From positions 1 to 64,000 of the forward strand of contig JAGBEI010000031.1 of NCBI GenBank assembly GCA_017937065.1: a stretch of 64,000 bases of DNA. Direction: 5' to 3'. This document shows positions 1-64,000 of this stretch, in pieces; the first letter of the stretch is position 1, and the number at the start of each line of letters is the position of its first letter. The stretch is from Clostridia bacterium (lineage in GTDB: Bacteria > Bacillota > Clostridia > Oscillospirales > QAKW01). The notes under the pieces were generated by a model. The model saw only the letters and a list, made by a program, of their open reading frames with translations, was not told the DNA's origin and searched no databases. A program made the translations under genes and the position numbers.

Positions 1-40
1 AATTGGTCGTTCCCAAGTCAATTCCTATAATCTTGCTCAT
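1..40 (-). CDS. dnaK: DnaK chaperone, N-terminal fragment cut by the window edge
   Basis: The complement reads from an ATG at 40-38 into MSKIIGIDLGTTN, the universal N-terminal phosphate-binding motif of Hsp70/DnaK ATPases. Only 13 codons lie inside the window. The start is 16 bp after the grpE stop on the same strand, giving the standard Firmicutes order hrcA-grpE-dnaK. Expression is expected to follow the CIRCE-controlled promoter upstream of hrcA. Identity is firm because of both motif and context. Confidence 0.93.
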   Translation of the reverse strand, partial: MSKIIGIDLGTTN

Positions 41-56
41 ACTATCAACCTCCGAA

Positions 57-671
57 TTAATTAGCTACTTTTACGACTGCATGCCGTAATACTGTTTCAT
101 CTTTATATATATATCCCTTTTGGAATACTTCCACTATTTCGTTTTCGCCGTACTGCTCATCGTCAATGTGCATTATGGCGTTATGCATTGTCGGGTCAAA
201 CACCTTTCCCTGACATTCAAGCTCCCTGACACCGAGTCCCTCCAAAGTTGTAACAAGCTGTTTATAAATCATATCTACGCCGTTTTTGAACTCTTCGTCA
301 CTGCTGTCACTTATCAGCGCGCGCTCAAAGTTATCAATAACAGGCAGGATTGCCGAAACTACCTTTGAAATTCCGTCGGAGAACATACTCTCCTTTTCCT
401 TCTGCGTACGCTTTCTGTAATTATCGTACTCCGCAAGCATCCGCAGATATGTGTCGTTCAGCTGTTTGAATTTTTCCTCAAGCTCATTATCTTTTTTCTT
501 TTTGGAGCCCTGTTTTTTTTCTTTTTTATCAGTCGCCTCATTCTGAGTACAGTCCTTTTCACAAGCCTGCTCATTTTGCGCCGTTTCATTATTCTCAGCG
601 GTCTGCGCTGTCTGCGAATTTTCTTTATCCGCGGCGTTTTCCGCCTGTGCACTTTTTGTTTCCGGCATCAT
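57..671 (-). CDS. grpE: GrpE nucleotide exchange factor for DnaK
   Basis: GrpE releases ADP from DnaK in the cytoplasmic heat-shock chaperone cycle. The 204-residue protein has a charged, low-complexity N-terminus (Glu/Gln/Lys rich, residues 1-60), then a long helical region (about 60-110, with LRMLAEYDNYRKRTQKEKE) that dimerises in the family. It ends in the beta head, with GKVFDPTMHNAIMH and the C-terminal KGYIYKDETVLRHAVVKV signature. Its start overlaps the hrcA stop by 4 bp, so the two are translationally coupled. Two ATG codons are adjacent at the start, and a G-rich Shine-Dalgarno lies in the end of hrcA. The length is normal for Firmicutes GrpE. Confidence 0.95.
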   Translation of the reverse strand: MMPETKSAQAENAADKENSQTAQTAENNETAQNEQACEKDCTQNEATDKKEKKQGSKKKKDNELEEKFKQLNDTYLRMLAEYDNYRKRTQKEKESMFSDGISKVVSAILPVIDNFERALISDSSDEEFKNGVDMIYKQLVTTLEGLGVRELECQGKVFDPTMHNAIMHIDDEQYGENEIVEVFQKGYIYKDETVLRHAVVKVAN

Positions 672-1696
672 TCTGCCCCCCTGTCATTAAGATAGCGCTC
701 TATGCACTTCATAAAATATTCGACCTGCGATACAGTCTTGCCGTAATCCATACGCTTCGGTCCGAAAAGACTGAAAGTGAAATTATTATTGTCACCGTTA
801 TATCTGCGCACTACAAGACCCATATCGCTGAGACTTTCTCCGCCGATTTCGCTGCCGATAATTATATTCAGACGGTCATCGGCACGCTTATTAAGGACAC
901 CGTAAACCTGCTCCTCCTCGCTTAAAAACGACATGACGTTTTTAGCCTTATGAATTTCATAAAATTCAGGGTAGGAGAGCATTTTTTCCTGACCGCTTAT
1001 AAACACATGAGGTTTTTTAATATTGGTTACAATGTTTTTAATAACGCCTGCAATAAAATCCCAGTTCTGCTGACTGCCCGCAAGCTCTTTTTCCAAACGG
1101 TCAAACATACTGTCGTCGAGATATCCCACATTAGTATCTCCTATATAGCTTGCCAGCGTTTCGTTAAGTCTGCGTACATCATCATCTGTCGCAAGGAAAT
1201 AAAGACGGCAAAAGCTGTTTTTAACAACCCCGCTTTTTGTGATAACAATGAGGTTTATCATATCATCGGCAGATTTGACAACCTCCATCTTTATTATCCT
1301 GTCTTCATCATTATGTGATATAACGGCGGCGCTTGTATATCCGGTAATTTTGGAAAATGCCGTTATTGCCGTCTTAAAAAACTCGTCTATACTCATCGCT
1401 CCGCTCTGCGTCACGCTTTCAAGGCTGAGCGCCAGCTGATCGTCGAGCTCACGGTAAGACAGCAAATTATCGACATAGTACCTGTAACCGGCCTCGGTAG
1501 GAATTCTTCCCGCCGATGTATGAGGCTGTTCAAGATAACCCAAACGCTCCAGCTCGGAGAGGTCGTTACGTACTGTTGCAGACGAAACGTTCATATCCGG
1601 CTCACGTTCCAAAACACCCTTGCTTGATACCGGTTCCCCGTTTTCAATATATGATTCTATTACCGACCTGAGTATACGGTTCAAACGTTCTTTCAT
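668..1696 (-). CDS. hrcA: HrcA heat-inducible transcription repressor
   Basis: HrcA binds CIRCE operators and represses the class I heat-shock genes; GroEL assists its folding in known systems. The 342-residue protein starts MKERLNRILRSVIESYIENG. It has a winged-helix DNA-binding region in the first 75 residues (ending near LGYLEQPHTSAGRIPTEAGY, the family signature), followed by the GAF-like and dimerisation regions. It is the first gene of hrcA-grpE-dnaK, with a perfect CIRCE box between its promoter and its start. This shows direct autoregulation and regulation of the whole operon. Confidence 0.96.
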   Translation of the reverse strand: MKERLNRILRSVIESYIENGEPVSSKGVLEREPDMNVSSATVRNDLSELERLGYLEQPHTSAGRIPTEAGYRYYVDNLLSYRELDDQLALSLESVTQSGAMSIDEFFKTAITAFSKITGYTSAAVISHNDEDRIIKMEVVKSADDMINLIVITKSGVVKNSFCRLYFLATDDDVRRLNETLASYIGDTNVGYLDDSMFDRLEKELAGSQQNWDFIAGVIKNIVTNIKKPHVFISGQEKMLSYPEFYEIHKAKNVMSFLSEEEQVYGVLNKRADDRLNIIIGSEIGGESLSDMGLVVRRYNGDNNNFTFSLFGPKRMDYGKTVSQVEYFMKCIERYLNDRGAE

Positions 1697-1717
1697 TTAT
1701 TTCACCTGCCGACTGTT

Positions 1718-1744
1718 TTAGCACTCCGGTCCTTTGAGTGCTAA
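1718..1744 (-). promoter_or_regulatory. CIRCE operator of the hrcA operon
   Basis: Perfect inverted repeat TTAGCACTC, 9-base spacer, GAGTGCTAA. This is the exact consensus of the HrcA operator. It lies 22 bp upstream of the hrcA start and just downstream of the -10 box, where bound HrcA would block transcription. Confidence 0.97.
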
Positions 1745-1751
1745 CGCATAT

Positions 1752-1780
1752 AATTTAGCACTATTTTTCCACTTTGTCAA
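1752..1780 (-). promoter_or_regulatory. Sigma-A-type promoter of hrcA-grpE-dnaK
   Basis: On the minus strand TTGACA (1780-1775) and TAAATT (1757-1752) are separated by 17 bases. The CIRCE element follows directly. An extra half-site GTGCTAA lies between the boxes. Confidence 0.75.
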
Positions 1781-1810
1781 GTGTTTTATTCAAAAAATAA
1801 ATTTACTCTA

Positions 1811-1840
1811 TTGACAATTAATATATTATTAATATATACT
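1811..1840 (+). promoter_or_regulatory. Promoter of the YdbC-like gene
   Basis: TTGACA at 1811-1816 and TATACT at 1835-1840 with an 18-base spacer. The region is AT-rich. It sits 50 bp before the YdbC-like start and diverges from the hrcA promoter. Confidence 0.6.
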
Positions 1841-1890
1841 GATATAAAGCAACGCAAAAGACTGTAAAATTCATTATTCGGGAGGCCATT

Positions 1891-2115
1891 ATGGCAGACT
1901 TTACATTTGAAATAACTGAAACCTTCGGCAAGCTGCCGGAAAATTCAAACGGCTGGGCAAAAGCGCTTAATAAGGTAAGCTGGATGGGCAGAGAGCCTAA
2001 ATATGACCTGCGCGAGTGGTCACCCGACAGCTCGAAGATGAACAAAGGTATTTCATTCACAGCGGAAGAACTTACGGCGCTTCGCGATATACTCAACAAA
2101 ATGGATATAAAATAA
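1891..2115 (+). CDS. YdbC/PC4-like single-stranded DNA-binding protein
   Basis: A 74-residue protein beginning MADFTFEITETFGKLPEN and ending in ELTALRDILNKM. Length and pattern (beta-rich core with GWAKALNKVSWMGREPKYDLR and a closing helix) match the YdbC family, bacterial relatives of the PC4 transcriptional coactivator fold that bind single-stranded DNA. The in vivo role in bacteria is not settled. It is monocistronic: its own promoter lies upstream, a strong Shine-Dalgarno (GGAGG) precedes the ATG, and a terminator starts 32 bp after the stop. Confidence 0.85.
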   Translation: MADFTFEITETFGKLPENSNGWAKALNKVSWMGREPKYDLREWSPDSSKMNKGISFTAEELTALRDILNKMDIK

Positions 2116-2146
2116 GGTCAGTAAACGATAATTAAAATTAAAAATT

Positions 2147-2170
2147 GCGGGGCGGCAAATGCCGCCCCGC
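2147..2170. terminator. Bidirectional terminator between the YdbC-like gene and a small membrane protein gene
   Basis: Stem GCGGGGCGGC / GCCGCCCCGC with an AAAT loop, flanked by A-rich and T-rich sequence on both sides. It can serve both convergent genes. Confidence 0.85.
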
Positions 2171-2191
2171 ATAAATTTTGTTTATAACGGA

Positions 2192-2377
2192 TTACAGTGC
2201 GGTATCCGCAACTGCATCTTCATCGTCAAAATCATTTTCGAACATATAGCTTGTACTGCAATCAAGCTTAGTTCTTTTCTTTTTCAAATGCTTCAAAATC
2301 AGAAAGGTTGTTGCAACCGCCGCACATACTCCGACAATTACGGAACAGATCACAATAATATTACTTTTGTTTCTCAT
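2192..2377 (-). CDS. Small single-pass membrane protein, unknown function
   Basis: I do not recognise this 61-residue protein. It starts MRNKSNIIVICSVIVGVCAA: one hydrophobic segment (about residues 6-27), then a basic stretch (KHLKKKR), then an acidic tail (FENDFDDEDAVADTAL). The charge pattern predicts an N-out/C-in orientation with the tail in the cytoplasm. The ATG at 2377 is chosen because AGGAGG lies 6 bases upstream; a TTG five codons earlier overlaps that Shine-Dalgarno. It converges on the YdbC-like gene and shares its terminator. Confidence 0.55.
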   Translation of the reverse strand: MRNKSNIIVICSVIVGVCAAVATTFLILKHLKKKRTKLDCSTSYMFENDFDDEDAVADTAL

Positions 2378-2447
2378 ATTCAGCCTCCTCAAGCTTGATT
2401 TTAACTTATTATATAATAAAAAAATATAAATTACAATAACTATTCTT

Positions 2448-2930
2448 TCATTTTTCCTTGAAAACGACTTTTATCATCAGCCATAGACATAACAGCTCGT
2501 TAATAACCCCGCCGACAGCTAAAGCAAGCGCTTGATTTGAAGATAAAACAAAAAGTACGCTCACGAACAATTGACGGGTAGCCCAAAGCACGGCGCAGCA
2601 CAGAATATATATTATAATCTGCTTTAAAAGCGAATAAATATGCGCACTTCTTACTCGAAGGACAAAAAACTTAATACACGGATAAAAAATCAAGACCCAC
2701 ACACACCACGAAAGCAGTGCACTGTCTTTTAAAGGTTGTTTAAATATAACCGAAAAAGCCACCTCAAATGCATAGCGCAAAAAAGAGCACATTAAAGCCG
2801 CAAGAAAGTAACGAAGAAGCATCCACTTATTATTATATGCGCTGTCTAAAATTACATCAATTTTACTTTGACTTTTTATATTCGTGCTTTTTAAGCCGGT
2901 TTGTTTTTTGGTATCTTTTTGACTTTTCAA
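2448..2930 (-). CDS. Multi-pass membrane protein, unknown function
   Basis: A 160-residue protein with a polar, Lys-rich N-terminus (1-33) and about four hydrophobic segments (near 37-60, 70-92, 103-127 and 133-155). The size and four-helix pattern loosely resemble GtrA-like flippase proteins, but I see no convincing signature, so no function is assigned. The start is TTG at 2930, preceded by GGAG at 7 bases; no in-frame ATG gives a better site. It stands alone between the small membrane protein and the DUF3810-like gene. Confidence 0.6.
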   Translation of the reverse strand: MKSQKDTKKQTGLKSTNIKSQSKIDVILDSAYNNKWMLLRYFLAALMCSFLRYAFEVAFSVIFKQPLKDSALLSWCVWVLIFYPCIKFFVLRVRSAHIYSLLKQIIIYILCCAVLWATRQLFVSVLFVLSSNQALALAVGGVINELLCLWLMIKVVFKEK

Positions 2931-3082
2931 TACATATCTCCGAATTCAGAAATTGATAAGTTATTTCAATAATCGACAGCCCATTGTCACTTGGCGTTAA
3001 GGGCAGCAGATTGTATTATAAATTGAGAAAGTGACAAAATCAGCCTATTAGTGACGCAAAGGATTATGTTGTGGTCATAAAC

Positions 3083-3110
3083 AAAAACGCGGCTTTATCG
3101 CCGCGTTTTT
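3083..3110. terminator. Intrinsic terminator after the DUF3810-like gene
   Basis: An 11-bp perfect stem (AAAAACGCGGC / GCCGCGTTTTT) with a 6-base loop. It begins 9 bp after the stop of the minus-strand gene ending at 3119. The A/T arms make it usable in both directions. Confidence 0.85.
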
Positions 3111-3118
3111 AATTTATA

Positions 3119-4519
3119 TCAGTTCACTGCGCTGGGATGATATTCAGCATAAACATCTTCGACTTCCATGTCAAAATCATCGTCAAGCAAATAGTAATTG
3201 ACAAGATAGTTACAGAAACGTCCGTAGCTCTTAGGCTCACTGTTGTCTATCACAATGCTTCCGTTATCCACATTGTCCTCAAAATTGACAAGCATAAGCT
3301 TTGCAACATCGCAGTAATAAGATGCCTGGAGCTTTTCACCGGCGGCGACATACTCAATGTCACTTGACAGACCGTAAAGCGTATCAAGATTTTTTACAAG
3401 CTGAACATACTCTCTCTTTGCACTTTCTTTAAGAGCATTTGCCATATATAAATGGAGATTCTTTCCGTTTTCGTTATAGAATACCGAGCTGAGCTCAACA
3501 TATGCATTAAAATAACCCGAATAGTTTATATAATAGTCATCAGAGTACTTTGTACATACGAGAAACGCAATAAAAGAAGCGTCTCCATCATCCGTATATC
3601 CGCGCTGAACCGCCATAGTCTTGGCAATCTGCATCGGGACGACAACCTCAGGATAGTCACTGTTTATGCAAAGCTCACCTGTAATGGGCGAATAAATACT
3701 TGAAATTCTGAATTTGGAATAAAGGTCGGAGAACAAAAGCTCCTTCGCTGTAAGAGATTTGCCCTTCAGCGTGGGAATATCCTGAGCGGCATTGTCAAAA
3801 GCCTCCGATATTTTCTGCGATATAACCTCGGTGGAACGACCTGAGCTTGCGTACTTGGATGATCCGGTTTTTGTAAAGAAAATATTATCCATGCCGTCAT
3901 AGAGCGAATTATTGATACCGTCTATAAGGTAAAGCATGGTTTTGCTGAAATCGAGATTTGTAACCTTGGCATTGGTATACTCGGTTGACTTTGAAAGCGG
4001 ATCACGATATGTAAATACACCGTAGCACATCGAGAAAAGAAGCGTAAACGCACCTGCAACGGCAAGCAGAGAATAACCGAACTGCACCCAAAGACCGCCC
4101 TTGTGAAACTTACCCTTAACCTGTACTGTTCTTACAATGATGAAAACAAGATATGCAATTATACCCAAAGCGGCAGCACAAATCAAAATTTCAAACATAG
4201 ATATGGGGAACAGGTTAAAGAATGACGCAATCCCGCCTGAAATTCCGCTGAAAGCCTTTGCCAAGCTCTCATTTGCTGCAAGATACAGAATGAGACCGAC
4301 AAGACCCAGTGCAACAAACACCCATTTAATTATTGAAGTGACAAGCGGTTTCATAAGCAAAACCTTGAGTTTTTCACCAATTGTCATATCAACCTCAGGA
4401 TCTGCCTGCTCCGCGCCGAAGTCTTCCAGGTCAAGTTCAACCTCTGACGAGGCGTCACTGAAATTGTCAGCTGCCGAGATTTCTTCAGCAGATACTGTTT
4501 TTTCTAAGTTTTCGCTCAT
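3119..4519 (-). CDS. DUF3810-like membrane protein with degenerate metalloprotease motif
   Basis: A 466-residue protein with an acidic cytoplasmic N-terminus (1-50), hydrophobic segments near 62-82, 108-130 and 146-170, and a large C-terminal domain. The C-terminal part (YSPITGELCINSDYPE, then AVQRGYTDDGDASFIAFL, then YSGYFNAY) has the layout of DUF3810 (PF12725), as I recall that family. Members carry an HExxH zinc motif just before QRG. Here the five positions read KTMAV (residues 300-304), so all metal and catalytic residues are lost. It is probably a catalytically inactive relative with a binding or scaffold role. The Shine-Dalgarno AGGAGG is clear and the gene is monocistronic. Confidence 0.7.
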   Translation of the reverse strand: MSENLEKTVSAEEISAADNFSDASSEVELDLEDFGAEQADPEVDMTIGEKLKVLLMKPLVTSIIKWVFVALGLVGLILYLAANESLAKAFSGISGGIASFFNLFPISMFEILICAAALGIIAYLVFIIVRTVQVKGKFHKGGLWVQFGYSLLAVAGAFTLLFSMCYGVFTYRDPLSKSTEYTNAKVTNLDFSKTMLYLIDGINNSLYDGMDNIFFTKTGSSKYASSGRSTEVISQKISEAFDNAAQDIPTLKGKSLTAKELLFSDLYSKFRISSIYSPITGELCINSDYPEVVVPMQIAKTMAVQRGYTDDGDASFIAFLVCTKYSDDYYINYSGYFNAYVELSSVFYNENGKNLHLYMANALKESAKREYVQLVKNLDTLYGLSSDIEYVAAGEKLQASYYCDVAKLMLVNFEDNVDNGSIVIDNSEPKSYGRFCNYLVNYYLLDDDFDMEVEDVYAEYHPSAVN

Positions 4520-4673
4520 GAAAAGTCCTCCTTGAACGCTGTATATATAATATACTATACTATTGAGCGCAAAAGTTCAATAGTAAATTTTAATTTTTTC
4601 TTAAAATTCTCGATTTATTTAGATTTTTTGTTTATCTTAAACATTTTTAATATATAATTTTTGTGCATAATCA

Positions 4674-5522
4674 CTATTGATTTTTAACTTCAAAAAGCAC
4701 TCCGAGGGTATTCGGTCCGCAATGACTTGTGATAACACAGCCGGCGGTTGTCTCATACACCTCTTCAAACGGAATAAGGCTGCAAACCTTTTCCCGAACC
4801 TGTTTTACAAGCTCCTCATCGCACTTTGTATGAGTGATAAAAACGCGTCGGGTATCTATGTCGGGACACGACAGCATATCCTCGGTATATTTAAGCAAGA
4901 CCTTATCATACATGCCGCGGTATTTTCCGCCCATGCCCATTTTACCGTTTGTGACCTCAATGCGCGGTTTTATTTTAAGAAGATTTGCCCCCAGCATGGC
5001 AACGGCGGAGCAGCGCCCGCCCATTCGCAGATATTCAAGATTATCAATAACAAAGCTGGCGCGTACAAGCGGCACGTGCGCGCGTACCCGCTCTGCAATT
5101 TCCGCAGCACCCAGACCCTGTGCTCTGTAATCGGCGGCGTCAAGCACCAAAAGCCCCGACCCGGTAGACAGGTTCAGCGTGTCTATAACATAAACATTGC
5201 CCACCTCTTTTGCGGCAATAAGCGCATTCTGATGACTTGAGGACATATCGCTTGATATATTAAAGTGTATGACTTCCATACCCTTTTCAACATAAGTTTT
5301 AAAAAGACTGAGATAATCCTCAACCGACGCCGCCGAGGTTTTGGGCAGAATATTATTTTCGGAAACAAAGTCGTATATTCCGTCGGGTTTTATATCAACA
5401 CCGTCCGCATATGATTTATCACCCAAAATCGTATACAGCGGACTTACGGTAATATCATGTTTATCAATAAGCTCAGGCGACAGATCGCATGTACTGTCAA
5501 CAGTTATCTTTACAACTGACAT
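4674..5522 (-). CDS. DegV family fatty-acid-binding protein
   Basis: DegV/FakB proteins bind a fatty acid in a two-domain cytoplasmic fold and, in known cases, present it to the kinase FakA for acyl-phosphate formation. The 282-residue protein has the family pattern: KITVDSTCDLSPELI at the start, PKTSAASVEDY (about 60-70, lipid head-group region), DTLNLSTGSGLLVLDAA (about 114-130), and LEYLRMGGR near 163. No fakA lies next to it, so the partner and the ligand are unknown. Just upstream is a strong promoter followed by a tandem 26-bp repeat that may be an operator. Confidence 0.9.
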   Translation of the reverse strand: MSVVKITVDSTCDLSPELIDKHDITVSPLYTILGDKSYADGVDIKPDGIYDFVSENNILPKTSAASVEDYLSLFKTYVEKGMEVIHFNISSDMSSSHQNALIAAKEVGNVYVIDTLNLSTGSGLLVLDAADYRAQGLGAAEIAERVRAHVPLVRASFVIDNLEYLRMGGRCSAVAMLGANLLKIKPRIEVTNGKMGMGGKYRGMYDKVLLKYTEDMLSCPDIDTRRVFITHTKCDEELVKQVREKVCSLIPFEEVYETTAGCVITSHCGPNTLGVLFEVKNQ

Positions 5523-5544
5523 TGTCTTTCTCCGTTCAAAAATT

Positions 5545-5596
5545 ATAGCAGGATTTCAACCTACCATATAATAGCAGGATTTCAACCTACCATATA
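5545..5596. repeat. Perfect tandem 26-bp repeat in the degV leader
   Basis: Two identical copies (5545-5570 and 5571-5596), each containing AGGATTTCAACCTACC, lie head to tail between the degV -10 box and its start codon. The core AGGTTGAAATCCT on the minus strand is partly symmetric (AGG...CCT ends). They directly abut the -10 box, so they cover the transcription start. This may be a tandem operator or a recent duplication. Confidence 0.9.
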
Positions 5597-5625
5597 ATTG
5601 TATACAAAATCACTTTTATTGTCAA
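5597..5625 (-). promoter_or_regulatory. Strong sigma-A promoter of degV
   Basis: Minus strand TTGACA (5625-5620), 17-base spacer, TACAAT (5602-5597). Near-consensus, 75 bp before the start codon. Confidence 0.8.
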
Positions 5626-5701
5626 GATGTACAATAAGTTTTAATTTTTTCGCATAAGCTGTCATAACAATTATGAACAGAGCGAGGTTTTCAAATTAAT
5701 G

Positions 5702-5731
5702 TTGACTTTTTCAGCCGCGCAAGGTTATAAT
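5702..5731 (+). promoter_or_regulatory. Promoter of fba
   Basis: TTGACT (5702-5707), 18-base spacer, TATAAT (5726-5731), then GGAGG at 5750 before the ATG at 5764. Confidence 0.75.
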
Positions 5732-5763
5732 ATTATGGAAAAATTAAACGGAGGAAGTTTATC

Positions 5764-6627
5764 ATGTTAGTTTCTGCAAAAGATATGATGAAAAAAGCCT
5801 ACGAAGGTCATTACGCCGTAGGTCAGTTTAACATCAATAACCTCGAATGGACAAAAGCAATTCTGCTTACCGCTCAGGAAAACAATTCACCTGTCATTCT
5901 CGGCGTTTCCGAAGGCGCAGGCAAATACATGTGCGGATACAACACCGTTGTCGGTATGGTAAAGGGAATGATTGACACTCTCGGCATTACCGTACCCGTA
6001 GCGCTTCACCTCGACCACGGCTCCTATGAGGGCGCAAAGGCTGTTATCAGAGACGGATTTTCATCTGTTATGTTTGACGGTTCTCATTACGGCATTGAGG
6101 AAAACATTGAAAAAACCAAAGAAATCATAGCGCTTGCGGCTGAAAAGGGTCTTTCGGTTGAAGCTGAGGTCGGCGCTATCGGCGGAGAAGAGGACGGCGT
6201 TGTAGGCAAGGGCGAAGTTGCAGACGCAGACGAGTGCAAGCTCATCGCGGATCTCGGCGTCACAATGCTGGCGGCGGGCATCGGCAACATTCACGGCAAA
6301 TATCCCGCAAACTGGGCAGGTCTTGACTTTAACGCATTAAAGCTCATTTCCGAAAAGACAAACGGTATGCCGCTTGTTCTTCACGGCGGCACGGGAATTC
6401 CTGCCGATATGATTAAAAAGGCAATTTCCATGGGAGTTGCGAAAATCAACGTAAATACCGAGTGCCAGCTCGCTTTTGCAGAGGCAACAAGAAAATATAT
6501 AGAAGCAGGAAAAGACCTTGAGGGCAAGGGCTTTGACCCCAGAAAGCTGCTCGCTCCCGGCTTTGAGGCTATAAAGGCTACCGTAAAGGAAAAAATGGAA
6601 CTGTTCGGTTCAATAAACCGCGCATAA
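5764..6627 (+). CDS. fba: Class II fructose-1,6-bisphosphate aldolase
   Basis: Cleaves fructose 1,6-bisphosphate to dihydroxyacetone phosphate and glyceraldehyde 3-phosphate in glycolysis and catalyses the reverse in gluconeogenesis. The 287-residue TIM barrel shows class II zinc motifs: VALHLDHGSYEGAK (His82 and Asp84 region), SVEAEVGAIGGEED (about 132-145), GNIHGKYP and VLHGGTGIP with the phosphate-binding glycine-rich loop. Length is typical of the short class II group. Own promoter and terminator make it monocistronic. Tagatose-bisphosphate aldolase is a close relative that sequence alone cannot exclude, but the housekeeping-style context favours fba. Confidence 0.93.
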   Translation: MLVSAKDMMKKAYEGHYAVGQFNINNLEWTKAILLTAQENNSPVILGVSEGAGKYMCGYNTVVGMVKGMIDTLGITVPVALHLDHGSYEGAKAVIRDGFSSVMFDGSHYGIEENIEKTKEIIALAAEKGLSVEAEVGAIGGEEDGVVGKGEVADADECKLIADLGVTMLAAGIGNIHGKYPANWAGLDFNALKLISEKTNGMPLVLHGGTGIPADMIKKAISMGVAKINVNTECQLAFAEATRKYIEAGKDLEGKGFDPRKLLAPGFEAIKATVKEKMELFGSINRA

Positions 6628-6636
6628 TTCAGTGAT

Positions 6637-6680
6637 AAATACAGGCTCCGCCGTGATATAACTCGGCGGAGCCTGTATTT
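6637..6680 (+). terminator. Terminator of fba
   Basis: A 17-bp perfect stem (6637-6653 with 6664-6680) with a 10-base loop, ending in TATTTT. Confidence 0.9.
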
Positions 6681-6935
6681 TAACCGCTATTTTCGGAAAT
6701 GTCCCTCTGACAAAGCTGAAATATCTGCTTTACTGCGGGACGGCTTTCTCATCAATGACAGACTTTTCATTACCGTCCGTAAGACAGTCATAATGTGCTT
6801 GAGAGTGACAGGCTTAACGCTCAAATCATTTACATTTTTTGCTCGTATTTTTTATTATTTAGCAAAAAGATTACACAGCGGAGTATGTATATATATGATT
6901 TTGCAGTAAATTATATTTGCCAATCTGTTTTACAT
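6681..6935. other. Intergenic stretch between convergent fba and sialidase-like genes
   Basis: Together with the flanking terminators this is a gene-free gap of about 345 bp. The left part (6690-6830) is GC-balanced and holds short open frames, the longest about 45 codons on the minus strand, with no Shine-Dalgarno. The right part is AT-rich. I see no convincing gene or RNA; it may be a relic. Confidence 0.4.
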
Positions 6936-6967
6936 AAAAAAGCAGCCCGAATAAATCGGGCTGCTTT
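6936..6967 (-). terminator. Terminator of the sialidase-like gene
   Basis: AAAGCAGCCCGA / TCGGGCTGCTTT stem with an ATAAA loop. On the minus strand it is followed by a T run, and it starts 6 bp after the stop. Confidence 0.88.
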
Positions 6968-6972
6968 GAATA

Positions 6973-8094
6973 TTACTGCTTGAGTCCAAACTGCTCATCT
7001 ATAAGCTCAAGCGGAATTTTTACTATCTTGCATGAATTAAGGCAGGTGCCCGAATTATTGGAATGATAGTAAGCCGCAAGAAAATAATCTCCTCCGTCAA
7101 AAACCACGGGATAGCAATATCCGTTACGAGGGTCATCCTCCAAAATAAAGTTTTCGGCTTTTCCGTCCCAAAAAGACGAGCCGTCACCCTCCGCGATAAG
7201 GCAAACAAGAGGAGTTCTGCCCCAAGAAAGCTCTTTGTATTCTTTATGGGGATAATTGGGAATAGGATTAAATACAGCGGCGGTATATCTTCCTGCCATA
7301 TGACGAATGTGCATAGGAGAGGCGGGAGAGAAAAATACCGTGCTGGGCATAGGCACAGACCAAGTCATGCCGTCATCCTCGGAAAAACTCTCAAACTGCG
7401 AGCCGTTAGCGGTTCTTGAAAAAGAAAAAATTTTACCGCTTTCGAACTGAACAATACCCGTTTCCTGTAAGCCGTGAGTCATCTCGTTGAAGGGATGACT
7501 GATAAGATTATTTGTGTCAAAGAACGTATAGCCGTCATCATCGGAAGCAAAATAGCAAGTATGACCTTTTCCCTCAATTTCCCCGTCAAATTCACCTCCG
7601 TCTTTATAACGGTGCAAATTCAAAGGAATTAAAATACGTCCGCTGTTAAGACGGATTACTCTCGCATTTTCAAATACATAGTATCCCTCTTTTTTAACGC
7701 AATCGATAGGTGCAGACCAAGTTGCGCCCTCGTCGATTGAGCGAGTAAACATAACTGTCATACCGATATTGCCGCCGGCTGTGATATATTTCAAGCCGTA
7801 GAACATACCCAAATCGCCGTTTGCCATACGCATCAGGGAAACGCACATGACGTTTACTGCATCGCCTTTTGCGGCAATAATTTTGCTGTTGCAAATGTCA
7901 AAGCTTTCACCGTTATCCTTTGAAAAAACCGCACGGATACAAGCGCTGCCGTGGTCGTGGCTGGAGTTGCCGTCATAAGATGTATATGCAAACATTATAT
8001 CTCCGTTTTTGAGTCTCAAGAAGTCACCCTCGCCGTTCCTGGGATTACCTTTTTTGGTATTTATAAACGCAACCTCATATCCGATTTTTTTCAT
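6973..8094 (-). CDS. BNR/Asp-box sialidase-like protein
   Basis: A 373-residue protein with four Asp-box (SxDxGxTW-like) repeats: SKDNGESF, SIDEGATW, SDDDGYTF and SEDDGMTW. These are spaced as in the six-bladed beta-propeller of GH33-type sialidases and related exo-hydrolases. FLRLKNGDIMFAYTSYDG, RVIRLNSGRILIPL and GLQETGIVQFESGKI are the usual blade strands. No signal peptide is visible, so it is probably intracellular and may act on imported oligosaccharides. Which glycan it uses cannot be told. The start is placed at the ATG at 8094, which has AAGGG 8 bases upstream. It lies 95 bp downstream of the alpha-galactosidase on the same strand, so the two may be co-transcribed. Confidence 0.8.
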   Translation of the reverse strand: MKKIGYEVAFINTKKGNPRNGEGDFLRLKNGDIMFAYTSYDGNSSHDHGSACIRAVFSKDNGESFDICNSKIIAAKGDAVNVMCVSLMRMANGDLGMFYGLKYITAGGNIGMTVMFTRSIDEGATWSAPIDCVKKEGYYVFENARVIRLNSGRILIPLNLHRYKDGGEFDGEIEGKGHTCYFASDDDGYTFFDTNNLISHPFNEMTHGLQETGIVQFESGKIFSFSRTANGSQFESFSEDDGMTWSVPMPSTVFFSPASPMHIRHMAGRYTAAVFNPIPNYPHKEYKELSWGRTPLVCLIAEGDGSSFWDGKAENFILEDDPRNGYCYPVVFDGGDYFLAAYYHSNNSGTCLNSCKIVKIPLELIDEQFGLKQ

Positions 8095-8189
8095 AATCAA
8101 AACCCTTTATAAAATGTATTTGGAATTATTTTTCCTCATCTTCTGAATATGCTTCAGATACCGAGTTTTAAATTAATCGCGAGCTTTAA

Positions 8190-10352
8190 TTATTTTTTCA
8201 CAAAATGCCACATGACGGAATAAGGGTCTGTCTCCTTTGTCTTTACCTCGATACCGCGCGTAAGCGTTTTTCCACTGAAAACCTCGCCGCTTACCGTGTC
8301 AAGATACTCCGCGTTCTCGTCCGCCTCCGGAATGAAAAGATACACCCTTGACGCACTTTCGCCGTAGCTCTGCTCGAAGCTGAGCAAAAACTCCGAACGC
8401 TCTGCGTTTGTGAAGTAGTATGCATAGTAGTTGCTGTCAAACGGGCTGAAGATACGGTAAAAATCACCGCGCAGTATAAGCTCCTCATATTCACGGTAAG
8501 CCGCAACCTGCGCCTTTACGGTTTCCTTTATCTCATCGCTTGCATTGGGAAGATGCATTTCATAGCCGAGCGGGCCGTTTAGCGCGACGTGCCAGCGGTA
8601 TTTCAGCTCGTCGGGGTTTGCGCAGATATTGCGCGGATTTGAAACATGGCAGCTCATCGCCGCCGTCGGATACGCAAGCGTGGAGGAGTACTGAATTTTC
8701 ATACGCTTTTTCGGCCAGGTGTTGTCGCTTGTCCAAATCTGGGTTGAATATTTCATCATGCCAAGGTCATAGCGTCCGCCGCCGCCGGAGCAGTTTTCAA
8801 TCATGGCGTTGGGAAAATGCTGTGCAAACCAGCGGTAAAGGTCGTAAACGCCGAGCATATAGCGGTATGCCGTCTCGCCCTGTCTTTCGGGCGGCAGAGC
8901 GGGCGAGCCCACCTCCGACATATGTCTGTTCATATCCCACTTGAAATAGTCAATCGCAATACCGTCAAATGTATCGGAAAAAGACTTTTTAAGATATTCC
9001 ACAACATCATTATTGGACATATCCAGGACAAGCTGGCTGCGGGACAGTGTACTCTCGCGGTCTGTACATCTTATACACCATTCGGGGTGAGTGCGGAAAA
9101 GGTCGCTGTCCGGGTTGACCATCTCAGGCTCTATCCAGATACCGAACTTTATACCGTGCGCCTTTACGCGGTCAACAAATGTCTTGAGACCGTCCCTGAA
9201 TTTGTTTTTATTGACATACCAGTCGCCCAGTCCCGCCTTATCGTTATTTCTTGCTCCGAACCAGCCGTCATCCATGACAAGCATGTCAATTCCCGCGTCT
9301 GCCGCAGACTTTGCAAAGCGCAGCATCTCCTTCTCGTCAATATCAAAATAGCACGCCTCCCACGTGTTAAGCACCACGGGGCGTTTTTCAAACGGCTCGG
9401 GCGGAAGAATATGCGCACGCACAAAGCTGTGAAAGTTTCTCGACATGCCGCCCAAACCCTTTTCGGAATAGGTCATAACCGCCTCAGGGGTCATAAAGCT
9501 GTCACCCTCCTTTAGCAGCCAGCTGAAGTTCTCGCTGCCAAGCCCCAGTGACACACGGGTAAAGCCTGTCTGATCCACCTCGGTTTCACTCAGAAAATTC
9601 CCGCTGTAAACAAAATTAAAGCCGTATACATCGCCTTCACGCTCAGTCGCATTTTTTGAGCACAGGGCGGTAAACGGATTGTACTGATGACCGGAGGCAC
9701 CGCGGCGGCTCATAACGCTCTGGACACCGTGAAACAGCGGAACGCGCTGAAAGCTGCGCTCGGCATTATGCGCGCCGTAAAGGCTTATCATATCAAAATC
9801 GGAGGTCGGCAAATCAAGCATAAGGCTCATTATTTTTTCAACGGTGACCGGCGCGCCGCTTTTGTTTTCAACAAGCGCATAGCGTGCAATAACATCCTCA
9901 TTGGGAAATACCGTATAGAACAGCTTCAGCCGGCATCCGCTGACGCTGTCGGAAAGGGAGAGCTCAAGCGTTTGAGTGTCGCTGTCCGCTTCGGAATAGG
10001 GAAGACGCGGCAGCTCCATACGCCCGTTAAAAATACGGTAACCGTCATATGTAAAATGCGTTACACTGTCTCCGTTCTTGTTTTTTATCCGCAGCGGCGT
10101 AATACGAAAATCCCCGCTCCCGAAATAGGAATACTCCGCCATTCCGACATCAGGGCTGTAATTTTGACCGTGCTCCTCAAAATACGGAGAAAAAGACTTA
10201 TACGGATTCATGTATGAAACTTCGCAACAACCGTCTTTTTTACCGTAATACAGATGCACCGGATATTTGTCAAATAAAATCTGCATGACATAACAGGTGT
10301 TTGCGGTCTCCAAAATAAATCTTTCAGACTTATCATCATAGCGTACAGACAT
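8190..10352 (-). CDS. GH36 alpha-galactosidase
   Basis: Releases terminal alpha-1,6-galactose from raffinose-type oligosaccharides, melibiose or galactomannan. The 720-residue length and architecture match GH36 of the RafA/AgaN type: an N-terminal beta-sandwich (1-300), a (beta/alpha)8 barrel and a C-terminal sheet. The barrel carries VLNTWEACYFDIDEKEML, DMLVMDDGWFG, IWIEPEMVNPDSDL and IDYFKWDMNRHMSE, where Asp near residue 473 is the nucleophile. The acid/base loop reads WTSDNTWP, with Trp where many homologues have Asp after SDNT. There is no signal peptide, so the enzyme is cytoplasmic. Its own Shine-Dalgarno GAGGAAA precedes the ATG. Confidence 0.93.
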   Translation of the reverse strand: MSVRYDDKSERFILETANTCYVMQILFDKYPVHLYYGKKDGCCEVSYMNPYKSFSPYFEEHGQNYSPDVGMAEYSYFGSGDFRITPLRIKNKNGDSVTHFTYDGYRIFNGRMELPRLPYSEADSDTQTLELSLSDSVSGCRLKLFYTVFPNEDVIARYALVENKSGAPVTVEKIMSLMLDLPTSDFDMISLYGAHNAERSFQRVPLFHGVQSVMSRRGASGHQYNPFTALCSKNATEREGDVYGFNFVYSGNFLSETEVDQTGFTRVSLGLGSENFSWLLKEGDSFMTPEAVMTYSEKGLGGMSRNFHSFVRAHILPPEPFEKRPVVLNTWEACYFDIDEKEMLRFAKSAADAGIDMLVMDDGWFGARNNDKAGLGDWYVNKNKFRDGLKTFVDRVKAHGIKFGIWIEPEMVNPDSDLFRTHPEWCIRCTDRESTLSRSQLVLDMSNNDVVEYLKKSFSDTFDGIAIDYFKWDMNRHMSEVGSPALPPERQGETAYRYMLGVYDLYRWFAQHFPNAMIENCSGGGGRYDLGMMKYSTQIWTSDNTWPKKRMKIQYSSTLAYPTAAMSCHVSNPRNICANPDELKYRWHVALNGPLGYEMHLPNASDEIKETVKAQVAAYREYEELILRGDFYRIFSPFDSNYYAYYFTNAERSEFLLSFEQSYGESASRVYLFIPEADENAEYLDTVSGEVFSGKTLTRGIEVKTKETDPYSVMWHFVKK

Positions 10353-10473
10353 TATTATTTCCTCTCATTCTCGATAATTACCGCCAGTATATCAGAAAAA
10401 GAAAATGTTGTAAATACAAAATGTAAAAATTGTGCATTAAAGGGCGGCGGTTTTTCATACGCTAAAACAGAAT

Positions 10474-10499
10474 ACCCCCTCCGTATAAACGAAGGGGGT
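10474..10499 (-). terminator. Terminator of rplS
   Basis: Stem ACCCCCT / AGGGGGT with outer A/T pairs (AATA / TATT), 41 bp after the rplS stop on the minus strand. Confidence 0.7.
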
Positions 10500-10539
10500 C
10501 ATTATTCTGTAATTTATAAGACTTGGGATTCTTTGGGTC

Positions 10540-10881
10540 TTATATCTTCTGCTTAACCTTAGCAGCCTTACCGACTCTGTTACGAACATAGTAGAGCTTG
10601 GCACGTCTTACCTTACCGCGGCGGACAATCTCGACCTTCTCCACCTTGGGCGAGTTTACAAGAAAAGTTCTCTCTACACCGACGCCGTAAGCTACACGTC
10701 TTACCTTAAACGTCTCCGAAATACCGCCGCCGTGCTTTGCAATAATAGTACCCTCAAACACCTGAATTCTTTCACGGTTGCCCTCTTTTACCTTTACGCT
10801 TACACGAACGGTATCGCCGATATTAAGTTCAAATCTTTCGGCTTTAATTTGCTCGTCAGTTACAGCCTTCAAATAATCCAT
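10540..10881 (-). CDS. rplS: 50S ribosomal protein L19
   Basis: L19 lies at the 30S/50S interface. The 113-residue sequence has the family hallmarks: [22 protein letters not shown], then [43 protein letters not shown], here seen as consecutive segments. Unusually for Firmicutes, rpsP, rimM and trmD are not beside it; the gene has its own promoter and terminator and an extended leader. The start ATG has TCTCCTCCTT complement (AAGGAGGAGA) as Shine-Dalgarno. Confidence 0.96.
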
Positions 10882-10972
10882 TGTAACTTCTCCTCCTTGA
10901 AAATTTTAGGGGTTCACAGGCATTCATGCGAGCAAATGCAGCGGACTGCCTGTCGGAAAACATCCGTCAATC
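10882..10972 (-). promoter_or_regulatory. Possible structured 5' leader of rplS
   Basis: The inferred transcript has about 90 nt before the start codon. It can form a small hairpin (CGGA/TCCG) followed by a stem ACAGGCA (10953-10947) with TGCCTGT (10922-10916). Ribosomal L19 leaders are known in Firmicutes, so autogenous control is plausible. I cannot confirm that it matches that class. Confidence 0.35.
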
Positions 10973-10978
10973 CAAAAT

Positions 10979-11007
10979 ATAATAGCATATCTGTTTGCAT
11001 TTTGCAA
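10979..11007 (-). promoter_or_regulatory. Promoter of rplS
   Basis: Minus strand TTGCAA (11007-11002), 17-base spacer, TATTAT (10984-10979). Confidence 0.6.
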
Positions 11008-11015
11008 CAGTTTTT

Positions 11016-11804
11016 TTAATTTTCTATGCTTATACTGACAATTTCGGGAAAATTGTTAAGCCTCAGCGGCAAAAATGTATTTCCGGCGCCGCCCGAAACT
11101 ATCATAACACTGTCGTTTTCCTTATACATTCCCTTTGAATATTTAGGAAAAAATCCCTCGTCCGGCGCCAGCAGCGCACCGAAAAACGGAATTCTGATAA
11201 GTCCGCCGTGGACATGCCCGCACAATACAAGATCAATATCATAGTCAGAAACCGTCTGTTCCCTGTCAAACTCAGTCGGACGGTGAACAACTGCGATTTT
11301 AAAATTATCAAGACGCTCGAAAAGCGCCAAAAGATCCTGACGCTGCTGCATACTGTCAACAATACGGTCGGAAATGCCCAAAACGGAAAACCTTTCATAA
11401 ATTTTATAGCGCTCGTCAAGAACGATATCCGAACAGCCGAGTTGTTCAATAACGCGCTCCCGACCGAGCACCGCCTCATGATTTCCCGTCACATAATACA
11501 CATCGGAAATGCCGCGCAGCGCAGTCAGCAGCTGCGCGGCAGTTTTATAATCGGGGCGCCGGCGGTCAACAAGATCTCCGGCTATAATTATAATGTCGGG
11601 CGCACAGGCGCGAACCTTCTTAACGATACTTCCGAGCAGCCTTTTATTATTGTGAAAATCGCTTATCAGCACGATTTTCAAGCCTCCGCAGGGCTTTTTT
11701 GTCTTAACCTTATATCTCTTCACAACGGAAACATTATTATATAGCAGCAATAAAAACGTAATAAACGCTAAAAACACCAAAATCGTAAATAATAACTCTG
11801 ACAT
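11016..11804 (-). CDS. Membrane-anchored metallophosphoesterase (YkuE-like)
   Basis: Calcineurin-like phosphoesterase. The 262-residue protein has one N-terminal membrane helix (LLFTILVFLAFITFLLLLY) and then the dimetal motifs in order: VLISDFHNN (D-x-H), IIAGDLVDRR (GD), TGNHE (GNHE), HRPTEFD and LCGHVHGG (GHxH). The Asp, His and Asn metal ligands are all present. Relatives include YkuE and YaeI, some of which act on lipid or cell-envelope phosphates, but the substrate here is unknown. The ATG at 11804 is preferred because AAAGGAAA sits upstream; an ATG six codons earlier has none. Confidence 0.85.
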   Translation of the reverse strand: MSELLFTILVFLAFITFLLLLYNNVSVVKRYKVKTKKPCGGLKIVLISDFHNNKRLLGSIVKKVRACAPDIIIIAGDLVDRRRPDYKTAAQLLTALRGISDVYYVTGNHEAVLGRERVIEQLGCSDIVLDERYKIYERFSVLGISDRIVDSMQQRQDLLALFERLDNFKIAVVHRPTEFDREQTVSDYDIDLVLCGHVHGGLIRIPFFGALLAPDEGFFPKYSKGMYKENDSVMIVSGGAGNTFLPLRLNNFPEIVSISIEN

Positions 11805-11908
11805 AACGTTTCCTTTCTGCAAATTGTTAAATTTTCGTCAATTATTGACAAAATTTGTTAAACACTGTATACTTATTTTATTAAGTTATATTTTGGAGGT
11901 AACAGCCG

Positions 11909-12469
11909 ATGCGTCGTTCATCATCAAAGCAGCTTATTTTGTTTCTGATTGGCTGCGCAGCAAATATCGTCCTGTTCTGTCTTTCAAAATATCTGCACTT
12001 TCCGCTCTGGCTTGACTTTACGGGAAGTTTTTATATTACGGCGGTATGCGGACCGCTGCCCGGTGTCATTTCCTTTCTACTTCACATTACGCTTCTTGCC
12101 GTACTGATTGACGGAGCGGGAGCGCTGTGGCTTGCCCTGCCGATGCTTTTTGCCGGTGCGGTCGTCTATGCCGCAAAGCATTTTTCTCTGCTGGGGAAAC
12201 CACTGTATCATGTATGCACCGTTTTTCTAAGCTCACTTGCCGCGTCTGTGGGATACTTCATTATTTTCATTTCAAATCGGCTGCCTGCGCGATACGAATC
12301 ATACAGGAGTGTGATTAATGCCGTCATTGAATCGCACGGCAGGTTTTTGGGCGCACTGCTTCCGGGACTTGCAATAGCATTCGCGGAAATGATTCCATGT
12401 CTTGCGCTGTTTACGGTAATGTATCTTTTAACACCGCGCCCCAAAAGCTCGCTCAGCTTTAAAAAATAG
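11909..12469 (+). CDS. Integral membrane protein, possible ECF transporter S component
   Basis: A 186-residue protein with about five to six hydrophobic segments. The stretch FPLWLDFTGSFYITAVCGPL followed by PGVISFLLHI resembles the substrate-binding (S) subunits of energy-coupling-factor vitamin transporters, where a helix ending in LDxxGT precedes a GPxxG turn. No EcfA or EcfT genes are near, which is common for group II S components that share a general module. The ligand cannot be inferred. GGAGG lies 9 bases before the ATG. A generic membrane protein remains possible. Confidence 0.5.
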   Translation: MRRSSSKQLILFLIGCAANIVLFCLSKYLHFPLWLDFTGSFYITAVCGPLPGVISFLLHITLLAVLIDGAGALWLALPMLFAGAVVYAAKHFSLLGKPLYHVCTVFLSSLAASVGYFIIFISNRLPARYESYRSVINAVIESHGRFLGALLPGLAIAFAEMIPCLALFTVMYLLTPRPKSSLSFKK

Positions 12470-12496
12470 TAATTTTTCAAACAATATTGAATATCG

Positions 12497-12528
12497 AAAA
12501 GTACGTAAATTTCTTTACGTACTTTTTT
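12497..12528. terminator. Terminator between the convergent S-component-like gene and argS
   Basis: A 13-bp perfect stem (AAAAGTACGTAAA / TTTACGTACTTTT) with a 4-base loop and T/A tails on both strands. Confidence 0.85.
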
Positions 12529-12530
12529 AT

Positions 12531-14210
12531 TTACATTGTCTCGGGCGCCTCAATATTCATAAGACTGAGCGCGTTTTTTATAACAGTCTTTGTGCAGAGA
12601 ACAAGAGCCATGCGTCCGCGCACCACGTCATCCGCCTCGCCTTTTATGCGGCAAGCATTGTAAAAGCTATGGAAAGCGGCGGCAACATCAATTACGTACT
12701 TTGTGATTTTTGAAGGTTCCAGCGACTTTGCCGCCGATACTATCTCGTCAGGAAAGCGTGAAAGTACGCTTATAAGCGCCCGCTCGTGCGCAGTATCAAA
12801 ACCATACCCCGCACAGCTGCCTCCCACATCGGCGTTTACGTTGCGCAAAATCGAGCAGATGCGCGCATGCGCATACTGAACATAATAAAGAGGATTTTCA
12901 CTGTCCTGCTTTACTGCAAGCGACAGGTCAAAGTCCATAACGGATTCGGAACGGTTCATATTGAAGAAAAAGCGGGCGGCGTCAGCGGGTATTTCATCAA
13001 GCAGATCGGACAGAGTAATGCTCTTGCCTGTACGCTTTGACATTTTAAAGGGCTTGCCGTCACGCATAAGGCGCACAAGCTGCATCAGTACAACCTCCAG
13101 ACGCTCAGGCTCGATATTGAGCGCTTTCATTCCAGCCTTGTATCTTATTGTATGCCCGTGATGGTCAGCGCCCAGAACGTTTATACAGCGTTCAAATCCG
13201 CGCTCTGCAAACTTATTGCGGTGGTATGCAAGGTCAACGGCATAGTAGGTGTAAAAACCGTTTGCCTTTACCATTACCTCGTCCTTCTCACAGCCGTAAT
13301 CGGTAGCACGAAACCACTTGGCGCCGTCAGCCTCGTACAGCGCACCCGCCTTATCAAGAAGCTCAATAGTCTCGGCGACGTATCCGCTTTCATGCAGCGT
13401 AGATTCACGAAACCACTTATCATAAACAATTTTATATTTTTTAAGGTCGCTTTTCATACGCGCTATGTTCTTTTCCAATCCGAAAGCCACAAGTGAATTG
13501 ACAAGCGCGGGCTTGTCCTCAAAGGAAATTTCCTCATGCTGCTGCGCGTACTCGCGCGCAAGCTCCCTTATATCGTCACCGTGATAACCGTCATCGGGAA
13601 ATTCCATGCTGTCCTCACCGTTTTTCAGCTGGTAAAGCCGCGCATACAGAGACTGACCGAACAAGGATACCTGATTGCCTGCGTCATTGACGTAAAACTC
13701 GCGCGAAACATCGGCTCCCGCATAGCTCAGAACCGACGCTAAACAGTCGCCGATAATGCCGCCGCGCGCATTGCCCATATGCATAGGTCCCGTCGGGTTG
13801 GCGGACACAAACTCCACCAGTATTTTTTCACCGTGCAGGCAGTCTGTTTTTCCGAACTCTCCGCCAAGCTCCAGTATATTATCCACCTGCTGCGAATAAT
13901 ACTGCGATGACAGCACAAAATTGATAAATCCGGGGCCTGCGACACTTACGCTGTCGATAAGCCCGCCTTTGTCCAGACGGCTGACAATCTCGTTTCCGAT
14001 AAGCGCGGGCGCCTTTTTGAGAAGCTTAACATTTTTCATTGCAAAGTTTACGGAAAAATCGCCGTTTGATACGTCCTTTGGCACCTCCACCTCGAAATCC
14101 GCAAGCTCGGCGCGCGGCAGCACACCGTCCTGTACGCACTTCTCGTATGCCGCTGCAACCTTATCCTTTATAATCGCTTTTACATGTTCAAGCGGGTTCC
14201 TGACTGCCAT
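12531..14210 (-). CDS. argS: Arginine-tRNA ligase
   Basis: Class Ia synthetase that charges tRNA-Arg with arginine. The 559-residue protein shows FVSANPTGPMHMGNARGG (HIGH-like motif, about residues 115-132), the KMSKRTG motif near 395 (KMSKS variant), and the C-terminal anticodon-binding helical domain with HASFYNACRIKG-like sequence (FHSFYNACRIKGE). The N-terminal Add1 domain is present, so it is full length. It is the last gene of ddl-murI-ywiB-argS, starting 1 bp after the ywiB stop. The ywiB-argS pairing is conserved in Bacillus and clostridia. Confidence 0.97.
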   Translation of the reverse strand: MAVRNPLEHVKAIIKDKVAAAYEKCVQDGVLPRAELADFEVEVPKDVSNGDFSVNFAMKNVKLLKKAPALIGNEIVSRLDKGGLIDSVSVAGPGFINFVLSSQYYSQQVDNILELGGEFGKTDCLHGEKILVEFVSANPTGPMHMGNARGGIIGDCLASVLSYAGADVSREFYVNDAGNQVSLFGQSLYARLYQLKNGEDSMEFPDDGYHGDDIRELAREYAQQHEEISFEDKPALVNSLVAFGLEKNIARMKSDLKKYKIVYDKWFRESTLHESGYVAETIELLDKAGALYEADGAKWFRATDYGCEKDEVMVKANGFYTYYAVDLAYHRNKFAERGFERCINVLGADHHGHTIRYKAGMKALNIEPERLEVVLMQLVRLMRDGKPFKMSKRTGKSITLSDLLDEIPADAARFFFNMNRSESVMDFDLSLAVKQDSENPLYYVQYAHARICSILRNVNADVGGSCAGYGFDTAHERALISVLSRFPDEIVSAAKSLEPSKITKYVIDVAAAFHSFYNACRIKGEADDVVRGRMALVLCTKTVIKNALSLMNIEAPETM

Positions 14211-14211
14211 T

Positions 14212-14598
14212 TTATATTTCCTCCGTTTTAATTATAACTTTATTTTCGTCTGCCTCTCCTCCCGCCGAAATGCGATATTCGAGCGTGAGAATGCCTTCGG
14301 TATCAAGCCTGTTGTCAACTTTGTGCGCGGCTATCTCAAAAGACAGCGCGCCCATGGGCGTAACATACCGCGACATATGCGCGGCACCCTCTTCTATCTC
14401 CATGCGCGTGCCGCTGCCGTGTCGAATAACAGTCACCCGACTGCCCCTGACCTTTATTGAGCACGGCTCGTTCTCATGCCTGTACAGGATATAAGCCGCG
14501 CCGTCCCTTTCGGTCATCATCGCTTCACAGCACAGACGCGGCGCTCTGTCAGAGCTTATTGTAAGCCGTATTTTCTTTTTATTTTCAGTATTTTTCAA
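14212..14598 (-). CDS. DUF1934 (YwiB-like) beta-barrel protein
   Basis: A 128-residue protein of the DUF1934/YwiB family, a small calycin-like barrel of unknown biochemical role that very often precedes argS. The beta pattern is clear: YILYRHENEPCSIKV, VTVIRHGSG, GAAHMSRYVTPMGALSFEIAAHKV and EGILTLEYRI. Its start overlaps the murI end by 14 bp and its stop is 1 bp before argS, so it is translationally coupled on both sides. Linked expression with an aminoacyl-tRNA synthetase is seen; any shared function is inference. Confidence 0.8.
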   Translation of the reverse strand: MKNTENKKKIRLTISSDRAPRLCCEAMMTERDGAAYILYRHENEPCSIKVRGSRVTVIRHGSGTRMEIEEGAAHMSRYVTPMGALSFEIAAHKVDNRLDTEGILTLEYRISAGGEADENKVIIKTEEI

Positions 14599-15397
14599 TA
14601 TCTATTTTATGTACCTCGCCGTTAATAGAACGGCGCATGAATATGCCGCCGAGTGTTTCAAAGTTTTCAATGCTGTCGCTTACAAAATAGCGGTGACTTC
14701 CCGTTTCCCGCCCGCTTAAAAGTCCGCGGACATTCAGCATGTCGCGAACTGTCTTTGCCGCCTCCCTGCCGGGGTTTATAAGACGCACGTTGTCTCCGAC
14801 ATAATCGCCTATCGTATGTGCAATAATGGGATAGTGGGTACAGCCCAGTATCACGGTATCGGGGCGAAAAGGCAGAAGCTGTGAAAGATAGAGCTCGATG
14901 GCATTTACAATCAGCGGGTCGTTTTTCTCAATATGTCCGTTTTCCACAAGCGGGACAAAAAGCGGGCATGCAATGCTCATGGTACGGCACTGCGGCGCGA
15001 TTTCATGAAGAATTCTCTCATATGCGCCGGATTTTATCGTTGCGGGAGTACCTATTATGCCTATTCTGCCGTTTTCGCTGCATCGGGCAGCGGCACGCGC
15101 CGCGCTGTCAATGACACCGATTACGGGGAACGGATATTCATCCTTTACCTTATCCAGCGCGACAGCTGAAATTGTACCGCAGGCAACAAGCGCCGCCTTT
15201 ACATGGAATTCAGACAGAAAGTTTAAATCCTGCCGCGTATAGCGTATTATCGTTTCGGGACTGCGCGTACCGTAGGGCACGCGCGAGGTATCGCCGAAAT
15301 ATACAATATCCTCGCGCGGCAGAAGCCTGCACAACTCCTTCATAGCGGTAAGCCCGCCCAGTCCGCTGTCAAAAACGCCGATAGCGTTTTCCTTCAT
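14585..15397 (-). CDS. murI: Glutamate racemase
   Basis: Makes D-glutamate for peptidoglycan precursors. The 270-residue protein begins with GVFDSGLGGLTAMKEL and YFGDTSRVPYG, has its first catalytic Cys in ALVACGTISA (near residue 72; many homologues have CNTAS, and the G variant is common in clostridia), and its second in VILGCTHYPII (near 185). It lies between ddl and the DUF1934 gene with overlaps on both sides. This couples the D-Glu and D-Ala-D-Ala steps of wall synthesis. Confidence 0.95.
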   Translation of the reverse strand: MKENAIGVFDSGLGGLTAMKELCRLLPREDIVYFGDTSRVPYGTRSPETIIRYTRQDLNFLSEFHVKAALVACGTISAVALDKVKDEYPFPVIGVIDSAARAAARCSENGRIGIIGTPATIKSGAYERILHEIAPQCRTMSIACPLFVPLVENGHIEKNDPLIVNAIELYLSQLLPFRPDTVILGCTHYPIIAHTIGDYVGDNVRLINPGREAAKTVRDMLNVRGLLSGRETGSHRYFVSDSIENFETLGGIFMRRSINGEVHKIDIEKY

Positions 15398-16455
15398 ATC
15401 CTGTCCTCCGCAAGCGCCAAAGCTATCAGCCTGTCGGCAAGCTCACCTCCTGCACAGCAGGAATGAGCCATCAGCTTGGGATACATGCTGATATCGGTAA
15501 AGCCGGGAATTGTATTAAGCTCGTTAAAAATAACTCTCCCGTCGGCGCAGACAAAAAAGTCTACGCGCGCCATTCCCTGACACTCCATTGTCTTAAAAAC
15601 CTCAATCGCGGTGTTACGCACCTTAGCTGAAATATCATCGCTTATTTTTGCAGGGATATACAGCTTGGAACTCTCATCCTTATATTTTGAGTCGTAGCTG
15701 TAAAACTCCTGAGACGGCGCAATCTGACCGCAGACGGACGCAGTCGGCTCACTGTTGCCGATAACCGCAACCTCCACCTCGCTGCCGTCAATAAATTCCT
15801 CCGCCAATACCTTAAAGTCATGCCGCGCAGCTTCAAGCAGACCCGCCTCAAGCGTTGCTCGGTTTGAGCATTTGACCACGCCGACGCTTGAGCCGGCGGA
15901 AACCGGCTTTACAAAAACGGGATAATCAAAGCGCGCTTCTATTCTGTCCGCCGCACCGCCTACATTCTTCAAAAGACTTGACGAGTAAAACATCTCCCAT
16001 CCAGCCTGTATAATACCGGCACGCTCGCACAGTATTTTTGTAATCACCTTATCCATACTGCACGCGGCACTTGTCATAGTGGTTGTTACCTGGGGTATGC
16101 CTGCAAGCTTCAAAAGCGCCGCCGCCGCGCCGTCCTCGCCGTTTTTTCCGTGCAAAATCGGAAACGCGACGTCAATTTTTATATTTTTTCCCCCGACAAC
16201 ATAAATACCCCGCACACCCCTGTCGGGTGAAATAAACGCGTTTCTGCTGTCTGCGTCCAGCCACTTGCCGCTGCGTATCTGGTCAGGCGTTGCATCCGTC
16301 AGAAACCATTTCCCGTCGCGGGTAATACCTAAAACATACACATTATATTTATCCCTGTCAAGGATGGAAACAACATTAGCCGCGGACAGGCAGGATATCT
16401 CATGCTCATTCGACACGCCGCCGAAAATGACCGCCACATTTAACTTTTCAGCCAT
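15394..16455 (-). CDS. ddl: D-alanine-D-alanine ligase
   Basis: ATP-grasp enzyme that joins two D-alanines for the cell-wall pentapeptide. The 353-residue protein has VIFGGVSNEHEISCLSA at the N-terminus, FPILHGKNGEDGAAAALLKL (about 114-133), YPVFVKPVSAGSSVGV (ATP-grasp loop, about 183-198), and RVDFFVCADGRVIFNELNTIPGFT (metal ligands Asp, Glu, Asn near 300-320). Asp-Phe residues near the second substrate site suggest D-Ala rather than D-Lac specificity, but I cannot be certain. First gene of the wall/argS operon, 4-bp overlap with murI. Confidence 0.95.
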   Translation of the reverse strand: MAEKLNVAVIFGGVSNEHEISCLSAANVVSILDRDKYNVYVLGITRDGKWFLTDATPDQIRSGKWLDADSRNAFISPDRGVRGIYVVGGKNIKIDVAFPILHGKNGEDGAAAALLKLAGIPQVTTTMTSAACSMDKVITKILCERAGIIQAGWEMFYSSSLLKNVGGAADRIEARFDYPVFVKPVSAGSSVGVVKCSNRATLEAGLLEAARHDFKVLAEEFIDGSEVEVAVIGNSEPTASVCGQIAPSQEFYSYDSKYKDESSKLYIPAKISDDISAKVRNTAIEVFKTMECQGMARVDFFVCADGRVIFNELNTIPGFTDISMYPKLMAHSCCAGGELADRLIALALAEDRI

Positions 16456-16521
16456 AAAAATACCTTCTTAAAATAATATTTATAATAGGAAAATTCAGTA
16501 AGTATAATAATTATAATAACA

Positions 16522-17745
16522 CTATTTATGCCGTATGTAAAGATTAATATTCTCAATTTTACCGGACATTTTAAATAAAACGAACACTGAGGGCAAAAGC
16601 ATCGCAAAATTGACGGTATCCGCCGCCCTCCATAACAGTGCAGGCGGCAGCACCGCTCCGAAAAACGCGGCACAGATAAACGCGATATCATACCATCCGC
16701 TTTTGCAGGTCAAATACTGGATAGCGCGCTTTGCAAGGTAATACCAGCCTATCATAGTCGCAAAGACAAAAAGCGTCATGGATACCCATAAAAGCCAGTC
16801 TCCCAGCGGCAGTGAGGAAAACGAGCCGCGCACTGTCATGTCCGCGTCAGACCCTGCATCTGCGCCGCTCATTACAAACATGATGCCCGTTACGGCGCAC
16901 ATGACGACAGTGTCCCAAAAGGTTGTGGTCATGGCGCTCAGTGCACTCATGCCGATGTTTTTGTCCCCGGACTCCGCTGCAAGTATGCCTCCGCTGCCAA
17001 GCCCGCTCTCGTTTGAATAAAGACCGCGCGTTATTCCGTGCTTTACCGCAGCGCCCAGTGCGCCCGCGCCCGCACTCTTTATGCTTAACGCACCCGACAG
17101 TATTTTTCCGACAGCATCGGGCAGCGCTCTGTAATCAAGCGCTATCACGGCAAGGCTTGCAATAAGAAAGCCGAGAGACATAACGGGCACAAGCAGACCG
17201 CTCACCCTGGCAATGCCCGAAAGTCCGCAGGACACGGTGAGCACTAAAAGCGCAGCCAAAAAAGCACCCGTAAGCCAGTCGTCTGCGGGCAGAGCCGATG
17301 CCAGGGAGCGCGACGGCACCGCAGCGCCCATAAACAGTCCGCCCAGCGCACAGAATACCGACCAGAAAACAGCCGTGCGCCGACAGCCGAGTCTGCCGAG
17401 CAGCACCATTGTACCTCCTATTTCACTGTCGCCGCGCTTTTGGGTGTATTTCAAGGCAAGATAACTCTCCGCATATTTTGTAGGCATTGCAAGCAGACCG
17501 CATACCCACATCCAGAAAACAGCCCCCGGTCCGCCTCCGGATATCGCAACCGCCACCCCCGTTATATTGCCCGGACCAATCGTTGTCCCGAGAGCAGCCG
17601 CAAACGCGGCATAAGTACCTATACCCTTTTCCGTTCCGTTTTGCTTCGGTGAAAATGAATATTTAATACCTTTAAAAGTATATCTTTGAATAAAACGAAG
17701 CTTAAACGTAAAAAACAGATGACAAAGCATCAGTATAAAAACCAT
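16522..17745 (-). CDS. Sodium/alanine (AGCS family) symporter
   Basis: Imports alanine or glycine with sodium. The 407-residue membrane protein carries the AGCS signature GTTIGPGNITGVAVAISGGG followed by PGAVFWMW, then KYAESYLALKY, GLYSNESGLGSGGI and a series of hydrophobic helices (about ten). It is slightly shorter than the usual 450 residues, mainly at both ends. The ATG at 17745 has AAAGGTGG as Shine-Dalgarno; two GTG codons precede it within that site. It ends 66 bp before ddl on the same strand, a suggestive link between alanine uptake and D-Ala-D-Ala synthesis. Confidence 0.85.
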   Translation of the reverse strand: MVFILMLCHLFFTFKLRFIQRYTFKGIKYSFSPKQNGTEKGIGTYAAFAAALGTTIGPGNITGVAVAISGGGPGAVFWMWVCGLLAMPTKYAESYLALKYTQKRGDSEIGGTMVLLGRLGCRRTAVFWSVFCALGGLFMGAAVPSRSLASALPADDWLTGAFLAALLVLTVSCGLSGIARVSGLLVPVMSLGFLIASLAVIALDYRALPDAVGKILSGALSIKSAGAGALGAAVKHGITRGLYSNESGLGSGGILAAESGDKNIGMSALSAMTTTFWDTVVMCAVTGIMFVMSGADAGSDADMTVRGSFSSLPLGDWLLWVSMTLFVFATMIGWYYLAKRAIQYLTCKSGWYDIAFICAAFFGAVLPPALLWRAADTVNFAMLLPSVFVLFKMSGKIENINLYIRHK

Positions 17746-17803
17746 AAGCACCACCTTTATTCACTATATTGACGTTTTTTCGGAAATAGCATATAATATT
17801 TTT

Positions 17804-18280
17804 ATGGATGATAAATTTTTTATGAAAAAGGCGCTCAGACAGGCGCAGCTTGCATACAGATCCGGCGAGGTTCCGGTCGGCGCCGTCATTGTAAAGGACG
17901 GAAAAGTCATAGCCCGCGGAAAAAATGCGCGGGAGACAGGCAAAAGCGCAGTTTTGCATGCAGAGCTCAGCGCAATACAGAAGGCATGCAAAAAGCTGGG
18001 CGGCTGGCGGCTTACAGGCTGCACGCTGTACGTTACGCTGGAGCCGTGCATCATGTGCGCGGGTGCTATAATGAACGCGAGAATTGATCGGGTAGTAATA
18101 GCAGCGGCGGACAAAAAGGCGGGAGCCTACGGCGGAATTACGGATATAAACGCACTGCCCGTAAACCACAAGCCGCAGGTGAAAACAGGTGTTTTAGAGG
18201 AGCAGTGCTCGGAAATTTTAAAGGACTTTTTCAAACAGCTCAGACTAAAAAACGCATTTAACAAAAAGTTCAAAGTTTGA
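17804..18280 (+). CDS. tadA: tRNA-specific adenosine deaminase
   Basis: Converts adenosine 34 of tRNA-Arg(ACG) to inosine. The 158-residue protein has the zinc site HAELSAIQKA (His and catalytic Glu near 52-54) and LEPCIMCAGAIMNARI (two Cys near 82 and 85), plus the SGEVPVGAVIVKDGK N-terminal segment. Divergent from the AGCS gene with only 58 bp between starts. A long-stem terminator lies 80 bp downstream. Confidence 0.94.
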   Translation: MDDKFFMKKALRQAQLAYRSGEVPVGAVIVKDGKVIARGKNARETGKSAVLHAELSAIQKACKKLGGWRLTGCTLYVTLEPCIMCAGAIMNARIDRVVIAAADKKAGAYGGITDINALPVNHKPQVKTGVLEEQCSEILKDFFKQLRLKNAFNKKFKV

Positions 18281-18360
18281 TAACAACTTAATTTGTCCGA
18301 TATGCTATACTGTATTCAAGATAAGAAAAACTTATCTTAATCCCCCTCCTATTTTTAATG

Positions 18361-18408
18361 CAAAACAGTAAAGCGGCGTCGGGCAACCGGCGCCGCTTTA
18401 CTGTTTTG
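18361..18408 (+). terminator. Long-stem hairpin after tadA
   Basis: Left arm 18361-18382 and right arm 18387-18408 pair almost perfectly (one G-U) around a GCAA tetraloop. The outer A/T pairs can act as the U tract of an intrinsic terminator. A second small hairpin (AAGATAAG / CTTATCTT) lies at 18318-18338. Confidence 0.7.
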
Positions 18409-18432
18409 CGGAAGGTCTTCATAATTTTTTTA

Positions 18433-18461
18433 TTGTAAAAGGCTGTTTTGCGTGATATAAT
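18433..18461 (+). promoter_or_regulatory. Promoter of the zinc-ribbon/SpoVB-like/mazG run
   Basis: TTGTAA (18433-18438), 17-base spacer, TATAAT (18456-18461), followed by AAGGAG before the ATG at 18512. Confidence 0.65.
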
Positions 18462-18511
18462 AACCGCAAAGCCGTTATTTTAACCGATATATATTTTTAA
18501 GGAGAATTGTC

Positions 18512-18865
18512 ATGGATTTTATAGATGATGTTTTGCAAAAGGCACAGAAAGCCGGAAAATTTATCGCCGACAAGGCGGACACCGCGGTTGATTACGTTTC
18601 GCTCGAATACAAGGCGTCGTCGCTGCGCTCAAAGGTGGACTCACAGTACAAGGAACTCGGCAGACTTTATTATAAGCTGTCGCAGACACAGGCGGAGGAC
18701 TGCGGAGAGCTTCAGGAAATATCAGACTCCATAAAAGCACTGCTGTGCGAGCTGAACGCCGTTGAGGAGGATATGAGCAAGTATAAAAATCTGTGTCCGG
18801 AATGCAGGGCAAGCAACCCGTCCAAGGCTGAATACTGTTCGAAATGCGGAGCAAAACTGAAGTAG
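18512..18865 (+). CDS. Small helical zinc-ribbon protein
   Basis: A 117-residue protein: a mostly helical, possibly coiled-coil region (1-90, with QKAGKFIADKADTAVDYVSLEY and ELNAVEEDMSKYKN) and a C-terminal zinc ribbon with two CxxC knuckles, LCPECRASNP and YCSKCGAKLK. Such proteins are common in clostridia and their role is unknown. It is followed by the SpoVB-like gene after 10 bp, so it is the first gene of that operon. No membrane segment is visible. Confidence 0.7.
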   Translation: MDFIDDVLQKAQKAGKFIADKADTAVDYVSLEYKASSLRSKVDSQYKELGRLYYKLSQTQAEDCGELQEISDSIKALLCELNAVEEDMSKYKNLCPECRASNPSKAEYCSKCGAKLK

Positions 18866-18875
18866 GAGAAGAGCG

Positions 18876-20501
18876 TTGTCTAAAGTACAGAAAAATTTTT
18901 TAAGCGGTGCGCTCATTCTCACCGTCGCAAATGTTATCGTAAAAATCATAGGAGCGATATACAAAATACCGCTGGCAAACCTCATAACGCCTACCGGTAT
19001 GGATTATTACAACGATGCGTATCAGATATACTCGCTCCTGTTTGTAATTTCCACGGCGGGCGTACCCGTGGCAATAGCAAAGCTTGTCAGTGAATCGATT
19101 GTCGCGGGTAGGCTTCGGGAACCTAAAAAAATACTCGGAATATCACTGAAAATGTTTGCTGTCATCAGCTTTTCGCTCATGGTGCTGGTAATAGTTTTTG
19201 CACGTCCGCTGTCGCTGATGCTTTCAAACAATTCCACAAACTACTGCATCTATATGATTGCGCCGTCTATTTTTCTGGTTATTATTTCCGCCGCAATCAA
19301 AGGATATTTTCAGGGCTACAAGTGCATGACACCGTCCGCCGCATATCAGGTAATAGAGGCGGCTTTCAAGCTTTTCGGGCTTGCAATCATATTTATTATG
19401 ATAAGGCGCGGAATAACTGACGTTATGATTCTTGCCTGCGGCGGCGTTCTGGGGGTCACATTCGGCTCGTTTGCAAGCGCCGTATTTATGATAATACGTG
19501 TACTGTCGGAAAAGGAGCTCGGTAAGGATACCGAAGGCTCTCTGCCGTCGGGAAAATCATCGAAAATAGCAAAAAACATAATAACGCTCGCCATTCCCAT
19601 CTCTTTGAGCTCCGCAGTAATGAGCGTCACATCCACCCTCGATATGTTCCTTGTCAAGTGGAACTTAAAATATTTCTATTCCGCCGCGGGAGAGGTCGGG
19701 GACAAGCTGACCGACCTTGTCAAATCAACCTACGGCGCGTATGTAGGCGCTACCTCCTCGCTTTTCAACCTGCCTCAGGCGGTAACCGTAACGGTAGGCG
19801 TGGCGGTGCTGCCGTTTCTCACCACCGCTTTTGCAAAAAAAGACAGGCAGGAGGCTTTTTCCAATATGCGCTCCTCCTCAAAGCTTGTCGGCATGATAGC
19901 AATGCCCTGCACTTTGGGGCTCAGCTTTTTAAGCGAGCCTATTGTAAAGCTGCTATACAGTCAGTCTTACTGGACGGTCGGTATCTCCACTCTGCGCATA
20001 CTGGCTCTTTCGGTTTATTTTGTATCGTTTTCATCGCTTACGGGAGTATTTTTACAGTCGGTCGGCAAGGTAAGCACGGCGCTTTTATCAATGGGAGCCG
20101 GTGCCGTAATCAAGCTCACAGCGAACATAGTTATGGTGCGGCTTATCGGAATTATGGGCGCCCCGGTCGGCACTTTTTTATGTTATGCCACGATAGTGAT
20201 TTTAAATATGCTTTTTATAAAAAAATATATCGGTTTTTCCTTCCCGGCAGCCGACACGTTTATAAAGCCGTTTATTTGCAGCCTTATAAGCTGCTCCCTC
20301 GCGTTTCTTGCGTGGTACTTCTCGGCAAAATTCATAAATTCGAATATTGTCTGTCTTGCACTGGCGCTGATTGTTGCGGGAGTTGTTTATACAGCATCGA
20401 TTTTTCTGTTCAGACTCCTTTCCAAGGAGGACATGGCACTGCTGCCAAAGGGAGACAAGCTCGGTCGTTTGCTTGAAAAATATAATCTGATAAAGGACTG
20501 A
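18876..20501 (+). CDS. SpoVB-like polysaccharide/lipid II flippase (MOP superfamily)
   Basis: A 541-residue protein of the MurJ/SpoVB branch of the MOP exporter superfamily, which moves lipid-linked cell-wall or spore-cortex precursors across the membrane. It opens with FLSGALILTVANVIVKIIGA and YKIPLANLITPTGMDYYNDA, the SpoVB/YtgP-type start, and has about 14 hydrophobic helices. In Bacillus, spoVB-mazG(yabN)-rqcP(yabO) are adjacent; here spoVB-like, mazG, hup and rqcP keep that order. The start is TTG at 18876 with AGGAGA 7 bases upstream. A general MurJ role instead of a sporulation role is possible. Confidence 0.8.
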   Translation: MSKVQKNFLSGALILTVANVIVKIIGAIYKIPLANLITPTGMDYYNDAYQIYSLLFVISTAGVPVAIAKLVSESIVAGRLREPKKILGISLKMFAVISFSLMVLVIVFARPLSLMLSNNSTNYCIYMIAPSIFLVIISAAIKGYFQGYKCMTPSAAYQVIEAAFKLFGLAIIFIMIRRGITDVMILACGGVLGVTFGSFASAVFMIIRVLSEKELGKDTEGSLPSGKSSKIAKNIITLAIPISLSSAVMSVTSTLDMFLVKWNLKYFYSAAGEVGDKLTDLVKSTYGAYVGATSSLFNLPQAVTVTVGVAVLPFLTTAFAKKDRQEAFSNMRSSSKLVGMIAMPCTLGLSFLSEPIVKLLYSQSYWTVGISTLRILALSVYFVSFSSLTGVFLQSVGKVSTALLSMGAGAVIKLTANIVMVRLIGIMGAPVGTFLCYATIVILNMLFIKKYIGFSFPAADTFIKPFICSLISCSLAFLAWYFSAKFINSNIVCLALALIVAGVVYTASIFLFRLLSKEDMALLPKGDKLGRLLEKYNLIKD

Positions 20502-20514
20502 CAGGGTATAAGCC

Positions 20515-21207
20515 ATGAGTAAAGAAACATTAATATCAAAAGAAAAATATGATTTTTCCGATTTGTGCGAGTTAATCGACATTTTGCGCGCACCGGACGG
20601 GTGCCCGTGGGACAGAGAGCAAAATCATAAGTCAATACGCAAGGGGCTCATAGAGGAGACATATGAGGTCGTAGAAGGAATTGACAAAAGCGACGACAAA
20701 ATAATGTGCGAGGAGCTGGGCGACCTTCTGATGCAGGTTGTTTTTCATGCCGCAATAGCACGTGACGAAAATGCATTCGACTTAAACGACATATGCACAG
20801 GTATCTGCAAAAAGCTGATTTACCGCCATCCGCATGTGTTTGCAGACGTAAGCGTAGAGAATTCGGCTCAGGTGCTGAAAAACTGGGACGAGCTTAAAAA
20901 GGCGGAAAAGGGACAGCGCTCAAAATCAGATGTGCTGAATTCTGTCTCGCGTGCTCTGCCCTCAATGATGCGTGCTCAAAAGCTCTCAAAAAAGTCAGGC
21001 GAGCAAACGTCTATTGAAAGTGTCTGTGACAGCATTGCAGACGCGGCAATGCAATTTAAAACAGGAGCCGCAGAGGACGACGGCGCGCTTTTGGGGCAGC
21101 TTTTATTCGATGCGGCGCGTCTGGGAAACCTCAAAAGCGTTGACCTTGAGCAGGCACTTTATGACGAAAATGAGCAATTTTGCAGGAATTACTTGTTAAA
21201 AGACTGA
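20515..21207 (+). CDS. mazG: Nucleoside triphosphate pyrophosphohydrolase MazG
   Basis: Hydrolyses NTPs and dNTPs to monophosphates and pyrophosphate, limiting misuse of abnormal nucleotides. The 230-residue protein has RAPDGCPWDREQNHKSIRK, then EETYEVVEGI and CEELGDLLMQVVFHA, the EExxE and ExxD metal ligands of the all-alpha MazG fold. A second, weaker MazG-like half follows (about 140-225). It lacks the N-terminal methylase domain found fused in Bacillus YabN. It follows the flippase gene by 13 bp. Confidence 0.92.
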   Translation: MSKETLISKEKYDFSDLCELIDILRAPDGCPWDREQNHKSIRKGLIEETYEVVEGIDKSDDKIMCEELGDLLMQVVFHAAIARDENAFDLNDICTGICKKLIYRHPHVFADVSVENSAQVLKNWDELKKAEKGQRSKSDVLNSVSRALPSMMRAQKLSKKSGEQTSIESVCDSIADAAMQFKTGAAEDDGALLGQLLFDAARLGNLKSVDLEQALYDENEQFCRNYLLKD

Positions 21208-21235
21208 AAATATCTCATTTTTTTTAAAATACATA

Positions 21236-21264
21236 TTGCAAAACTCAATAAGATTTGAGATAAT
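21236..21264 (+). promoter_or_regulatory. Promoter of hup
   Basis: TTGCAA (21236-21241), 17-base spacer, GATAAT (21259-21264). AGGAGG lies shortly before the ATG at 21312. Confidence 0.6.
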
Positions 21265-21311
21265 AGTACTATAATTTCCGTCAGGAAACATCTTTAGGAG
21301 GTATAATACAA

Positions 21312-21584
21312 ATGAACAAAGCAGAACTTATTGCTGCTGTTGCAGCTAACGCAGACGTATCACAGAAGGTGGCTGCAAAGGCTGTCGCTGCTGTTATGGA
21401 TGAAATCAAAGAAGCTCTTAAAAAGGGCGACAAGGTTCAGCTCGTAGGCTTCGGCTCTTTTGAAGTTAAAAACAAGCCCGAGAGAAAAGGTAAAAACCCG
21501 AGAACCGGCGAAGCTATCACTATCAAGGCTTCCAAGGCGCCTGTGTTCAAGGCAGGTCAGGCATTTAAAGATTACATTGCATAA
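21312..21584 (+). CDS. hup: HU-family nucleoid DNA-binding protein
   Basis: A 90-residue histone-like protein that bends and compacts DNA as a dimer. It starts MNKAELIAAVAANADVSQKV, has GDKVQLVGFGSFEVKNKPER in the core and the arm GRNPRTGE-like sequence KGKNPRTGEAITIKASKAP, and ends in VFKAGQAFKDYIA. Own promoter, strong Shine-Dalgarno and own terminator fit high expression. Its position between mazG and rqcP is a lineage-typical insertion into the Bacillus yabN-yabO order. Confidence 0.96.
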   Translation: MNKAELIAAVAANADVSQKVAAKAVAAVMDEIKEALKKGDKVQLVGFGSFEVKNKPERKGKNPRTGEAITIKASKAPVFKAGQAFKDYIA

Positions 21585-21593
21585 TTGCGTTTT

Positions 21594-21627
21594 TGCTGCG
21601 GCACGGAATGTTCCGCGGCATTTTTTT
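21594..21627 (+). terminator. Terminator of hup
   Basis: Stem TGCTGCGG / CCGCGGCA (one G-U) with an 11-base loop, followed by seven T. Confidence 0.85.
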
Positions 21628-21676
21628 GTCTTACGCAAACAGATGAAGCAAAACTTGTTCAATACGGAGAAATATA

Positions 21677-21919
21677 ATGAGACTGGATAAATACTTAAAA
21701 GTATCGCGTCTTATAAAAAGGCGCACCGTTGCACAGGAGGCGTGCGACGGCGGGCGGGTGTCGGTAAACGGAAAAACGGTAAAGCCGGCATACGATGTAA
21801 AAGAAGGCGATATCATAGAAATTTCGTTTGGGGCGAAAAAGACTAAGGCACGTGTGGAAAAGGTCTGTGATTTTATAAAAGCCAACGAGGCGGACACCAT
21901 GTACAGCATAATAGAATAA
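21677..21919 (+). CDS. rqcP: S4-domain RNA-binding protein RqcP
   Basis: An 80-residue S4-domain protein of the YabO/Hsp15 group. RqcP works with RqcH on stalled 50S subunits, supporting poly-alanine tailing of incomplete peptides. The sequence MRLDKYLKVSRLIKRRTVAQ, GGRVSVNGKTVKPAYDVK and GDIIEISFG is the canonical S4 fold. The mazG neighbourhood supports the RqcP assignment over Hsp15. A palindromic terminator follows 20 bp after the stop. Confidence 0.88.
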   Translation: MRLDKYLKVSRLIKRRTVAQEACDGGRVSVNGKTVKPAYDVKEGDIIEISFGAKKTKARVEKVCDFIKANEADTMYSIIE

Positions 21920-21938
21920 GGCAATACTCCGACACATA

Positions 21939-21982
21939 GAAAATCCGGCGGGAAACATATTTTGGTTTTCCGCCGGATTTTC
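21939..21982 (+). terminator. Terminator of rqcP
   Basis: A 13-bp stem (GAAAATCCGGCGG / CCGCCGGATTTTC) with an 18-base loop that can pair further. Confidence 0.85.
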
Positions 21983-22108
21983 TGCACATAATAACCTTAA
22001 CACACGCAATAAAACAGTGTTAAAATTCACTGTGCGCATTGACTTTATAAGGTTGCAATGGTATAATTATCTATACTGGGTACAATTTTGAATTTTCGGA
22101 GTATATAT

Positions 22109-22663
22109 ATGAAAAAATATTTAACGGCAGCAGTCTGCACGCTGCTCAGTCTTATTCTTTTTTGTTCTTGCACGGCGCATCGCGCAAAAAACGCGGGCTA
22201 TACCGTTTACCGTTCATCTCCGGTCGGCGTTGAGATAGAATATCCGGATTTTTGGGAGATGGCAGAGAATAAAAATGACAAGACCGTCGCCTTTGCCGCA
22301 CCGAGCGAGGGGTATTCAGACACCTACCGAGACAATGTATCCATTTGCTCCTATGAGCTTAACAAGGATGACGACATGGCGTTTGACAATTTTGTCACAC
22401 AATATATAGATAAGCTTCCGTCCACAATCTCAGGCTATAATCTTGTATCAGAGGGCAACTATCCTGTTGGGGACTATCCCGACAGCTACCGAATCGTATA
22501 TGAGGGAGATACGGGAGACGGTCAGCTCCGTCTCCAGCAGACCTTTATCAAAAGCGGAAATTATGTCTATATCTACTCATTCATCGCAGAGCCCAAGAGC
22601 TACGATTATTTCAATGCCAATTCCGAAATCATGCTCACAACCTTTAAGGCTCTGATGAAATGA
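22109..22663 (+). CDS. Predicted lipoprotein, unknown function
   Basis: A 184-residue protein with a Lys-Lys N-terminus, a hydrophobic signal (about 5-19) and a lipobox ending LFCSC, so it is likely lipid-anchored outside the membrane. The mature part (YRSSPVGVEIEYPDFWEMAE, then EGNYPVGDYPDSYRIVYEG, and FNANSEIMLTTFKALMK) resembles PsbP/DUF1795-type single-domain secreted proteins, but the match is weak. The ATG at 22109 follows CGGAG; a TTG seven codons earlier is less likely. Its stop overlaps the rsmA start by 4 bp. Confidence 0.65.
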   Translation: MKKYLTAAVCTLLSLILFCSCTAHRAKNAGYTVYRSSPVGVEIEYPDFWEMAENKNDKTVAFAAPSEGYSDTYRDNVSICSYELNKDDDMAFDNFVTQYIDKLPSTISGYNLVSEGNYPVGDYPDSYRIVYEGDTGDGQLRLQQTFIKSGNYVYIYSFIAEPKSYDYFNANSEIMLTTFKALMK

Positions 22664-23502
22664 CAGATGTTATAAACCTCCTTAAACGTCACGGAATACG
22701 GGCAAACAAATCGCTCGGGCAGAATTTTCTGCATAAAACGGATATAATAGAAAATATAGCAAAAAACGCGGCGGGCACGGACTGCGCGCTGGAAATCGGT
22801 GCAGGTCCCGGAGTTTTGTCAAAATGCCTTTGCGGCAGCTTTAAAAAGGTTGTAACAATAGAAATCGACAGCACACTAATGCCTGTAACGCGCGAGGTGC
22901 TCGGCGGCTGTAAAAACCACACTATGGTTTATGCTGATTTTCTGAAGGTAAATCTTGACGAAATTATAAAAAAATATTTGGATTTGCCGCCGGTTACCGT
23001 TGTCGGAAACCTTCCGTATAACATAACCGGACAGATAATTACAAAGCTCATCAAAAATCACATGCTTTTCGATAAGGCAGTGATAATGATTCAAAGGGAA
23101 GCGGCGCAAAAGCTGTGCGCTGAGCCGTCGCAGGACGGTTACCGCGCAATCAGCGTGCTTGCACAGTATTTTGCACAGATAACTCCGCTTTTCGATGTTA
23201 CCCCCGACTGCTTTATTCCGGCACCGCACGTTACAAGCACGGTTGTTTTAATGGAATTTAAAAAAAATCTTCCGCTCGCTGCAAATTATGAGGGCGAGTT
23301 TATCTCGTTTATCCATAAGATATTTTGTAATCGGCGCAAGTTAATAACATCTATTTTTCAAACACCGTGTGAAAAAGATAATATGCGCCGAATACTGAAA
23401 AGTCTTAAACTGTCGGAAAAAGCAAGAGGAGAACAGCTCGACTGTTTACAGCTTTCCCAAATATTCAGTTGTTTATATGTGAATAAAAATGAAATTTTGT
23501 AA
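22660..23502 (+). CDS. rsmA: 16S rRNA adenine dimethyltransferase
   Basis: Dimethylates A1518 and A1519 of 16S rRNA during small-subunit maturation, using S-adenosylmethionine. The 280-residue protein has SLGQNFLHKTDIIENIAK, the SAM loop LEIGAGPGVLSKCL, and the catalytic NLPYNITGQIITKL motif near 112-125. It is translationally coupled to the upstream lipoprotein gene. Length is typical of KsgA. Confidence 0.95.
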   Translation: MTDVINLLKRHGIRANKSLGQNFLHKTDIIENIAKNAAGTDCALEIGAGPGVLSKCLCGSFKKVVTIEIDSTLMPVTREVLGGCKNHTMVYADFLKVNLDEIIKKYLDLPPVTVVGNLPYNITGQIITKLIKNHMLFDKAVIMIQREAAQKLCAEPSQDGYRAISVLAQYFAQITPLFDVTPDCFIPAPHVTSTVVLMEFKKNLPLAANYEGEFISFIHKIFCNRRKLITSIFQTPCEKDNMRRILKSLKLSEKARGEQLDCLQLSQIFSCLYVNKNEIL

Positions 23503-23510
23503 AATTAATC

Positions 23511-23539
23511 TTGCATTTTACAGGACGATTTATTATAAT
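23511..23539 (+). promoter_or_regulatory. Promoter of pckG
   Basis: TTGCAT (23511-23516), 17-base spacer, TATAAT (23534-23539). AAGGAG lies before the ATG at 23581. Confidence 0.7.
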
Positions 23540-23580
23540 ACATGTGTTAAAAATATAAAATATATAAGGAGAACATTACA

Positions 23581-25359
23581 ATGACAACAAACAAGACAGT
23601 CCTTTCATGGATCGATGAAATCAAAGCTCTTGTTAAGCCTGACAGCGTTATGTGGATTGACGGCAGCGACGAGCAGCTTGAAAAGCTGAGAGCAACCGCC
23701 GTTGAAACAGGCGAGCTTGAAAAGCTAAACGAGGAAAAACTGCCGGGCTGCTATCTGCACAGAACAAAGCAGAACGACGTCGCCCGCGTTGAGGACAGAA
23801 CCTTTATCTGCTCAAGAGAAAAGGAAAACGCAGGTCCGACAAACAACTGGTACGACCCCAAGGAAATGTACGCCAAGCTGTACGACATTGCCCGTGACAG
23901 CTACAAGGGCAAAACAATGTACATTATCCCCTTCTCGATGGGACCTATCGGCTCACCTCTTGCAAAAATCGGTATTGAAATCACGGATTCAATTTACGTC
24001 GTACTGAACATGGTCATCATGACCAGAGTAGGCACCAAGGTGCTGGACGTACTCGGCGACAGCAACGACTGGGTACGCTGCTTCCATTCAAGATGCGACA
24101 TCGACCCCGAAAAGAGATATATCTGCCAGTTCCCCGAGGACAATACCATCATTTCCGTAAACTCCGGCTACGGCGGCAACGTGCTTTTGGGCAAGAAGTG
24201 CTTTGCCCTGCGCATTGCATCTTACCAGGGCTGGAAAGAGGGCTGGATGGCTGAGCATATGCTTATTCTCGGAATCGAGAATCCCGAGGGTGAGGTTAAG
24301 TACGTTGCGGCTGCATTCCCGTCTGCCTGCGGCAAGACCAACCTTGCAATGATGATTCCGCCGAAATACCTGCGCGACAAGGGCTATAAGGTTTGGACTG
24401 TCGGTGACGATATTGCCTGGATGAGAATCGGCGAAGACGGACGTCTGTACGCCATCAACCCCGAAAACGGCTTCTTCGGAGTCGCCCCCGGAACAAACGA
24501 GAAATCCAACTTCAACGCGCTTGCGTCTACAAAAAAGAATACTATCTTCACAAACGTAGCGCATGACTTAAACGACAACACTGTATGGTGGGAAGGGCTT
24601 AACAAGGATCTGCCGACAAACGCCGTAGACTGGAAAGGCAACAAGTGGGATGCCTCAAAGTTTGACAAGGCGGATAAATCGACCTACGCTGCCCACCCCA
24701 ACTCAAGATTTACGGCTCCCGCCGTCAACTGCCCCTGCATCTCCGAGGAATTTGACAAGGGCGCCGGTGTTCCGATTTCAGCAATCATCTTCGGCGGCCG
24801 CCGCGCAAAATGCGCACCGCTTGTATATCAGTCAAAGAGCTGGGAGAACGGTGTATTCATCGGCTCCGCAATGGCGTCTGAGACAACAGCTGCCGCTGCG
24901 GGTGCTGTCGGCGTTGTCCGCCGTGACCCGATGGCAATGCTGCCGTTCTGCGGATATCATATGGGCGATTACTTTGCTCACTGGCTTGAAATGGGCAAAA
25001 AGCTCGGCGATAAAGCGCCTAAGATATTCAATGTAAACTGGTTCAGAACAGACGACGAAGGCAACTTCATCTGGCCCGGCTTCGGCGATAATATGAGAGT
25101 TATCAACTGGATAATTGACCGCTGCGAGGGCAAGGCAGATGCAGTTGAAACCGCAATCGGCTATGTACCCCGTCCCGAAGATATCGACCTTACAGACCTT
25201 GATATGGATATTGAAACTCTCAAGAGCATACTTGAGGTTGATAAGGAGATATGGACTAAAGAAGCAGCCGAAATCGAAGAGCATTACAAGAAATTCGGCG
25301 ACAAGCTCCCCAAAGAGCTCAGAGCACAGCTTGAAACACTTAAAGCAAACCTTAAGTAA
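23581..25359 (+). CDS. pckG: Phosphoenolpyruvate carboxykinase (GTP)
   Basis: Interconverts oxaloacetate plus GTP with phosphoenolpyruvate, CO2 and GDP. In gut anaerobes it often runs in the carboxylating direction. The 592-residue protein has the GTP-type P-loop FPSACGKTNLAMM (about 246-258), YIIPFSMGPIGSPLAKIG, FGGRRAKCAPLVYQS and WFRTDDEGNFIWPGFGDN, all diagnostic of the GTP class and not of the ATP class. Codon use is strongly biased to C-ending codons compared with neighbours, as expected for a highly expressed enzyme. Own promoter and terminator. Confidence 0.96.
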   Translation: MTTNKTVLSWIDEIKALVKPDSVMWIDGSDEQLEKLRATAVETGELEKLNEEKLPGCYLHRTKQNDVARVEDRTFICSREKENAGPTNNWYDPKEMYAKLYDIARDSYKGKTMYIIPFSMGPIGSPLAKIGIEITDSIYVVLNMVIMTRVGTKVLDVLGDSNDWVRCFHSRCDIDPEKRYICQFPEDNTIISVNSGYGGNVLLGKKCFALRIASYQGWKEGWMAEHMLILGIENPEGEVKYVAAAFPSACGKTNLAMMIPPKYLRDKGYKVWTVGDDIAWMRIGEDGRLYAINPENGFFGVAPGTNEKSNFNALASTKKNTIFTNVAHDLNDNTVWWEGLNKDLPTNAVDWKGNKWDASKFDKADKSTYAAHPNSRFTAPAVNCPCISEEFDKGAGVPISAIIFGGRRAKCAPLVYQSKSWENGVFIGSAMASETTAAAAGAVGVVRRDPMAMLPFCGYHMGDYFAHWLEMGKKLGDKAPKIFNVNWFRTDDEGNFIWPGFGDNMRVINWIIDRCEGKADAVETAIGYVPRPEDIDLTDLDMDIETLKSILEVDKEIWTKEAAEIEEHYKKFGDKLPKELRAQLETLKANLK

Positions 25360-25370
25360 TATTCCGACAA

Positions 25371-25402
25371 AAAACAGCAGGATAAAAATCCTGCTGTTTT
25401 TA
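25371..25402. terminator. Terminator between convergent pckG and the anti-sigma-like gene
   Basis: A 13-bp stem (AAAACAGCAGGAT / ATCCTGCTGTTTT) with a 4-base A loop, T/A tails on both sides. It abuts the stop of the minus-strand gene. Confidence 0.88.
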
Positions 25403-26470
25403 TTATTTCATCTGGTCTCCGCCGAGTATCTGACCGGTATAAAGGTCAACGTACACCTTTTTTCTGTCCTTGAACAGCTCGTTATCCTTTGAAAAAACAA
25501 CTGTCCATGCAAGCCTTGACACCGACGGATAAGCATAGTTTTTATATCCGTCGCTTTCATCCTGATAGTCGCTGTAAATATAATTTGGCAATACAATCTC
25601 AGGCTCAGCCGAAATTTCGTATCCGTCTGTAATTCCCAGTCTGTCCGAAGCCAGCAAAACCGCTGCTTCCTTTGAAACAGGAACGTCGTTATCCTTATGG
25701 TCATCAAGCAGCGGAAAATAGAATGAATTCCACGATTCAACCTTTCCGGAAACCGTATTGACTGCTATTCTCACCTCCTCATAAGGATTAACAAAATTCG
25801 TAACGCTGCCGTCAATCTCAATATCATACGTACGTATAAAGGAGTAGAGCTTATACTCAGGACTTATGGGATTAACCCCATTATAAACATAGCCCTTTGC
25901 AAAAGGCAGCTTTTCGTAAAATTCCTTTGCTGCAGCCAGAGATTTATCCTCCGATACAGGCTCTCCGTCAGACGATTCCCTCAAAAGCTCCCCGGAAATC
26001 AGTGTACCGTCCTGAGCGTCCAAAGTTATATTGATATCACCGAAGCTCACTTTTGCCTGATGTCTGCTGTACTGTGTCGCATACTCCATCGTAATCTTCG
26101 GGGTGAGCCCGTCTCTGTCAACACCTATTGTGTCAAGGATACCTTCTGCAATACCGACAAAATCAATATCAACATCATTTCCGTCACCGGCAGTATCACC
26201 GTTTTCGTTTTTATCCTCAGGCAGTTCAATAACCGGCGGCACGTCCCCGATATCCTTGGGAGGCGGAAGTCTCCAGGATTCAATGGCGGCATAGCACGCT
26301 ATACTGATTACCGCCATTGCCGCGGCTGCGAGCAAAACGCGCACCGTTACCGCTTTTCGGCGTCTTTTCTGCACACCTGCCTTTATGCGTATGTTTTTGC
26401 TGTTATCATATTTAATCGGTGAAACGGTATCAAGTATATCATCACTCAAATTTTCCCAAAACTTATTCAT
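25403..26470 (-). CDS. Membrane protein with YcdB/PepSY-like extracytoplasmic domain; probable sigma-factor partner
   Basis: A 355-residue protein: a cytoplasmic N-terminus (1-42) with MNKFWENLSDDILDTVSP, one membrane helix (about 45-62), a short Pro/Asp-rich linker, and an outer domain with repeated PepSY/YcdB-like units (DINITLDAQDGTLISGELL, RIAVNTVSGKVESWNSFYFP, KKVYVDLYTGQILGGDQM). It lies 24 bp downstream of an ECF-type sigma factor gene, the position of an anti-sigma factor. That role is inferred from context. A terminator follows directly. Confidence 0.65.
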   Translation of the reverse strand: MNKFWENLSDDILDTVSPIKYDNSKNIRIKAGVQKRRRKAVTVRVLLAAAAMAVISIACYAAIESWRLPPPKDIGDVPPVIELPEDKNENGDTAGDGNDVDIDFVGIAEGILDTIGVDRDGLTPKITMEYATQYSRHQAKVSFGDINITLDAQDGTLISGELLRESSDGEPVSEDKSLAAAKEFYEKLPFAKGYVYNGVNPISPEYKLYSFIRTYDIEIDGSVTNFVNPYEEVRIAVNTVSGKVESWNSFYFPLLDDHKDNDVPVSKEAAVLLASDRLGITDGYEISAEPEIVLPNYIYSDYQDESDGYKNYAYPSVSRLAWTVVFSKDNELFKDRKKVYVDLYTGQILGGDQMK

Positions 26471-26494
26471 TTTACTACCACCTTTCTTCAGTAA

Positions 26495-27055
26495 TCACTG
26501 ATTTTCGGCTATAAACCTGCGAAGCTTTTCCCTGCCGCAGCGCACCCGCTCATAAACCGCCGATACGGGAACAGACAGCTTTGCGGCAATATCGGCAGGC
26601 TTTAACTCATAGAAAAAACGCAGCGTCAGTATTTCCCGGTCAGGCTCGGGAAAAGTCTGCATATAGTTCCACACGGCAAGGACGCTCTCCTTGGAAATGA
26701 GATTTTCAAGAGGCATATCATCAGTTACGGTCTGCGCCGTGTCATCAAATACGCTGTCAAATGAATCCTCGCGCCTTCTGCACAGCAAGCGCAGTCTGTC
26801 AACGGCACGGCTGCGGGCAATCGCACACAGATAAGTCTTTAAGCCTGCGCGGTCGGGGTCATATTTTTGCACATTCTGCCAGAATTCACAAAAGCAGTCT
26901 GCCACAACATCCTCAACATCCTCACGTGTACCGACACCGTGCAGAATACCTGCACATACCGTAAACAACAGCCGTGAATATCCGTCAATCAACTGTTCAT
27001 ATGCACGCGTGTTGTGCTCCTTAAGCCTTTTTATCAGTTTTTCTTCATTAATCAT
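26495..27055 (-). CDS. ECF-type sigma-70 family RNA polymerase sigma factor
   Basis: A 186-residue sigma factor. Region 2 spans about residues 20-90 (YEQLIDGYSRLLFTVCAGIL, VADCFCEFWQNVQKYDPDRA, LKTYLCAIARSRAVDRLR). Region 4 ends the protein (EPDREILTLRFFYELKPADI, AAKLSVPVSAVYERVRCGRE). The ATG at 27055 is preferred because AAAGGAAA precedes it and family members start near there; upstream in-frame codons give a 53-residue extension with no Shine-Dalgarno. The adjacent membrane protein is the likely regulator, and the signal is unknown. A lipoprotein gene is divergent. Confidence 0.85.
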   Translation of the reverse strand: MINEEKLIKRLKEHNTRAYEQLIDGYSRLLFTVCAGILHGVGTREDVEDVVADCFCEFWQNVQKYDPDRAGLKTYLCAIARSRAVDRLRLLCRRREDSFDSVFDDTAQTVTDDMPLENLISKESVLAVWNYMQTFPEPDREILTLRFFYELKPADIAAKLSVPVSAVYERVRCGREKLRRFIAENQ

Positions 27056-27145
27056 AACAATATTTCCTTTACGGGCTTTAAAAGCGCTTTCATATAATAG
27101 TACGAACATAAATTTAAAATTAGGGAAAATTCCATAAATACGGCG

Positions 27146-27174
27146 TTGACAGCCTTTCACTCTGATGATATCAT
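27146..27174 (+). promoter_or_regulatory. Promoter of the lipoprotein at 27196
   Basis: TTGACA (27146-27151), 17-base spacer, TATCAT (27169-27174), 22 bp before the start codon. AAAGGAG lies between. Confidence 0.7.
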
Positions 27175-27195
27175 AGTATAAAAGGAGCGTATATA

Positions 27196-27939
27196 ATGAA
27201 AAAATTAATTTCAACCGTTATTGCCGTTATGCTGATTTTTTCCGTATCGGCATGCAAGCCAAAACCTGTACAGGATGACGCCGATACAATAAAGGGCAGT
27301 CTCAGCGGCGGCACTCAGCAAAGCGACAATGTGCAGAACGAAACCGACCCTGACAGCAGCGGCATACAGGGCGAAAACGATAGTGACAGCGGCAGTGCAG
27401 ACCAAAGCCAAAACAGCGGCGGTCAGGTATTTACAAGTACATTCGGCGGGTTTAAGCTGACGGCACCGGACGACAGCTGGGAATTTGCAGGTGAAGAGGA
27501 ATTGCTTGAGCTTTCAAAGGCGGTCGATTCCTACGCCGAAACAGACAAAGAAAAACAAAATATCGAGGCTGCAAAGCAGAGAACAATTTACGATACGCTT
27601 CTGCGCCATCGGGACAGCGCCGCCAATATAATTATCATGTACGAAAACCTTTCCATGTCACAGAGCCTTGCAAATGCAGACGCCATGCAGTACGCCCAGA
27701 CGCTTGCAAGTCAGCTCGGCAGCATGGGTAATTACACGGTAGACTCACCCCTGACCGTAAGCTTTATAGGAACGCCTTATGTGAGAATGGATGCGACCTC
27801 TATTCAACAGGACGGAATGCTGACACAAACATATCTAATAAGAAAAATAGATGAATACATTCTTGCCATCTGTCTGACGCCCTCCAATCTGAACGGTGTA
27901 ACGGTGGATTCCATGATGTCTATGTTTTCACAGCTCTGA
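27196..27939 (+). CDS. Predicted lipoprotein with Ser/Gly/Asp-rich linker
   Basis: A 247-residue protein with signal peptide MKKLISTVIAVMLIFSVSAC and a lipobox Cys at residue 20. A low-complexity Asp/Ser/Gln/Gly linker (about 25-75) leads to a globular domain starting FGGFKLTAPDDSWEFAGEEE and ending PSNLNGVTVDSMMSMFSQL. The domain resembles, in size and layout, the lipoprotein at 22109. Function unknown. It is divergent from the ECF sigma factor gene, so it may belong to that regulon. It ends at a clear terminator. Confidence 0.65.
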   Translation: MKKLISTVIAVMLIFSVSACKPKPVQDDADTIKGSLSGGTQQSDNVQNETDPDSSGIQGENDSDSGSADQSQNSGGQVFTSTFGGFKLTAPDDSWEFAGEEELLELSKAVDSYAETDKEKQNIEAAKQRTIYDTLLRHRDSAANIIIMYENLSMSQSLANADAMQYAQTLASQLGSMGNYTVDSPLTVSFIGTPYVRMDATSIQQDGMLTQTYLIRKIDEYILAICLTPSNLNGVTVDSMMSMFSQL

Positions 27940-27957
27940 TATTAATACCGCAAAGCA

Positions 27958-27990
27958 AAAACCGACTCGGAAATTCCGAGCCGGTTTTTT
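27958..27990. terminator. Terminator between the lipoprotein and flavodiiron genes
   Basis: Stem AACCGACTCGGAA / TTCCGAGCCGGTT (one mismatch) followed by a T run on the plus strand and A/T-rich sequence on the minus strand. Confidence 0.8.
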
Positions 27991-28009
27991 TAAGTTTCCT
28001 GTTTCAAAA

Positions 28010-29803
28010 TCAAACTATCTTTTCAAAATCGGAAGCCCCGTGCTTACACAGCGGACAAACAAAATCGTCCGGCAGCGTTTCACCCTCATAGACATATCCG
28101 CACACCTTGCAGACGTAACCCTTAACGCCTTCCGTCTGAGGCTTGGGCTTTACATTTTTCTGATAATAAGTATATGTCATAGTCTCACGGTCGCTCATAA
28201 CACGAGCTTCTGTTATTTCACATATAAACATTCCGTGTGTATCCAGGTCAACGTAGTCAACAGTCTTTAAGGACATAAACGAATTGATGTACAGATTGAG
28301 AAAAGCAAGCCCGTTATCAGACCGACCGAAGTCAAAGCCCGCAAACTTGTCCGTATTTCTGCCGCTTTTAAAACCGAACCGTTCAAATACGGAATACGGC
28401 GCGTCAACGGACAGGCAGTTTACATTCATGATACCTGTCTGCTTGATAATATGATGCGAATAATTGTCTTTATTGATGGTAACGGCAATACGGTTAGGCG
28501 TATTTGTCACCTGCGTTATGGTATTGACTATAAGTCCGTTGTCCCTTTTACCGTCGTTTGAGGTGACAACATACAGTCCGTATCCGATATTAAAAAGCGC
28601 CGTAAGATCATTTTTATCCGCCGTGTCGGAAGAACGCGCAATATAATCGCGGCAAAGCTCATGCGCCAGCTTATTTAGCTGCGCTGCGGCATCGTCTTTC
28701 ATCGCAGAATTAACTGTTACAACCGGCTCGGCAAACTCGATTTTTTTGGACTTTTCAAGTTTTGCACGCATAATTTTAGCTGCCATCGGCGCCCATGAAC
28801 CGTTTTCAATAAGAGCTACCGTACGGTTTTGAAAATTACGCTCCGTAAGGTCGCTTAAAAACTCACGCATAGGCGGAAAAATATCTGCGTTATACGTCGT
28901 TGTTGCAAGAACGAGCTTGCTGTACCTAAACGCATCTTCTACTGCCTTCGACATATCGCAGCGTGCAAGGTCGGTTACAACCACCTTGGGACAGCCGAGT
29001 GTACGAAGCTTTTCGGCAAGCAGCTCAACCGCCTTTTTGGTATTGCCGTAAACAGAGGTATATGCAATCATTATGCCGTCCGTCTCAGGCTGATAGGAGG
29101 ACCATATATTATAAAGATTTAGGTAGTATCCCAGATTTTCCGTAAGAACAGGACCGTGAAGCGGACAGATTACGGAAATGTCCAGTCCCGCTGCTTTTTT
29201 AAGCAACGACTGAACCTGCGCTCCGTACTTTCCGACAATGCCGAAATAATAGCGCCTTGCCTCGCACGCCCATTCCTCATCCGCGTCCATAGCACCGAAT
29301 TTACCGAACCCGTCGGCAGAAAACAGCACCTTATCGGCTGAATCGTAGGTAACCATAACCTCCGGCCAGTGCACCATGGGTGCAAAAACAAATGTAAAGC
29401 TGTGCCTGCCCGTCGTGAATGTCTCCCCGTCGGCGACAACAATGCGGTTGTCGGTACGCTCAAAGCTGAAAAAACGGTCCATCATTGCAAAGGTTTTGGC
29501 ATTTGCAATGATTTGTGCGTCGGGATAGGCACGGGTAAAGTTCAGTATATTTGCGGAATGATCCGGCTCCATATGCTGAACAACAAGATAGTCGGGCTTT
29601 CTGCCTGCAAGTGCCTCTTCGATATTATCCAGCCATTCATGTGTAAAGCCGATATCCACCGTGTCAAATACCGTCACCTTATCGTCCAGTACAACATAAG
29701 AGTTATATGCCATACCGTTGGGAACGGCATACTGACCTTCAAACAGGTCAATCCTGCGGTCGTTCACGCCGACATAAATAATATCGTCCGTTACTTTCTT
29801 CAT
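28010..29803 (-). CDS. Flavodiiron protein fused to flavin reductase and rubredoxin
   Basis: Reduces oxygen to water and/or nitric oxide to nitrous oxide, protecting anaerobes. The 597 residues form four domains. 1-240 is a metallo-beta-lactamase-fold diiron site with all ligands: His77, Glu79, Asp81, His82 (QHMEPDHS), His145, Asp164 and His216. 243-390 is a flavodoxin FMN domain. About 400-550 is a flavin-reductase-like domain. 560-597 is a rubredoxin with CKVCGY and CPLCKH (Cys565, 568, 583, 586). The fusion puts most of the electron chain on one chain. A separate rubredoxin gene precedes it by 15 bp. Confidence 0.92.
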   Translation of the reverse strand: MKKVTDDIIYVGVNDRRIDLFEGQYAVPNGMAYNSYVVLDDKVTVFDTVDIGFTHEWLDNIEEALAGRKPDYLVVQHMEPDHSANILNFTRAYPDAQIIANAKTFAMMDRFFSFERTDNRIVVADGETFTTGRHSFTFVFAPMVHWPEVMVTYDSADKVLFSADGFGKFGAMDADEEWACEARRYYFGIVGKYGAQVQSLLKKAAGLDISVICPLHGPVLTENLGYYLNLYNIWSSYQPETDGIMIAYTSVYGNTKKAVELLAEKLRTLGCPKVVVTDLARCDMSKAVEDAFRYSKLVLATTTYNADIFPPMREFLSDLTERNFQNRTVALIENGSWAPMAAKIMRAKLEKSKKIEFAEPVVTVNSAMKDDAAAQLNKLAHELCRDYIARSSDTADKNDLTALFNIGYGLYVVTSNDGKRDNGLIVNTITQVTNTPNRIAVTINKDNYSHHIIKQTGIMNVNCLSVDAPYSVFERFGFKSGRNTDKFAGFDFGRSDNGLAFLNLYINSFMSLKTVDYVDLDTHGMFICEITEARVMSDRETMTYTYYQKNVKPKPQTEGVKGYVCKVCGYVYEGETLPDDFVCPLCKHGASDFEKIV

Positions 29804-29818
29804 TCCCCTTATCTCTCC

Positions 29819-29974
29819 TTATTCCTCGGAAAACTGATCTTTTCCGACACCGCATACAGGACATTCAAAATCCTCGGGCAGCTCGGAAAACTTTGTGCCC
29901 GGCGCAATGCCCAGCTCCTCATCTCCTACGCTCTCGTCATACTCCCAGCCGCATACGTCACAGATATACTTCAT
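29819..29974 (-). CDS. Rubredoxin
   Basis: A 51-residue electron carrier. The minus-strand ATG at 29974 opens [18 protein letters not shown] and the protein continues through [20 protein letters not shown] to a TAA at 29819. The four iron-binding Cys are at 5, 8, 38 and 41, in the canonical CxxC...CPxC layout. GGAG precedes the start. It is the first gene of an operon with the flavodiiron protein and probably donates electrons to it or to other oxygen-defence enzymes. Confidence 0.95.
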
Positions 29975-30009
29975 AACAAACATCTCCTTTTTAACTTGAT
30001 TTTTATATT

Positions 30010-30015
30010 ATTATA
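30010..30015 (-). promoter_or_regulatory. -10 box of the rubredoxin/flavodiiron operon
   Basis: Perfect TATAAT on the minus strand with no recognisable -35 box at the right distance. That suggests an activator-dependent promoter. The inferred start is near 30003. Confidence 0.55.
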
Positions 30016-30036
30016 GTATATTATTTAATACATGTA

Positions 30037-30052
30037 TGTTGTTTATACAACA
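30037..30052. promoter_or_regulatory. Candidate Crp/Fnr operator
   Basis: Perfect 6-4-6 inverted repeat TGTTGT-TTAT-ACAACA in the divergent gap between the rubredoxin and Crp/Fnr genes. Its centre (30044.5) is 41.5 bases upstream of the transcription start inferred from the -10 box at 30010-30015, the class II activator position. A second palindrome, ATACATGTAT, lies at 30028-30037. Confidence 0.6.
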
Positions 30053-30075
30053 AAAGTAAAAAAATGGTGATTTTA

Positions 30076-30726
30076 ATGAAAGACGGAATATACAAATGTA
30101 TGCTGTTCGACGGAATAGAACAAGAGGAAACGGACATGATACTCTCGGTGCTGGGAGCTGCAAGCAGGCACTTTCCAAAAGGCAGCACGGTTTTGGAGCC
30201 GGGAAAAAGTCCCGGAACAATGGGTATTGTAATTACGGGACAGGTCCAGATAATAAAAGAGGATTACTGGGGAAACCGCACCATTATATCAGATATGCAT
30301 GAGGGAGACATGTTCGGAGAAGCGTCCTGCTGCGACATCAGAGAGCTTGTACCGTTCAGTGCGGTCGCGGTATCGGACGCGGACATTATGACAATCGAGC
30401 ACAGCAGGCTGTTTTGCGGAGGAAGACTGCCCTGTTCATGCCACAACCGTCTTCTGTACAATCTGACCCGCTCGCTGGCAGTAAAGAACAATACGCTTTC
30501 ACGTAAAATTTCACACATAACAGAGCGTTCAACCCGCGATAAGCTCATGTCATATCTCTCCGAGCAGGCGTATTTGTGCGGCAGAAACAGCTTTAAAATC
30601 CCGTTTGACAGGCAGGAGCTTGCCGACTATCTTTCGGTAGACCGCAGTGCCATGTCAAACGAATTGTCCAAAATGCGGCGGGAGGGACTTATTGATTACC
30701 GGAAAAACAATTTCAGGTTTTTATAA
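30076..30726 (+). CDS. Crp/Fnr-family transcription regulator
   Basis: A 216-residue regulator with an N-terminal cyclic-nucleotide-binding-like beta roll (FPKGSTVLEPGKSPGTMGIV, HEGDMFGEASCCD), a dimer helix, and a C-terminal winged helix (DRQELADYLSVDRSAMSNEL, then SKMRREGLIDYRKNNFRFL). Cys residues cluster at the CC pair near 96 and in LPCSCH near 123, which could hold a metal or Fe-S cofactor. The ligand is unknown. The ATG at 30076 has GGTGA upstream; an ATG four codons earlier has none. Divergence from rubredoxin/flavodiiron genes suggests it senses oxygen, NO or redox state. Confidence 0.88.
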   Translation: MKDGIYKCMLFDGIEQEETDMILSVLGAASRHFPKGSTVLEPGKSPGTMGIVITGQVQIIKEDYWGNRTIISDMHEGDMFGEASCCDIRELVPFSAVAVSDADIMTIEHSRLFCGGRLPCSCHNRLLYNLTRSLAVKNNTLSRKISHITERSTRDKLMSYLSEQAYLCGRNSFKIPFDRQELADYLSVDRSAMSNELSKMRREGLIDYRKNNFRFL

Positions 30727-30791
30727 AAGATCCTTTGCACTGCATGATTTTATTATTGACAGTTAGAAAAATTTAATTCAGAGGTTTTTAT

Positions 30792-32306
30792 ATGATGATA
30801 AGCGGAATACGGCTGAAAGTCACGCACAGCAGCGCAGAGCTGCTTGAAAAAGTCAAAAGTCAGAGCGGTATCTGTGAATGTGATTACAGGATTATAAAGA
30901 AAGCGATTGACGCACGCCGCGGCGACGTATGCTACGTATACACCGTGGAGGCGGTAAAGAAAGGCGAAAGCTTTAAAACGTCTCCCCGTCTGCAAATCCC
31001 GCGCGCACAGTTCGAGCAGTGCCCTGTAATTGCCGGAGCGGGACCATGCGGCTTGATGTGCGCATATATTCTTGCAAAAGCAGGCGCCCGCCCTATAATA
31101 CTGGAACGCGGCAAAAGCGCCGACAGACGTGTCAGGGATATAGAAAACTTTTTCATAAACGGAATACTGAACGAAAGCTCCAACGTACAGTTCGGAGAGG
31201 GAGGCGCGGGGACTTTTTCCGACGGCAAGCTGACTACACGTATAAACGACCCGCTTTGCCGCGAGGTTCTTGAAATATTCAACGAATGCGGAGCCCCGGA
31301 TGAAATACTTTATCTTGCCAAGCCTCATTTGGGAACTGACAGACTGATAAAAATCGTCTCACGGCTGCGCACTCGAATTACCGAAATGGGCGGAGAAGTA
31401 CACTTTGAAGAAAAGCTGTGCGGCATTGACATAAAAAGTAACAGGATACGGGCGGCAGTGTCTTTAAACGGCGAGTACAAAACCGACACCGTTGTTCTTG
31501 CAGTCGGGCACAGCGCAAGAGATACATTTGTCTATTTGGAAAACAGCAAAATACCGATGCAGTCAAAAGCCTTTTCGGTGGGCGTGAGAATTGAGCATAA
31601 AAGAGCCTTAATCGACAGCGCCCAATACGGAAAATATTCTGAAATTCTTCCTGCCGCCGATTACAATTTGTCATATCATACCGAAAAAGGACGAGGAGTT
31701 TACACATTCTGCATGTGCCCCGGAGGTCAGGTAGTAGCGGCGGCGTCACAGAAAGGCGGTGTCGTCACAAACGGCATGAGCCTGTATGCCAGGGACGGAC
31801 AAAACTCAAACAGCGCACTGCTGGTAGGCGTCACGGAAAAGGACTTCGGCGGCGGAGTTCTGGACGGCATGTATTTCCAGCGTGCCCTGGAGGAAAAGGC
31901 ATTTGAGCTCGGCGGCAGAAATTACCGCGCCCCCTGTCAGCAGCTTGTCGATTTTACGGCAAGGCGCATGTCAGTGAGTATCGGCGGCATCACGCCTACA
32001 TACAGACCGGGCGTAACACCGTGCGACCTGCATAAGCTTCTGCCCGAATTTATAACCGATGCCATGCACGAAGCAATTCCCGTATTCGGCAGACGGCTTA
32101 AAGGCTTTGACACAGATGCGCTTTTAACGGCACCCGAAACACGTTCTTCCTCTCCTGTGCGGATACTGCGAGACAGCAGCATGCAAAGCAGTATATCCGG
32201 ACTTTATCCCGCAGGCGAGGGCGCCGGATATGCCGGCGGAATAATGTCCGCTGCAGTTGACGGTATAAAATGCGCGCTTGCCGTAATAAACAATCACTCA
32301 AAATAA
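30792..32306 (+). CDS. FAD-dependent oxidoreductase-like protein
   Basis: A 504-residue protein with an N-terminal ferredoxin-like region (1-75), a Rossmann FAD motif PVIAGAGPCGLMCAYILAKA (about 78-97) and LERGKSADRR. It then has FGEGGAGTFSDGKLTTR (about 133-150), the HI0933/FAD-dependent family core, and a C-terminal GLYPAGEGAGYAGGIMSAAV signature. These proteins are widespread in Firmicutes and plants, with an unclear reaction. It starts 65 bp after the Crp/Fnr gene on the same strand. GAGG lies upstream of the ATG. Confidence 0.85.
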   Translation: MMISGIRLKVTHSSAELLEKVKSQSGICECDYRIIKKAIDARRGDVCYVYTVEAVKKGESFKTSPRLQIPRAQFEQCPVIAGAGPCGLMCAYILAKAGARPIILERGKSADRRVRDIENFFINGILNESSNVQFGEGGAGTFSDGKLTTRINDPLCREVLEIFNECGAPDEILYLAKPHLGTDRLIKIVSRLRTRITEMGGEVHFEEKLCGIDIKSNRIRAAVSLNGEYKTDTVVLAVGHSARDTFVYLENSKIPMQSKAFSVGVRIEHKRALIDSAQYGKYSEILPAADYNLSYHTEKGRGVYTFCMCPGGQVVAAASQKGGVVTNGMSLYARDGQNSNSALLVGVTEKDFGGGVLDGMYFQRALEEKAFELGGRNYRAPCQQLVDFTARRMSVSIGGITPTYRPGVTPCDLHKLLPEFITDAMHEAIPVFGRRLKGFDTDALLTAPETRSSSPVRILRDSSMQSSISGLYPAGEGAGYAGGIMSAAVDGIKCALAVINNHSK

Positions 32307-32312
32307 AATATA

Positions 32313-32346
32313 AACCTCCCGTCACATCGGCGGGAGGTTGTATTTT
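32313..32346. terminator. Terminator between the FAD protein and nitroreductase genes
   Basis: Stem AACCTCCCG / CGGGAGGTT with a 9-base loop followed by TGTATTTTTT; the genes converge on it. Confidence 0.8.
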
Positions 32347-32856
32347 TTAAACATACCTTACAGTTTCGGACAACGGCAGTCTGTCAAAATGCCTGTCTGA
32401 CGGCTGAGCGTCCTCTGACGAATAACCGACCACTACAAGACATCGGGGAACAATATTTTCGGGCAGTTCAAACCTGCGTACCAGTTCATTTCTGTCAAAC
32501 ATGCATACCCAGCAGCTTCCGAGTCCCTCGTTTGCCGCCGCAAGCATAATGTGCGTTGCATATATAGATGCGTCCATTTCCCCGCGGCTTTCGCCGTCGG
32601 AGCTGACCCAGCATTTATTTTCGTCACTGCAAACGGCAAAAATCAACGGCGCGCCGTAAGTACACGGACTTATTCTTTTAAAATCCGCAAGCGCTTTATC
32701 ACTCTGCGCACAGATAATGCGCACAGGCTGCATGTTTTTTGCGGTAGGCGCAGTCTTAGCCGTCTCAAGAATCCTCAAAAGCTTATCCTGCTCCACTTTT
32801 TTATCTGAAAAGCTGCGCACTGACCACCGGGTCTTTATTACTTCGTTAAACTCCAT
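32347..32856 (-). CDS. Nitroreductase-family flavoprotein
   Basis: FMN-dependent reductases using NAD(P)H on nitro-aromatics, quinones or flavins. The 169-residue protein starts MEFNEVIKTRWSVRSFSDKK with the RxSxRxF FMN phosphate motif, has AKTAPTAKNMQPVRI (about 34-48) and ANEGLGSCWVCMFD (about 109-122), and ends in the usual C-terminal VVGYSSEDAQPSDR. It is a short single-domain member. Substrate unknown. It converges on the FAD protein gene. Confidence 0.88.
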   Translation of the reverse strand: MEFNEVIKTRWSVRSFSDKKVEQDKLLRILETAKTAPTAKNMQPVRIICAQSDKALADFKRISPCTYGAPLIFAVCSDENKCWVSSDGESRGEMDASIYATHIMLAAANEGLGSCWVCMFDRNELVRRFELPENIVPRCLVVVGYSSEDAQPSDRHFDRLPLSETVRYV

Positions 32857-32947
32857 GGAATTCTCCTTTATTCGTTTTTAAAAATTATATATCTGCTTAA
32901 AAATATTGTCAACCCGAAAATTATCGACACGCAAAATATGTAAATAA

Positions 32948-32976
32948 AAAACAGCGCGGCAAAGCCGCGCTGTTTT
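32948..32976. terminator. Terminator of the NNQx-repeat protein gene
   Basis: A 13-bp perfect stem (AAAACAGCGCGGC / GCCGCGCTGTTTT) with an AAA loop, 11 bp after the stop at 32988. Confidence 0.85.
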
Positions 32977-32987
32977 CTGAGAGGTTG

Positions 32988-33329
32988 TTAGTTATTGAAA
33001 CTTCTGTTCTGCTCGTTTGAGCTCTGATTGCGCTGATTGCTGTTCTGATTGTTCTTCTGGTTGTTGTTCTGATTGTTTTTCTGGTTGTTGTTCTGGTTGT
33101 TGCGCTGATTGTTGTTCTGGTTGTTGTTCTGGTTGTTCATACTGTCTCTCCGGTCACTTCTGAAATTTGGCAGCGGAATATCGTAAATTTGACTGTACGA
33201 GTGTACCTCGCTCTGATCCATAGGAGCAGACGGGATAAGACCCGTACATTCCGACATTGACGCTGCGTGAAAGCTGTCGTCAAACAGCTCTCTGTCGTCT
33301 TCGCAATCATAAGGCAAATGTTTTTTCAT
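32988..33329 (-). CDS. Small acidic protein with C-terminal NNQx tetrapeptide repeats
   Basis: A 113-residue protein, function unknown. The first 62 residues are acidic and ordered-looking, with MSECTGLIPSAPMDQSEVHS then YSQIYDIPLP. I recall a similar CTGLIP...YxxIYD pattern in small proteins of sporulating clostridia, but cannot verify it. Residues 65-100 are about nine tandem NNQx units (x is N, R, K), followed by a Gln/Ser/Asn tail. No signal or membrane segment is seen. The ATG at 33329 is chosen because AGGGGAG precedes it. Candidate roles include a spore-coat or self-assembling protein. Confidence 0.65.
   Translation of the reverse strand: MKKHLPYDCEDDRELFDDSFHAASMSECTGLIPSAPMDQSEVHSYSQIYDIPLPNFRSDRRDSMNNQNNNQNNNQRNNQNNNQKNNQNNNQKNNQNSNQRNQSSNEQNRSFNN
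33030..33137 (-). repeat. 12-bp period repeat encoding NNQx
   Basis: About nine degenerate units of a 12-bp repeat, built from AAC/AAT-AAC-CAG-N codons on the minus strand, in frame in the gene at 32988-33329. Copy number is likely to vary between strains. Confidence 0.8.
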
Positions 33330-33582
33330 AACAATCTCCCCTCTTGCAGTCACATTTGAAGCAAAAGCTGTAACAAGCGACGAAATTTCCACAAATCGAA
33401 GGAACAACTTTAAGATAAAGCTTTTCCCTTACAAGCGATGAAATACATCAAGCCGATTACAATTTCATTTCAATGTGCTTGCATTTGAAGAGCGCTTTTG
33501 CACTCTTCGATATTATAATTGCCGTAAAACGCAGAATTATAAGCAGTAAATTTTAGCAAAAAAGCAGAAAATTTTAAAAGCG

Positions 33583-33611
33583 TTGACATAAAAAAAGAAA
33601 AAGATTAGAAT
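33583..33611 (+). promoter_or_regulatory. Promoter of mgtE
   Basis: TTGACA (33583-33588), 17-base spacer, TAGAAT (33606-33611). Inferred transcription start near 33618, giving a leader of about 143 nt. The upstream part of this gene-free gap (33330-33580) holds only an imperfect hairpin at 33487-33509. Confidence 0.75.
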
Positions 33612-33617
33612 AATAGT

Positions 33618-33760
33618 AGTATATGAAAAAGGCAGGTGAAAACAGTGGACGCTTCAGGCGTGACGGTACCGCGACAATGCGGCAAAGACAGCACAGCGCC
33701 GCTGTTTTTGCCGTGCAAGAACGGTACCTCTTAAATACTTATTAAGGGGGCTGATTCAAA
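33618..33760 (+). promoter_or_regulatory. Structured 5' leader of mgtE, candidate riboswitch of unknown class
   Basis: Hairpin 1: ACGC 33649-33652 with GCGT 33658-33661. Hairpin 2: GGTACCG 33665-33671 pairs with CGGTACC 33722-33728; a symmetric 6x6 internal loop (CGACAA and CAAGAA) follows; then 33678-33692 pairs with 33701-33715 (15 bp, three G-U) around an 8-base loop. Hairpin 3: CTTAA 33730-33734 with TTAAG 33742-33746, touching the AAGGGG Shine-Dalgarno. It lacks the conserved M-box sequence expected for Mg2+ sensing ahead of mgtE. Two overlapping short open frames (ATG 33623 and GTG 33636) could alternatively encode leader peptides. Confidence 0.55.
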
Positions 33761-35131
33761 ATGGAAAAAATGACGCTTAAGGACACCGTACTTAAGCTGA
33801 CAGCAGACAAAAAATACAAAGCTATTCGCGAGGTCATGAGCGTTATGAACGCATTTGACATCGCGGAAATATTCGAGCAGCTGCCGGATAACAAACGGCC
33901 TGTTCTTTTCAGGCTTCTTCCCAAGGAGCTGGCAGCGGATGTTTTTGTCGAGCTGGAAGACGATATCAAGGAAGAGCTTATCAAAAGCTTTTCGGACAGC
34001 GAGCTGGCAGCGGTAATTGACGAGCTGTATGTCGACGATGCGGCAGACCTTGCGGAGGAAATGCCAGCAAACGTAGTCAGACGTATTTTGCGTCATGCGT
34101 CGCCCGATATGCGCAAGATGATCAATGAAATCCTGCGTTATCCAGACGACAGTGCCGGCAGTATCATGAACACCGAGTATATTTCACTGCGCGCAACAAT
34201 GTCAGTGGAACACGCAGTAGCTCATATCAGGAAAACCGGCTTTGACAAGGAAACAATCAATACGCTGTATGTAATCGATAAGGGCAGACATCTGATAGGC
34301 GTAGTATCCATCCGCGCGCTTCTTTTTGCCGCTCCGCAGGATATCATTGAAGATATAATGGATACTCACAGCATTATATTCGTCAACACGCTGGACGACA
34401 AGGAAAACGTGGCTATGACGTTTGAAAAATACAATCTTACCGAGCTGCCGGTTACGGATACGGAAAAAAGACTTGTGGGAATTGTAACGGTTGACGACGC
34501 CATAGACGTCCTTCAGGAGGAGGCGACGGAGGATATCGAAAAAATGGCGGCAATAACACCGTCTGACAAACCCTATCTTAAAACATCTGCGGCAGAAACA
34601 TTTGCAAAACGCATACCGTGGCTGATGTTACTAATGATATCTGCAACATTTACGGGAATAATTATATCTCATTTCGAAAGCTCGCTCGGTGCGCTGCCGA
34701 TACTGACTGCATTTATTCCTATGCTGATGGATACGGGAGGCAACTCAGGCAGTCAGGCGTCAGTTACTGTAATCCGCGGAATATCTTTAGGTGATATACG
34801 CTTCAGAGACATTCTCAGGGTTATATCAAAGGAGCTGCGCGTAGCGCTGATGTGCGGCGCGGTACTGGCAGTCACGGCATTTGCCAAAGTATACCTGATT
34901 GACAAGTTTATTATGGGCAAGGAAATAACGCTGCTTATAGCATGCGTAATCAGTGCCACCCTGCTTGTAACGGTAGTTATCGCAAAAATCGTTGGCTGCT
35001 CACTGCCGCTGCTTGCCAAAAAGATAGGATTTGACCCTGCGGTCATGGCAAGCCCGTTTATAACAACCATTGTGGACGCATTCTCGCTTCTTATCTATTT
35101 TTGGTTTGCGAACATGATTTTAAAGCTTTAA
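33761..35131 (+). CDS. mgtE: MgtE-family magnesium transporter
   Basis: Mg2+ channel/transporter gated by cytosolic Mg2+. The 456-residue protein has the N-terminal helical MgtE_N domain (1-125, AFDIAEIFEQLPDNKRPVLF and ELYVDDAADLAEEMPANVV), a CBS pair (about 130-250, NTLYVIDKGRHLIGVVSI, DTEKRLVGIVTVDDAIDVL) and a five-helix membrane domain (about 280-456) with PMLMDTGGNSGSQASVTVIR, whose Asp lines the pore. Full length. The structured leader upstream suggests metal-responsive control. Confidence 0.95.
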   Translation: MEKMTLKDTVLKLTADKKYKAIREVMSVMNAFDIAEIFEQLPDNKRPVLFRLLPKELAADVFVELEDDIKEELIKSFSDSELAAVIDELYVDDAADLAEEMPANVVRRILRHASPDMRKMINEILRYPDDSAGSIMNTEYISLRATMSVEHAVAHIRKTGFDKETINTLYVIDKGRHLIGVVSIRALLFAAPQDIIEDIMDTHSIIFVNTLDDKENVAMTFEKYNLTELPVTDTEKRLVGIVTVDDAIDVLQEEATEDIEKMAAITPSDKPYLKTSAAETFAKRIPWLMLLMISATFTGIIISHFESSLGALPILTAFIPMLMDTGGNSGSQASVTVIRGISLGDIRFRDILRVISKELRVALMCGAVLAVTAFAKVYLIDKFIMGKEITLLIACVISATLLVTVVIAKIVGCSLPLLAKKIGFDPAVMASPFITTIVDAFSLLIYFWFANMILKL

Positions 35132-35156
35132 TGAATATTGGTAAAATTATAATTGC

Positions 35157-35184
35157 ACACGGCACGGATATAACCGTGCCGTGT
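35157..35184 (+). terminator. Terminator of mgtE
   Basis: An 11-bp perfect stem (ACACGGCACGG / CCGTGCCGTGT) with a 6-base loop, followed by TTGTTAATTTT. Confidence 0.85.
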
Positions 35185-35214
35185 TTGTTAATTTTATCCG
35201 CAGTTCGTATTCTA

Positions 35215-35243
35215 TTGAAATTTACATATAAATCTGCTAAAAT
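35215..35243 (+). promoter_or_regulatory. Promoter of trmL
   Basis: TTGAAA (35215-35220), 17-base spacer, TAAAAT (35238-35243), 36 bp before the start codon. Confidence 0.6.
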
Positions 35244-35278
35244 TATAAATACAATAAAAACTCAAAAGGCAGCTTGAC

Positions 35279-35764
35279 ATGATAAACATTGTACTTGTAG
35301 AACCCCAGATACCGCAGAATACCGGCAACATCTCGCGCACCTGCGCCGCAACCGGCATGAGACTTCACATTATAGAGCCGATAGGCTTTGACATATCGGA
35401 GCGTGCTGTCAGACGGGCGGGGCTTGACTACTGGAAATACCTCGACCTTACGGTTTATGAAAATTATGAAGAATTTTCACGGAAAAATCACGGTCGATTT
35501 TACTACTGCACCACAAAGGGTCAAAAGATTTATTCCGACGCCGACATGAGCGCGGACAACTTATATCTTGTATTCGGAAAAGAGACCAAGGGACTGGACG
35601 AGCAGCTGCTCAAAGCCAACTATGACAAATGTATCCGGATACCTATGATAGACGACGCCCGCTCGCTCAATCTGTCAAACTCCGTAGCCGTTATAGGCTA
35701 TGAGGCACTGCGCCAGCAGGGCTTTATGTCACTTAAAACCAAAGGAGAGCTAACTATAATATGA
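35279..35764 (+). CDS. trmL: tRNA (cytidine/uridine-34-2'-O)-methyltransferase
   Basis: SPOUT-class enzyme that methylates the wobble ribose of certain tRNA-Leu. The 161-residue minimal protein has MINIVLVEPQIPQNTGNISR (motif 1), LYLVFGKETKGLDEQLL (motif 2) and IRIPMIDDARSLNLSNSVAV (motif 3), forming the trefoil knot, with no extra RNA-binding domain, as in TrmL. Its stop overlaps the start of the SLH peptidase gene by 4 bp, an unusual partnership. Confidence 0.93.
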   Translation: MINIVLVEPQIPQNTGNISRTCAATGMRLHIIEPIGFDISERAVRRAGLDYWKYLDLTVYENYEEFSRKNHGRFYYCTTKGQKIYSDADMSADNLYLVFGKETKGLDEQLLKANYDKCIRIPMIDDARSLNLSNSVAVIGYEALRQQGFMSLKTKGELTII

Positions 35765-37896
35765 AAAAAGCAAAAAAAATAACAGTTTCACTTCTTACCG
35801 TCGCCGTACTCGGCTTAAATACGTTCTTAAGTCCGGGGCTTCGGACGGAAATCAACAATATCAAGGCTGCGTCCTACACTCCGATTTTCAGCGTAAGTGA
35901 CAGAGCAAACGGGCAGTCCTCCGCCGACATCTCGGAAAACGGCGGCCGTATACCTTTACATACTGCAATATCGTCTTACGAAAGCGACTCATATCACAGC
36001 GGTACAGAGCTTAAAGGCAATTCTTCATATCCCTCTTATTACAGCTCCGCCGATTTAGGCTATACCTCCGGCGTTGACAATCAAATGACAACAGACGCCT
36101 GCTGGGCATTTACGCACAATGAGCTTATAGAAATAAATCTTGCTAAAAAGTACGGTGTGAAATATGACTTTTCCGAAGAAGCGATGAAATTCGAAACATC
36201 GAACATCACAAACCCGCTGTACGGATACATGCGCAGTCCAAACGGCGGCGGAAACGAGTATTATTCTACCGCATATCTTGCCCGAACAGGCAGCGTACTT
36301 GAAAGCGACGAACCGTTCTCCGTATCTGAAGTTCGCAGTGTAAACAAAGACGAGCTGAACCGTCAGGGAATGCTCAGCAGTGTTCCCATGTACATTTTCG
36401 GTTTGAACCGAAGCAATACCTACAATGCTGAGGCTGTTGACAAAATCAAGGAGCTGGTCATGCAGTACGGCGCCGTCGGTTCCGCACTTTTTTACGATGA
36501 AAGCCCGCTTTATCAGCCGTCGTCGCGCGAATGCTATTATTACGACAGCTTATACAATGAAAACTTCCCCGATACTTACGCCAACCACTCTGTAACCATT
36601 GTCGGCTGGGACGATAATTACAGTGCGGACAACTTTGTGCATAAGCCGGCGGGAAACGGTGCCTTTATCGTTAAAAACAGCTGGGGGCTTTATCACAACA
36701 ACCAATCCTCCGATTATGTATATGTATCTTACTATGACAGACACATTACAAATGAAATCTTTGCTACGGATTACGAAATCGAAAACAGTCTTTACGACAA
36801 CACTTATCAGTACGACCCGCTCGGCTGGTGCCGCAATCTGGTAATTAACAGCAGCAAATCGCTGAGCGTCACTCGTTTTGTAGCCGACAAGCCGGACGAA
36901 ACGGTAACCGCCGTCTCGACGTACATAATTCAGCCGGGTACCACCGCCAAGGTTATGATATGCACAAACGGCGATTTTAAAAATCAGAACTCATATATCA
37001 CGGTTTACGAGCACACGTTTGACGCGGCAGGCTATTATGTGATGCCGATAACACCTGTAAAGCTTTCGGGAAACGAGTATTATGCCGCAATAGAGCTGAG
37101 CGTGCCCTCAGGCAGTGCACAGCTTGCAATTCAGTCTGATATCCGACTGCTGATTGACAACGCAGTGAATATTCCCAACACCTGTTATGTGGGCAGCTCC
37201 TTTAGCGATCTGAATACAATAGAAAACATCGCAGAAATCATAAATTCCCAGGCAAGTGCAAGCAGTGACAAAATACGAATGCCAATGGTCTGTGTAAAGG
37301 CATTCACAAAATCGTCGGATACAAATTCACTAAAAAATATAAGCTCTTTCACTGATGTCGCTGACACACGCTGGTACGCACAGGCGGTTGACTACGCCGT
37401 CGGAGCCGGACTTTTTTCGGGCGTCAGCAGCAGCACGTTCGAGCCGTCAACACAGATGACAAGAGCGATGTTTGTAAGAGTGCTTGCAAATCTTACAAAT
37501 ATAGATGTTTCATCTTACTCAGACATAGGCTTTAAGGACATCGAAAAAAACCGCTGGTATACGTCAGCCGCCTACTGGGCAGTCACGAAAGGTATTGTTG
37601 AGGGAACAGCTCCGAATACCTTTGCACCGTATGAAAATATCACGCGGCAGCAAATGTGCGTTATGCTGATGCGGTATGCCCAGACTCTCGGTATGAATTT
37701 TGAAAGAACCGACGTAAGCTTTGTATTCGACGATGACAACAAAATACAAAACTATGCGCGTCAAGCCGTATATACCTGCCGCGAATACGGAATTATAGAC
37801 GGCATGACAGATACTACGTTTGACCCCAGAAGCAGCGCAACGCGCGCGCAGGTTGCCAATATGTTTATGAATTTCAGCCAAAAATACGTTTACTAA
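35761..37896 (+). CDS. Secreted C1-family (papain-like) peptidase with three SLH domains
   Basis: A 711-residue surface protein. A Sec signal peptide (about 1-36, KKAKKITVSLLTVAVLGLNT) leads to a papain-fold domain with Gln108, catalytic Cys114 (QMTTDACWAF), His276 (NHSVTIVGWDD) and Asn306 (VKNSWG), so the catalytic set is complete. A beta-rich middle region (about 330-520) follows, probably the lectin-like domain often fused to bacterial C1 peptidases. Three S-layer-homology repeats end it (about 528-572, 590-635, 655-705), anchoring it to wall polysaccharide. It may process surface proteins or peptides. Translationally coupled to trmL. Confidence 0.88.
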   Translation: MKKAKKITVSLLTVAVLGLNTFLSPGLRTEINNIKAASYTPIFSVSDRANGQSSADISENGGRIPLHTAISSYESDSYHSGTELKGNSSYPSYYSSADLGYTSGVDNQMTTDACWAFTHNELIEINLAKKYGVKYDFSEEAMKFETSNITNPLYGYMRSPNGGGNEYYSTAYLARTGSVLESDEPFSVSEVRSVNKDELNRQGMLSSVPMYIFGLNRSNTYNAEAVDKIKELVMQYGAVGSALFYDESPLYQPSSRECYYYDSLYNENFPDTYANHSVTIVGWDDNYSADNFVHKPAGNGAFIVKNSWGLYHNNQSSDYVYVSYYDRHITNEIFATDYEIENSLYDNTYQYDPLGWCRNLVINSSKSLSVTRFVADKPDETVTAVSTYIIQPGTTAKVMICTNGDFKNQNSYITVYEHTFDAAGYYVMPITPVKLSGNEYYAAIELSVPSGSAQLAIQSDIRLLIDNAVNIPNTCYVGSSFSDLNTIENIAEIINSQASASSDKIRMPMVCVKAFTKSSDTNSLKNISSFTDVADTRWYAQAVDYAVGAGLFSGVSSSTFEPSTQMTRAMFVRVLANLTNIDVSSYSDIGFKDIEKNRWYTSAAYWAVTKGIVEGTAPNTFAPYENITRQQMCVMLMRYAQTLGMNFERTDVSFVFDDDNKIQNYARQAVYTCREYGIIDGMTDTTFDPRSSATRAQVANMFMNFSQKYVY

Positions 37897-38019
37897 AATA
37901 TTAAAGTTCTACTTTATTTTACCTGATATTTATGCTATACTGAATAAATGTCAGATTATTACGTTAAAAAGCATTAATTCGGTATATAATTAATTTTGAA
38001 GGTAAAGGAGGAGTATCGC

Positions 38020-39279
38020 TTGAATAAAATAGTCATCAACGGACCGTGCCGTCTTGACGGCGAGGTAGAAATAAGCGGCGGAAAAAATGCAATTGTGGCA
38101 ATACTGCCGGCGACTGTGATGGTACGCGGAAAGTGCGTGATTGAAAATGTTCCGCATATCAGTGACGTTGAAAACATCCTCGAAATTTTAAAATATATGG
38201 GCGCGGGCGTAAGAGTTATCGACGCAAAAACGCTTGAGATAGACTGTACAGACATAAAGCAGTGTGAAATTCCGTATGAGCTTGCACGCAGGCTGCGTGC
38301 GTCTTACTATTTTCTGGGCGCTATGCTGGGACGCTGGCACGACACGACGGTTGCCATGCCCGGCGGCTGTTCAATCGGGCTGCGCCCTATTGACCAGCAT
38401 ATTAAGGGCTTTGAAGCGCTGGGCGCCAAGGTGGACTTTGAACGCGGGAACGTGCACGCCCGCTGCGGCGCGCTTGTCGGAAACCATGTATATTTTGACG
38501 TTGTATCGGTTGGAGCCACGATAAATATAATGATAGCTGCGGCAACAGCCGAGGGCATGACTGTCATGGAAAACGTAGCAAAGGAGCCGCATATTGTCGA
38601 CGTGGCAAACTTTTTAAACTCAATGGGCGCAGACATTTCGGGCGCCGGTACAGACGTTATTAAGGTGCGCGGCGTGCCGCGCCTGTGCGGAGGAAGCTAC
38701 GCCGTCATTCCCGACCAGATTGAAGCGGGCACATTTATGGTGGCAGCGGCTGCAACCCGCGGAGACGTCACAATAAAAAACGTCATACCAAAGCACCTTG
38801 AATGTATTTCCAGAAAGCTCACAGAGATGAACGTCAAGGTAGCGGAATTTGACGACTATATCCGCGTAATAGGCTCCGGTGTAATTGAAAGTGCAAGCGT
38901 TAAAACAATGCCGTATCCGGGCTTTCCCACCGATATGCACCCGCAGATGGCAGTGCTGATGTCGCTGGCTGACGGGACAAGCCGCGTAACGGAAAACATC
39001 TGGGAAAGCAGATTCAAATATGTAGACGAGCTGAGAAAGCTGGGCGCGCAGATTGCGGTAACCGGCAATGTTGCCACAATTGAGGGAGGCGTACAGCTGC
39101 TCGGCGCGCCGATTCGCTCATGTGACCTGAGAGCCGGAGCTGCAATGATAATAGCAGGGCTTGTGGCAAGCGGCACAACGGTAATCGAAGAAATTGAATT
39201 TATTGAGCGCGGATATGAAAACATAATAGAAAAATTCCGCGGTCTGGGCGCGAATATTAAAAAGGTGGATATACAGTAA
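38020..39279 (+). CDS. murA: UDP-N-acetylglucosamine 1-carboxyvinyltransferase
   Basis: First committed step of peptidoglycan synthesis: transfers enolpyruvate from PEP to UDP-GlcNAc. The 419-residue protein has EISGGKNAIVAILPA with the catalytic Lys22, the loop Cys117 in VAMPGGCSIGLRPID (Cys115 in E. coli, the fosfomycin target), and PYPGFPTDMHPQM with the catalytic Asp. The start is TTG at 38020 with AAAGGAGGAG 7 bases upstream; an upstream in-frame TTG at 37996 would place the Shine-Dalgarno inside the coding region. Many Firmicutes carry two murA genes; only one is in this window. Confidence 0.96.
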   Translation: MNKIVINGPCRLDGEVEISGGKNAIVAILPATVMVRGKCVIENVPHISDVENILEILKYMGAGVRVIDAKTLEIDCTDIKQCEIPYELARRLRASYYFLGAMLGRWHDTTVAMPGGCSIGLRPIDQHIKGFEALGAKVDFERGNVHARCGALVGNHVYFDVVSVGATINIMIAAATAEGMTVMENVAKEPHIVDVANFLNSMGADISGAGTDVIKVRGVPRLCGGSYAVIPDQIEAGTFMVAAAATRGDVTIKNVIPKHLECISRKLTEMNVKVAEFDDYIRVIGSGVIESASVKTMPYPGFPTDMHPQMAVLMSLADGTSRVTENIWESRFKYVDELRKLGAQIAVTGNVATIEGGVQLLGAPIRSCDLRAGAAMIIAGLVASGTTVIEEIEFIERGYENIIEKFRGLGANIKKVDIQ

Positions 39280-39300
39280 TATATAACGGAGGAACATACA

Positions 39301-39774
39301 ATGGTTGTACTGGAGCTTGAAAACGGTAAAAAAATAGAGATAGAGCTTTATCCGGAAATTGCACCCAAAACCTGTGAAAATTTTGAAAAGCTGGTGGCAG
39401 ACGGATTTTACGACGGGCTGACCTTTCACCGCGTAATTTCCGGCTTTATGATTCAGGGAGGGTGTCCCAACGGAACGGGAACCGGAGGTCCGGGATATAA
39501 TATTCCGGGTGAATTTTCATCAAACGGATTTAAAAACGACTTAAAGCATACACGCGGCGTAATTTCCATGGCGCGGTCAATGAACCCCGACAGTGCAGGC
39601 AGTCAGTTCTTTATAATGCACGCTGACGCGCCGCATCTTGACGGGCAGTACGCAGCATTCGGCAAGGTGATATCGGGAATGGACGCAGTTGACGAAATTG
39701 CAGAGACAGACACAGATTATATGGATCGCCCGCTTGAGGATATAATTATAAAAGAGGCATATTTAAAGGACTGA
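39301..39774 (+). CDS. Cyclophilin-type peptidyl-prolyl cis-trans isomerase
   Basis: Catalyses proline isomerisation during folding. The 157-residue cytoplasmic protein has the cyclophilin core: YDGLTFHRVISGFMIQGG (active-site Arg and Phe region), SMARSMNPDSAGSQFFI, HLDGQYAAFGKVISGMD. No signal peptide. It starts 21 bp after murA with AACGGAGGAA as Shine-Dalgarno, so the two are probably co-transcribed. Its stop codon lies inside the stem of the following terminator. Confidence 0.94.
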   Translation: MVVLELENGKKIEIELYPEIAPKTCENFEKLVADGFYDGLTFHRVISGFMIQGGCPNGTGTGGPGYNIPGEFSSNGFKNDLKHTRGVISMARSMNPDSAGSQFFIMHADAPHLDGQYAAFGKVISGMDAVDEIAETDTDYMDRPLEDIIIKEAYLKD

Positions 39775-39799
39775 CCTTATGGTCAGTCCTTTAAATATG
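39758..39799. terminator. 19-bp palindromic terminator overlapping the cyclophilin stop codon
   Basis: Left arm 39758-39776 and right arm 39781-39799 are perfectly complementary with a TTAT loop. The TGA stop is within the left arm. A/T-rich outer pairs let it act in both directions toward the convergent nuclease gene. Confidence 0.75.
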
Positions 39800-39824
39800 T
39801 TAGGTTTTAATTATGACGCGCAAT

Positions 39825-41429
39825 TTATCTGTCCCACTTATCGGAGAGTGCGTCTATCTCTTTTGTAAACTTTTTAAGGTCTTTGTTTGCGCCGCCGCGG
39901 TTATGCTCAATAACACGCATAAGCCTGCGTCCCGCATCCGTGAGTACCTTAAATGCCTCGCTGACCCTGAATCCCGATTTATCGTATTTCACAATCTTAC
40001 GTTTGTTTCCGCCGTAAATACAGACATGATTCAAAATATCATACTGGGCGCCGTTATAAGGCGCAATCGCCTCCGGAAAACCGAGAGTGTTCACAATCTC
40101 TCCGGCAAACTCGTCGCAGACAGTATCGTCGCCGTGGTTTACAAACACGGTTTCAGGTTTATTCTTAAGATTTTTAAGCCAATCGAGAAGCATATTTTTG
40201 TCGGCATGCCCGCTGATTCCGTCCATCTTTGCAATCTGTGCCCGTACCGTGATTTCCTCGCCGAAAAGTTTAACGGTCTCTTCACCGTCCAGCAGCTTTC
40301 TGCCGAGAGTACCCTCCGACTGATAGCCGACAAACAGTATGGTACTTTCGCTTTTCCACAAATTATGCTTCAGATGATGACGTATTCTTCCCGCCTCGCA
40401 CATGCCGGAAGCCGAAAGAATAATTTTAGGCGTTTCATCGAAATTAATCATTTTCGACTCATCGCTTGATACGGAAAGATTCAAATCATCAAAAATTATG
40501 GGATTTACACCCGACTTTAACAGCTCCAGTGTTTTTTCATCATAATAATCGGTCATATCGTCCGAATAAATATTTGTCGTCTCCGCCGCCATAGGGCTGT
40601 CCACCCACACGGGAAACCCGTCATGATTTTTCACAAGATTGTTTTCCTTTATATGGCGGATAAGATACAAAAGCTCCTGAGTTCTGCCGACGGCAAACGA
40701 AGGTATAACAACGTTGCCGCCGCGATCAAGTGTCGTCTGTATTACCTGGGTCAGCTGCGCAACATAATCGGGACGTTCACCGTGCAGGCGGTTGCCGTAG
40801 GTAGACTCTATAACAACAACGTCCGCTTTCTCCGGTTTCTGCGGGTCACGGATAAGCGGGCGGGAAACATTGCCTATGTCACCCGAAAAAAGAATCGTTT
40901 TTGTAATTCCCTTCTCTGTAACCGTAAGCTCAATGCTTGATGAGCCGAGCAGATGCCCCGCATCGGAAAACCGCGCCGTTATACCGTCAGCAATACTATA
41001 CTGCTTTCCGTAATCACACGGAGAAAAGAGCGACAGTATTTTTTCCGCGTCCTCCATGGTATAGACGGGGACATACTCCTTTTCCCCCGAGCGTTTTGCC
41101 TTTCTGTTGCGCCACTCAGCCTCAAATTCCTGTATATGAGCCGAGTCCTTCAGCATGATATTACACAGCTTTTGCGTAGCATATGTTGCATACACCGGTC
41201 CGTCATAGCCGTCACGTGCAAGTGCCGGCAGCTTGCCCGAATGGTCAATATGGGCATGGGTCAGCAAAACACAGTCAATATCATTTGCGGCAACAGGCAG
41301 TTCACAGTTCTCATAAATATCCTGCCCCTGCTCCATACCGCAGTCAATAAGTATTTTATGCCCGCACGCCTCCAAAAGCGTACACGAGCCCGTCACCTCA
41401 TGGGCTGCGCCTAAAAACGAAAGTTTCAT
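39825..41429 (-). CDS. Beta-CASP metallo-beta-lactamase ribonuclease-like protein
   Basis: A 534-residue protein of the beta-CASP group. The zinc motifs are all there: LLTHAHIDHSGKLPAL (HxHxDH, near 58-63), SDAGHLLGSSSIEL (His), FSGDIGN (Asp), ASGMCEAGRIRHHLKHNL (beta-CASP motif B region) and ISGHADKNMLLDWL (motif C), followed by the RMMBL tail. An extra C-terminal stretch of about 70 residues is rich in charged residues. RNA processing or decay is the family activity; the specific target is unknown. Not RNase J, which is longer and has a different start. Confidence 0.88.
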   Translation of the reverse strand: MKLSFLGAAHEVTGSCTLLEACGHKILIDCGMEQGQDIYENCELPVAANDIDCVLLTHAHIDHSGKLPALARDGYDGPVYATYATQKLCNIMLKDSAHIQEFEAEWRNRKAKRSGEKEYVPVYTMEDAEKILSLFSPCDYGKQYSIADGITARFSDAGHLLGSSSIELTVTEKGITKTILFSGDIGNVSRPLIRDPQKPEKADVVVIESTYGNRLHGERPDYVAQLTQVIQTTLDRGGNVVIPSFAVGRTQELLYLIRHIKENNLVKNHDGFPVWVDSPMAAETTNIYSDDMTDYYDEKTLELLKSGVNPIIFDDLNLSVSSDESKMINFDETPKIILSASGMCEAGRIRHHLKHNLWKSESTILFVGYQSEGTLGRKLLDGEETVKLFGEEITVRAQIAKMDGISGHADKNMLLDWLKNLKNKPETVFVNHGDDTVCDEFAGEIVNTLGFPEAIAPYNGAQYDILNHVCIYGGNKRKIVKYDKSGFRVSEAFKVLTDAGRRLMRVIEHNRGGANKDLKKFTKEIDALSDKWDR

Positions 41430-41553
41430 TCTTTATTCTCCGTTCGGTGCACATGAAATTATCCGAATCGGTCATCGGCAAATGCACCGTTTAAAATTTA
41501 GTCTATATATTATTATACCTGATTTTCCCGATTATTTCAACAGCTCGGAAAAA

Positions 41554-41583
41554 ATAAAGCCGGAGCATATGCTCCGGCTTTAT
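41554..41583 (-). terminator. Terminator of the Gfo/Idh dehydrogenase gene
   Basis: Near-perfect palindrome around CATATG with stem TAAAGCCGGAGC / GCTCCGGCTTTA, 5 bp after the stop at 41588. Confidence 0.85.
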
Positions 41584-41587
41584 ACTC

Positions 41588-42763
41588 TTATATTTCGGGA
41601 ATTTCGATTTTGATTTCACAGCCCTTTTCGGACGATTTTGCAATACCGTCCAGAATAGCCTGGTTGTATATAATCTGAGATGTGGGAACAGGTGCGGGTG
41701 TGCCGTTTTTGCATGCGTCAAGGAAGGAGCGGATTTTCATGTCAAACAGCGACGGTGCGCCGTCCTTTGCCTTAATAATCGGAATTTCGGTTTCCACCTG
41801 CATACCTGCGACCTCATGGTAAATCTTCATCGGACCGCCGACAGTGCCGTTCCAGCACTCGGTTGAGGGAATCCGCAGACCGCCTTCGGTTCCGAGAATA
41901 ATTGTATCACCGGGAGTATCCATATTCATCGCCCAGGCAATACGGAAGTCAAGAATAATATCGCCCTCAAGGCGTACAAACGCCGCCGCAAAGTCGTCAA
42001 CACCGAACACCTTGGCATATTCAGGGTGCTTGGGATATGTTTTCTCGCTCTTGCCGAAGAAATCGGACTTATAGCCCGAAACGGTAAGCGGCTTGGGATA
42101 GCCGATTGCGTTGAGCACCATATCAAGCGAGTAGCAGCCGATGTCACCCAGAGCGCCGATACCGCCCGTATTCTTGTCAATAAAGGTTGTTCCGAACGGA
42201 GTCGGAATACCGCGGCGTCTGCCGCCGCCCGTCTGTATATAGTAGATTTTGCCGAGAACGCCGCTCTCAACAATCTCTTTAATTTTCTGCATATTTGCGT
42301 CGAGACGCGGCTGAAAACCGATAGACAAAACCTTGCCTGACGCCTTTTCCGCCTTCATTATCTCAACTGCTTCTTCGGTGGTGACACACATCGGCTTTTC
42401 AAGCAAAACGTGTATACCCTTGCCGAGAGCGTAAATTGTAGGCGCAGCATGCTGACAGTTATATGTACAAACGCTTACTGCGTCCAGCTTTAAGCTTTCA
42501 TCGTCAAGCATAGCCTGATGGCTCTCGTAGCATTTGACGTTTTCAACGCCCCATTTTTCAAAAAATTTCTTCGCCTTGCCGGGGACAAGATCCGCGCCCG
42601 CTACAATATCAACATCCGGCATTTTAAGATAGCTTTTTATATGTGCGTCCGCTATCCAGCCGGTACCGATTATACCGATACGCATACGCTTGCTTGTATC
42701 AACCTCTGCCGCGCCTGACTGATCCTCTTTAAACTGATTAAGAATTGCATCATCTTTTCCCAT
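41588..42763 (-). CDS. Gfo/Idh/MocA-family NAD(P)-dependent sugar oxidoreductase
   Basis: A 391-residue oxidoreductase. The Rossmann start IGIIGTGWIADAHIKSYLKM (about 28-47), VSVCTYNCQHAAPTIYALGK and VLLEKPMCVTTEEAVEIM (EKP motif near 118) define the family. GGIGALGDIGCYSLDMVLNA gives the usual Asp/His-region substrate site. Typical substrates are sugars, inositols or derivatives. It is coupled to the sugar isomerase 14 bp upstream, which suggests an oxidise/epimerise pair in hexose or inositol catabolism. A 25-residue acidic N-terminal extension precedes the domain. Confidence 0.9.
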   Translation of the reverse strand: MGKDDAILNQFKEDQSGAAEVDTSKRMRIGIIGTGWIADAHIKSYLKMPDVDIVAGADLVPGKAKKFFEKWGVENVKCYESHQAMLDDESLKLDAVSVCTYNCQHAAPTIYALGKGIHVLLEKPMCVTTEEAVEIMKAEKASGKVLSIGFQPRLDANMQKIKEIVESGVLGKIYYIQTGGGRRRGIPTPFGTTFIDKNTGGIGALGDIGCYSLDMVLNAIGYPKPLTVSGYKSDFFGKSEKTYPKHPEYAKVFGVDDFAAAFVRLEGDIILDFRIAWAMNMDTPGDTIILGTEGGLRIPSTECWNGTVGGPMKIYHEVAGMQVETEIPIIKAKDGAPSLFDMKIRSFLDACKNGTPAPVPTSQIIYNQAILDGIAKSSEKGCEIKIEIPEI

Positions 42764-42777
42764 TGTTAGTCTCTCCT

Positions 42778-43590
42778 TTAATAACCGAGTATTTTAAGAT
42801 AATCTCTTGCCATTTTTATGGATTCAAGCGGAGTTTTGCCCATTGTCGCGCTGTCCTGCTCGACAATAACCCACTGTGCACCCGCTTTTTCGGACGCTTC
42901 AAGAATAGACGGCCATTCCTGCACGCCGAAACCGACAGGACGCAGTTCAAAAGTGCTTGAAGTCTCCGCCTTATCGCTTTTTCCGATAAGTCCGTACATA
43001 TTTTCGCTCTTTGAACCTTTGAAATCCTTTAAATGCACCAACGGCGAGCGGTTTGCATATTTCATGATATACTGTGCGGGGTCTTCTCCGCCGACCTTGA
43101 CCCAGCATGTATCCAGCTCAGTCTGAAGATAATCAGCCGAAATGCTGCTGTAAAGAATATCCAGCGCATACTCCTGTCCGACCTTTACAAACTCAAAATC
43201 ATGGTTATGGTACAAAAGCTGAATACCCTGCGCCTTTGCCTCCTTGCCTATCGCCTCGATATCGGCAATCGTCTTATCAAAATCACCGCTGCCCGGACGA
43301 TCCTCCTTGTCAAGATAAGGCACTGCTATCCATTTGCAGCCGAGTGTTACATAGTCTGCAATAACGCCCTTTGCATCACGCCGCAAATCCGCAAAAGGAA
43401 CATGCGCCGAAACAGCGGTAAGACCTATCTCGTCCAGCATGGCTTTTATGTCGGCGGGACTGTTGCCGTAAAGACCTGCAAACTCCACACCGTCATAACC
43501 CATATCCCTGATTTTTTCAAGGGTCGCGCGAAGATCCGCCTTGGCGTCATCGCGCACCGAATATACCTGAACGGCTACCGGTAATGACAT
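42778..43590 (-). CDS. Sugar phosphate isomerase/epimerase (xylose-isomerase-like TIM barrel)
   Basis: A 270-residue AP-endonuclease-2-superfamily barrel. It starts MSLPVAVQVYSVRDDAKADL, has IRDMGYDGVEFAGLYG, LYHNHDFEFVK and TELDTCWVKVGGEDP and ends in QWVIVEQDSATMG, with Glu, His, Asp and Glu metal ligands in family order. It is the first gene of the operon with the Gfo/Idh dehydrogenase. The ATG at 43590 follows GGAGG. A decayed second copy of this gene and its promoter flanks the glycoside hydrolase gene at 44254-46410. Confidence 0.88.
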   Translation of the reverse strand: MSLPVAVQVYSVRDDAKADLRATLEKIRDMGYDGVEFAGLYGNSPADIKAMLDEIGLTAVSAHVPFADLRRDAKGVIADYVTLGCKWIAVPYLDKEDRPGSGDFDKTIADIEAIGKEAKAQGIQLLYHNHDFEFVKVGQEYALDILYSSISADYLQTELDTCWVKVGGEDPAQYIMKYANRSPLVHLKDFKGSKSENMYGLIGKSDKAETSSTFELRPVGFGVQEWPSILEASEKAGAQWVIVEQDSATMGKTPLESIKMARDYLKILGY

Positions 43591-43619
43591 AACTTTTTCC
43601 TCCAAGTTGTATTTACTAT

Positions 43620-43648
43620 ATATTAACTCATCGGTTTTCGTTTTTCAA
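43620..43648 (-). promoter_or_regulatory. Promoter of the isomerase/dehydrogenase operon
   Basis: Minus strand TTGAAA (43648-43643), 17-base spacer, TAATAT (43625-43620). The same promoter, slightly changed, recurs at 46599-46627. Confidence 0.6.
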
Positions 43649-43694
43649 GATATTTTTTACAAAAGATATCCGTGAGTTGTTATCTTGGCATTTG

Positions 43695-44110
43695 ACAAAC
43701 AACTGCAAGGATGTTTCTCGGAATCTGTGGGAAAGTATTGGATTCCAGTCTACAATATTCTTAAAACCAACTTCAAAACTGTTTGCCGCACCCTAAATAT
43801 GTCAAAGCGATTCGCGGCAAGAAAGACGCTGAGTGGATTGCGGACATTTTCAGACACGACCTTGTATGGGGTAGCTTTATTCCTCCTAACTCCGCATTGA
43901 AAAAGCACATGGGGGAGACACAAAAAAAGCAATTATTGCTATCGCAAGAATGTTACTGACTGCTATCTACAACGTTCTCAAAAAAACGTAAGCCTTACAA
44001 TCCGGAACTGTATCAAAAATCCAATATATCTCATGAACACCGTTATGTTTCTGCAAAAGAAGCAATTTTTATTTTCCAAAGACAGAAATATTTGGTTTCT
44101 TCTCCAACAT
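43695..44110 (+). mobile_element. Degenerate IS110-family transposase remnant
   Basis: Fragments in three frames read as an IS110 transposase: NNCKDVSRNLW then VGKYWIPVYNIL, KYVKAIRGKKDAEWIADIFR followed by HDLVWGSFIPP, and after a large internal deletion AIIAIARMLLTAIYNVLKK and YNPELYQKS. Frameshifts and stops interrupt it and the catalytic middle is missing, so it is inactive. It lies between the intact isomerase operon promoter and the 3' remnant of the duplicated isomerase gene. Confidence 0.8.
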
Positions 44111-44203
44111 AGGCTTTAGCAGTTTCATATCTTGTCCGACAACATTTTGGGGGTCTGCTCTGTTATATCTTTTTTCTATTGCATCTGTATTTGATTTTCA
44201 GAC

Positions 44204-44257
44204 TTAGTCTCTCCTTTAATAACCGAGTATTTCAAGATAATCTCTTGCCATTTTTAT
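44204..44257 (-). pseudogene. 3' remnant of a duplicated sugar isomerase gene
   Basis: These 54 bp match 42766-42819 (the end of the intact isomerase gene and the bases after its stop) with one mismatch seen. The match stops exactly where the glycoside-hydrolase-like gene ends, and that gene takes its stop codon (44256-44254) from the remnant. Confidence 0.85.
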
Positions 44258-46410
44258 AATATTTCAAATATTTGCATACGCTGTGGCAATATATCTGTAT
44301 CTATTACCGTTACATTTTCATATACCTTGCCTGTAATGACATCTTTTACTGTCATTTTCTCAAGTAGGGTAATTTTATTTACATTACAGTCGTGAGTAAA
44401 CACACCCACCATCCTGTTATCCGCATAAATGGTACAGGGCACCTCGGTATAAATATGTACACCGCTGTTTTTAAAGATTTCACGAAGCTGTTTAATCCTT
44501 AACATAGGCTCACAGGCAAAATAGCTTATACCGCCGAATTCATTATCTCGTTTCGCGAAAATCGTTTCACCGTCAAATGAGATGAGCGGTGTCACTCCCT
44601 CAAGATCGTTAATACGGATAGGCGTGAAGTCCTTATCAATATCACTGTATATATAATCAGAGTAGCCTGTACTTTCTCTTATGCTGAAACCTGTTATTTT
44701 CCGAACATTGTCGATAGAATATATAGGCGCTTGTATTCCGCTTGCGTAATTCCAGATAATACTTGTACCCTTGTTTATTCTTGTCTTTATTTTATCCCAC
44801 AAATCAAAGGGTATATGTGTAGTGTTTAAAAATACTATGGTTTTATACTGTTCAAGCGGTAGCGAGAGCAGATCTTTTAAGCGGAAAAGGTCGGTAGATA
44901 CGCCCGCAAGCTTTGCTTCACGTTCAAATCGTTTCATAAGTCCATGATTAAGGCCATAGCTTACTTTACTGTACATAATAGAGCTTTCGTCGACAACCAA
45001 CAGCACCTCGCTGTTAGTTTTGTGCTGTTTTTTATTGACACGGATTTGCATATCTGACATAAGCTTTATGTTATGCATAATTTCGGGATGGTCAAACCAC
45101 CCTTCACCCAAATCCATCCACCAAAAGTTTTGGTTCCCTGTTATATTTTTAGAAAACTCTCGCCATAAGACAGTAAGCGTTTCCGCCATATTGTGAGTCA
45201 TATCGCTGGTATTCCGTCTATCAAGATGAGTTCTGTTATCCACCTCGTCAATCCAAATCTTTTTGCGGTTGTAGGAGCGGGTAGGTCCTTGCTCCGAACC
45301 AGGTTCCCCTACTGTATGGTATGAGTATGCCTTAGGGGAACACAGAAAGTCGATATGTTTCGAATTAAGAATTCTTTCAACAGCAAGATGTCCCGAATGA
45401 GATGCCTGCGGATGCACGAGATAGCCGTAAAAGGTGCCTGCCACCTTATCACAGGTATCATGGACAATCTTACCGAAATACTCAATGGCATCCACTGTGG
45501 TTTTTGCTAAAAACTCGTTATAATCACACATTAACGGACAGTTTTCATAATAGTTATCCGAAAGCGAATCGGTGACCATATATCTTTCCATGGGCGGGAT
45601 TGGCTTAATATCCGACAAGTCAAAATCCTTTTTCAGTTTCCAATCACAACGAAGCTGACTCTCACCACCGTGCTTTTGTATAGCCCACTTGATAAACGCT
45701 TTTCTGTGGCTGATGCCGTAATCACCCCTGTAGGGCGTTTTGCCCGGTCGTGTTGTGCCCCACAAATTATTTTCACCAAGCCTGCCAAAAGCGATTTGAT
45801 AGCCGATAATCTGCTTGCTGTACGGTCCGTTTTCCAAACGCTCGATTATTTTTTTCAGGGTAACGCCTGCATCTTGAAGCCATTTCTGCGAAGAAAAACT
45901 CTGCAAACAAATTTTATGTCCCATATTCGGACGTGTATCTACAAAGCTTCCGTCGCCGCCGTTTAACGGATAGCCGTTAGGATTTTCCACTCCGTGCCAG
46001 TCATGGTCGGGAGTGTCAACAAGTGCACTGATTTCCATAGCTGTTTCGGGACCATCCCAAAAAACAAAAACCTCCTCGGGATTTTCCCTGCACCACGCTG
46101 TAGGCGGGTTAAGCTTTATCCGCGGAAAGTATAACCTGTCAGGTGCATCCTTTAAAACAGCCTCGACAGTTTTGTCAGTAGCAGTGTAGTTGTACTCATC
46201 AATACCTACCCAACCACTGTGCAGTATAGACGAGTGTATTCTTACACCCGAGCTTTCAAAATCGTCATGCACCCTGCGATAGCCTGTATAGTTGTGACTG
46301 AATATTACAGGCTCACCATCCTTCATGAGAGGTGGGTCGTAACCAAAGCCTACTCTTGAAAAGAAAATAGGCTCGTTTTGTAGTATTGTTTTAATTTCGT
46401 CCCTGTTCAT
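44254..46410 (-). CDS. Large glycoside-hydrolase-like protein (GH42/clan A-like)
   Basis: A 718-residue cytoplasmic protein (no signal peptide). The first two thirds look like a (beta/alpha)8 glycosidase: FFSRVGFGYDPPLMKDGEPV, IIGYQIAFGRLGENNLWG, FLCSPKAYSYHTVGEPG and IWIDEVDNRTHLDRR, with candidate acidic residues in IDEVD. From about 480 (SEVLLVVDESSIMYSKVSYG, then KTIVFLNTTHIPFDLWDKI) it resembles the trimerisation domain of GH42 beta-galactosidases. I cannot assign a family firmly or name the substrate. It replaced most of a duplicated isomerase gene and sits downstream of that gene's copied promoter, and by eye it is more AT-rich than its neighbours, suggesting transfer. Confidence 0.6.
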   Translation of the reverse strand: MNRDEIKTILQNEPIFFSRVGFGYDPPLMKDGEPVIFSHNYTGYRRVHDDFESSGVRIHSSILHSGWVGIDEYNYTATDKTVEAVLKDAPDRLYFPRIKLNPPTAWCRENPEEVFVFWDGPETAMEISALVDTPDHDWHGVENPNGYPLNGGDGSFVDTRPNMGHKICLQSFSSQKWLQDAGVTLKKIIERLENGPYSKQIIGYQIAFGRLGENNLWGTTRPGKTPYRGDYGISHRKAFIKWAIQKHGGESQLRCDWKLKKDFDLSDIKPIPPMERYMVTDSLSDNYYENCPLMCDYNEFLAKTTVDAIEYFGKIVHDTCDKVAGTFYGYLVHPQASHSGHLAVERILNSKHIDFLCSPKAYSYHTVGEPGSEQGPTRSYNRKKIWIDEVDNRTHLDRRNTSDMTHNMAETLTVLWREFSKNITGNQNFWWMDLGEGWFDHPEIMHNIKLMSDMQIRVNKKQHKTNSEVLLVVDESSIMYSKVSYGLNHGLMKRFEREAKLAGVSTDLFRLKDLLSLPLEQYKTIVFLNTTHIPFDLWDKIKTRINKGTSIIWNYASGIQAPIYSIDNVRKITGFSIRESTGYSDYIYSDIDKDFTPIRINDLEGVTPLISFDGETIFAKRDNEFGGISYFACEPMLRIKQLREIFKNSGVHIYTEVPCTIYADNRMVGVFTHDCNVNKITLLEKMTVKDVITGKVYENVTVIDTDILPQRMQIFEIL

Positions 46411-46482
46411 TATAGCATAATTCTCCTTAACTCCTTTGGTGTTTTTGAAGAAATATAAGCCGGTAGTATATCAAACATATTA

Positions 46483-46570
46483 CAGCCGAGTGTTACATAG
46501 TCTGCAATAACGCCCTTTGCATCACGCCGCAAATCCGCAAAAGGAACGTGCGCCGAAACAGCGGTGGCAT
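46483..46570 (-). pseudogene. 5' remnant of a duplicated sugar isomerase gene
   Basis: 46483-46565 matches 43338-43419 of the intact isomerase gene almost exactly and still encodes TAVSAHVPFADLRRD in one frame. It is then joined to the start codon region after a deletion of about 160 bp between two CGGT sequences, so the ATG at 46570 now reads out of frame. The copied Shine-Dalgarno (GGAGG) is intact. Confidence 0.85.
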
Positions 46571-46598
46571 GACTTTTTCCTCCAAGTTGTACTTATAT

Positions 46599-46627
46599 AT
46601 AATAACTCATCGGCTTTCGTTTTTCAA
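46599..46627 (-). promoter_or_regulatory. Duplicated isomerase promoter upstream of the GH-like gene
   Basis: Minus strand TTGAAA (46627-46622), 17-base spacer, TATTAT (46604-46599). It matches the promoter at 43620-43648, with a changed -10 box closer to consensus. It probably drives the glycoside-hydrolase-like gene. Confidence 0.6.
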
Positions 46628-46693
46628 ACTATTTTATTAACTTCAACTCGTTTATTTCAGAAAATTAACATGATTAATACATGCCGTTATGAA

Positions 46694-46722
46694 ATATGTT
46701 TTGTCAAGTTGACAAAACATAT
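46694..46722. promoter_or_regulatory. Perfect 29-bp palindrome, candidate operator
   Basis: Left arm 46694-46707 and right arm 46709-46722 are perfect inverted repeats (14 bp each, core TTTTGTCAA-G-TTGACAAAA) about one central base. It contains the -35 hexamer of the plus-strand promoter. There is no T run, so it is unlikely to be a terminator. Confidence 0.75.
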
Positions 46723-46737
46723 ATAATGTAATAATAT
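46709..46737 (+). promoter_or_regulatory. Promoter of the frameshifted lipoprotein gene
   Basis: TTGACA (46709-46714, inside the palindrome), 17-base spacer, TAATAT (46732-46737). A perfect TATAAT also occurs at 46722-46727. Confidence 0.55.
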
Positions 46738-46811
46738 ATTACAAGAAATGAGGCTATTTATAATTATTATATAAAATTATAACAAATATTTAACGAAAAA
46801 GGATAACTTGT

Positions 46812-47936
46812 ATGAAGCAACATCACCTTATAAAGGCGATATACATTATCATTATAATCTTTTCACTATGCTCCTGCAAACATACCGAAGAACCGGATAA
46901 CTACGGCATTACAGTTGATTTTTTCATGCACCCTGAAGGAAACGGCAATTATGACAGCTGGCGCTTTATATATGACAAAGAAAAGAACACTGCGATTGCC
47001 TCCACAAACGAAAATATAAAATTAGGCGCGAGAAACACATCGTATCTTGATTCTGCATATTCCGAACAGATTCTTGCATTGAAAGAGTCAAAACAGCTCG
47101 GTCAATTCAACGATTACAGATGCTTCGGCAATACGGAGCTTGCCCTGTTTTGGAACTGGGGGGCAGATCAAAAGAATACTCTTATTTTCATACAGAACGG
47201 AAACCCCGAGCTTATAGAAATTTCACGCGGGGACGATGTGGCATTTTTATATTTTGATGAAAATAAAAATACAGTGTATCTCAAATCATATATAACCTGG
47301 AAAGAGGAGTCGGCGGAATATTCAGGCTCTGTCTTTGCAGTTGACCTGACTGCAAAAAAGGTTACGGAACATAATATTTGCGTTTATAACGATCAACTGG
47401 CAAAGAAATATAAAATTGACAGTCAGAGACAGCACCCGTTTTCGGAGTGGGAATTTCTTACTAATCCTGCGGCGTTGTGTGTAATACCTGACAATGATTG
47501 TTTGGCAATGTGCGTAACGTTCGCGCCCCTTATACCGGAAACCGAAACAATCATTGCTACAAATCTTCTCATAAAATACGATTTAACTTCAAAAAGTATT
47601 GTCAATCTGAAAGTAGCAGATGAAACCATATGCCATTTTCAAAAAACAGATTACGGATATTTAACTTTCAGTCAAGACATAAACAGAACGGGAATCGCAG
47701 CAACAAGTTTCGTACAGCGCATATGGATGAGCAGATACGACGAAGATTTTAATCTGATTGACACAGCCGAAATAAACTGCGATAAGTTCAAGGACTGCAA
47801 CAATGTACTTGTATACGGTCAGAAAAACGACATATTTATGGTCGGATCTAATATGAAAAAAACTCAAATATACTGGCGCATTACGATATACTGTCGGGCA
47901 AGCTGGAATACTCAAAGTATATGCCGGACGGTTTAA
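46812..47936 (+). CDS. Predicted lipoprotein with apparent -1 frameshift at an A7 run
   Basis: A 374-residue protein, function unknown. The signal (KAIYIIIIIFSLCSC) has a lipobox Cys, then a beta-rich region resembling a propeller-type extracellular domain (SGSVFAVDLTAKKV, TNLLIKYDLTSKSIVNLKVA). After the run of seven A at 47856-47862 the sequence becomes unlikely (KTQIYWRITIYCRASW). A -1 shift there restores NILAHYDILSGKLEYSKYMP and a natural end at 47995, adding a further propeller-like strand repeat. Either the gene is broken by a lost A, the frame is restored by slippage, or the base is a sequencing error. GGATAA precedes the start. Confidence 0.6.
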   Translation: MKQHHLIKAIYIIIIIFSLCSCKHTEEPDNYGITVDFFMHPEGNGNYDSWRFIYDKEKNTAIASTNENIKLGARNTSYLDSAYSEQILALKESKQLGQFNDYRCFGNTELALFWNWGADQKNTLIFIQNGNPELIEISRGDDVAFLYFDENKNTVYLKSYITWKEESAEYSGSVFAVDLTAKKVTEHNICVYNDQLAKKYKIDSQRQHPFSEWEFLTNPAALCVIPDNDCLAMCVTFAPLIPETETIIATNLLIKYDLTSKSIVNLKVADETICHFQKTDYGYLTFSQDINRTGIAATSFVQRIWMSRYDEDFNLIDTAEINCDKFKDCNNVLVYGQKNDIFMVGSNMKKTQIYWRITIYCRASWNTQSICRTV

Positions 47937-47996
47937 TTGCAGATTGCAGGCTGATACAGAAAAGCGACGGAAAAATTATTAATCTCCAGGCTTAAC

Positions 47997-48026
47997 AAAA
48001 AGCGGCGGGTACCCGCCGCTTTTTTA
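47997..48026. terminator. Terminator between the lipoprotein and LtaS-like genes
   Basis: Palindrome AAAAAGCGGCGGGT / ACCCGCCGCTTTTT, followed by further T on the plus strand. Convergent genes share it. Confidence 0.88.
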
Positions 48027-50036
48027 TTTAAGCACCTTTGCATAATAGTCCGTGTCCATAATTTTTATAGAATACTTTTCCTTGGCAAGCACAGCCGAGC
48101 TCATTTTTTTGACGTACTCCTCTTGCTGCTCCTCGGAGAGCGCGCAGTCCGCTGACGGCGTAAATGTCTTGCTGTAAGCATTATATGCGCCCTGCGCCGT
48201 TATCCAGTGGTTTGATCCGATTGTGCCGACGCTGTTTAGAATTACGGGGCTGTCACTGTCCGAAAGAATGTCAGAGCCCATCATAAGACGTGAATCATAC
48301 TCCAGTCCGAAAAGGTTGGACAGCGTCGGAAGTATATCAATAGCCGAGCAGGGCTTTGACACACGCACAGGCTCCTCCATCGACGCACTCCACAGAATAA
48401 ACCCGTTACGGTACAAATCAAAATTATTGCGTATACCCTCTGCCTCCAGTCCGTACAGCTCGGCAAGCGCCGCGTCGTCCAGCGCATAGGGATAATGGTC
48501 GGCGCACATTGCAAAGACGGTGTTTTCCAGTACGCCCGCCGCGTCAAGCTGGTCTACAAGCGATTTTAGAGCGCGGTCAAGCTCTATCTGACAGGCATAG
48601 TATGCGCGTACACTGTCGCTTGCCTGCATATCCTTTACCAGCTCGCGGTTTTTATAGCACATCATATTGTCATTAAAGCTGTACTCGCAGTGCCCTGACA
48701 CTGTCATATAATAAATATGAAACGGCTGTCCGGAGCTTACAAATTCCGGACCGGTTATATCCATCATTTCAAGGTCGGATTCCGGCCAGCACTCCGTCAA
48801 ACCTTCAAGACCGTTGCCGATGCCTTTATAATCATAGCCATATGCTGCATGCGCAAGATTTCTGCCGTAATAGGTATATGTATGGTTATGATAAGACTTT
48901 GTCAGATATCCGAGCTTTGAAAACTGGTTGCCCAAAGCAAACGGCCAGCTTTTATCACCCGCAAGCTTGAGAGCGGTTGCGGCGGTGTAAAAATTTCCGC
49001 TCGTAACGGCATATTCGCCCGACGCGGTAGAGCCGCCCCAAAGAGAGTTGTAGAAATTTTCAAAAATAAATCCCTCGCTTGCCATTTTGTAAAGCGTGGG
49101 CGTCAATACAGGGTCGATACATTTATTTGTAAAGCCCTCCAGCGTCAGTAAAATCAGATTTTTGCCCTCAAACATACCGGTATACTCGTTTTTGGCAGTC
49201 GGGGTACGGGAACTGAAATATTCATGCATCGCCTTTATCTCGCTGTCAGTTTCATTTGCAATCAGAGTTTCAAAATCAATATCCATTTTGTTATATTCTG
49301 TCGGTTTTGGCTGCTCATCGGACGGAGCTGATGTATCGTCGGGAATTTCCGTTTCGGCAAACGCGCCGACAGACGGCTTGAACATCATATACCTGAGCTC
49401 CAGGCATGTGTTGTGCAGCATACCGAAATTGTGCATGGCACTGTCTACGGAATAGCTGTCAAAATAGCTTGTTTTGTATCCGCTGTCAATAAATGTCAGA
49501 CCGATACCGGCTGCATTTAATAGAATAAACGCCGCCGCTGCCGATGCACCGAAAGCAAAACTTTTTCTTTCAAAATTCATAAGCCTTCTGCCGAAAATAC
49601 AAAGAAAGACAAGAGGAACAGCAAGAATCAGAATCATATACCACTGATGAAGCGTCGCCAGCGCACCTGACTTCCAAAAGTCGGTAAGACCCGACGCCAG
49701 ACCTATCGTCTGCCACAGAAAAAAATTCTTGAAAAACTTATAATATACAAGCTGAAAGCCGTAAAACACAAGCAAGACAGAAGATATGCAAACAGAAGTT
49801 ATAAACGCTGCCCTTCCCGGCAGAAAAGAAATGACGGCAGTTATCAGCGCACCCGCACCGAGTGCGAAAACCGCTACAAAAATCCACGAATTGTCAAAAG
49901 AAAAGCCGTAAACGGAAAGCTTGACCGCAATTTCCGAAAAAAGTATACTCAAAGGAAAAAACAGATAAAAAACCAAATCCCTTTTTTTATCTGTTTTTCT
50001 GTCAATATCAAAAATAGAAGGAGCTGTGCCGTACAT
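48024..50036 (-). CDS. LtaS-like phosphoglycerol transferase (sulfatase-fold membrane enzyme)
   Basis: Transfers glycerol phosphate from phosphatidylglycerol to build or modify lipoteichoic acid-type polymers outside the membrane. The 670-residue protein has five N-terminal helices (about 22-180), a linker and an extracellular sulfatase-fold domain. LLTLEGFTNK carries the metal ligand Glu300, WGGSTASGEYAV the nucleophile Thr337, and MCADHYPYALDD the Asp/His pair. All match LtaS catalytic residues. The substrate may be a different anionic polymer, because several paralogue types exist. Own promoter at 50071-50099. Confidence 0.87.
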   Translation of the reverse strand: MYGTAPSIFDIDRKTDKKRDLVFYLFFPLSILFSEIAVKLSVYGFSFDNSWIFVAVFALGAGALITAVISFLPGRAAFITSVCISSVLLVFYGFQLVYYKFFKNFFLWQTIGLASGLTDFWKSGALATLHQWYMILILAVPLVFLCIFGRRLMNFERKSFAFGASAAAAFILLNAAGIGLTFIDSGYKTSYFDSYSVDSAMHNFGMLHNTCLELRYMMFKPSVGAFAETEIPDDTSAPSDEQPKPTEYNKMDIDFETLIANETDSEIKAMHEYFSSRTPTAKNEYTGMFEGKNLILLTLEGFTNKCIDPVLTPTLYKMASEGFIFENFYNSLWGGSTASGEYAVTSGNFYTAATALKLAGDKSWPFALGNQFSKLGYLTKSYHNHTYTYYGRNLAHAAYGYDYKGIGNGLEGLTECWPESDLEMMDITGPEFVSSGQPFHIYYMTVSGHCEYSFNDNMMCYKNRELVKDMQASDSVRAYYACQIELDRALKSLVDQLDAAGVLENTVFAMCADHYPYALDDAALAELYGLEAEGIRNNFDLYRNGFILWSASMEEPVRVSKPCSAIDILPTLSNLFGLEYDSRLMMGSDILSDSDSPVILNSVGTIGSNHWITAQGAYNAYSKTFTPSADCALSEEQQEEYVKKMSSAVLAKEKYSIKIMDTDYYAKVLK

Positions 50037-50070
50037 AAAAATATCCCCGCTTGTAATTTTTGTTATATCT

Positions 50071-50099
50071 ATTATAATTAAACACCCGACAAATTACAA
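50071..50099 (-). promoter_or_regulatory. Promoter of the LtaS-like gene
   Basis: Minus strand TTGTAA (50099-50094), 17-base spacer, TATAAT (50076-50071). Confidence 0.65.
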
Positions 50100-50138
50100 C
50101 CTAATGTGACAAAAAAGTTATGTAAACTTTAAAAATAT

Positions 50139-50166
50139 AGCGACCGTGCAAAAAAGCACGGTCGCT
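50139..50166 (-). terminator. Terminator of upp
   Basis: An 11-bp stem (AGCGACCGTGC / GCACGGTCGCT) with an A6 loop, 27 bp after the upp stop. Confidence 0.85.
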
Positions 50167-50192
50167 TTAAACATCTGACAGTATATAAAAAT

Positions 50193-50822
50193 TTATTTTG
50201 TTCCGAAAATCCTGTCGCCCGCATCGCCCAGACCCGGAACAATGTATCCGTTTGAATTGAGCTTTTCATCAATATGCGCACAGTAAATATGCACATCCGG
50301 ATGCGCCTGCGTCAGCGCCTTTATGCCTTCGGGAGCTGCAATAAGACACATAAATTTTATGTTGTGTCCGCCGTACTCCTTAATACGTGTAATAGCGTCG
50401 ATAGCCGAGCCGCCCGTCGCCAGCATGGGGTCTGTGACAATTATAAGACGCCTGTCCACATTTTTGGGGAGCTTGCAGTAATATTCGTGCGGCTCAAGCG
50501 TCTGCTCATCACGATACATGCCGATATGACCAACCCTTGCCGACGGAACAAGATTCAATACGCCGTTTACCATACCGAGACCTGCGCGCAGAATCGGAAC
50601 GACGGCAAGCTTTACACCCGCAAGCACGTTTGTTTTTGTCTTTGTAATGGGCGTTTCCACCTCTACCTGCTCCAGCGGCAAGTCACGCATCGACTCATAG
50701 CACATCAGCATCGTGATCTCCTCCACAAGCTCGCGGAACTGCTTTGAGCTTGTCTCGACGCTGCGCAGAATCGATATTTTATGCTGGATAAGCGGATGAT
50801 CGAAAACAGTCAGATTTTCCAT
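50193..50822 (-). CDS. upp: Uracil phosphoribosyltransferase
   Basis: Salvages uracil to UMP with PRPP. The 209-residue protein has [15 protein letters not shown] at the start, [20 protein letters not shown] (about 77-96), the PRPP loop [16 protein letters not shown] and [20 protein letters not shown] with [12 protein letters not shown] at the end. The ATG at 50822 gives the same N-terminal length as Bacillus Upp; a GTG two codons earlier is closer to the AAGGAG site, so the start could be 50828. Monocistronic. Confidence 0.95.
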
Positions 50823-50905
50823 TTTCACGTAATCTCCTTATTAATTTTTCTCATTTTATCAAAAAAGCGCATATTTTACAAGGGAAATGTTGATTTTTTT
50901 ATTGA

Positions 50906-50934
50906 TTGACAAAAATTGTGAAGGTCTATATAAT
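50906..50934 (+). promoter_or_regulatory. Promoter of the HAD-IIA/radC pair
   Basis: TTGACA (50906-50911), 17-base spacer, TATAAT (50929-50934): consensus at all twelve positions. Confidence 0.8.
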
Positions 50935-50964
50935 GTAGTTTAGAATAATAAAAAGGAGTACGGC

Positions 50965-51747
50965 ATGAAATTACAGGATAAAAAAGGCTTTATATGCGAC
51001 ATGGACGGCGTTATATATCACGGCAACGAGCTGCTTCCGGGCGTCAAGGATTTCATCAGATGGCTTCAGGAGAACAACAAGAAGTTTCTGTTTCTGACAA
51101 ACAGCTCGGTGCGCTCCCCCAAGGAGCTTGCGCAAAAGCTGTCGAGAATGGGCATGGACATAGACCCCTCTCACTTCTACACGTCGGCTCTGTCAACGGC
51201 ATCTTACCTTGCAAAGCAGAAACCGGGCTGCACGGCATATGTAATCGGCGAGTCGGGACTTATTAACGCGCTGTACGACATGGGCATATCGATGAATGAC
51301 GTAAACCCCGACTACGTGGTAATCGGAGACGGGAAAACGATAAACTACAATATGCCCAATATCACAAAAGCGGTAAACCTTGTGCTCGCAGGCGCTAAGC
51401 TTATCGGCACAAACCCCGACATTACAGGTCCGATAGAGGGCGGCGAGATAGAACCCGCCTGCCGCGCCTTAGTGTCGCCCATTGAGATTGCGACGGGAAA
51501 ATCAGCATATTTTCTCGGCAAGCCCAATCCTCTCATGATGCGCTGCGGACTGTCACTGCTGGGCTGCGACGAGGACGACGTTGCCATCATAGGTGACAGA
51601 ATGGACACCGATATCATTGCCGGAATTGAATCGGAAATCGACACTGTTTTAGTCATGACGGGCGTTACAACAAAAGCTATTATGAGAAGCTTTCCGTACC
51701 GTCCCAAATATATACTTGACGGCGTCGGGGACGTGATTAACAATTGA
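50965..51747 (+). CDS. HAD-IIA (NagD/PGP-like) sugar phosphatase
   Basis: A 260-residue HAD phosphatase with a C2 cap. Motif I FICDMDGVIYHG (nucleophile Asp near 12), motif II FLFLTNSSVRSPKELAQKL, Lys in YFLGKPNPLMM (motif III), and motif IV AIIGDRMDTDIIAGIESEID. This is the NagD/AraL/phosphoglycolate-phosphatase-like group; the physiological sugar phosphate is unknown. Its stop overlaps the radC start by 4 bp. Confidence 0.9.
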   Translation: MKLQDKKGFICDMDGVIYHGNELLPGVKDFIRWLQENNKKFLFLTNSSVRSPKELAQKLSRMGMDIDPSHFYTSALSTASYLAKQKPGCTAYVIGESGLINALYDMGISMNDVNPDYVVIGDGKTINYNMPNITKAVNLVLAGAKLIGTNPDITGPIEGGEIEPACRALVSPIEIATGKSAYFLGKPNPLMMRCGLSLLGCDEDDVAIIGDRMDTDIIAGIESEIDTVLVMTGVTTKAIMRSFPYRPKYILDGVGDVINN

Positions 51748-52445
51748 TACGGGAATTTTACGGCGGAAACGACCGCATCGCGTCGATTATACGAATGATT
51801 GACACAGACACCCCCGTAACGGATACCGAGCTTATCGCTGTTTTACTCGACGGATTATCGCCTGTCTGCGACAGCTTTGAAACAGCACTGCTGCTCATTG
51901 ACAGATACGGCAATATGGCGGGAGTCTGCTCGGCGCCCACCGACGAGCTCTCAGGCATTGAAGGCGTCGGAAGAAAAGGAGCGCAGCTTTTAAAGGTGTG
52001 CGGCGCCGCCGTCTCCAACATACTGTCCGAAAACAGCTCGGACGACAGACGCAGACTCTATACTCAGGATGAGCTTGTGGACTATCTTTGTCCGTACTTT
52101 GTAAACGAAAAGGTCGAAAAGCTCTATCTTCTGTCACTGAGTGCGAAATACCGTGTGCTGGGACTCAGGCTTATTGCAAAGGGTGACAGCGACAGCCTTG
52201 TTTTTGATAAAAAACTTCTGATAGAAGAAGCAATCAAGCGCGGTGCGTCCTCTGTCGTTTTGGCGCACAATCATTTTATAAGCGCCCTGCCCTCGGCACA
52301 GGATGTAATACTGACAAACGACATATGCGGGATTTTACAGAGAATGGGAATAAAACTTCATGACCACCTGATTTTTTGTGAAAACAAAGCAAAATCCATG
52401 AGAAAATCCGGTTATATTAAACCGGAAAGCTCTGTTATTTTCTGA
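51744..52445 (+). CDS. RadC-like JAB-domain protein
   Basis: A 233-residue protein with an N-terminal helix-hairpin-helix region (ELSGIEGVGRKGAQLLKVC, about 68-87) and a C-terminal JAMM/MPN domain (about 105-233). The metal motif reads AHNHFISALPSAQD: the HxH...D ligands remain, but the usual HNHPSG sequence has lost its Pro-Ser-Gly. Function of RadC is unsettled despite the old DNA-repair label. It is translationally coupled to the HAD-IIA gene and followed by a gap with no obvious terminator. Confidence 0.85.
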   Translation: MIREFYGGNDRIASIIRMIDTDTPVTDTELIAVLLDGLSPVCDSFETALLLIDRYGNMAGVCSAPTDELSGIEGVGRKGAQLLKVCGAAVSNILSENSSDDRRRLYTQDELVDYLCPYFVNEKVEKLYLLSLSAKYRVLGLRLIAKGDSDSLVFDKKLLIEEAIKRGASSVVLAHNHFISALPSAQDVILTNDICGILQRMGIKLHDHLIFCENKAKSMRKSGYIKPESSVIF

Positions 52446-52513
52446 AAATCCGTGATTTTCAACAAAAAGCAGTTGTTTTTTACGTACATAATAATAAAAA
52501 ATGTCGTTTCTTA

Positions 52514-52542
52514 TTGATTTTTGGAGCTCATAGTGCTATATT
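52514..52542 (+). promoter_or_regulatory. Promoter of the mgtC/sapB-like gene
   Basis: TTGATT (52514-52519), 17-base spacer, TATATT (52537-52542). The leader carries a short GCGGC-TTT-GCCGC hairpin before the GGAGG Shine-Dalgarno. Confidence 0.6.
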
Positions 52543-52603
52543 ATTTGCTATATAATTATGTATGCGGCTTTGCCGCAGCAAAAATAAGATTGCGGAGGCA
52601 TAA

Positions 52604-53308
52604 ATGACATTTTTACAAAACGCCCTTGACTACCTTCGGGATTTCAACCTGGTGACTATTATCGTGCGCCTTGTCATGGCGGTAATGTTCGGCGGCTTTA
52701 TCGGTCTTGAACGTGAACGGCACGGACGGGCTGCCGGGCTACGCACGCACATTCTTGTATGTTTGGGCGCGGCGATAACGACGCTTATCGGTCAGTATGA
52801 CATGGTATATATTACAGGCTACACCGGCGACCCTATGCGAATAGGCGCGCAGGTTATATCCGGAATAGGCTTTCTCGGCGTCGGCACAATATTGTCAAAG
52901 GGCAGATTCCAGGTCACAGGACTTACAACGGCAGCCGGACTGTGGACAACGGCGGCTATCGGTCTTGCACTCGGAATAGGATTTTTCGAAGGCGCCGTCA
53001 TAGGCACATTGCTGGCAGTGCTGACAATGACACTGCTGTCCAAATTTGATGCGCATGTTATCGAACGCAGCAAAAAATTCCGCGTGTATATAGAAGTCGG
53101 CGACGTGACCCGTATAAATGCTCTGATAGAAGAGCTGGAGAACGAATACAACGCAAAAGACCTTCAGGTAACCGTCCCCAGAAGCGGCATTGCCAATAAT
53201 GCGGGAATTGAAGCGACAGTCAAAATAAACAAGAGTCTCTCTCAGGAAACGGTTCTTAAAAATCTTATAGAATCCGACGATATCCTCTTTGCACTGCCAT
53301 CTATTTAA
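52604..53308 (+). CDS. MgtC/SapB-family membrane protein
   Basis: A 234-residue protein with four to five helices in the first 150 residues. It has FGGFIGLERERHGRAAGLRT (the family Glu-Arg motif), HILVCLGAAITTLIGQ and VISGIGFLGVGTILS, then a cytoplasmic ACT-like C-terminal domain (about 160-230). MgtC relatives inhibit ATP synthase or adapt cells to low Mg2+ in pathogens; in free-living or gut Firmicutes the role is unclear. The stop is followed by the GDPD-like start after 3 bp. Confidence 0.87.
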   Translation: MTFLQNALDYLRDFNLVTIIVRLVMAVMFGGFIGLERERHGRAAGLRTHILVCLGAAITTLIGQYDMVYITGYTGDPMRIGAQVISGIGFLGVGTILSKGRFQVTGLTTAAGLWTTAAIGLALGIGFFEGAVIGTLLAVLTMTLLSKFDAHVIERSKKFRVYIEVGDVTRINALIEELENEYNAKDLQVTVPRSGIANNAGIEATVKINKSLSQETVLKNLIESDDILFALPSI

Positions 53309-53311
53309 AAT

Positions 53312-54499
53312 ATGTTTATGAAAAGACGTTTAATATACATAACGGCAGCGATTACGGCTGCCGTTACGATAATTATATGCGTGCTGCTGTCATGGCACCT
53401 GACCGAGCAAACTATCCGGGACAACGGATACATACCTCTTGAAAAGGCAATGAAAGCGGCAGGATACACCGACTGCGGCGACGGTAAATTCAAAACAGAT
53501 TCAAACGGAATTGGAATCGAAGTGTATTTTGATTTTACAAATGACATCTGCACCAAAAATCTGTACAGCTTTGATATATCCGGCAAATATATCATCGCAG
53601 ACTCGTCGTATTTTATTGACAGTAAAACAGCAGGCGACATAACAAACAAGAATATAACGGTCAGCAACGGAAAAATCACGGCGCAGGACATTGATTTCGC
53701 TCCGCATCAGTGGACAACGGAATTTGCACCTGTTGTCGCACATTCGGGCGGAGATGTGCGGGCGGGAACCTACACCGATTACTATACAAATTCTCTCGAG
53801 GGCATAGTTCAGAACTATGATTTGGGCTTTCGCGTCTTTGAGATGGATTTCTATCTTACAAATGACGACAATTTAGCGGTAGTTCACGATTGGGAGCACT
53901 ATGCCAACTATGACGGCACTGCACCCAGCGCCGAGCAGTGGCTCGAAATGAAAACACACGGCTATCCTCAGACAGAGGGTGTCTATTACACGTCAATGCT
54001 TATCGGAGACCTGCTCGACCAAATGATGATAAACAAGGACATGTTTGTTATTACCGATACCAAAAGCTTTGAAGTGAGCGAACAGGAAACCCGAAGGCAG
54101 TTTGAAATAATCCGCGATGAGGCAACAAAGCGCGACCCTAATCTTCTCAAGCGTATAATTCCGCAGATTTACAATGAAGAAATGTATGCAATCATAATGG
54201 ATATATACAATTTCCAGGATGTTATTTATACTCTCTACGCTTCGGCATCCACAGCGGCGCGTGCAGCAGAATTTGTTTCGGATAAAGAGAATATAAAAGT
54301 AATAACGGTACGCAAAACGGACGAACGGTTTTTAAACTCCGACATAGCCGGAAAGCTCAAGCCGTATGATAAGCTGATATATGTACACACGATAAAATAC
54401 TATAACGAATTCGCAGACTGTGCAAAATACGGAGCTTACGGCTTTTATGCTCATCATCTGACACCGGCTGATTACGAAACTTTTGCAAAATACAGATAA
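53312..54499 (+). CDS. Membrane-anchored glycerophosphodiester phosphodiesterase-like protein
   Basis: A 395-residue protein with one N-terminal helix (about 6-28) and a long extracellular part. Residues about 145-395 form a GDPD-like TIM barrel with VVAHSGGDVR, SLEGIVQNYDLGFRVFEMDF and AVVHDWEHY, which keep the HxG...E.D...HD pattern of the catalytic site, and FVITDTKSF for the substrate loop. The family hydrolyses glycerophosphodiesters such as deacylated phospholipids or teichoic acid units. Only 3 bp separate it from the MgtC-like gene, so it is co-transcribed. No Shine-Dalgarno is evident. Confidence 0.8.
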   Translation: MFMKRRLIYITAAITAAVTIIICVLLSWHLTEQTIRDNGYIPLEKAMKAAGYTDCGDGKFKTDSNGIGIEVYFDFTNDICTKNLYSFDISGKYIIADSSYFIDSKTAGDITNKNITVSNGKITAQDIDFAPHQWTTEFAPVVAHSGGDVRAGTYTDYYTNSLEGIVQNYDLGFRVFEMDFYLTNDDNLAVVHDWEHYANYDGTAPSAEQWLEMKTHGYPQTEGVYYTSMLIGDLLDQMMINKDMFVITDTKSFEVSEQETRRQFEIIRDEATKRDPNLLKRIIPQIYNEEMYAIIMDIYNFQDVIYTLYASASTAARAAEFVSDKENIKVITVRKTDERFLNSDIAGKLKPYDKLIYVHTIKYYNEFADCAKYGAYGFYAHHLTPADYETFAKYR

Positions 54500-54502
54500 A
54501 GC

Positions 54503-54538
54503 GAAGGGACAGCAGAGAAATTTCTCAGCTGTCCCTTC
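54503..54538 (+). terminator. Terminator of the mgtC/GDPD operon
   Basis: An 11-bp outer stem (GAAGGGACAGC / GCTGTCCCTTC) with an inner GAGAAATTTCTC palindrome, 3 bp after the stop. Confidence 0.8.
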
Positions 54539-54568
54539 ATTAATATTGGGTAAATTTATCTTCAAATG

Positions 54569-54597
54569 TTGACTTTGACAAGTGTTTAAAATATAAT
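54569..54597 (+). promoter_or_regulatory. Promoter of the HAD-tex-pyk run
   Basis: TTGACT (54569-54574), 17-base spacer, TATAAT (54592-54597). The transcript should start near 54604. Confidence 0.75.
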
Positions 54598-54613
54598 TAT
54601 GTTGGTGGTAAAT

Positions 54614-55264
54614 TTGAATTACAGGAATATCTTGTTTGACCTTGACGGCACGCTGACCGATCCCAAAGAGGGGATCACAAATTCGGTCGCACACGCCTTA
54701 AAGCATTTCGGAATAGAAACAGCTGACCATGACGCACTGTGTGCGTTTATAGGTCCGCCGCTTATCTATTCATTTAATAAGTATTACGGCTTTGACCAAG
54801 AGCAGTGTCTTGAAGCGGTGGAGGTTTACCGCGAATATTTCTCGGTGCACGGAAAGTTTGAAAACAGCGTGTATGACGGAATAATACCTATGCTGAATAT
54901 TTTGGCGGAACGCGGCTACAGACTGTTTATAGCGACAAGCAAGCCGCAGAAATTTGCTCTCGAAATTGCGGAGCATTTCGGGTTTGAAAAATATTTTGAG
55001 GCAATACGCGGTATCCCCATGAACGGCGAGAATATGACAAAAGGACAGGTTATCGGAGCTGTTTTACGGGAATTTTCACTTGAAGCCAAAAACACGCTCA
55101 TGGTAGGCGACAGGTCGTACGACGTCTGCGGCGCGAAGGAAAACGGGCTGGACTGCGCCGGCGTGCTTTACGGCTACGGTTCAGAAGCAGAACTGAAAGA
55201 CGCAGGCGCCGATTACATTATAAAAGACATTCACGGACTGACAAATTTTTTTGAGGACAGATAA
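54614..55264 (+). CDS. HAD-superfamily phosphoglycolate-phosphatase-like hydrolase
   Basis: A 216-residue HAD-IA phosphatase: motif I NILFDLDGTLTDPKEG, a helical cap (about 20-85), motif II LFIATSKPQKFA, Lys in NMTKGQVIGAV, and motif IV TLMVGDRSYDVCGAKENG. Closest in pattern to Gph-type and pyrophosphatase-type members. The start is placed at TTG 54614 because the promoter -10 box ends at 54597, which would put an ATG at 54599 upstream of the transcript; GGTGG lies 5 bases before the TTG. Its stop shares bases with the tex start. Confidence 0.85.
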   Translation: MNYRNILFDLDGTLTDPKEGITNSVAHALKHFGIETADHDALCAFIGPPLIYSFNKYYGFDQEQCLEAVEVYREYFSVHGKFENSVYDGIIPMLNILAERGYRLFIATSKPQKFALEIAEHFGFEKYFEAIRGIPMNGENMTKGQVIGAVLREFSLEAKNTLMVGDRSYDVCGAKENGLDCAGVLYGYGSEAELKDAGADYIIKDIHGLTNFFEDR

Positions 55265-57435
55265 TGAACATAATTGAAACCCTTACAAAAGAATTCAATT
55301 TAAAACAAACGCATGTTGAAAACACGGTCAAACTGATTGACGACAAAAATACAATACCGTTCATCGCACGGTACCGCAAAGAGCTCACAGGCTCGCTTGA
55401 CGACCAGGTGCTCAGAGAGCTGTCCGAGCGGCTGGAATATTTACGCAACCTTGAAGCACAGCGCGAAAAGGTCGCGGCTACTATCACAGAGCAGGGCGCG
55501 ATGACCGATGAAATATCCGCTGCACTTGAAGCGGCGGCAACTCTTGCCGAAATCGAGGACATTTACCGTCCGTATAAGCCTAAAAAGAAAACGCGCGCTT
55601 CAGTTGCACGTGAAAAGGGACTTTTGCCGCTTGCCGAAAAAATTTTTGCACAGCAAAAGGACTGCCCTGCGCTTTCAGAGCTTGCAGAGCAATTTGTCGA
55701 TCCTGAAAAGGGCGTTGAAGACGGAAAAAGCGCACTTGCGGGCGCCGGCGATATTATTGCTGAAATGATATCCGATGACGCGGCGATTCGCGGCGGACTT
55801 CGCACCGTCTGCTGCGCACACGGCAGCATACGCTCCGACGGCGCATCCGAAAATCTGGGTGTGTACGAAATGTACGGAGAATTTTCCGAACCTATTAAAT
55901 CCATACCGGGGCACAGAATTTTAGCGCTGAACCGCGGCGAGCGGGAAAAGGCTCTGAAGGTATCAATTGACTTTGACCGTACACGCGCCATGGAAATAGT
56001 CTGCCGCAATCATGTAAATGACGTCGGCGAGTGTTCGCAGTTTGTGCGCGCCGCGGCAGAGGATGCGTATGACAGGCTCATATTTCCCGCAATAGAGCGG
56101 GAAATAAGAAATATGCTGACCGAGCGTGCGCAGGAAAGTGCCATCAAGGTGTTTTCCGTAAACCTCCGCCAGCTTCTAATGCAGCCGCCCGTCAAAAACA
56201 GGGTGACATTGGGGCTTGACCCGGGATACCGCACGGGCTGCAAGGTCGCAGTTGTAGACGGCACCGGCAAGGTACTGGACACAGGGGTAATTTATCCCGT
56301 GCCGCCCCACAGCAAGGTGGAGCAGGCAAAGGCGACAATCAAGGCACTTGTGAAAAAACACGGCGTAACCATGTTTGCCATAGGAAACGGCACAGCGTCG
56401 CACGAAACGGAAGTATTTGCGGCGCAGGTCATAAAAGAGCTGAACTGCGGTATAACCTATATGGTTGTAAGCGAGGCGGGGGCTTCGGTCTACTCGGCGT
56501 CAAAGCTCGGCGCACAGGAATTTCCCGACTACGACGTATCTCTCAGAAGCGCCGTTTCCATTGCAAGACGGCTTCAGGACCCACTTTCCGAGCTCGTCAA
56601 AATAGACCCGAAGGCAATAGGCGTCGGACAGTACCAGCACGACATGCCGCAGACGCAGCTGAGCGATGCGCTTGACGGTGTGGTGGAGGACTGCGTAAAC
56701 TCGGTCGGAGTTGATTTAAACACTGCTTCCGCGCCGCTGCTGTCACGCGTATCGGGTATAGGCGGCGCGCTTGCAAACAACATTGTAAGCTACCGTCAGG
56801 AAAACGGAGCGTTCAGTTCACGAACACAGCTGAAAAAAGTGCCAAAGCTCGGTCCGCGCGCCTTTGAGCAGTGCGCCGGATTTCTGCGAGTCAGCGAAAG
56901 CAAAAACATGCTGGACGGCACCGCCGTACACCCGGAAAGCTATGACGCGGCAAAAGCGCTATTGGAAAAATGCGGATTTGATATCAAATCGTCAAAAACC
57001 TCCGACTTACAGCCGCTCATGGAAAAAGCCAAGGCATACGGTTTTTCCAGGCTGTGCAGCGAGCTTGAAATAGGACAGCCGACGCTTATCGACATTATAA
57101 ACGAGCTAATGAAGCCGGGCCGCGACCCGCGCGACGAGCTGCCGGCGCCGCTTCTGCGCACCGACGTTATCGGTATGGAGGATCTAAAGCCCGGCATGGA
57201 GCTTACGGGCACCGTGAGAAACGTCATTGATTTCGGTGCGTTTATAGATATAGGCGTCCATCAGGACGGACTGGTGCACATTTCAAAAATAACACGCAAG
57301 TATATAAAGCATCCGTCCGAAGTACTCAATGTGGGCGATATCGTCAAGGTATGGGTGCTTTCTGTCGATACTGATAAAAAAAGAATTTCACTCACTATGG
57401 TTGACCCTAATGAAAAGGAGCGCAAAGCGAACTGA
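55264..57435 (+). CDS. tex: Tex-family S1 RNA-binding protein
   Basis: A 723-residue cytoplasmic nucleic-acid-binding protein related to Spt6, linked to transcription and transcript stability. Order: N-terminal helical region with IPFIARYRKELTGSLDDQVL, a YqgF/RNase H-like domain (about 320-450, TLGLDPGYRTGCKVAVVDG), a helix-hairpin-helix module (about 490-560, VSGIGGALANNIVSYRQENG), and a C-terminal S1 domain (about 635-715, LTGTVRNVIDFGAFIDIGVH). The length is usual. It overlaps the HAD gene by one base and starts the run into pyk. Confidence 0.94.
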   Translation: MNIIETLTKEFNLKQTHVENTVKLIDDKNTIPFIARYRKELTGSLDDQVLRELSERLEYLRNLEAQREKVAATITEQGAMTDEISAALEAAATLAEIEDIYRPYKPKKKTRASVAREKGLLPLAEKIFAQQKDCPALSELAEQFVDPEKGVEDGKSALAGAGDIIAEMISDDAAIRGGLRTVCCAHGSIRSDGASENLGVYEMYGEFSEPIKSIPGHRILALNRGEREKALKVSIDFDRTRAMEIVCRNHVNDVGECSQFVRAAAEDAYDRLIFPAIEREIRNMLTERAQESAIKVFSVNLRQLLMQPPVKNRVTLGLDPGYRTGCKVAVVDGTGKVLDTGVIYPVPPHSKVEQAKATIKALVKKHGVTMFAIGNGTASHETEVFAAQVIKELNCGITYMVVSEAGASVYSASKLGAQEFPDYDVSLRSAVSIARRLQDPLSELVKIDPKAIGVGQYQHDMPQTQLSDALDGVVEDCVNSVGVDLNTASAPLLSRVSGIGGALANNIVSYRQENGAFSSRTQLKKVPKLGPRAFEQCAGFLRVSESKNMLDGTAVHPESYDAAKALLEKCGFDIKSSKTSDLQPLMEKAKAYGFSRLCSELEIGQPTLIDIINELMKPGRDPRDELPAPLLRTDVIGMEDLKPGMELTGTVRNVIDFGAFIDIGVHQDGLVHISKITRKYIKHPSEVLNVGDIVKVWVLSVDTDKKRISLTMVDPNEKERKAN

Positions 57436-57476
57436 TCAAAAGCGACCTATAACCAACCGAAAGGAACAATTTAAAA

Positions 57477-58895
57477 ATGAGAAAAACAAAAATCGTATGC
57501 ACCATCGGCCCTGCGTGCTCAAACGAGGAGACGCTGACCGGAATGTGTCTTGCGGGCATGAACGTCGCAAGGCTTAATTTCTCACACGGTGATTATGAAG
57601 AGCACTCAAGAAATATTGCCGTTATAAAAAAAGTGCGGGAAAAGCTGAAGCTGCCGATTGCAATAATGCTGGATACCAAAGGACCTGAATACAGAATAAA
57701 AACATTTAAAGACAATAAGAAAATAAATCTGAACGACGGAGACAGCTTCACCTTTACGACAAAGGACATTGAGGGAGATGAGAAAAAAGTCTCGGTCAAC
57801 TACAAGGGACTGCCGCATGACCTTGATGTAGGAGATACAGTGCTGCTGAACAACGGTCTGATGGTATTTAAGGTTGAAAAGCTGTCGGATACGGACGCCG
57901 AATGCCGTGTTATTGTCGGCGGCGAGCTGTCGGGCAGGAAAAGCATGAGCTTTCCCGGAAAGGTCTTAAAGCAGAAATACCTGAGCGAGCAGGACAAAAA
58001 CGATATTGCTTTCGGTGTAAAAAACGACATTGACTTTATCGCATGTTCCTTTGTATCCTGTAAGCAGGATCTTGCAGACGTTAAAAAGTACCTGTCCGAA
58101 ATCGGCGCGCACGACATAGACATAATCGCCAAAATAGAAAATCGCAGCGGCATTGAAAATATCGAAGAAATCTGCGAGGAGTGCGACGGAATAATGGTTG
58201 CGCGCGGCGACCTTGGCGTTGAAATACCGTTTGAAGAGGTTCCGATAATTCAAAAACAGCTTATCACGAAGTGCAGGCTGCTGGGCAAGCGGGTAATAAC
58301 CGCAACGGAAATGCTGGAATCCATGATTCACAACGCACGCCCTACAAGGGCGGAAATTTCCGACGTTGCAAATGCCGTTTACGACGGCACAAGTGCCGTT
58401 ATGCTGTCAGGTGAAACCGCAGCCGGAAAATATCCAGTTCAGTCCGTTAAGGCAATGGCAAGCATTGCCGAGTGCACCGAAAACAACATTGACTATAAAA
58501 CAAGGTTTACGGAGTCGGAATTCAAAATCAGAAACACGCTGGATGCGATATCGCACGCCACCTGCGGCATGGCAATTGACATCGAGGCAAAGCTTATAGC
58601 GGTTTGCTCACTTTCGGGAATGACGGCGCGTATGGTATCGCGTTTTCGCTCGCCCATTGATATCCTGGGACTTACAACAAACGAGCGCACACTTCGCAAG
58701 CTCTCGCTGTCCTGGGGAGTAACGCCCGTCATGTGCGACGAATTCAATTCGACAGACGTGCTGTTTTATACCGCCAACCGTATTTCAAAAGCAACATTCT
58801 CTTTGAAAAAGGGAGACAGAATAGTCATAACAGGCGGAATCACCAACGGAATTTCGGGGAACACCAACCTTATCAAGGTGGATACAATAGGATAA
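57477..58895 (+). CDS. pyk: Pyruvate kinase
   Basis: Final ATP-forming glycolytic step, PEP plus ADP to pyruvate. The 472-residue protein has KIVCTIGPACSNEETL, NFSHGDYEEH, IMLDTKGPEYRIK, the signature IIAKIENRSGIENIEEI, and MVARGDLGVEIPFEEVP plus TATEMLESMIHNARPTRAE. It lacks the extra C-terminal PEP-utiliser-like domain of Bacillus Pyk (length about 470 not 585). A Glu in the FENRSG-like region is present. It follows tex by 41 bp and precedes the AI-2E gene by 7 bp. Confidence 0.96.
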   Translation: MRKTKIVCTIGPACSNEETLTGMCLAGMNVARLNFSHGDYEEHSRNIAVIKKVREKLKLPIAIMLDTKGPEYRIKTFKDNKKINLNDGDSFTFTTKDIEGDEKKVSVNYKGLPHDLDVGDTVLLNNGLMVFKVEKLSDTDAECRVIVGGELSGRKSMSFPGKVLKQKYLSEQDKNDIAFGVKNDIDFIACSFVSCKQDLADVKKYLSEIGAHDIDIIAKIENRSGIENIEEICEECDGIMVARGDLGVEIPFEEVPIIQKQLITKCRLLGKRVITATEMLESMIHNARPTRAEISDVANAVYDGTSAVMLSGETAAGKYPVQSVKAMASIAECTENNIDYKTRFTESEFKIRNTLDAISHATCGMAIDIEAKLIAVCSLSGMTARMVSRFRSPIDILGLTTNERTLRKLSLSWGVTPVMCDEFNSTDVLFYTANRISKATFSLKKGDRIVITGGITNGISGNTNLIKVDTIG

Positions 58896-58902
58896 ATGAA
58901 AA

Positions 58903-60078
58903 ATGAAAATTTCAAATGAACCGACCAAAAAAATACTGTTCATTAGCCTGTGCATTATTGCAATGCTCACCGTAGCGCTGAATATAGGAAGTGTGTTCGG
59001 CTGGCTGTCCGCCATGCTGAAAATGCTGACACCGGTAATCGGCGGATTCTGCACGGCTTTCATACTCAATATTGTAATGAAGCTGTTCGAGCAAAAGGTG
59101 TTTGCTTTTTTAGGAGGCAGCAAACGCGGAAAAAAGATACTGCGCCCGCTTAGTCTCATAGCCTCACTGCTTGTATTTATCGGAGCGATTACAATTATTC
59201 TGCTTGTAATTATTCCGCAGGTCAGAGCTACCGTGCAGTCAATAGTAGAAGGCTTCCCCGCATTTTCGCAGCGCGCGCTGCAATTCATCGAAGACACTCT
59301 TGAGCGCTTTGACATTACTCACGAGCGTATTTCGGAAATCGTTCTCGGCGGTGAAGAGCTGATGACCAAAATAGGCAACTTTATCAAAAACAACCTGAAC
59401 GGATTTTTGAAATCGGCAAGCGTCATCGGCGGCTCACTGGTGAGTGTTATCGCAAATATATTCTTAAGCCTTTTTATTGCCATTTACCTGCTCTCCGGCA
59501 AAGAGATGATTATTAACCAGTGCCGCCGCCTTGCAGGCGCAATTTTCAGCGACAAAGCATATAACAGAATATCGCGCGTACTGAGCCTGTCCAATAAAGC
59601 GTTTGCCAACTTCATCAGCGGGCAGTTTATTGAGGCTATCATTTTAGGAGTGCTCTGCTTTTTGGGAATGCTTATTTTCCGCTTTCCGTATCCCGCCGTG
59701 GTCGGAGTGCTTGTCGGAGTATCGGCGCTTATTCCGATACTCGGCGCATGGATAGGCGGCGGACTATCAGCTGTGCTTATTCTCATAAACAATCCGATAA
59801 AAGCTCTTTGGTTTCTTGTTTTTCTCGTTGTTCTCCAGCAGCTTGAGGGAAATTTTATCTATCCGCGCGTGGTTGGCAGACAGGTCGGTCTGCCCGGCGT
59901 ATGGGTGCTGATGGCGGTAATCATAGGAAACGGCGTATACGGCGCACTGGGCGCGCTGATGGCGGTTCCGATAGCGTCGGTGGTCTATACGCTTCTTTCT
60001 GATTTTACGGCATACAGGAGCGAATTAAAAAGAAAACGCGCAGTCATGCAGGAAAAAACAGATGAAGGTCAGTCATGA
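58903..60078 (+). CDS. AI-2E-family (PerM-like) transporter
   Basis: A 391-residue membrane protein with about seven to eight helices. MKISNEPTKKILFISLCIIA opens it. The family signature is in the C-terminal half: FPYPAVVGVLVGVSALIPIL, GAWIGGGLSAVLIL and QQLEGNFIYPRVVGRQVGLP. Members were once linked to autoinducer-2 export; several are now known as sodium/proton antiporters or have unknown roles. It ends in a basic tail. It is part of the tex-pyk run and overlaps the FkbM gene by 4 bp. Confidence 0.9.
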   Translation: MKISNEPTKKILFISLCIIAMLTVALNIGSVFGWLSAMLKMLTPVIGGFCTAFILNIVMKLFEQKVFAFLGGSKRGKKILRPLSLIASLLVFIGAITIILLVIIPQVRATVQSIVEGFPAFSQRALQFIEDTLERFDITHERISEIVLGGEELMTKIGNFIKNNLNGFLKSASVIGGSLVSVIANIFLSLFIAIYLLSGKEMIINQCRRLAGAIFSDKAYNRISRVLSLSNKAFANFISGQFIEAIILGVLCFLGMLIFRFPYPAVVGVLVGVSALIPILGAWIGGGLSAVLILINNPIKALWFLVFLVVLQQLEGNFIYPRVVGRQVGLPGVWVLMAVIIGNGVYGALGALMAVPIASVVYTLLSDFTAYRSELKRKRAVMQEKTDEGQS

Positions 60079-61118
60079 CAGACCTCTGGACAAGACTGAA
60101 AACCCGCAGTAAGCCGATATTTATTTACGGCATGGGCAACGGCGCTCAGAAACTGTTTAATATACTTGAAAAATACGAGATACCGATATGCGGTGTATTC
60201 GCAAGCGACGAATTTGTAAGAGATAAGTACTTTAACGGCTTTAAAATTAAAAGCTACGGCGATATACGACGGGAAAACGACGATATTATCGTGCTTACGG
60301 CATTCGGCACAAACAGGCGTGAGGTTACAGATAATATAAAAAGGATAGCCGGCGAATGTGAGCTTTACGCTCCCGACATCCCGGTATACGGAAATACACT
60401 TTTTAATACGGATTATTACAGAGCGCACATCAAGGATCTTGAATTTGTCAGAAATCGGCTGAATGACGATTATTCCAAAAAAGTCTTTGACTGTATAGTA
60501 AATTTTAAACTGACAGGAGATATTACATACCTTTTCGATTGTGAGTGTGACAAAAGCGAACCGTTTGAAAACATCTTAAAGCTTAATAAAGACGAAATCT
60601 TTATGGATCTCGGTGCATACCGCGCGGACACCGTGCTGGAATTCTTAAAATATGCCGGCGGCTGCAAAAAAATTTACGCGGTAGAGCCGGACGGCAAAAC
60701 TTTTGTAAAGCTGAAGCAGAAGCTTGACTGCAAATCGGACAGCGGCGATATTATCTGCATAAATGCCGCAGCCGGAGCCTGTGAAGGCAGCAGCGGGTTT
60801 GAAGCGGGCAGCGGCAGAAGCTCGCATCTGTCAGACAAGGGACAACAGGTGCGGGTTGTGACCGTCGACGGTATTTTAGACGGACAGTGTGCAACATACA
60901 TAAAATTTGACGTTGAAGGCGGTGAACGGGACGCGATAGAAGGCGCAAGGCATACAATAAAAGCCTATAAGCCGCGCCTTAAGATTGCAGCATACCACCG
61001 CACGGAGGATCTGACCGAAATTGTAAAGCAGGTATCGGAAATTCGGGACGACTACAAGGTCTATATGCGTCACCATCCGTATATTCCGGCATGGGATACA
61101 GATTATTACTTTATATAA
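60075..61118 (+). CDS. FkbM-family methyltransferase with N-terminal nucleotide-binding-like domain
   Basis: A 347-residue protein in two parts. Residues 1-110 (PIFIYGMGNGAQKLFNILEK, then GVFASDEFVRD) resemble a Rossmann or nucleoside-diphosphate-sugar-binding domain. From about 165 to 345 is a SAM-dependent methyltransferase of the FkbM type: DEIFMDLGAYRADTVLEFLK, AVEPDGKTFVKLKQKL, IKFDVEGGERDAIEGA. Such enzymes O-methylate sugars or polyketides; here a surface glycan is plausible but unproven. Last gene of the run, followed by a strong terminator. Confidence 0.85.
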   Translation: MTDLWTRLKTRSKPIFIYGMGNGAQKLFNILEKYEIPICGVFASDEFVRDKYFNGFKIKSYGDIRRENDDIIVLTAFGTNRREVTDNIKRIAGECELYAPDIPVYGNTLFNTDYYRAHIKDLEFVRNRLNDDYSKKVFDCIVNFKLTGDITYLFDCECDKSEPFENILKLNKDEIFMDLGAYRADTVLEFLKYAGGCKKIYAVEPDGKTFVKLKQKLDCKSDSGDIICINAAAGACEGSSGFEAGSGRSSHLSDKGQQVRVVTVDGILDGQCATYIKFDVEGGERDAIEGARHTIKAYKPRLKIAAYHRTEDLTEIVKQVSEIRDDYKVYMRHHPYIPAWDTDYYFI

Positions 61119-61146
61119 AAAGCGAAGCGGTAAACGCTTCGCTTTT
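61118..61146. terminator. Terminator between the FkbM and EEP-family genes
   Basis: A 12-bp perfect stem (AAAAGCGAAGCG / CGCTTCGCTTTT) with a GTAAA loop, flanked by A and T. Shared by convergent genes. Confidence 0.88.
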
Positions 61147-61152
61147 ATTATT

Positions 61153-61905
61153 TTATATATTAAGCTGAGCCAGCACTCCGTAATGATCCGACTGCACGGT
61201 TTTGTCATCATGCACATCTACGATTTCAAAGCTGTCACAGACTATATTCTCACTCAGATATATATAGTCTATAATTATCGGGCTGCAGCTGCCAAAGCCG
61301 TGAAAGGTCATAGCGTCCGTTGTCCTTTCAGCCGCCGTCCTTGCGTCCTTGAGCAGCGTATTCGTAACGGCAATAACCTTTGAATCGGGCTGCGCATTAA
61401 AATCTCCCGTGAGAATCAGCGGCATTTCCTTGCCGAACTTTTGGCGGATAAAGGCACATATCTGCTCAATGCCCTTAACCTGAGCCGTCATGCCGACATG
61501 GTCAAGATGCGTATTGACAAACGCAAGCTCCCGCCCGCTTTCAAGCTCTTTAAACAGCGCCCAGCAGGTAATGCGCACACATCTGGCGTCCCAGCCCAAA
61601 GACGAAACATCCGGAGTTTCGGACAGCCAGAAATGACCGCATTCCAGCATTTCAACCCGCGACGGGTTCCAGTAAATCGGCGTGCCTTCGGAATTTTTCT
61701 CACTGCGGTATACAAGATAATGCTCAAAATCGGAAAGGTCATTGTCAAAATAATCTTTCCAAACAGGCGTCACCTCCTGGAATCCTATTATATCTGCCCC
61801 GCTCCCGCGCACGGCGCGTTCCATAAGCGGGCGGCGCATTTCAAATGAGCTTTTACCCTCAACGCCCCAGCACATAACATTTTGACTGAGTATTTTAAGC
61901 GACAT
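61153..61905 (-). CDS. Endonuclease/exonuclease/phosphatase-family hydrolase
   Basis: A 250-residue protein of the EEP (DNase I/sphingomyelinase/inositol-phosphatase) fold. LKILSQNVMCWG gives the Asn, ADIIGFQEVTP the metal Glu, FVNTHLDHVG the His, LTGDFNAQPDS the catalytic Asp-Asn and SDHYGVLAQL the final Asp-His. The catalytic set is complete. No signal peptide is seen. The substrate (nucleic acid, phospholipid head group or sugar phosphate) cannot be told from sequence. Own Shine-Dalgarno GGGAGG. Convergent with the FkbM gene. Confidence 0.87.
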   Translation of the reverse strand: MSLKILSQNVMCWGVEGKSSFEMRRPLMERAVRGSGADIIGFQEVTPVWKDYFDNDLSDFEHYLVYRSEKNSEGTPIYWNPSRVEMLECGHFWLSETPDVSSLGWDARCVRITCWALFKELESGRELAFVNTHLDHVGMTAQVKGIEQICAFIRQKFGKEMPLILTGDFNAQPDSKVIAVTNTLLKDARTAAERTTDAMTFHGFGSCSPIIIDYIYLSENIVCDSFEIVDVHDDKTVQSDHYGVLAQLNI

Positions 61906-61982
61906 TATATATATCCTCCCGTTTTTTACGATTATAACATCAAAAAGTCAATTTAACAACACATAAAATCAAAAAAGTTTGA

Positions 61983-62011
61983 TTGACTTTAACGTCCGAT
62001 AAATATATACT
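61983..62011 (+). promoter_or_regulatory. Promoter of the GH20-like gene
   Basis: TTGACT (61983-61988), 17-base spacer, TATACT (62006-62011). Confidence 0.65.
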
Positions 62012-62042
62012 TAAATCAACGAAAAAACGGAGGTTTTTAAAA

Positions 62043-63911
62043 ATGTACAAGCTCGATTTACTTCCCGCAGAACTGAAAACGGGCGCGGCGGAGCTATGCT
62101 CCATGCTGGAAATCCCCATTTCCGACGGCGGAATACCGATTACGGCAAAGCACGGCGACATGTCGATTGAAAAAGGCGCGAACAGCGTTGAAATCACATA
62201 CGGCACCAAGCCTCAATTTTTCAGAATGCTTTCAATGCTGACAGGAAAGATTGAAGGAAAATACTGCGAAAATCCGCGTCAGACAATGCTCTGCTACATG
62301 GCGGATCAATCAAGAAACGCCGTTATGAATACTGATACGGCAAAGCGCATGATACGCTATCTTGCAGCTCTCGGCTTTGACTCTCTGATGCTGTACACCG
62401 AAGATACATATGAAGTCAAGGGTCAGCCGTATTTCGGATATATGCGCGGACGCTGGACTGAAAGCGAGCTTATCGAGCTTGTGGAATACGGCGAGATGTT
62501 CGGGATTGAGCTTATCCCCTGCATTCAGACGCTCGCGCACCTTGCACGCATGATGCGCTGGAAATGCTACAAGGACATAATCGACTGCAACGATATCCTG
62601 CTTGCAGGAGACGAGAAAACCTACGCATTCATTGAAGAGACCTTTAAGACGTGTGCAAAGTGCTTTAAAAGCCGCAGAATAAATATAGGGCTTGATGAGG
62701 CGCATATGCTGGGGCTTGGAAAATATCTTGATAAAAACGGATATCACAACCGCTCGGATATAATGCTTGCCCATCTTAAAAAAGTATGTGAAATTGCCGA
62801 AAAATACGATTTCCACCCGATGATGTGGAGCGATATGTTTTTCAGAATCGCATTCGGTACATATTACGTCAAAACCGGAGAAATCACAAAAGACGTAATT
62901 GATAAAGTGCCGCAGAATCTGACTCTTATTTACTGGGATTACTATACGCCGGACAAAGAGATGTTCTCACATATGGTAAAATGTCATAAATCGTTTAACA
63001 ATCCCGTCGCATTCGCAGGCGGCTGCCATAAATGGGGCGGATTTATAGCCAACAACATGGTAACCTACGAGCTTGAAAGCATGCATATTGATGAATGTAT
63101 GAAAGAGGGACTCACTCAGATTATCGCCACCGGCTGGGGCGACGACGGTGCAGAGGCAGCGCATTTTTCAATAGCCCCCGGACTTGCCGTATACGCCGAA
63201 AAGTGCTATAAGGGCAACTTTGACAGAGAGTGGTTTGACAAGCGATTTGAAAATATTTTCAAAATACCCATGAAGCCCTTTGAGATTATGGACGCTGTTG
63301 ACTGCCCGCCCGGTTTCAAAAAAGCCGAGACCGGCAGACGCACATATTTCCACAAGTCAATGGTATATTTTGACGTGCTGACAGGACTTTTAAACAAGCA
63401 CATAAAACGCGATGAGGCACAAAAATTTTACGCGGATATGGCGCAAGCGCTGGAGCCGTACTGCGACAATAAGAATTTCGGATATATCGTAGAGGTAGCG
63501 CGCTCGGTAGCTGGGCTCCTTTCCTATAAGGCGACAATACCGCATGACCTTCGCACGGCATACGACAAAAAGGATAAAAACACCCTCGCAGCCCTTGCCC
63601 AAAAGGATATCCCATCTCTTATCGAGGCTGCCGACAAGCTTTTAAAGGCAGTAGAAGCCCAGTGGAGACGTGAAAGCCGTGCGTTCGGGCTGGAGGTTCA
63701 GCAGTTACGTATCGGCGGCATGAAGCAGCGCTTAAACGGCGTTATAGATGTCATAATCGCATACTGTGACGGCACGATTGACAAAATAGACGAGCTGGAG
63801 GAGCAGGTACTGTGGTACGACTGCCGCACAGAGGACGGAGACGACCTGACGCCTGAGCGCGGAACAGGCTACTCCGGCTGGAGAAGCAGCTCGACAGTAA
63901 ACATTATCTGA
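62043..63911 (+). CDS. GH20-like beta-N-acetylhexosaminidase
   Basis: A 622-residue cytoplasmic protein. An N-terminal alpha/beta domain (1-85) precedes a (beta/alpha)8 barrel with YMADQSRNAVMNTDTAKRMI, LAALGFDSLMLYTEDTYEVK and IELIPCIQTLAHLARMM. The catalytic pair Asp218-Glu219 lies in NIGLDEAHMLG, as in GH20 beta-N-acetylhexosaminidases that use substrate-assisted cleavage. A C-terminal helical domain of about 200 residues follows. The predicted role is removal of GlcNAc or GalNAc from imported mucin or chitobiose-type glycans. The ATG at 62043 has GGAGG 9 bases upstream; an upstream in-frame codon lies over the promoter and is rejected. Confidence 0.82.
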   Translation: MYKLDLLPAELKTGAAELCSMLEIPISDGGIPITAKHGDMSIEKGANSVEITYGTKPQFFRMLSMLTGKIEGKYCENPRQTMLCYMADQSRNAVMNTDTAKRMIRYLAALGFDSLMLYTEDTYEVKGQPYFGYMRGRWTESELIELVEYGEMFGIELIPCIQTLAHLARMMRWKCYKDIIDCNDILLAGDEKTYAFIEETFKTCAKCFKSRRINIGLDEAHMLGLGKYLDKNGYHNRSDIMLAHLKKVCEIAEKYDFHPMMWSDMFFRIAFGTYYVKTGEITKDVIDKVPQNLTLIYWDYYTPDKEMFSHMVKCHKSFNNPVAFAGGCHKWGGFIANNMVTYELESMHIDECMKEGLTQIIATGWGDDGAEAAHFSIAPGLAVYAEKCYKGNFDREWFDKRFENIFKIPMKPFEIMDAVDCPPGFKKAETGRRTYFHKSMVYFDVLTGLLNKHIKRDEAQKFYADMAQALEPYCDNKNFGYIVEVARSVAGLLSYKATIPHDLRTAYDKKDKNTLAALAQKDIPSLIEAADKLLKAVEAQWRRESRAFGLEVQQLRIGGMKQRLNGVIDVIIAYCDGTIDKIDELEEQVLWYDCRTEDGDDLTPERGTGYSGWRSSSTVNII

Positions 63912-63930
63912 TTTTGAACTGTAATCAAGC

Positions 63931-63966
63931 AAAAAACTCACTGCAAAGCTTTGCAGTGAGTTTTTT
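63931..63966 (+). terminator. Terminator of the GH20-like gene
   Basis: Palindrome ACTCACTGCAAAGC / GCTTTGCAGTGAGT flanked by A6 and T6, 20 bp after the stop. Confidence 0.9.
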
Positions 63967-64000
63967 ATTTATGACGGCTAATTTCCGTTTTGTTCAAGAA

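Follow-up and report, generated by a model that had tools for sequence, protein, structure and literature searches.

Which device controls an mgtE gene whose structured leader carries no M-box is the question raised by the window (the whole 64,000-nt stretch of DNA analysed here). For mgtE in Bacillota, the recognised sensor of Mg2+ is the M-box; enterobacteria are known to sense Mg2+ through the ribosome.

The mgtE locus and its leader

The mgtE gene (33761..35131, forward strand) encodes a magnesium transporter, as identified by TIGR00400 (E = 1.6e-138, above the cut-off), with the Pfam domains MgtE_N, CBS and MgtE. A sigma-70-type promoter could be read from the sequence at 33583..33611 of the forward strand (TTGACA at 33583-33588, a 17-nt spacer and TAGAAT at 33606-33611); the first-pass annotation had called it near-consensus, and it is kept in the three other genomes of the genus as well (four in all). 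The gap between this promoter and mgtE amounts to a leader of ~140 nt. Divergently from mgtE, on the reverse strand, lies an open frame (32988-33407) with an Asn/Gln-rich repeat tail (NNQNNNQ...) and no Pfam match. A 711-aa open frame on the forward strand (35761-37896) has a start that resembles a signal peptide; by eye, it also seems to contain a cysteine peptidase region of the C1 type and SLH repeats at its C-terminus.

The structure claimed for the leader by the first-pass annotation is real in statistical terms: none of 200 dinucleotide shuffles (-37.5 +/- 3.8 kcal/mol) folded as well as the leader itself (-52.9 kcal/mol, z = -4.08). Across the window, no Rfam family scored as high as its gathering threshold, nor did a lax threshold bring up anything meaningful over the leader; a known riboswitch was rejected on these grounds. 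The same annotation had seen no M-box core here, and rightly so, as a covariance-model search for RF00380 gave no match in the leader at either the gathering or a lax threshold, and no M-box in the window or in any of the four genomes of the genus. As a positive control, this search detected the M-box in Bacillus subtilis and Lactococcus lactis.

Two overlapping open frames had been noted in the leader, one from ATG 33623 to 33745 and the other from GTG 33636. The second proved to be the right frame but with a later start: the strongest Shine-Dalgarno (SD) sequence among the short ORFs upstream of mgtE, AGGTG (33634..33638, forward strand), assigns the start to GTG 33645 in that frame. The ATG 33623 frame has no SD and was rejected. 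The resulting leader ORF (33645..33734, forward strand) has a GTG start, 29 codons encoding (M)DASGVTVPRQCGKDSTAPLFLPCKNGTS, and a TAA stop at 33732-33734. Its peptide begins (M)DASGVTVP, with Asp-2 as the single acidic residue at the start, and the N-termini in genomes of the same genus read MDASGVTVPRQ or MDAAGDTVPEH.

In fold predictions the window RNA is bistable, with one fold for the free RNA and another when the leader SD and start codon are masked. In its minimum-energy form, the free RNA pairs 33635-33653 with 33695-33712, and 33719-33734 masks the mgtE SD. The long hairpin described in the first-pass annotation (GGTACCG 33665-33671 with CGGTACC 33722-33728, together with an upper stem) belongs to the masked fold but not to the minimum-energy fold of the free RNA; that description was correct as far as it went, but missed the pairing of 33635-33653 with 33695-33712.

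Five segments, A to E, can be recognised in these folds, all on the forward strand. Segment A (33635..33653) contains the leader SD, the start codon and codons 2-3; it pairs with segment C (33695..33712; AGCGCCGCTGTTTTTGCC), the antistart strand towards the 3' end of the leader ORF, through 14 bp, a bulged A at 33649 and a further 4 bp. When A is not paired with C, a small hairpin P1 (33649..33661) forms between ACGCT 33649-33653 and GGCGT 33657-33661, and its CGC/GCG is retained among related leaders. Segment B (33665..33671, GGTACCG), an anti-sequestor within the leader ORF, pairs with 33722-33728 of segment D (33719..33734), the sequestor strand common to B:D and D:E. Segment E (33742..33757) is the mgtE ribosome-binding site (RBS), with AAGGGGG at 33744-33750, and is masked by D. 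The upper hairpin P3 (33679..33714) joins 33679-33692 to 33701-33714, its 3' arm being the antistart strand. In the fold model, the cost of opening the mgtE RBS drops from 9.5 to 2.2 kcal/mol once the leader SD and start codon are masked.

Leader ORFs upstream of magnesium importers

DNA similarity searches beyond the genus returned effectively the genus only, and none of six leader peptides scored above the cut-off of any NCBIfam profile. A first motif, consisting of the SD plus TGGAC at the start, was searched in 394 genomes of the order and matched 12 of them (0 for the reversed control); seven of these matches are mgtE leaders, one other family included, and the rest are ordinary genes. 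Because so loose a motif also matches ordinary genes, later collections were made from mgtE itself or with a stricter peptide motif. The named leader-bearing records are metagenome-assembled genomes (MAGs) of uncultured Clostridia and Clostridiaceae; the sampled genomes as a whole are mostly MAGs, and their assignment to Bacillota is based on Clostridia-named records and M-box context, not on a taxonomy label.

For unbiased sampling, mgtE upstream regions were taken regardless of any leader, and the short ORF with the best SD was picked in each, with residue 2 ignored. Asp or Glu occupied position 2 in 55 of 82 such ORFs in the first set and in 43 of 79 in a second, for which most regions came from other families of the order. 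The share was 21 of 40 when other orders of the class were sampled and 17 of 40 for the rest of the phylum. The background, calculated from the collected loci, was 15.6% for random best-SD short ORFs and 19.2% for long ORFs. Roughly one third to one half of the sampled mgtE genes are missing a leader of this kind. Typical leader peptides are MDAGSSAGAVPGRSSIG..., MDTGNSSTSAKPRSS..., METGSSKGKPRSTLFALFAL, MDSGPLPGYGYFNEK... and MDADPSNECLKLKFKICR..., and distant members in Bacillota begin MDADP, METDP or MDPEP.

Some leaders depart from the common layout. In a compact subtype (MDSGPLP, MDYDPLP, MDPEPLS; seven loci) the leader stop nearly touches the mgtE SD, with little room for segment D, and the mechanism may be simpler. 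Two leaders of the same genus carry an extra hairpin, inserted between C and D and ~60-75 nt long, into which the leader ORF extends.

Gene specificity was examined by a context-blind search for the peptide motif MDAGSS...R in 295 genomes, in which the neighbouring gene was ignored. The motif was found in 23 genomes (0 for the reversed control), in 22 of them 133-257 nt upstream of mgtE and in the remaining one upstream of mgtA. The latter gene encodes a P-type ATPase whose N-terminal part is best matched by magnesium-translocating P-type ATPase (PRK15122, E = 1.8e-45; TIGR01524, E = 3.7e-39), and the full gene scores above the TIGR01524 cut-off. It was considered as an exception to gene specificity and rejected as such, because NCBIfam groups the product with magnesium-translocating ATPases. 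Six further mgtA genes of the order are preceded by MDSG or MDSD leaders. On these sequence associations, the leader device tracks Mg2+ importers from two unrelated families. At the loci with mgtA-type leaders, clustered mgtA-like pairs have a leader visible before one member only.

Ten loci carry an M-box upstream of the leader ORF, in tandem, which indicates two separate, stackable elements. A terminator-like hairpin lies between the M-box and the leader ORF in at least some of these tandem loci. Four mgtE genes have an M-box and no recognised leader ORF. At five loci, the RBS-masking hairpin is followed by a T-run just before the start codon and could act as an intrinsic terminator.

Pairing of segments across leaders

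For comparison among leaders, A was defined as the start region (-12 to +10), B as the ORF body, C as the stretch that pairs best with A, D as the stretch between C and the mgtE SD, and E as the mgtE RBS. In a cognate test, the pairing of each segment with its own partner was compared with its pairing with partners shuffled in from other leaders. Such tests depend on which leader ORF we chose and on duplex energies calculated with a simple model; replication, null pairs and reversed controls address both dependencies.

In the first set, A paired with the whole downstream stretch at z = -14.7 (0 of 20,000 permutations), B:D at -8.35 and D:E at -9.07; B:C and C:D reached about -3.4, and A:B, A:D, A:E, B:E and C:E were null. 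In an independent set, taken from other families, z was -11.3 for A, -7.4 for B:D and -5.6 for D:E; the null pairs were the same, with C:D in addition. The corresponding values were -7.9, -3.4 and -4.2 in other orders of the class and -8.6, -5.7 and -3.7 in the rest of the phylum, and A:E and B:E were null in every set tested. When 108 leaders were pooled, z was -22.6 for A:C, -12.0 for B:D and -11.4 for D:E; reversal of the segments, which leaves their composition unchanged, brought these values to -3.9, -4.3 and -1.6. The B:C hairpin (P3), at -2.7 to -3.4, is comparable to the reversed-sequence controls and was dropped as a conserved element.

B:D and D:E use the same nucleotides of D in 44 of 53 leaders of the first set and in 30 of 34 of the independent set. 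Given the order A-B-C-D-E, A:C and B:D cross each other and are therefore mutually exclusive, except as a pseudoknot. This plan is kept in the mgtE leaders of other Bacillota despite little sequence identity, with segments B, C and D retaining their pairing while their sequence identity is lost; among the 108 leaders, A:C shows nearly every pair type from -8 to -1 and from +6 to +9. A frequent B motif (CGAAGUAG/GGAAGUAG) mimics the mgtE SD and pairs with D (UACUUCC), an RNA constraint to which the recurrent Gly-Ser and Arg-Ser codons can be ascribed. In the same 108 leaders, most of which were chosen for Asp/Glu (the claim of an acidic residue rests on the unbiased counts instead), the GA at +4/+5 in codon 2 does not vary, even though only 68 of them have +5 in a pair. 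Fixation beyond the needs of pairing points to the acidic amino acid itself.

A candidate ribosome-operated attenuator and its known counterparts

At the level of sequence comparison, the ORF family, the three pairings, their mutual exclusivity and the gene specificity are all demonstrated. The leader is, in our judgement, probably a ribosome-operated translational attenuator of mgtE that answers to low Mg2+. When the leader is untranslated, A:C would form, B would be trapped and D:E would mask mgtE (OFF). A ribosome held at the leader start or its first codons, or lost from them again and again, with the body of the ORF free, would block A:C, so that B:D would form and D would leave E (ON). 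Ribosomes that traverse the whole leader would cover B and C, and D:E would form (OFF). Under scarce Mg2+, ribosomes would stall or drop off at the acidic codon or codons just past the start, by an intrinsic ribosome destabilisation like that of MgtL and MgtQ; either event would favour the second of these states, and more Mg2+ importer would be made. We infer both the direction of control and the failure of ribosomes at acidic codons in low Mg2+ by analogy with these two leaders, an analogy strengthened by the DADP, ETDP and DPEP starts of distant members and weakened by the close relatives with Asp-2 alone.

Equilibrium folding backs this direction only modestly. Over 53 leaders, the computed cost of opening the RBS was 9.5 kcal/mol for the free RNA, 8.8 with the start occupied and 9.9 with start and stop occupied; the comparison of start occupied with start and stop occupied came out at 26 leaders versus 9 (p = 6e-4), and that of free RNA with start occupied at p = 0.06. 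The differences run in the expected direction but are small, and equilibrium accessibility was not accepted as proof.

The same attenuator might serve a signal other than Mg2+, such as initiation capacity, a nucleotide level or charged tRNA that reads the early Gly/Ser codons; it might also act as a classic arrest peptide. This we regard as unlikely, though it deserves to be weighed: many leaders carry just one acidic residue (Asp-2), fewer than MgtL or MgtQ, leaders held by a ribosome can generally serve many signals, and the mgtM and mgtP leaders of Salmonella respond to ATP and charged tRNA-Pro (PMC8092293). However, the leader follows Mg2+ importers of two unrelated families, its constant feature is an acidic residue 2 and not a run of a single amino acid, and its C-terminal residues, unlike those of arrest peptides, are not conserved.

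Translational coupling, in which translation of the leader through to its stop would open the D:E hairpin and activate mgtE, finds its best case in the window itself, where the leader stop sits inside D. In the fold model a ribosome terminating there frees the mgtE RBS (0.7 kcal/mol), as does coverage of the whole ORF (3.3 kcal/mol). mgtE could accordingly be opened by termination as well, and the window copy may be partly coupled and not purely attenuated. In most leaders, however, D begins only after the stop, which is separated from mgtE by roughly 50-70 nt or more, and coupling leaves the conserved A:C and B:D pairings unexplained; we hold it to be still less likely than another signal. 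The first-pass annotation had preferred a metal-sensing RNA of a different kind; a stable fold, a transporter gene, competing folds and RBS masking reminiscent of a translational expression platform would suit an RNA that senses Mg2+ or another metal by itself, but this is very improbable, since no conserved aptamer core with unpaired invariant nucleotides was found across the 108 leaders (fixed positions were seen there at the start codon and at the GA of codon 2), B, C and D pair while losing identity, Rfam gives no match, and the conserved features are an SD, a start codon, an Asp/Glu codon and mutually exclusive helices. The leader peptide, which that annotation had entertained as the rival idea, is the better reading, and it occurs together with strong covariation, not in place of it.

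We found no earlier report, in the open-access full-text literature, of a leader ORF of this kind upstream of mgtE or mgtA in Bacillota, and the probable ribosome-operated switch, which sits before magnesium importers in many Bacillota, is apparently undescribed so far. We lean slightly towards the broader view that the widespread acidic-start leader ORFs of Bacillota make the ribosome a Mg2+ sensor for both mgtE and mgtA by means of a start:antistart attenuator that in some cases stands stacked behind an M-box. If this is true, one transporter gene at the stacked loci would read Mg2+ twice, through RNA binding and through ribosome stability. The view predicts a second, ribosome-based layer of Mg2+ control in many gut and environmental Bacillota and offers an account of mgtE control in lineages without an M-box. 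The leaders also form a large natural alignment, which can be used to ask how Mg2+ might be reported by a nascent chain carrying as few as one acidic residue, at position 2, and they illustrate how a leader-ORF attenuator can resemble an orphan riboswitch.

Several known elements share parts of this design. The M-box (ykoK, RF00380) is likewise a leader of Bacillota mgtE genes and stands in tandem with the leader ORF in the ten loci described above, but it is an aptamer that binds Mg2+ directly, without an ORF. The mgtE motif SRC-65-1 is also a structured RNA upstream of mgtE, with the SD and AUG in a stem; by its description, as a proposed riboswitch reported only from Thioalkalivibrio, it is set apart from the Bacillota leader (PMC11109978). 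In mycobacteria, an M-box is followed by the conserved small ORF Rv1805A in a Mg2+-regulated operon, but that ORF is mycobacteria-specific and itself regulated by the M-box, and a start:antistart attenuator is not described for it (PMC12810186).

The closest counterparts are enterobacterial. In MgtL, the leader peptide of mgtA in E. coli and Salmonella, acidic residues after the start (EPDP) destabilise the ribosome at low Mg2+ (Chadani 2017, cited in PMC11282234). Like MgtL, the Bacillota leaders are peptides placed before a Mg2+ importer, and the DADP, ETDP and DPEP starts of distant members resemble EPDP; the window peptide, in contrast, has Asp-2 and no EPDP-like or multiply acidic start. 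MgtL also works through Rho-dependent termination, whereas the Bacillota leaders would use RBS masking and sometimes have terminator-like hairpins. MgtQ, the leader ORF of Salmonella mgtB, has Asp2 and Glu5 and an RBS-masking stem 3:4 that alternates with 2:3. It matches the Bacillota leaders in several ways: it is a short ORF placed before a Mg2+ importer, its residue 2 is acidic, and it has alternative stem-loops, one of which masks the importer RBS, with failed or slowed translation of the leader favouring the open form (PMC8092293). It differs in that it has 8 residues, precedes a P-type ATPase and lies between genes of an enterobacterial operon; a start:antistart helix is not described in the excerpted text of that paper, and no sequence relation to the Bacillota leader was detected. 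The window nevertheless shares with MgtL and MgtQ a translatable short ORF before a Mg2+ importer (33645-33734, of a family found at both mgtE and mgtA), an acidic residue within the first five codons and, in its predicted folds, mutually exclusive helices (D:E versus B:D), one of which masks the importer RBS. Such a common plan without a detected sequence relation suggests a solution that has evolved repeatedly or is very old. Relative to the known leader-peptide attenuators of Mg2+ import, what appears to be new in the Bacillota leaders is their start:antistart design and their wide distribution.
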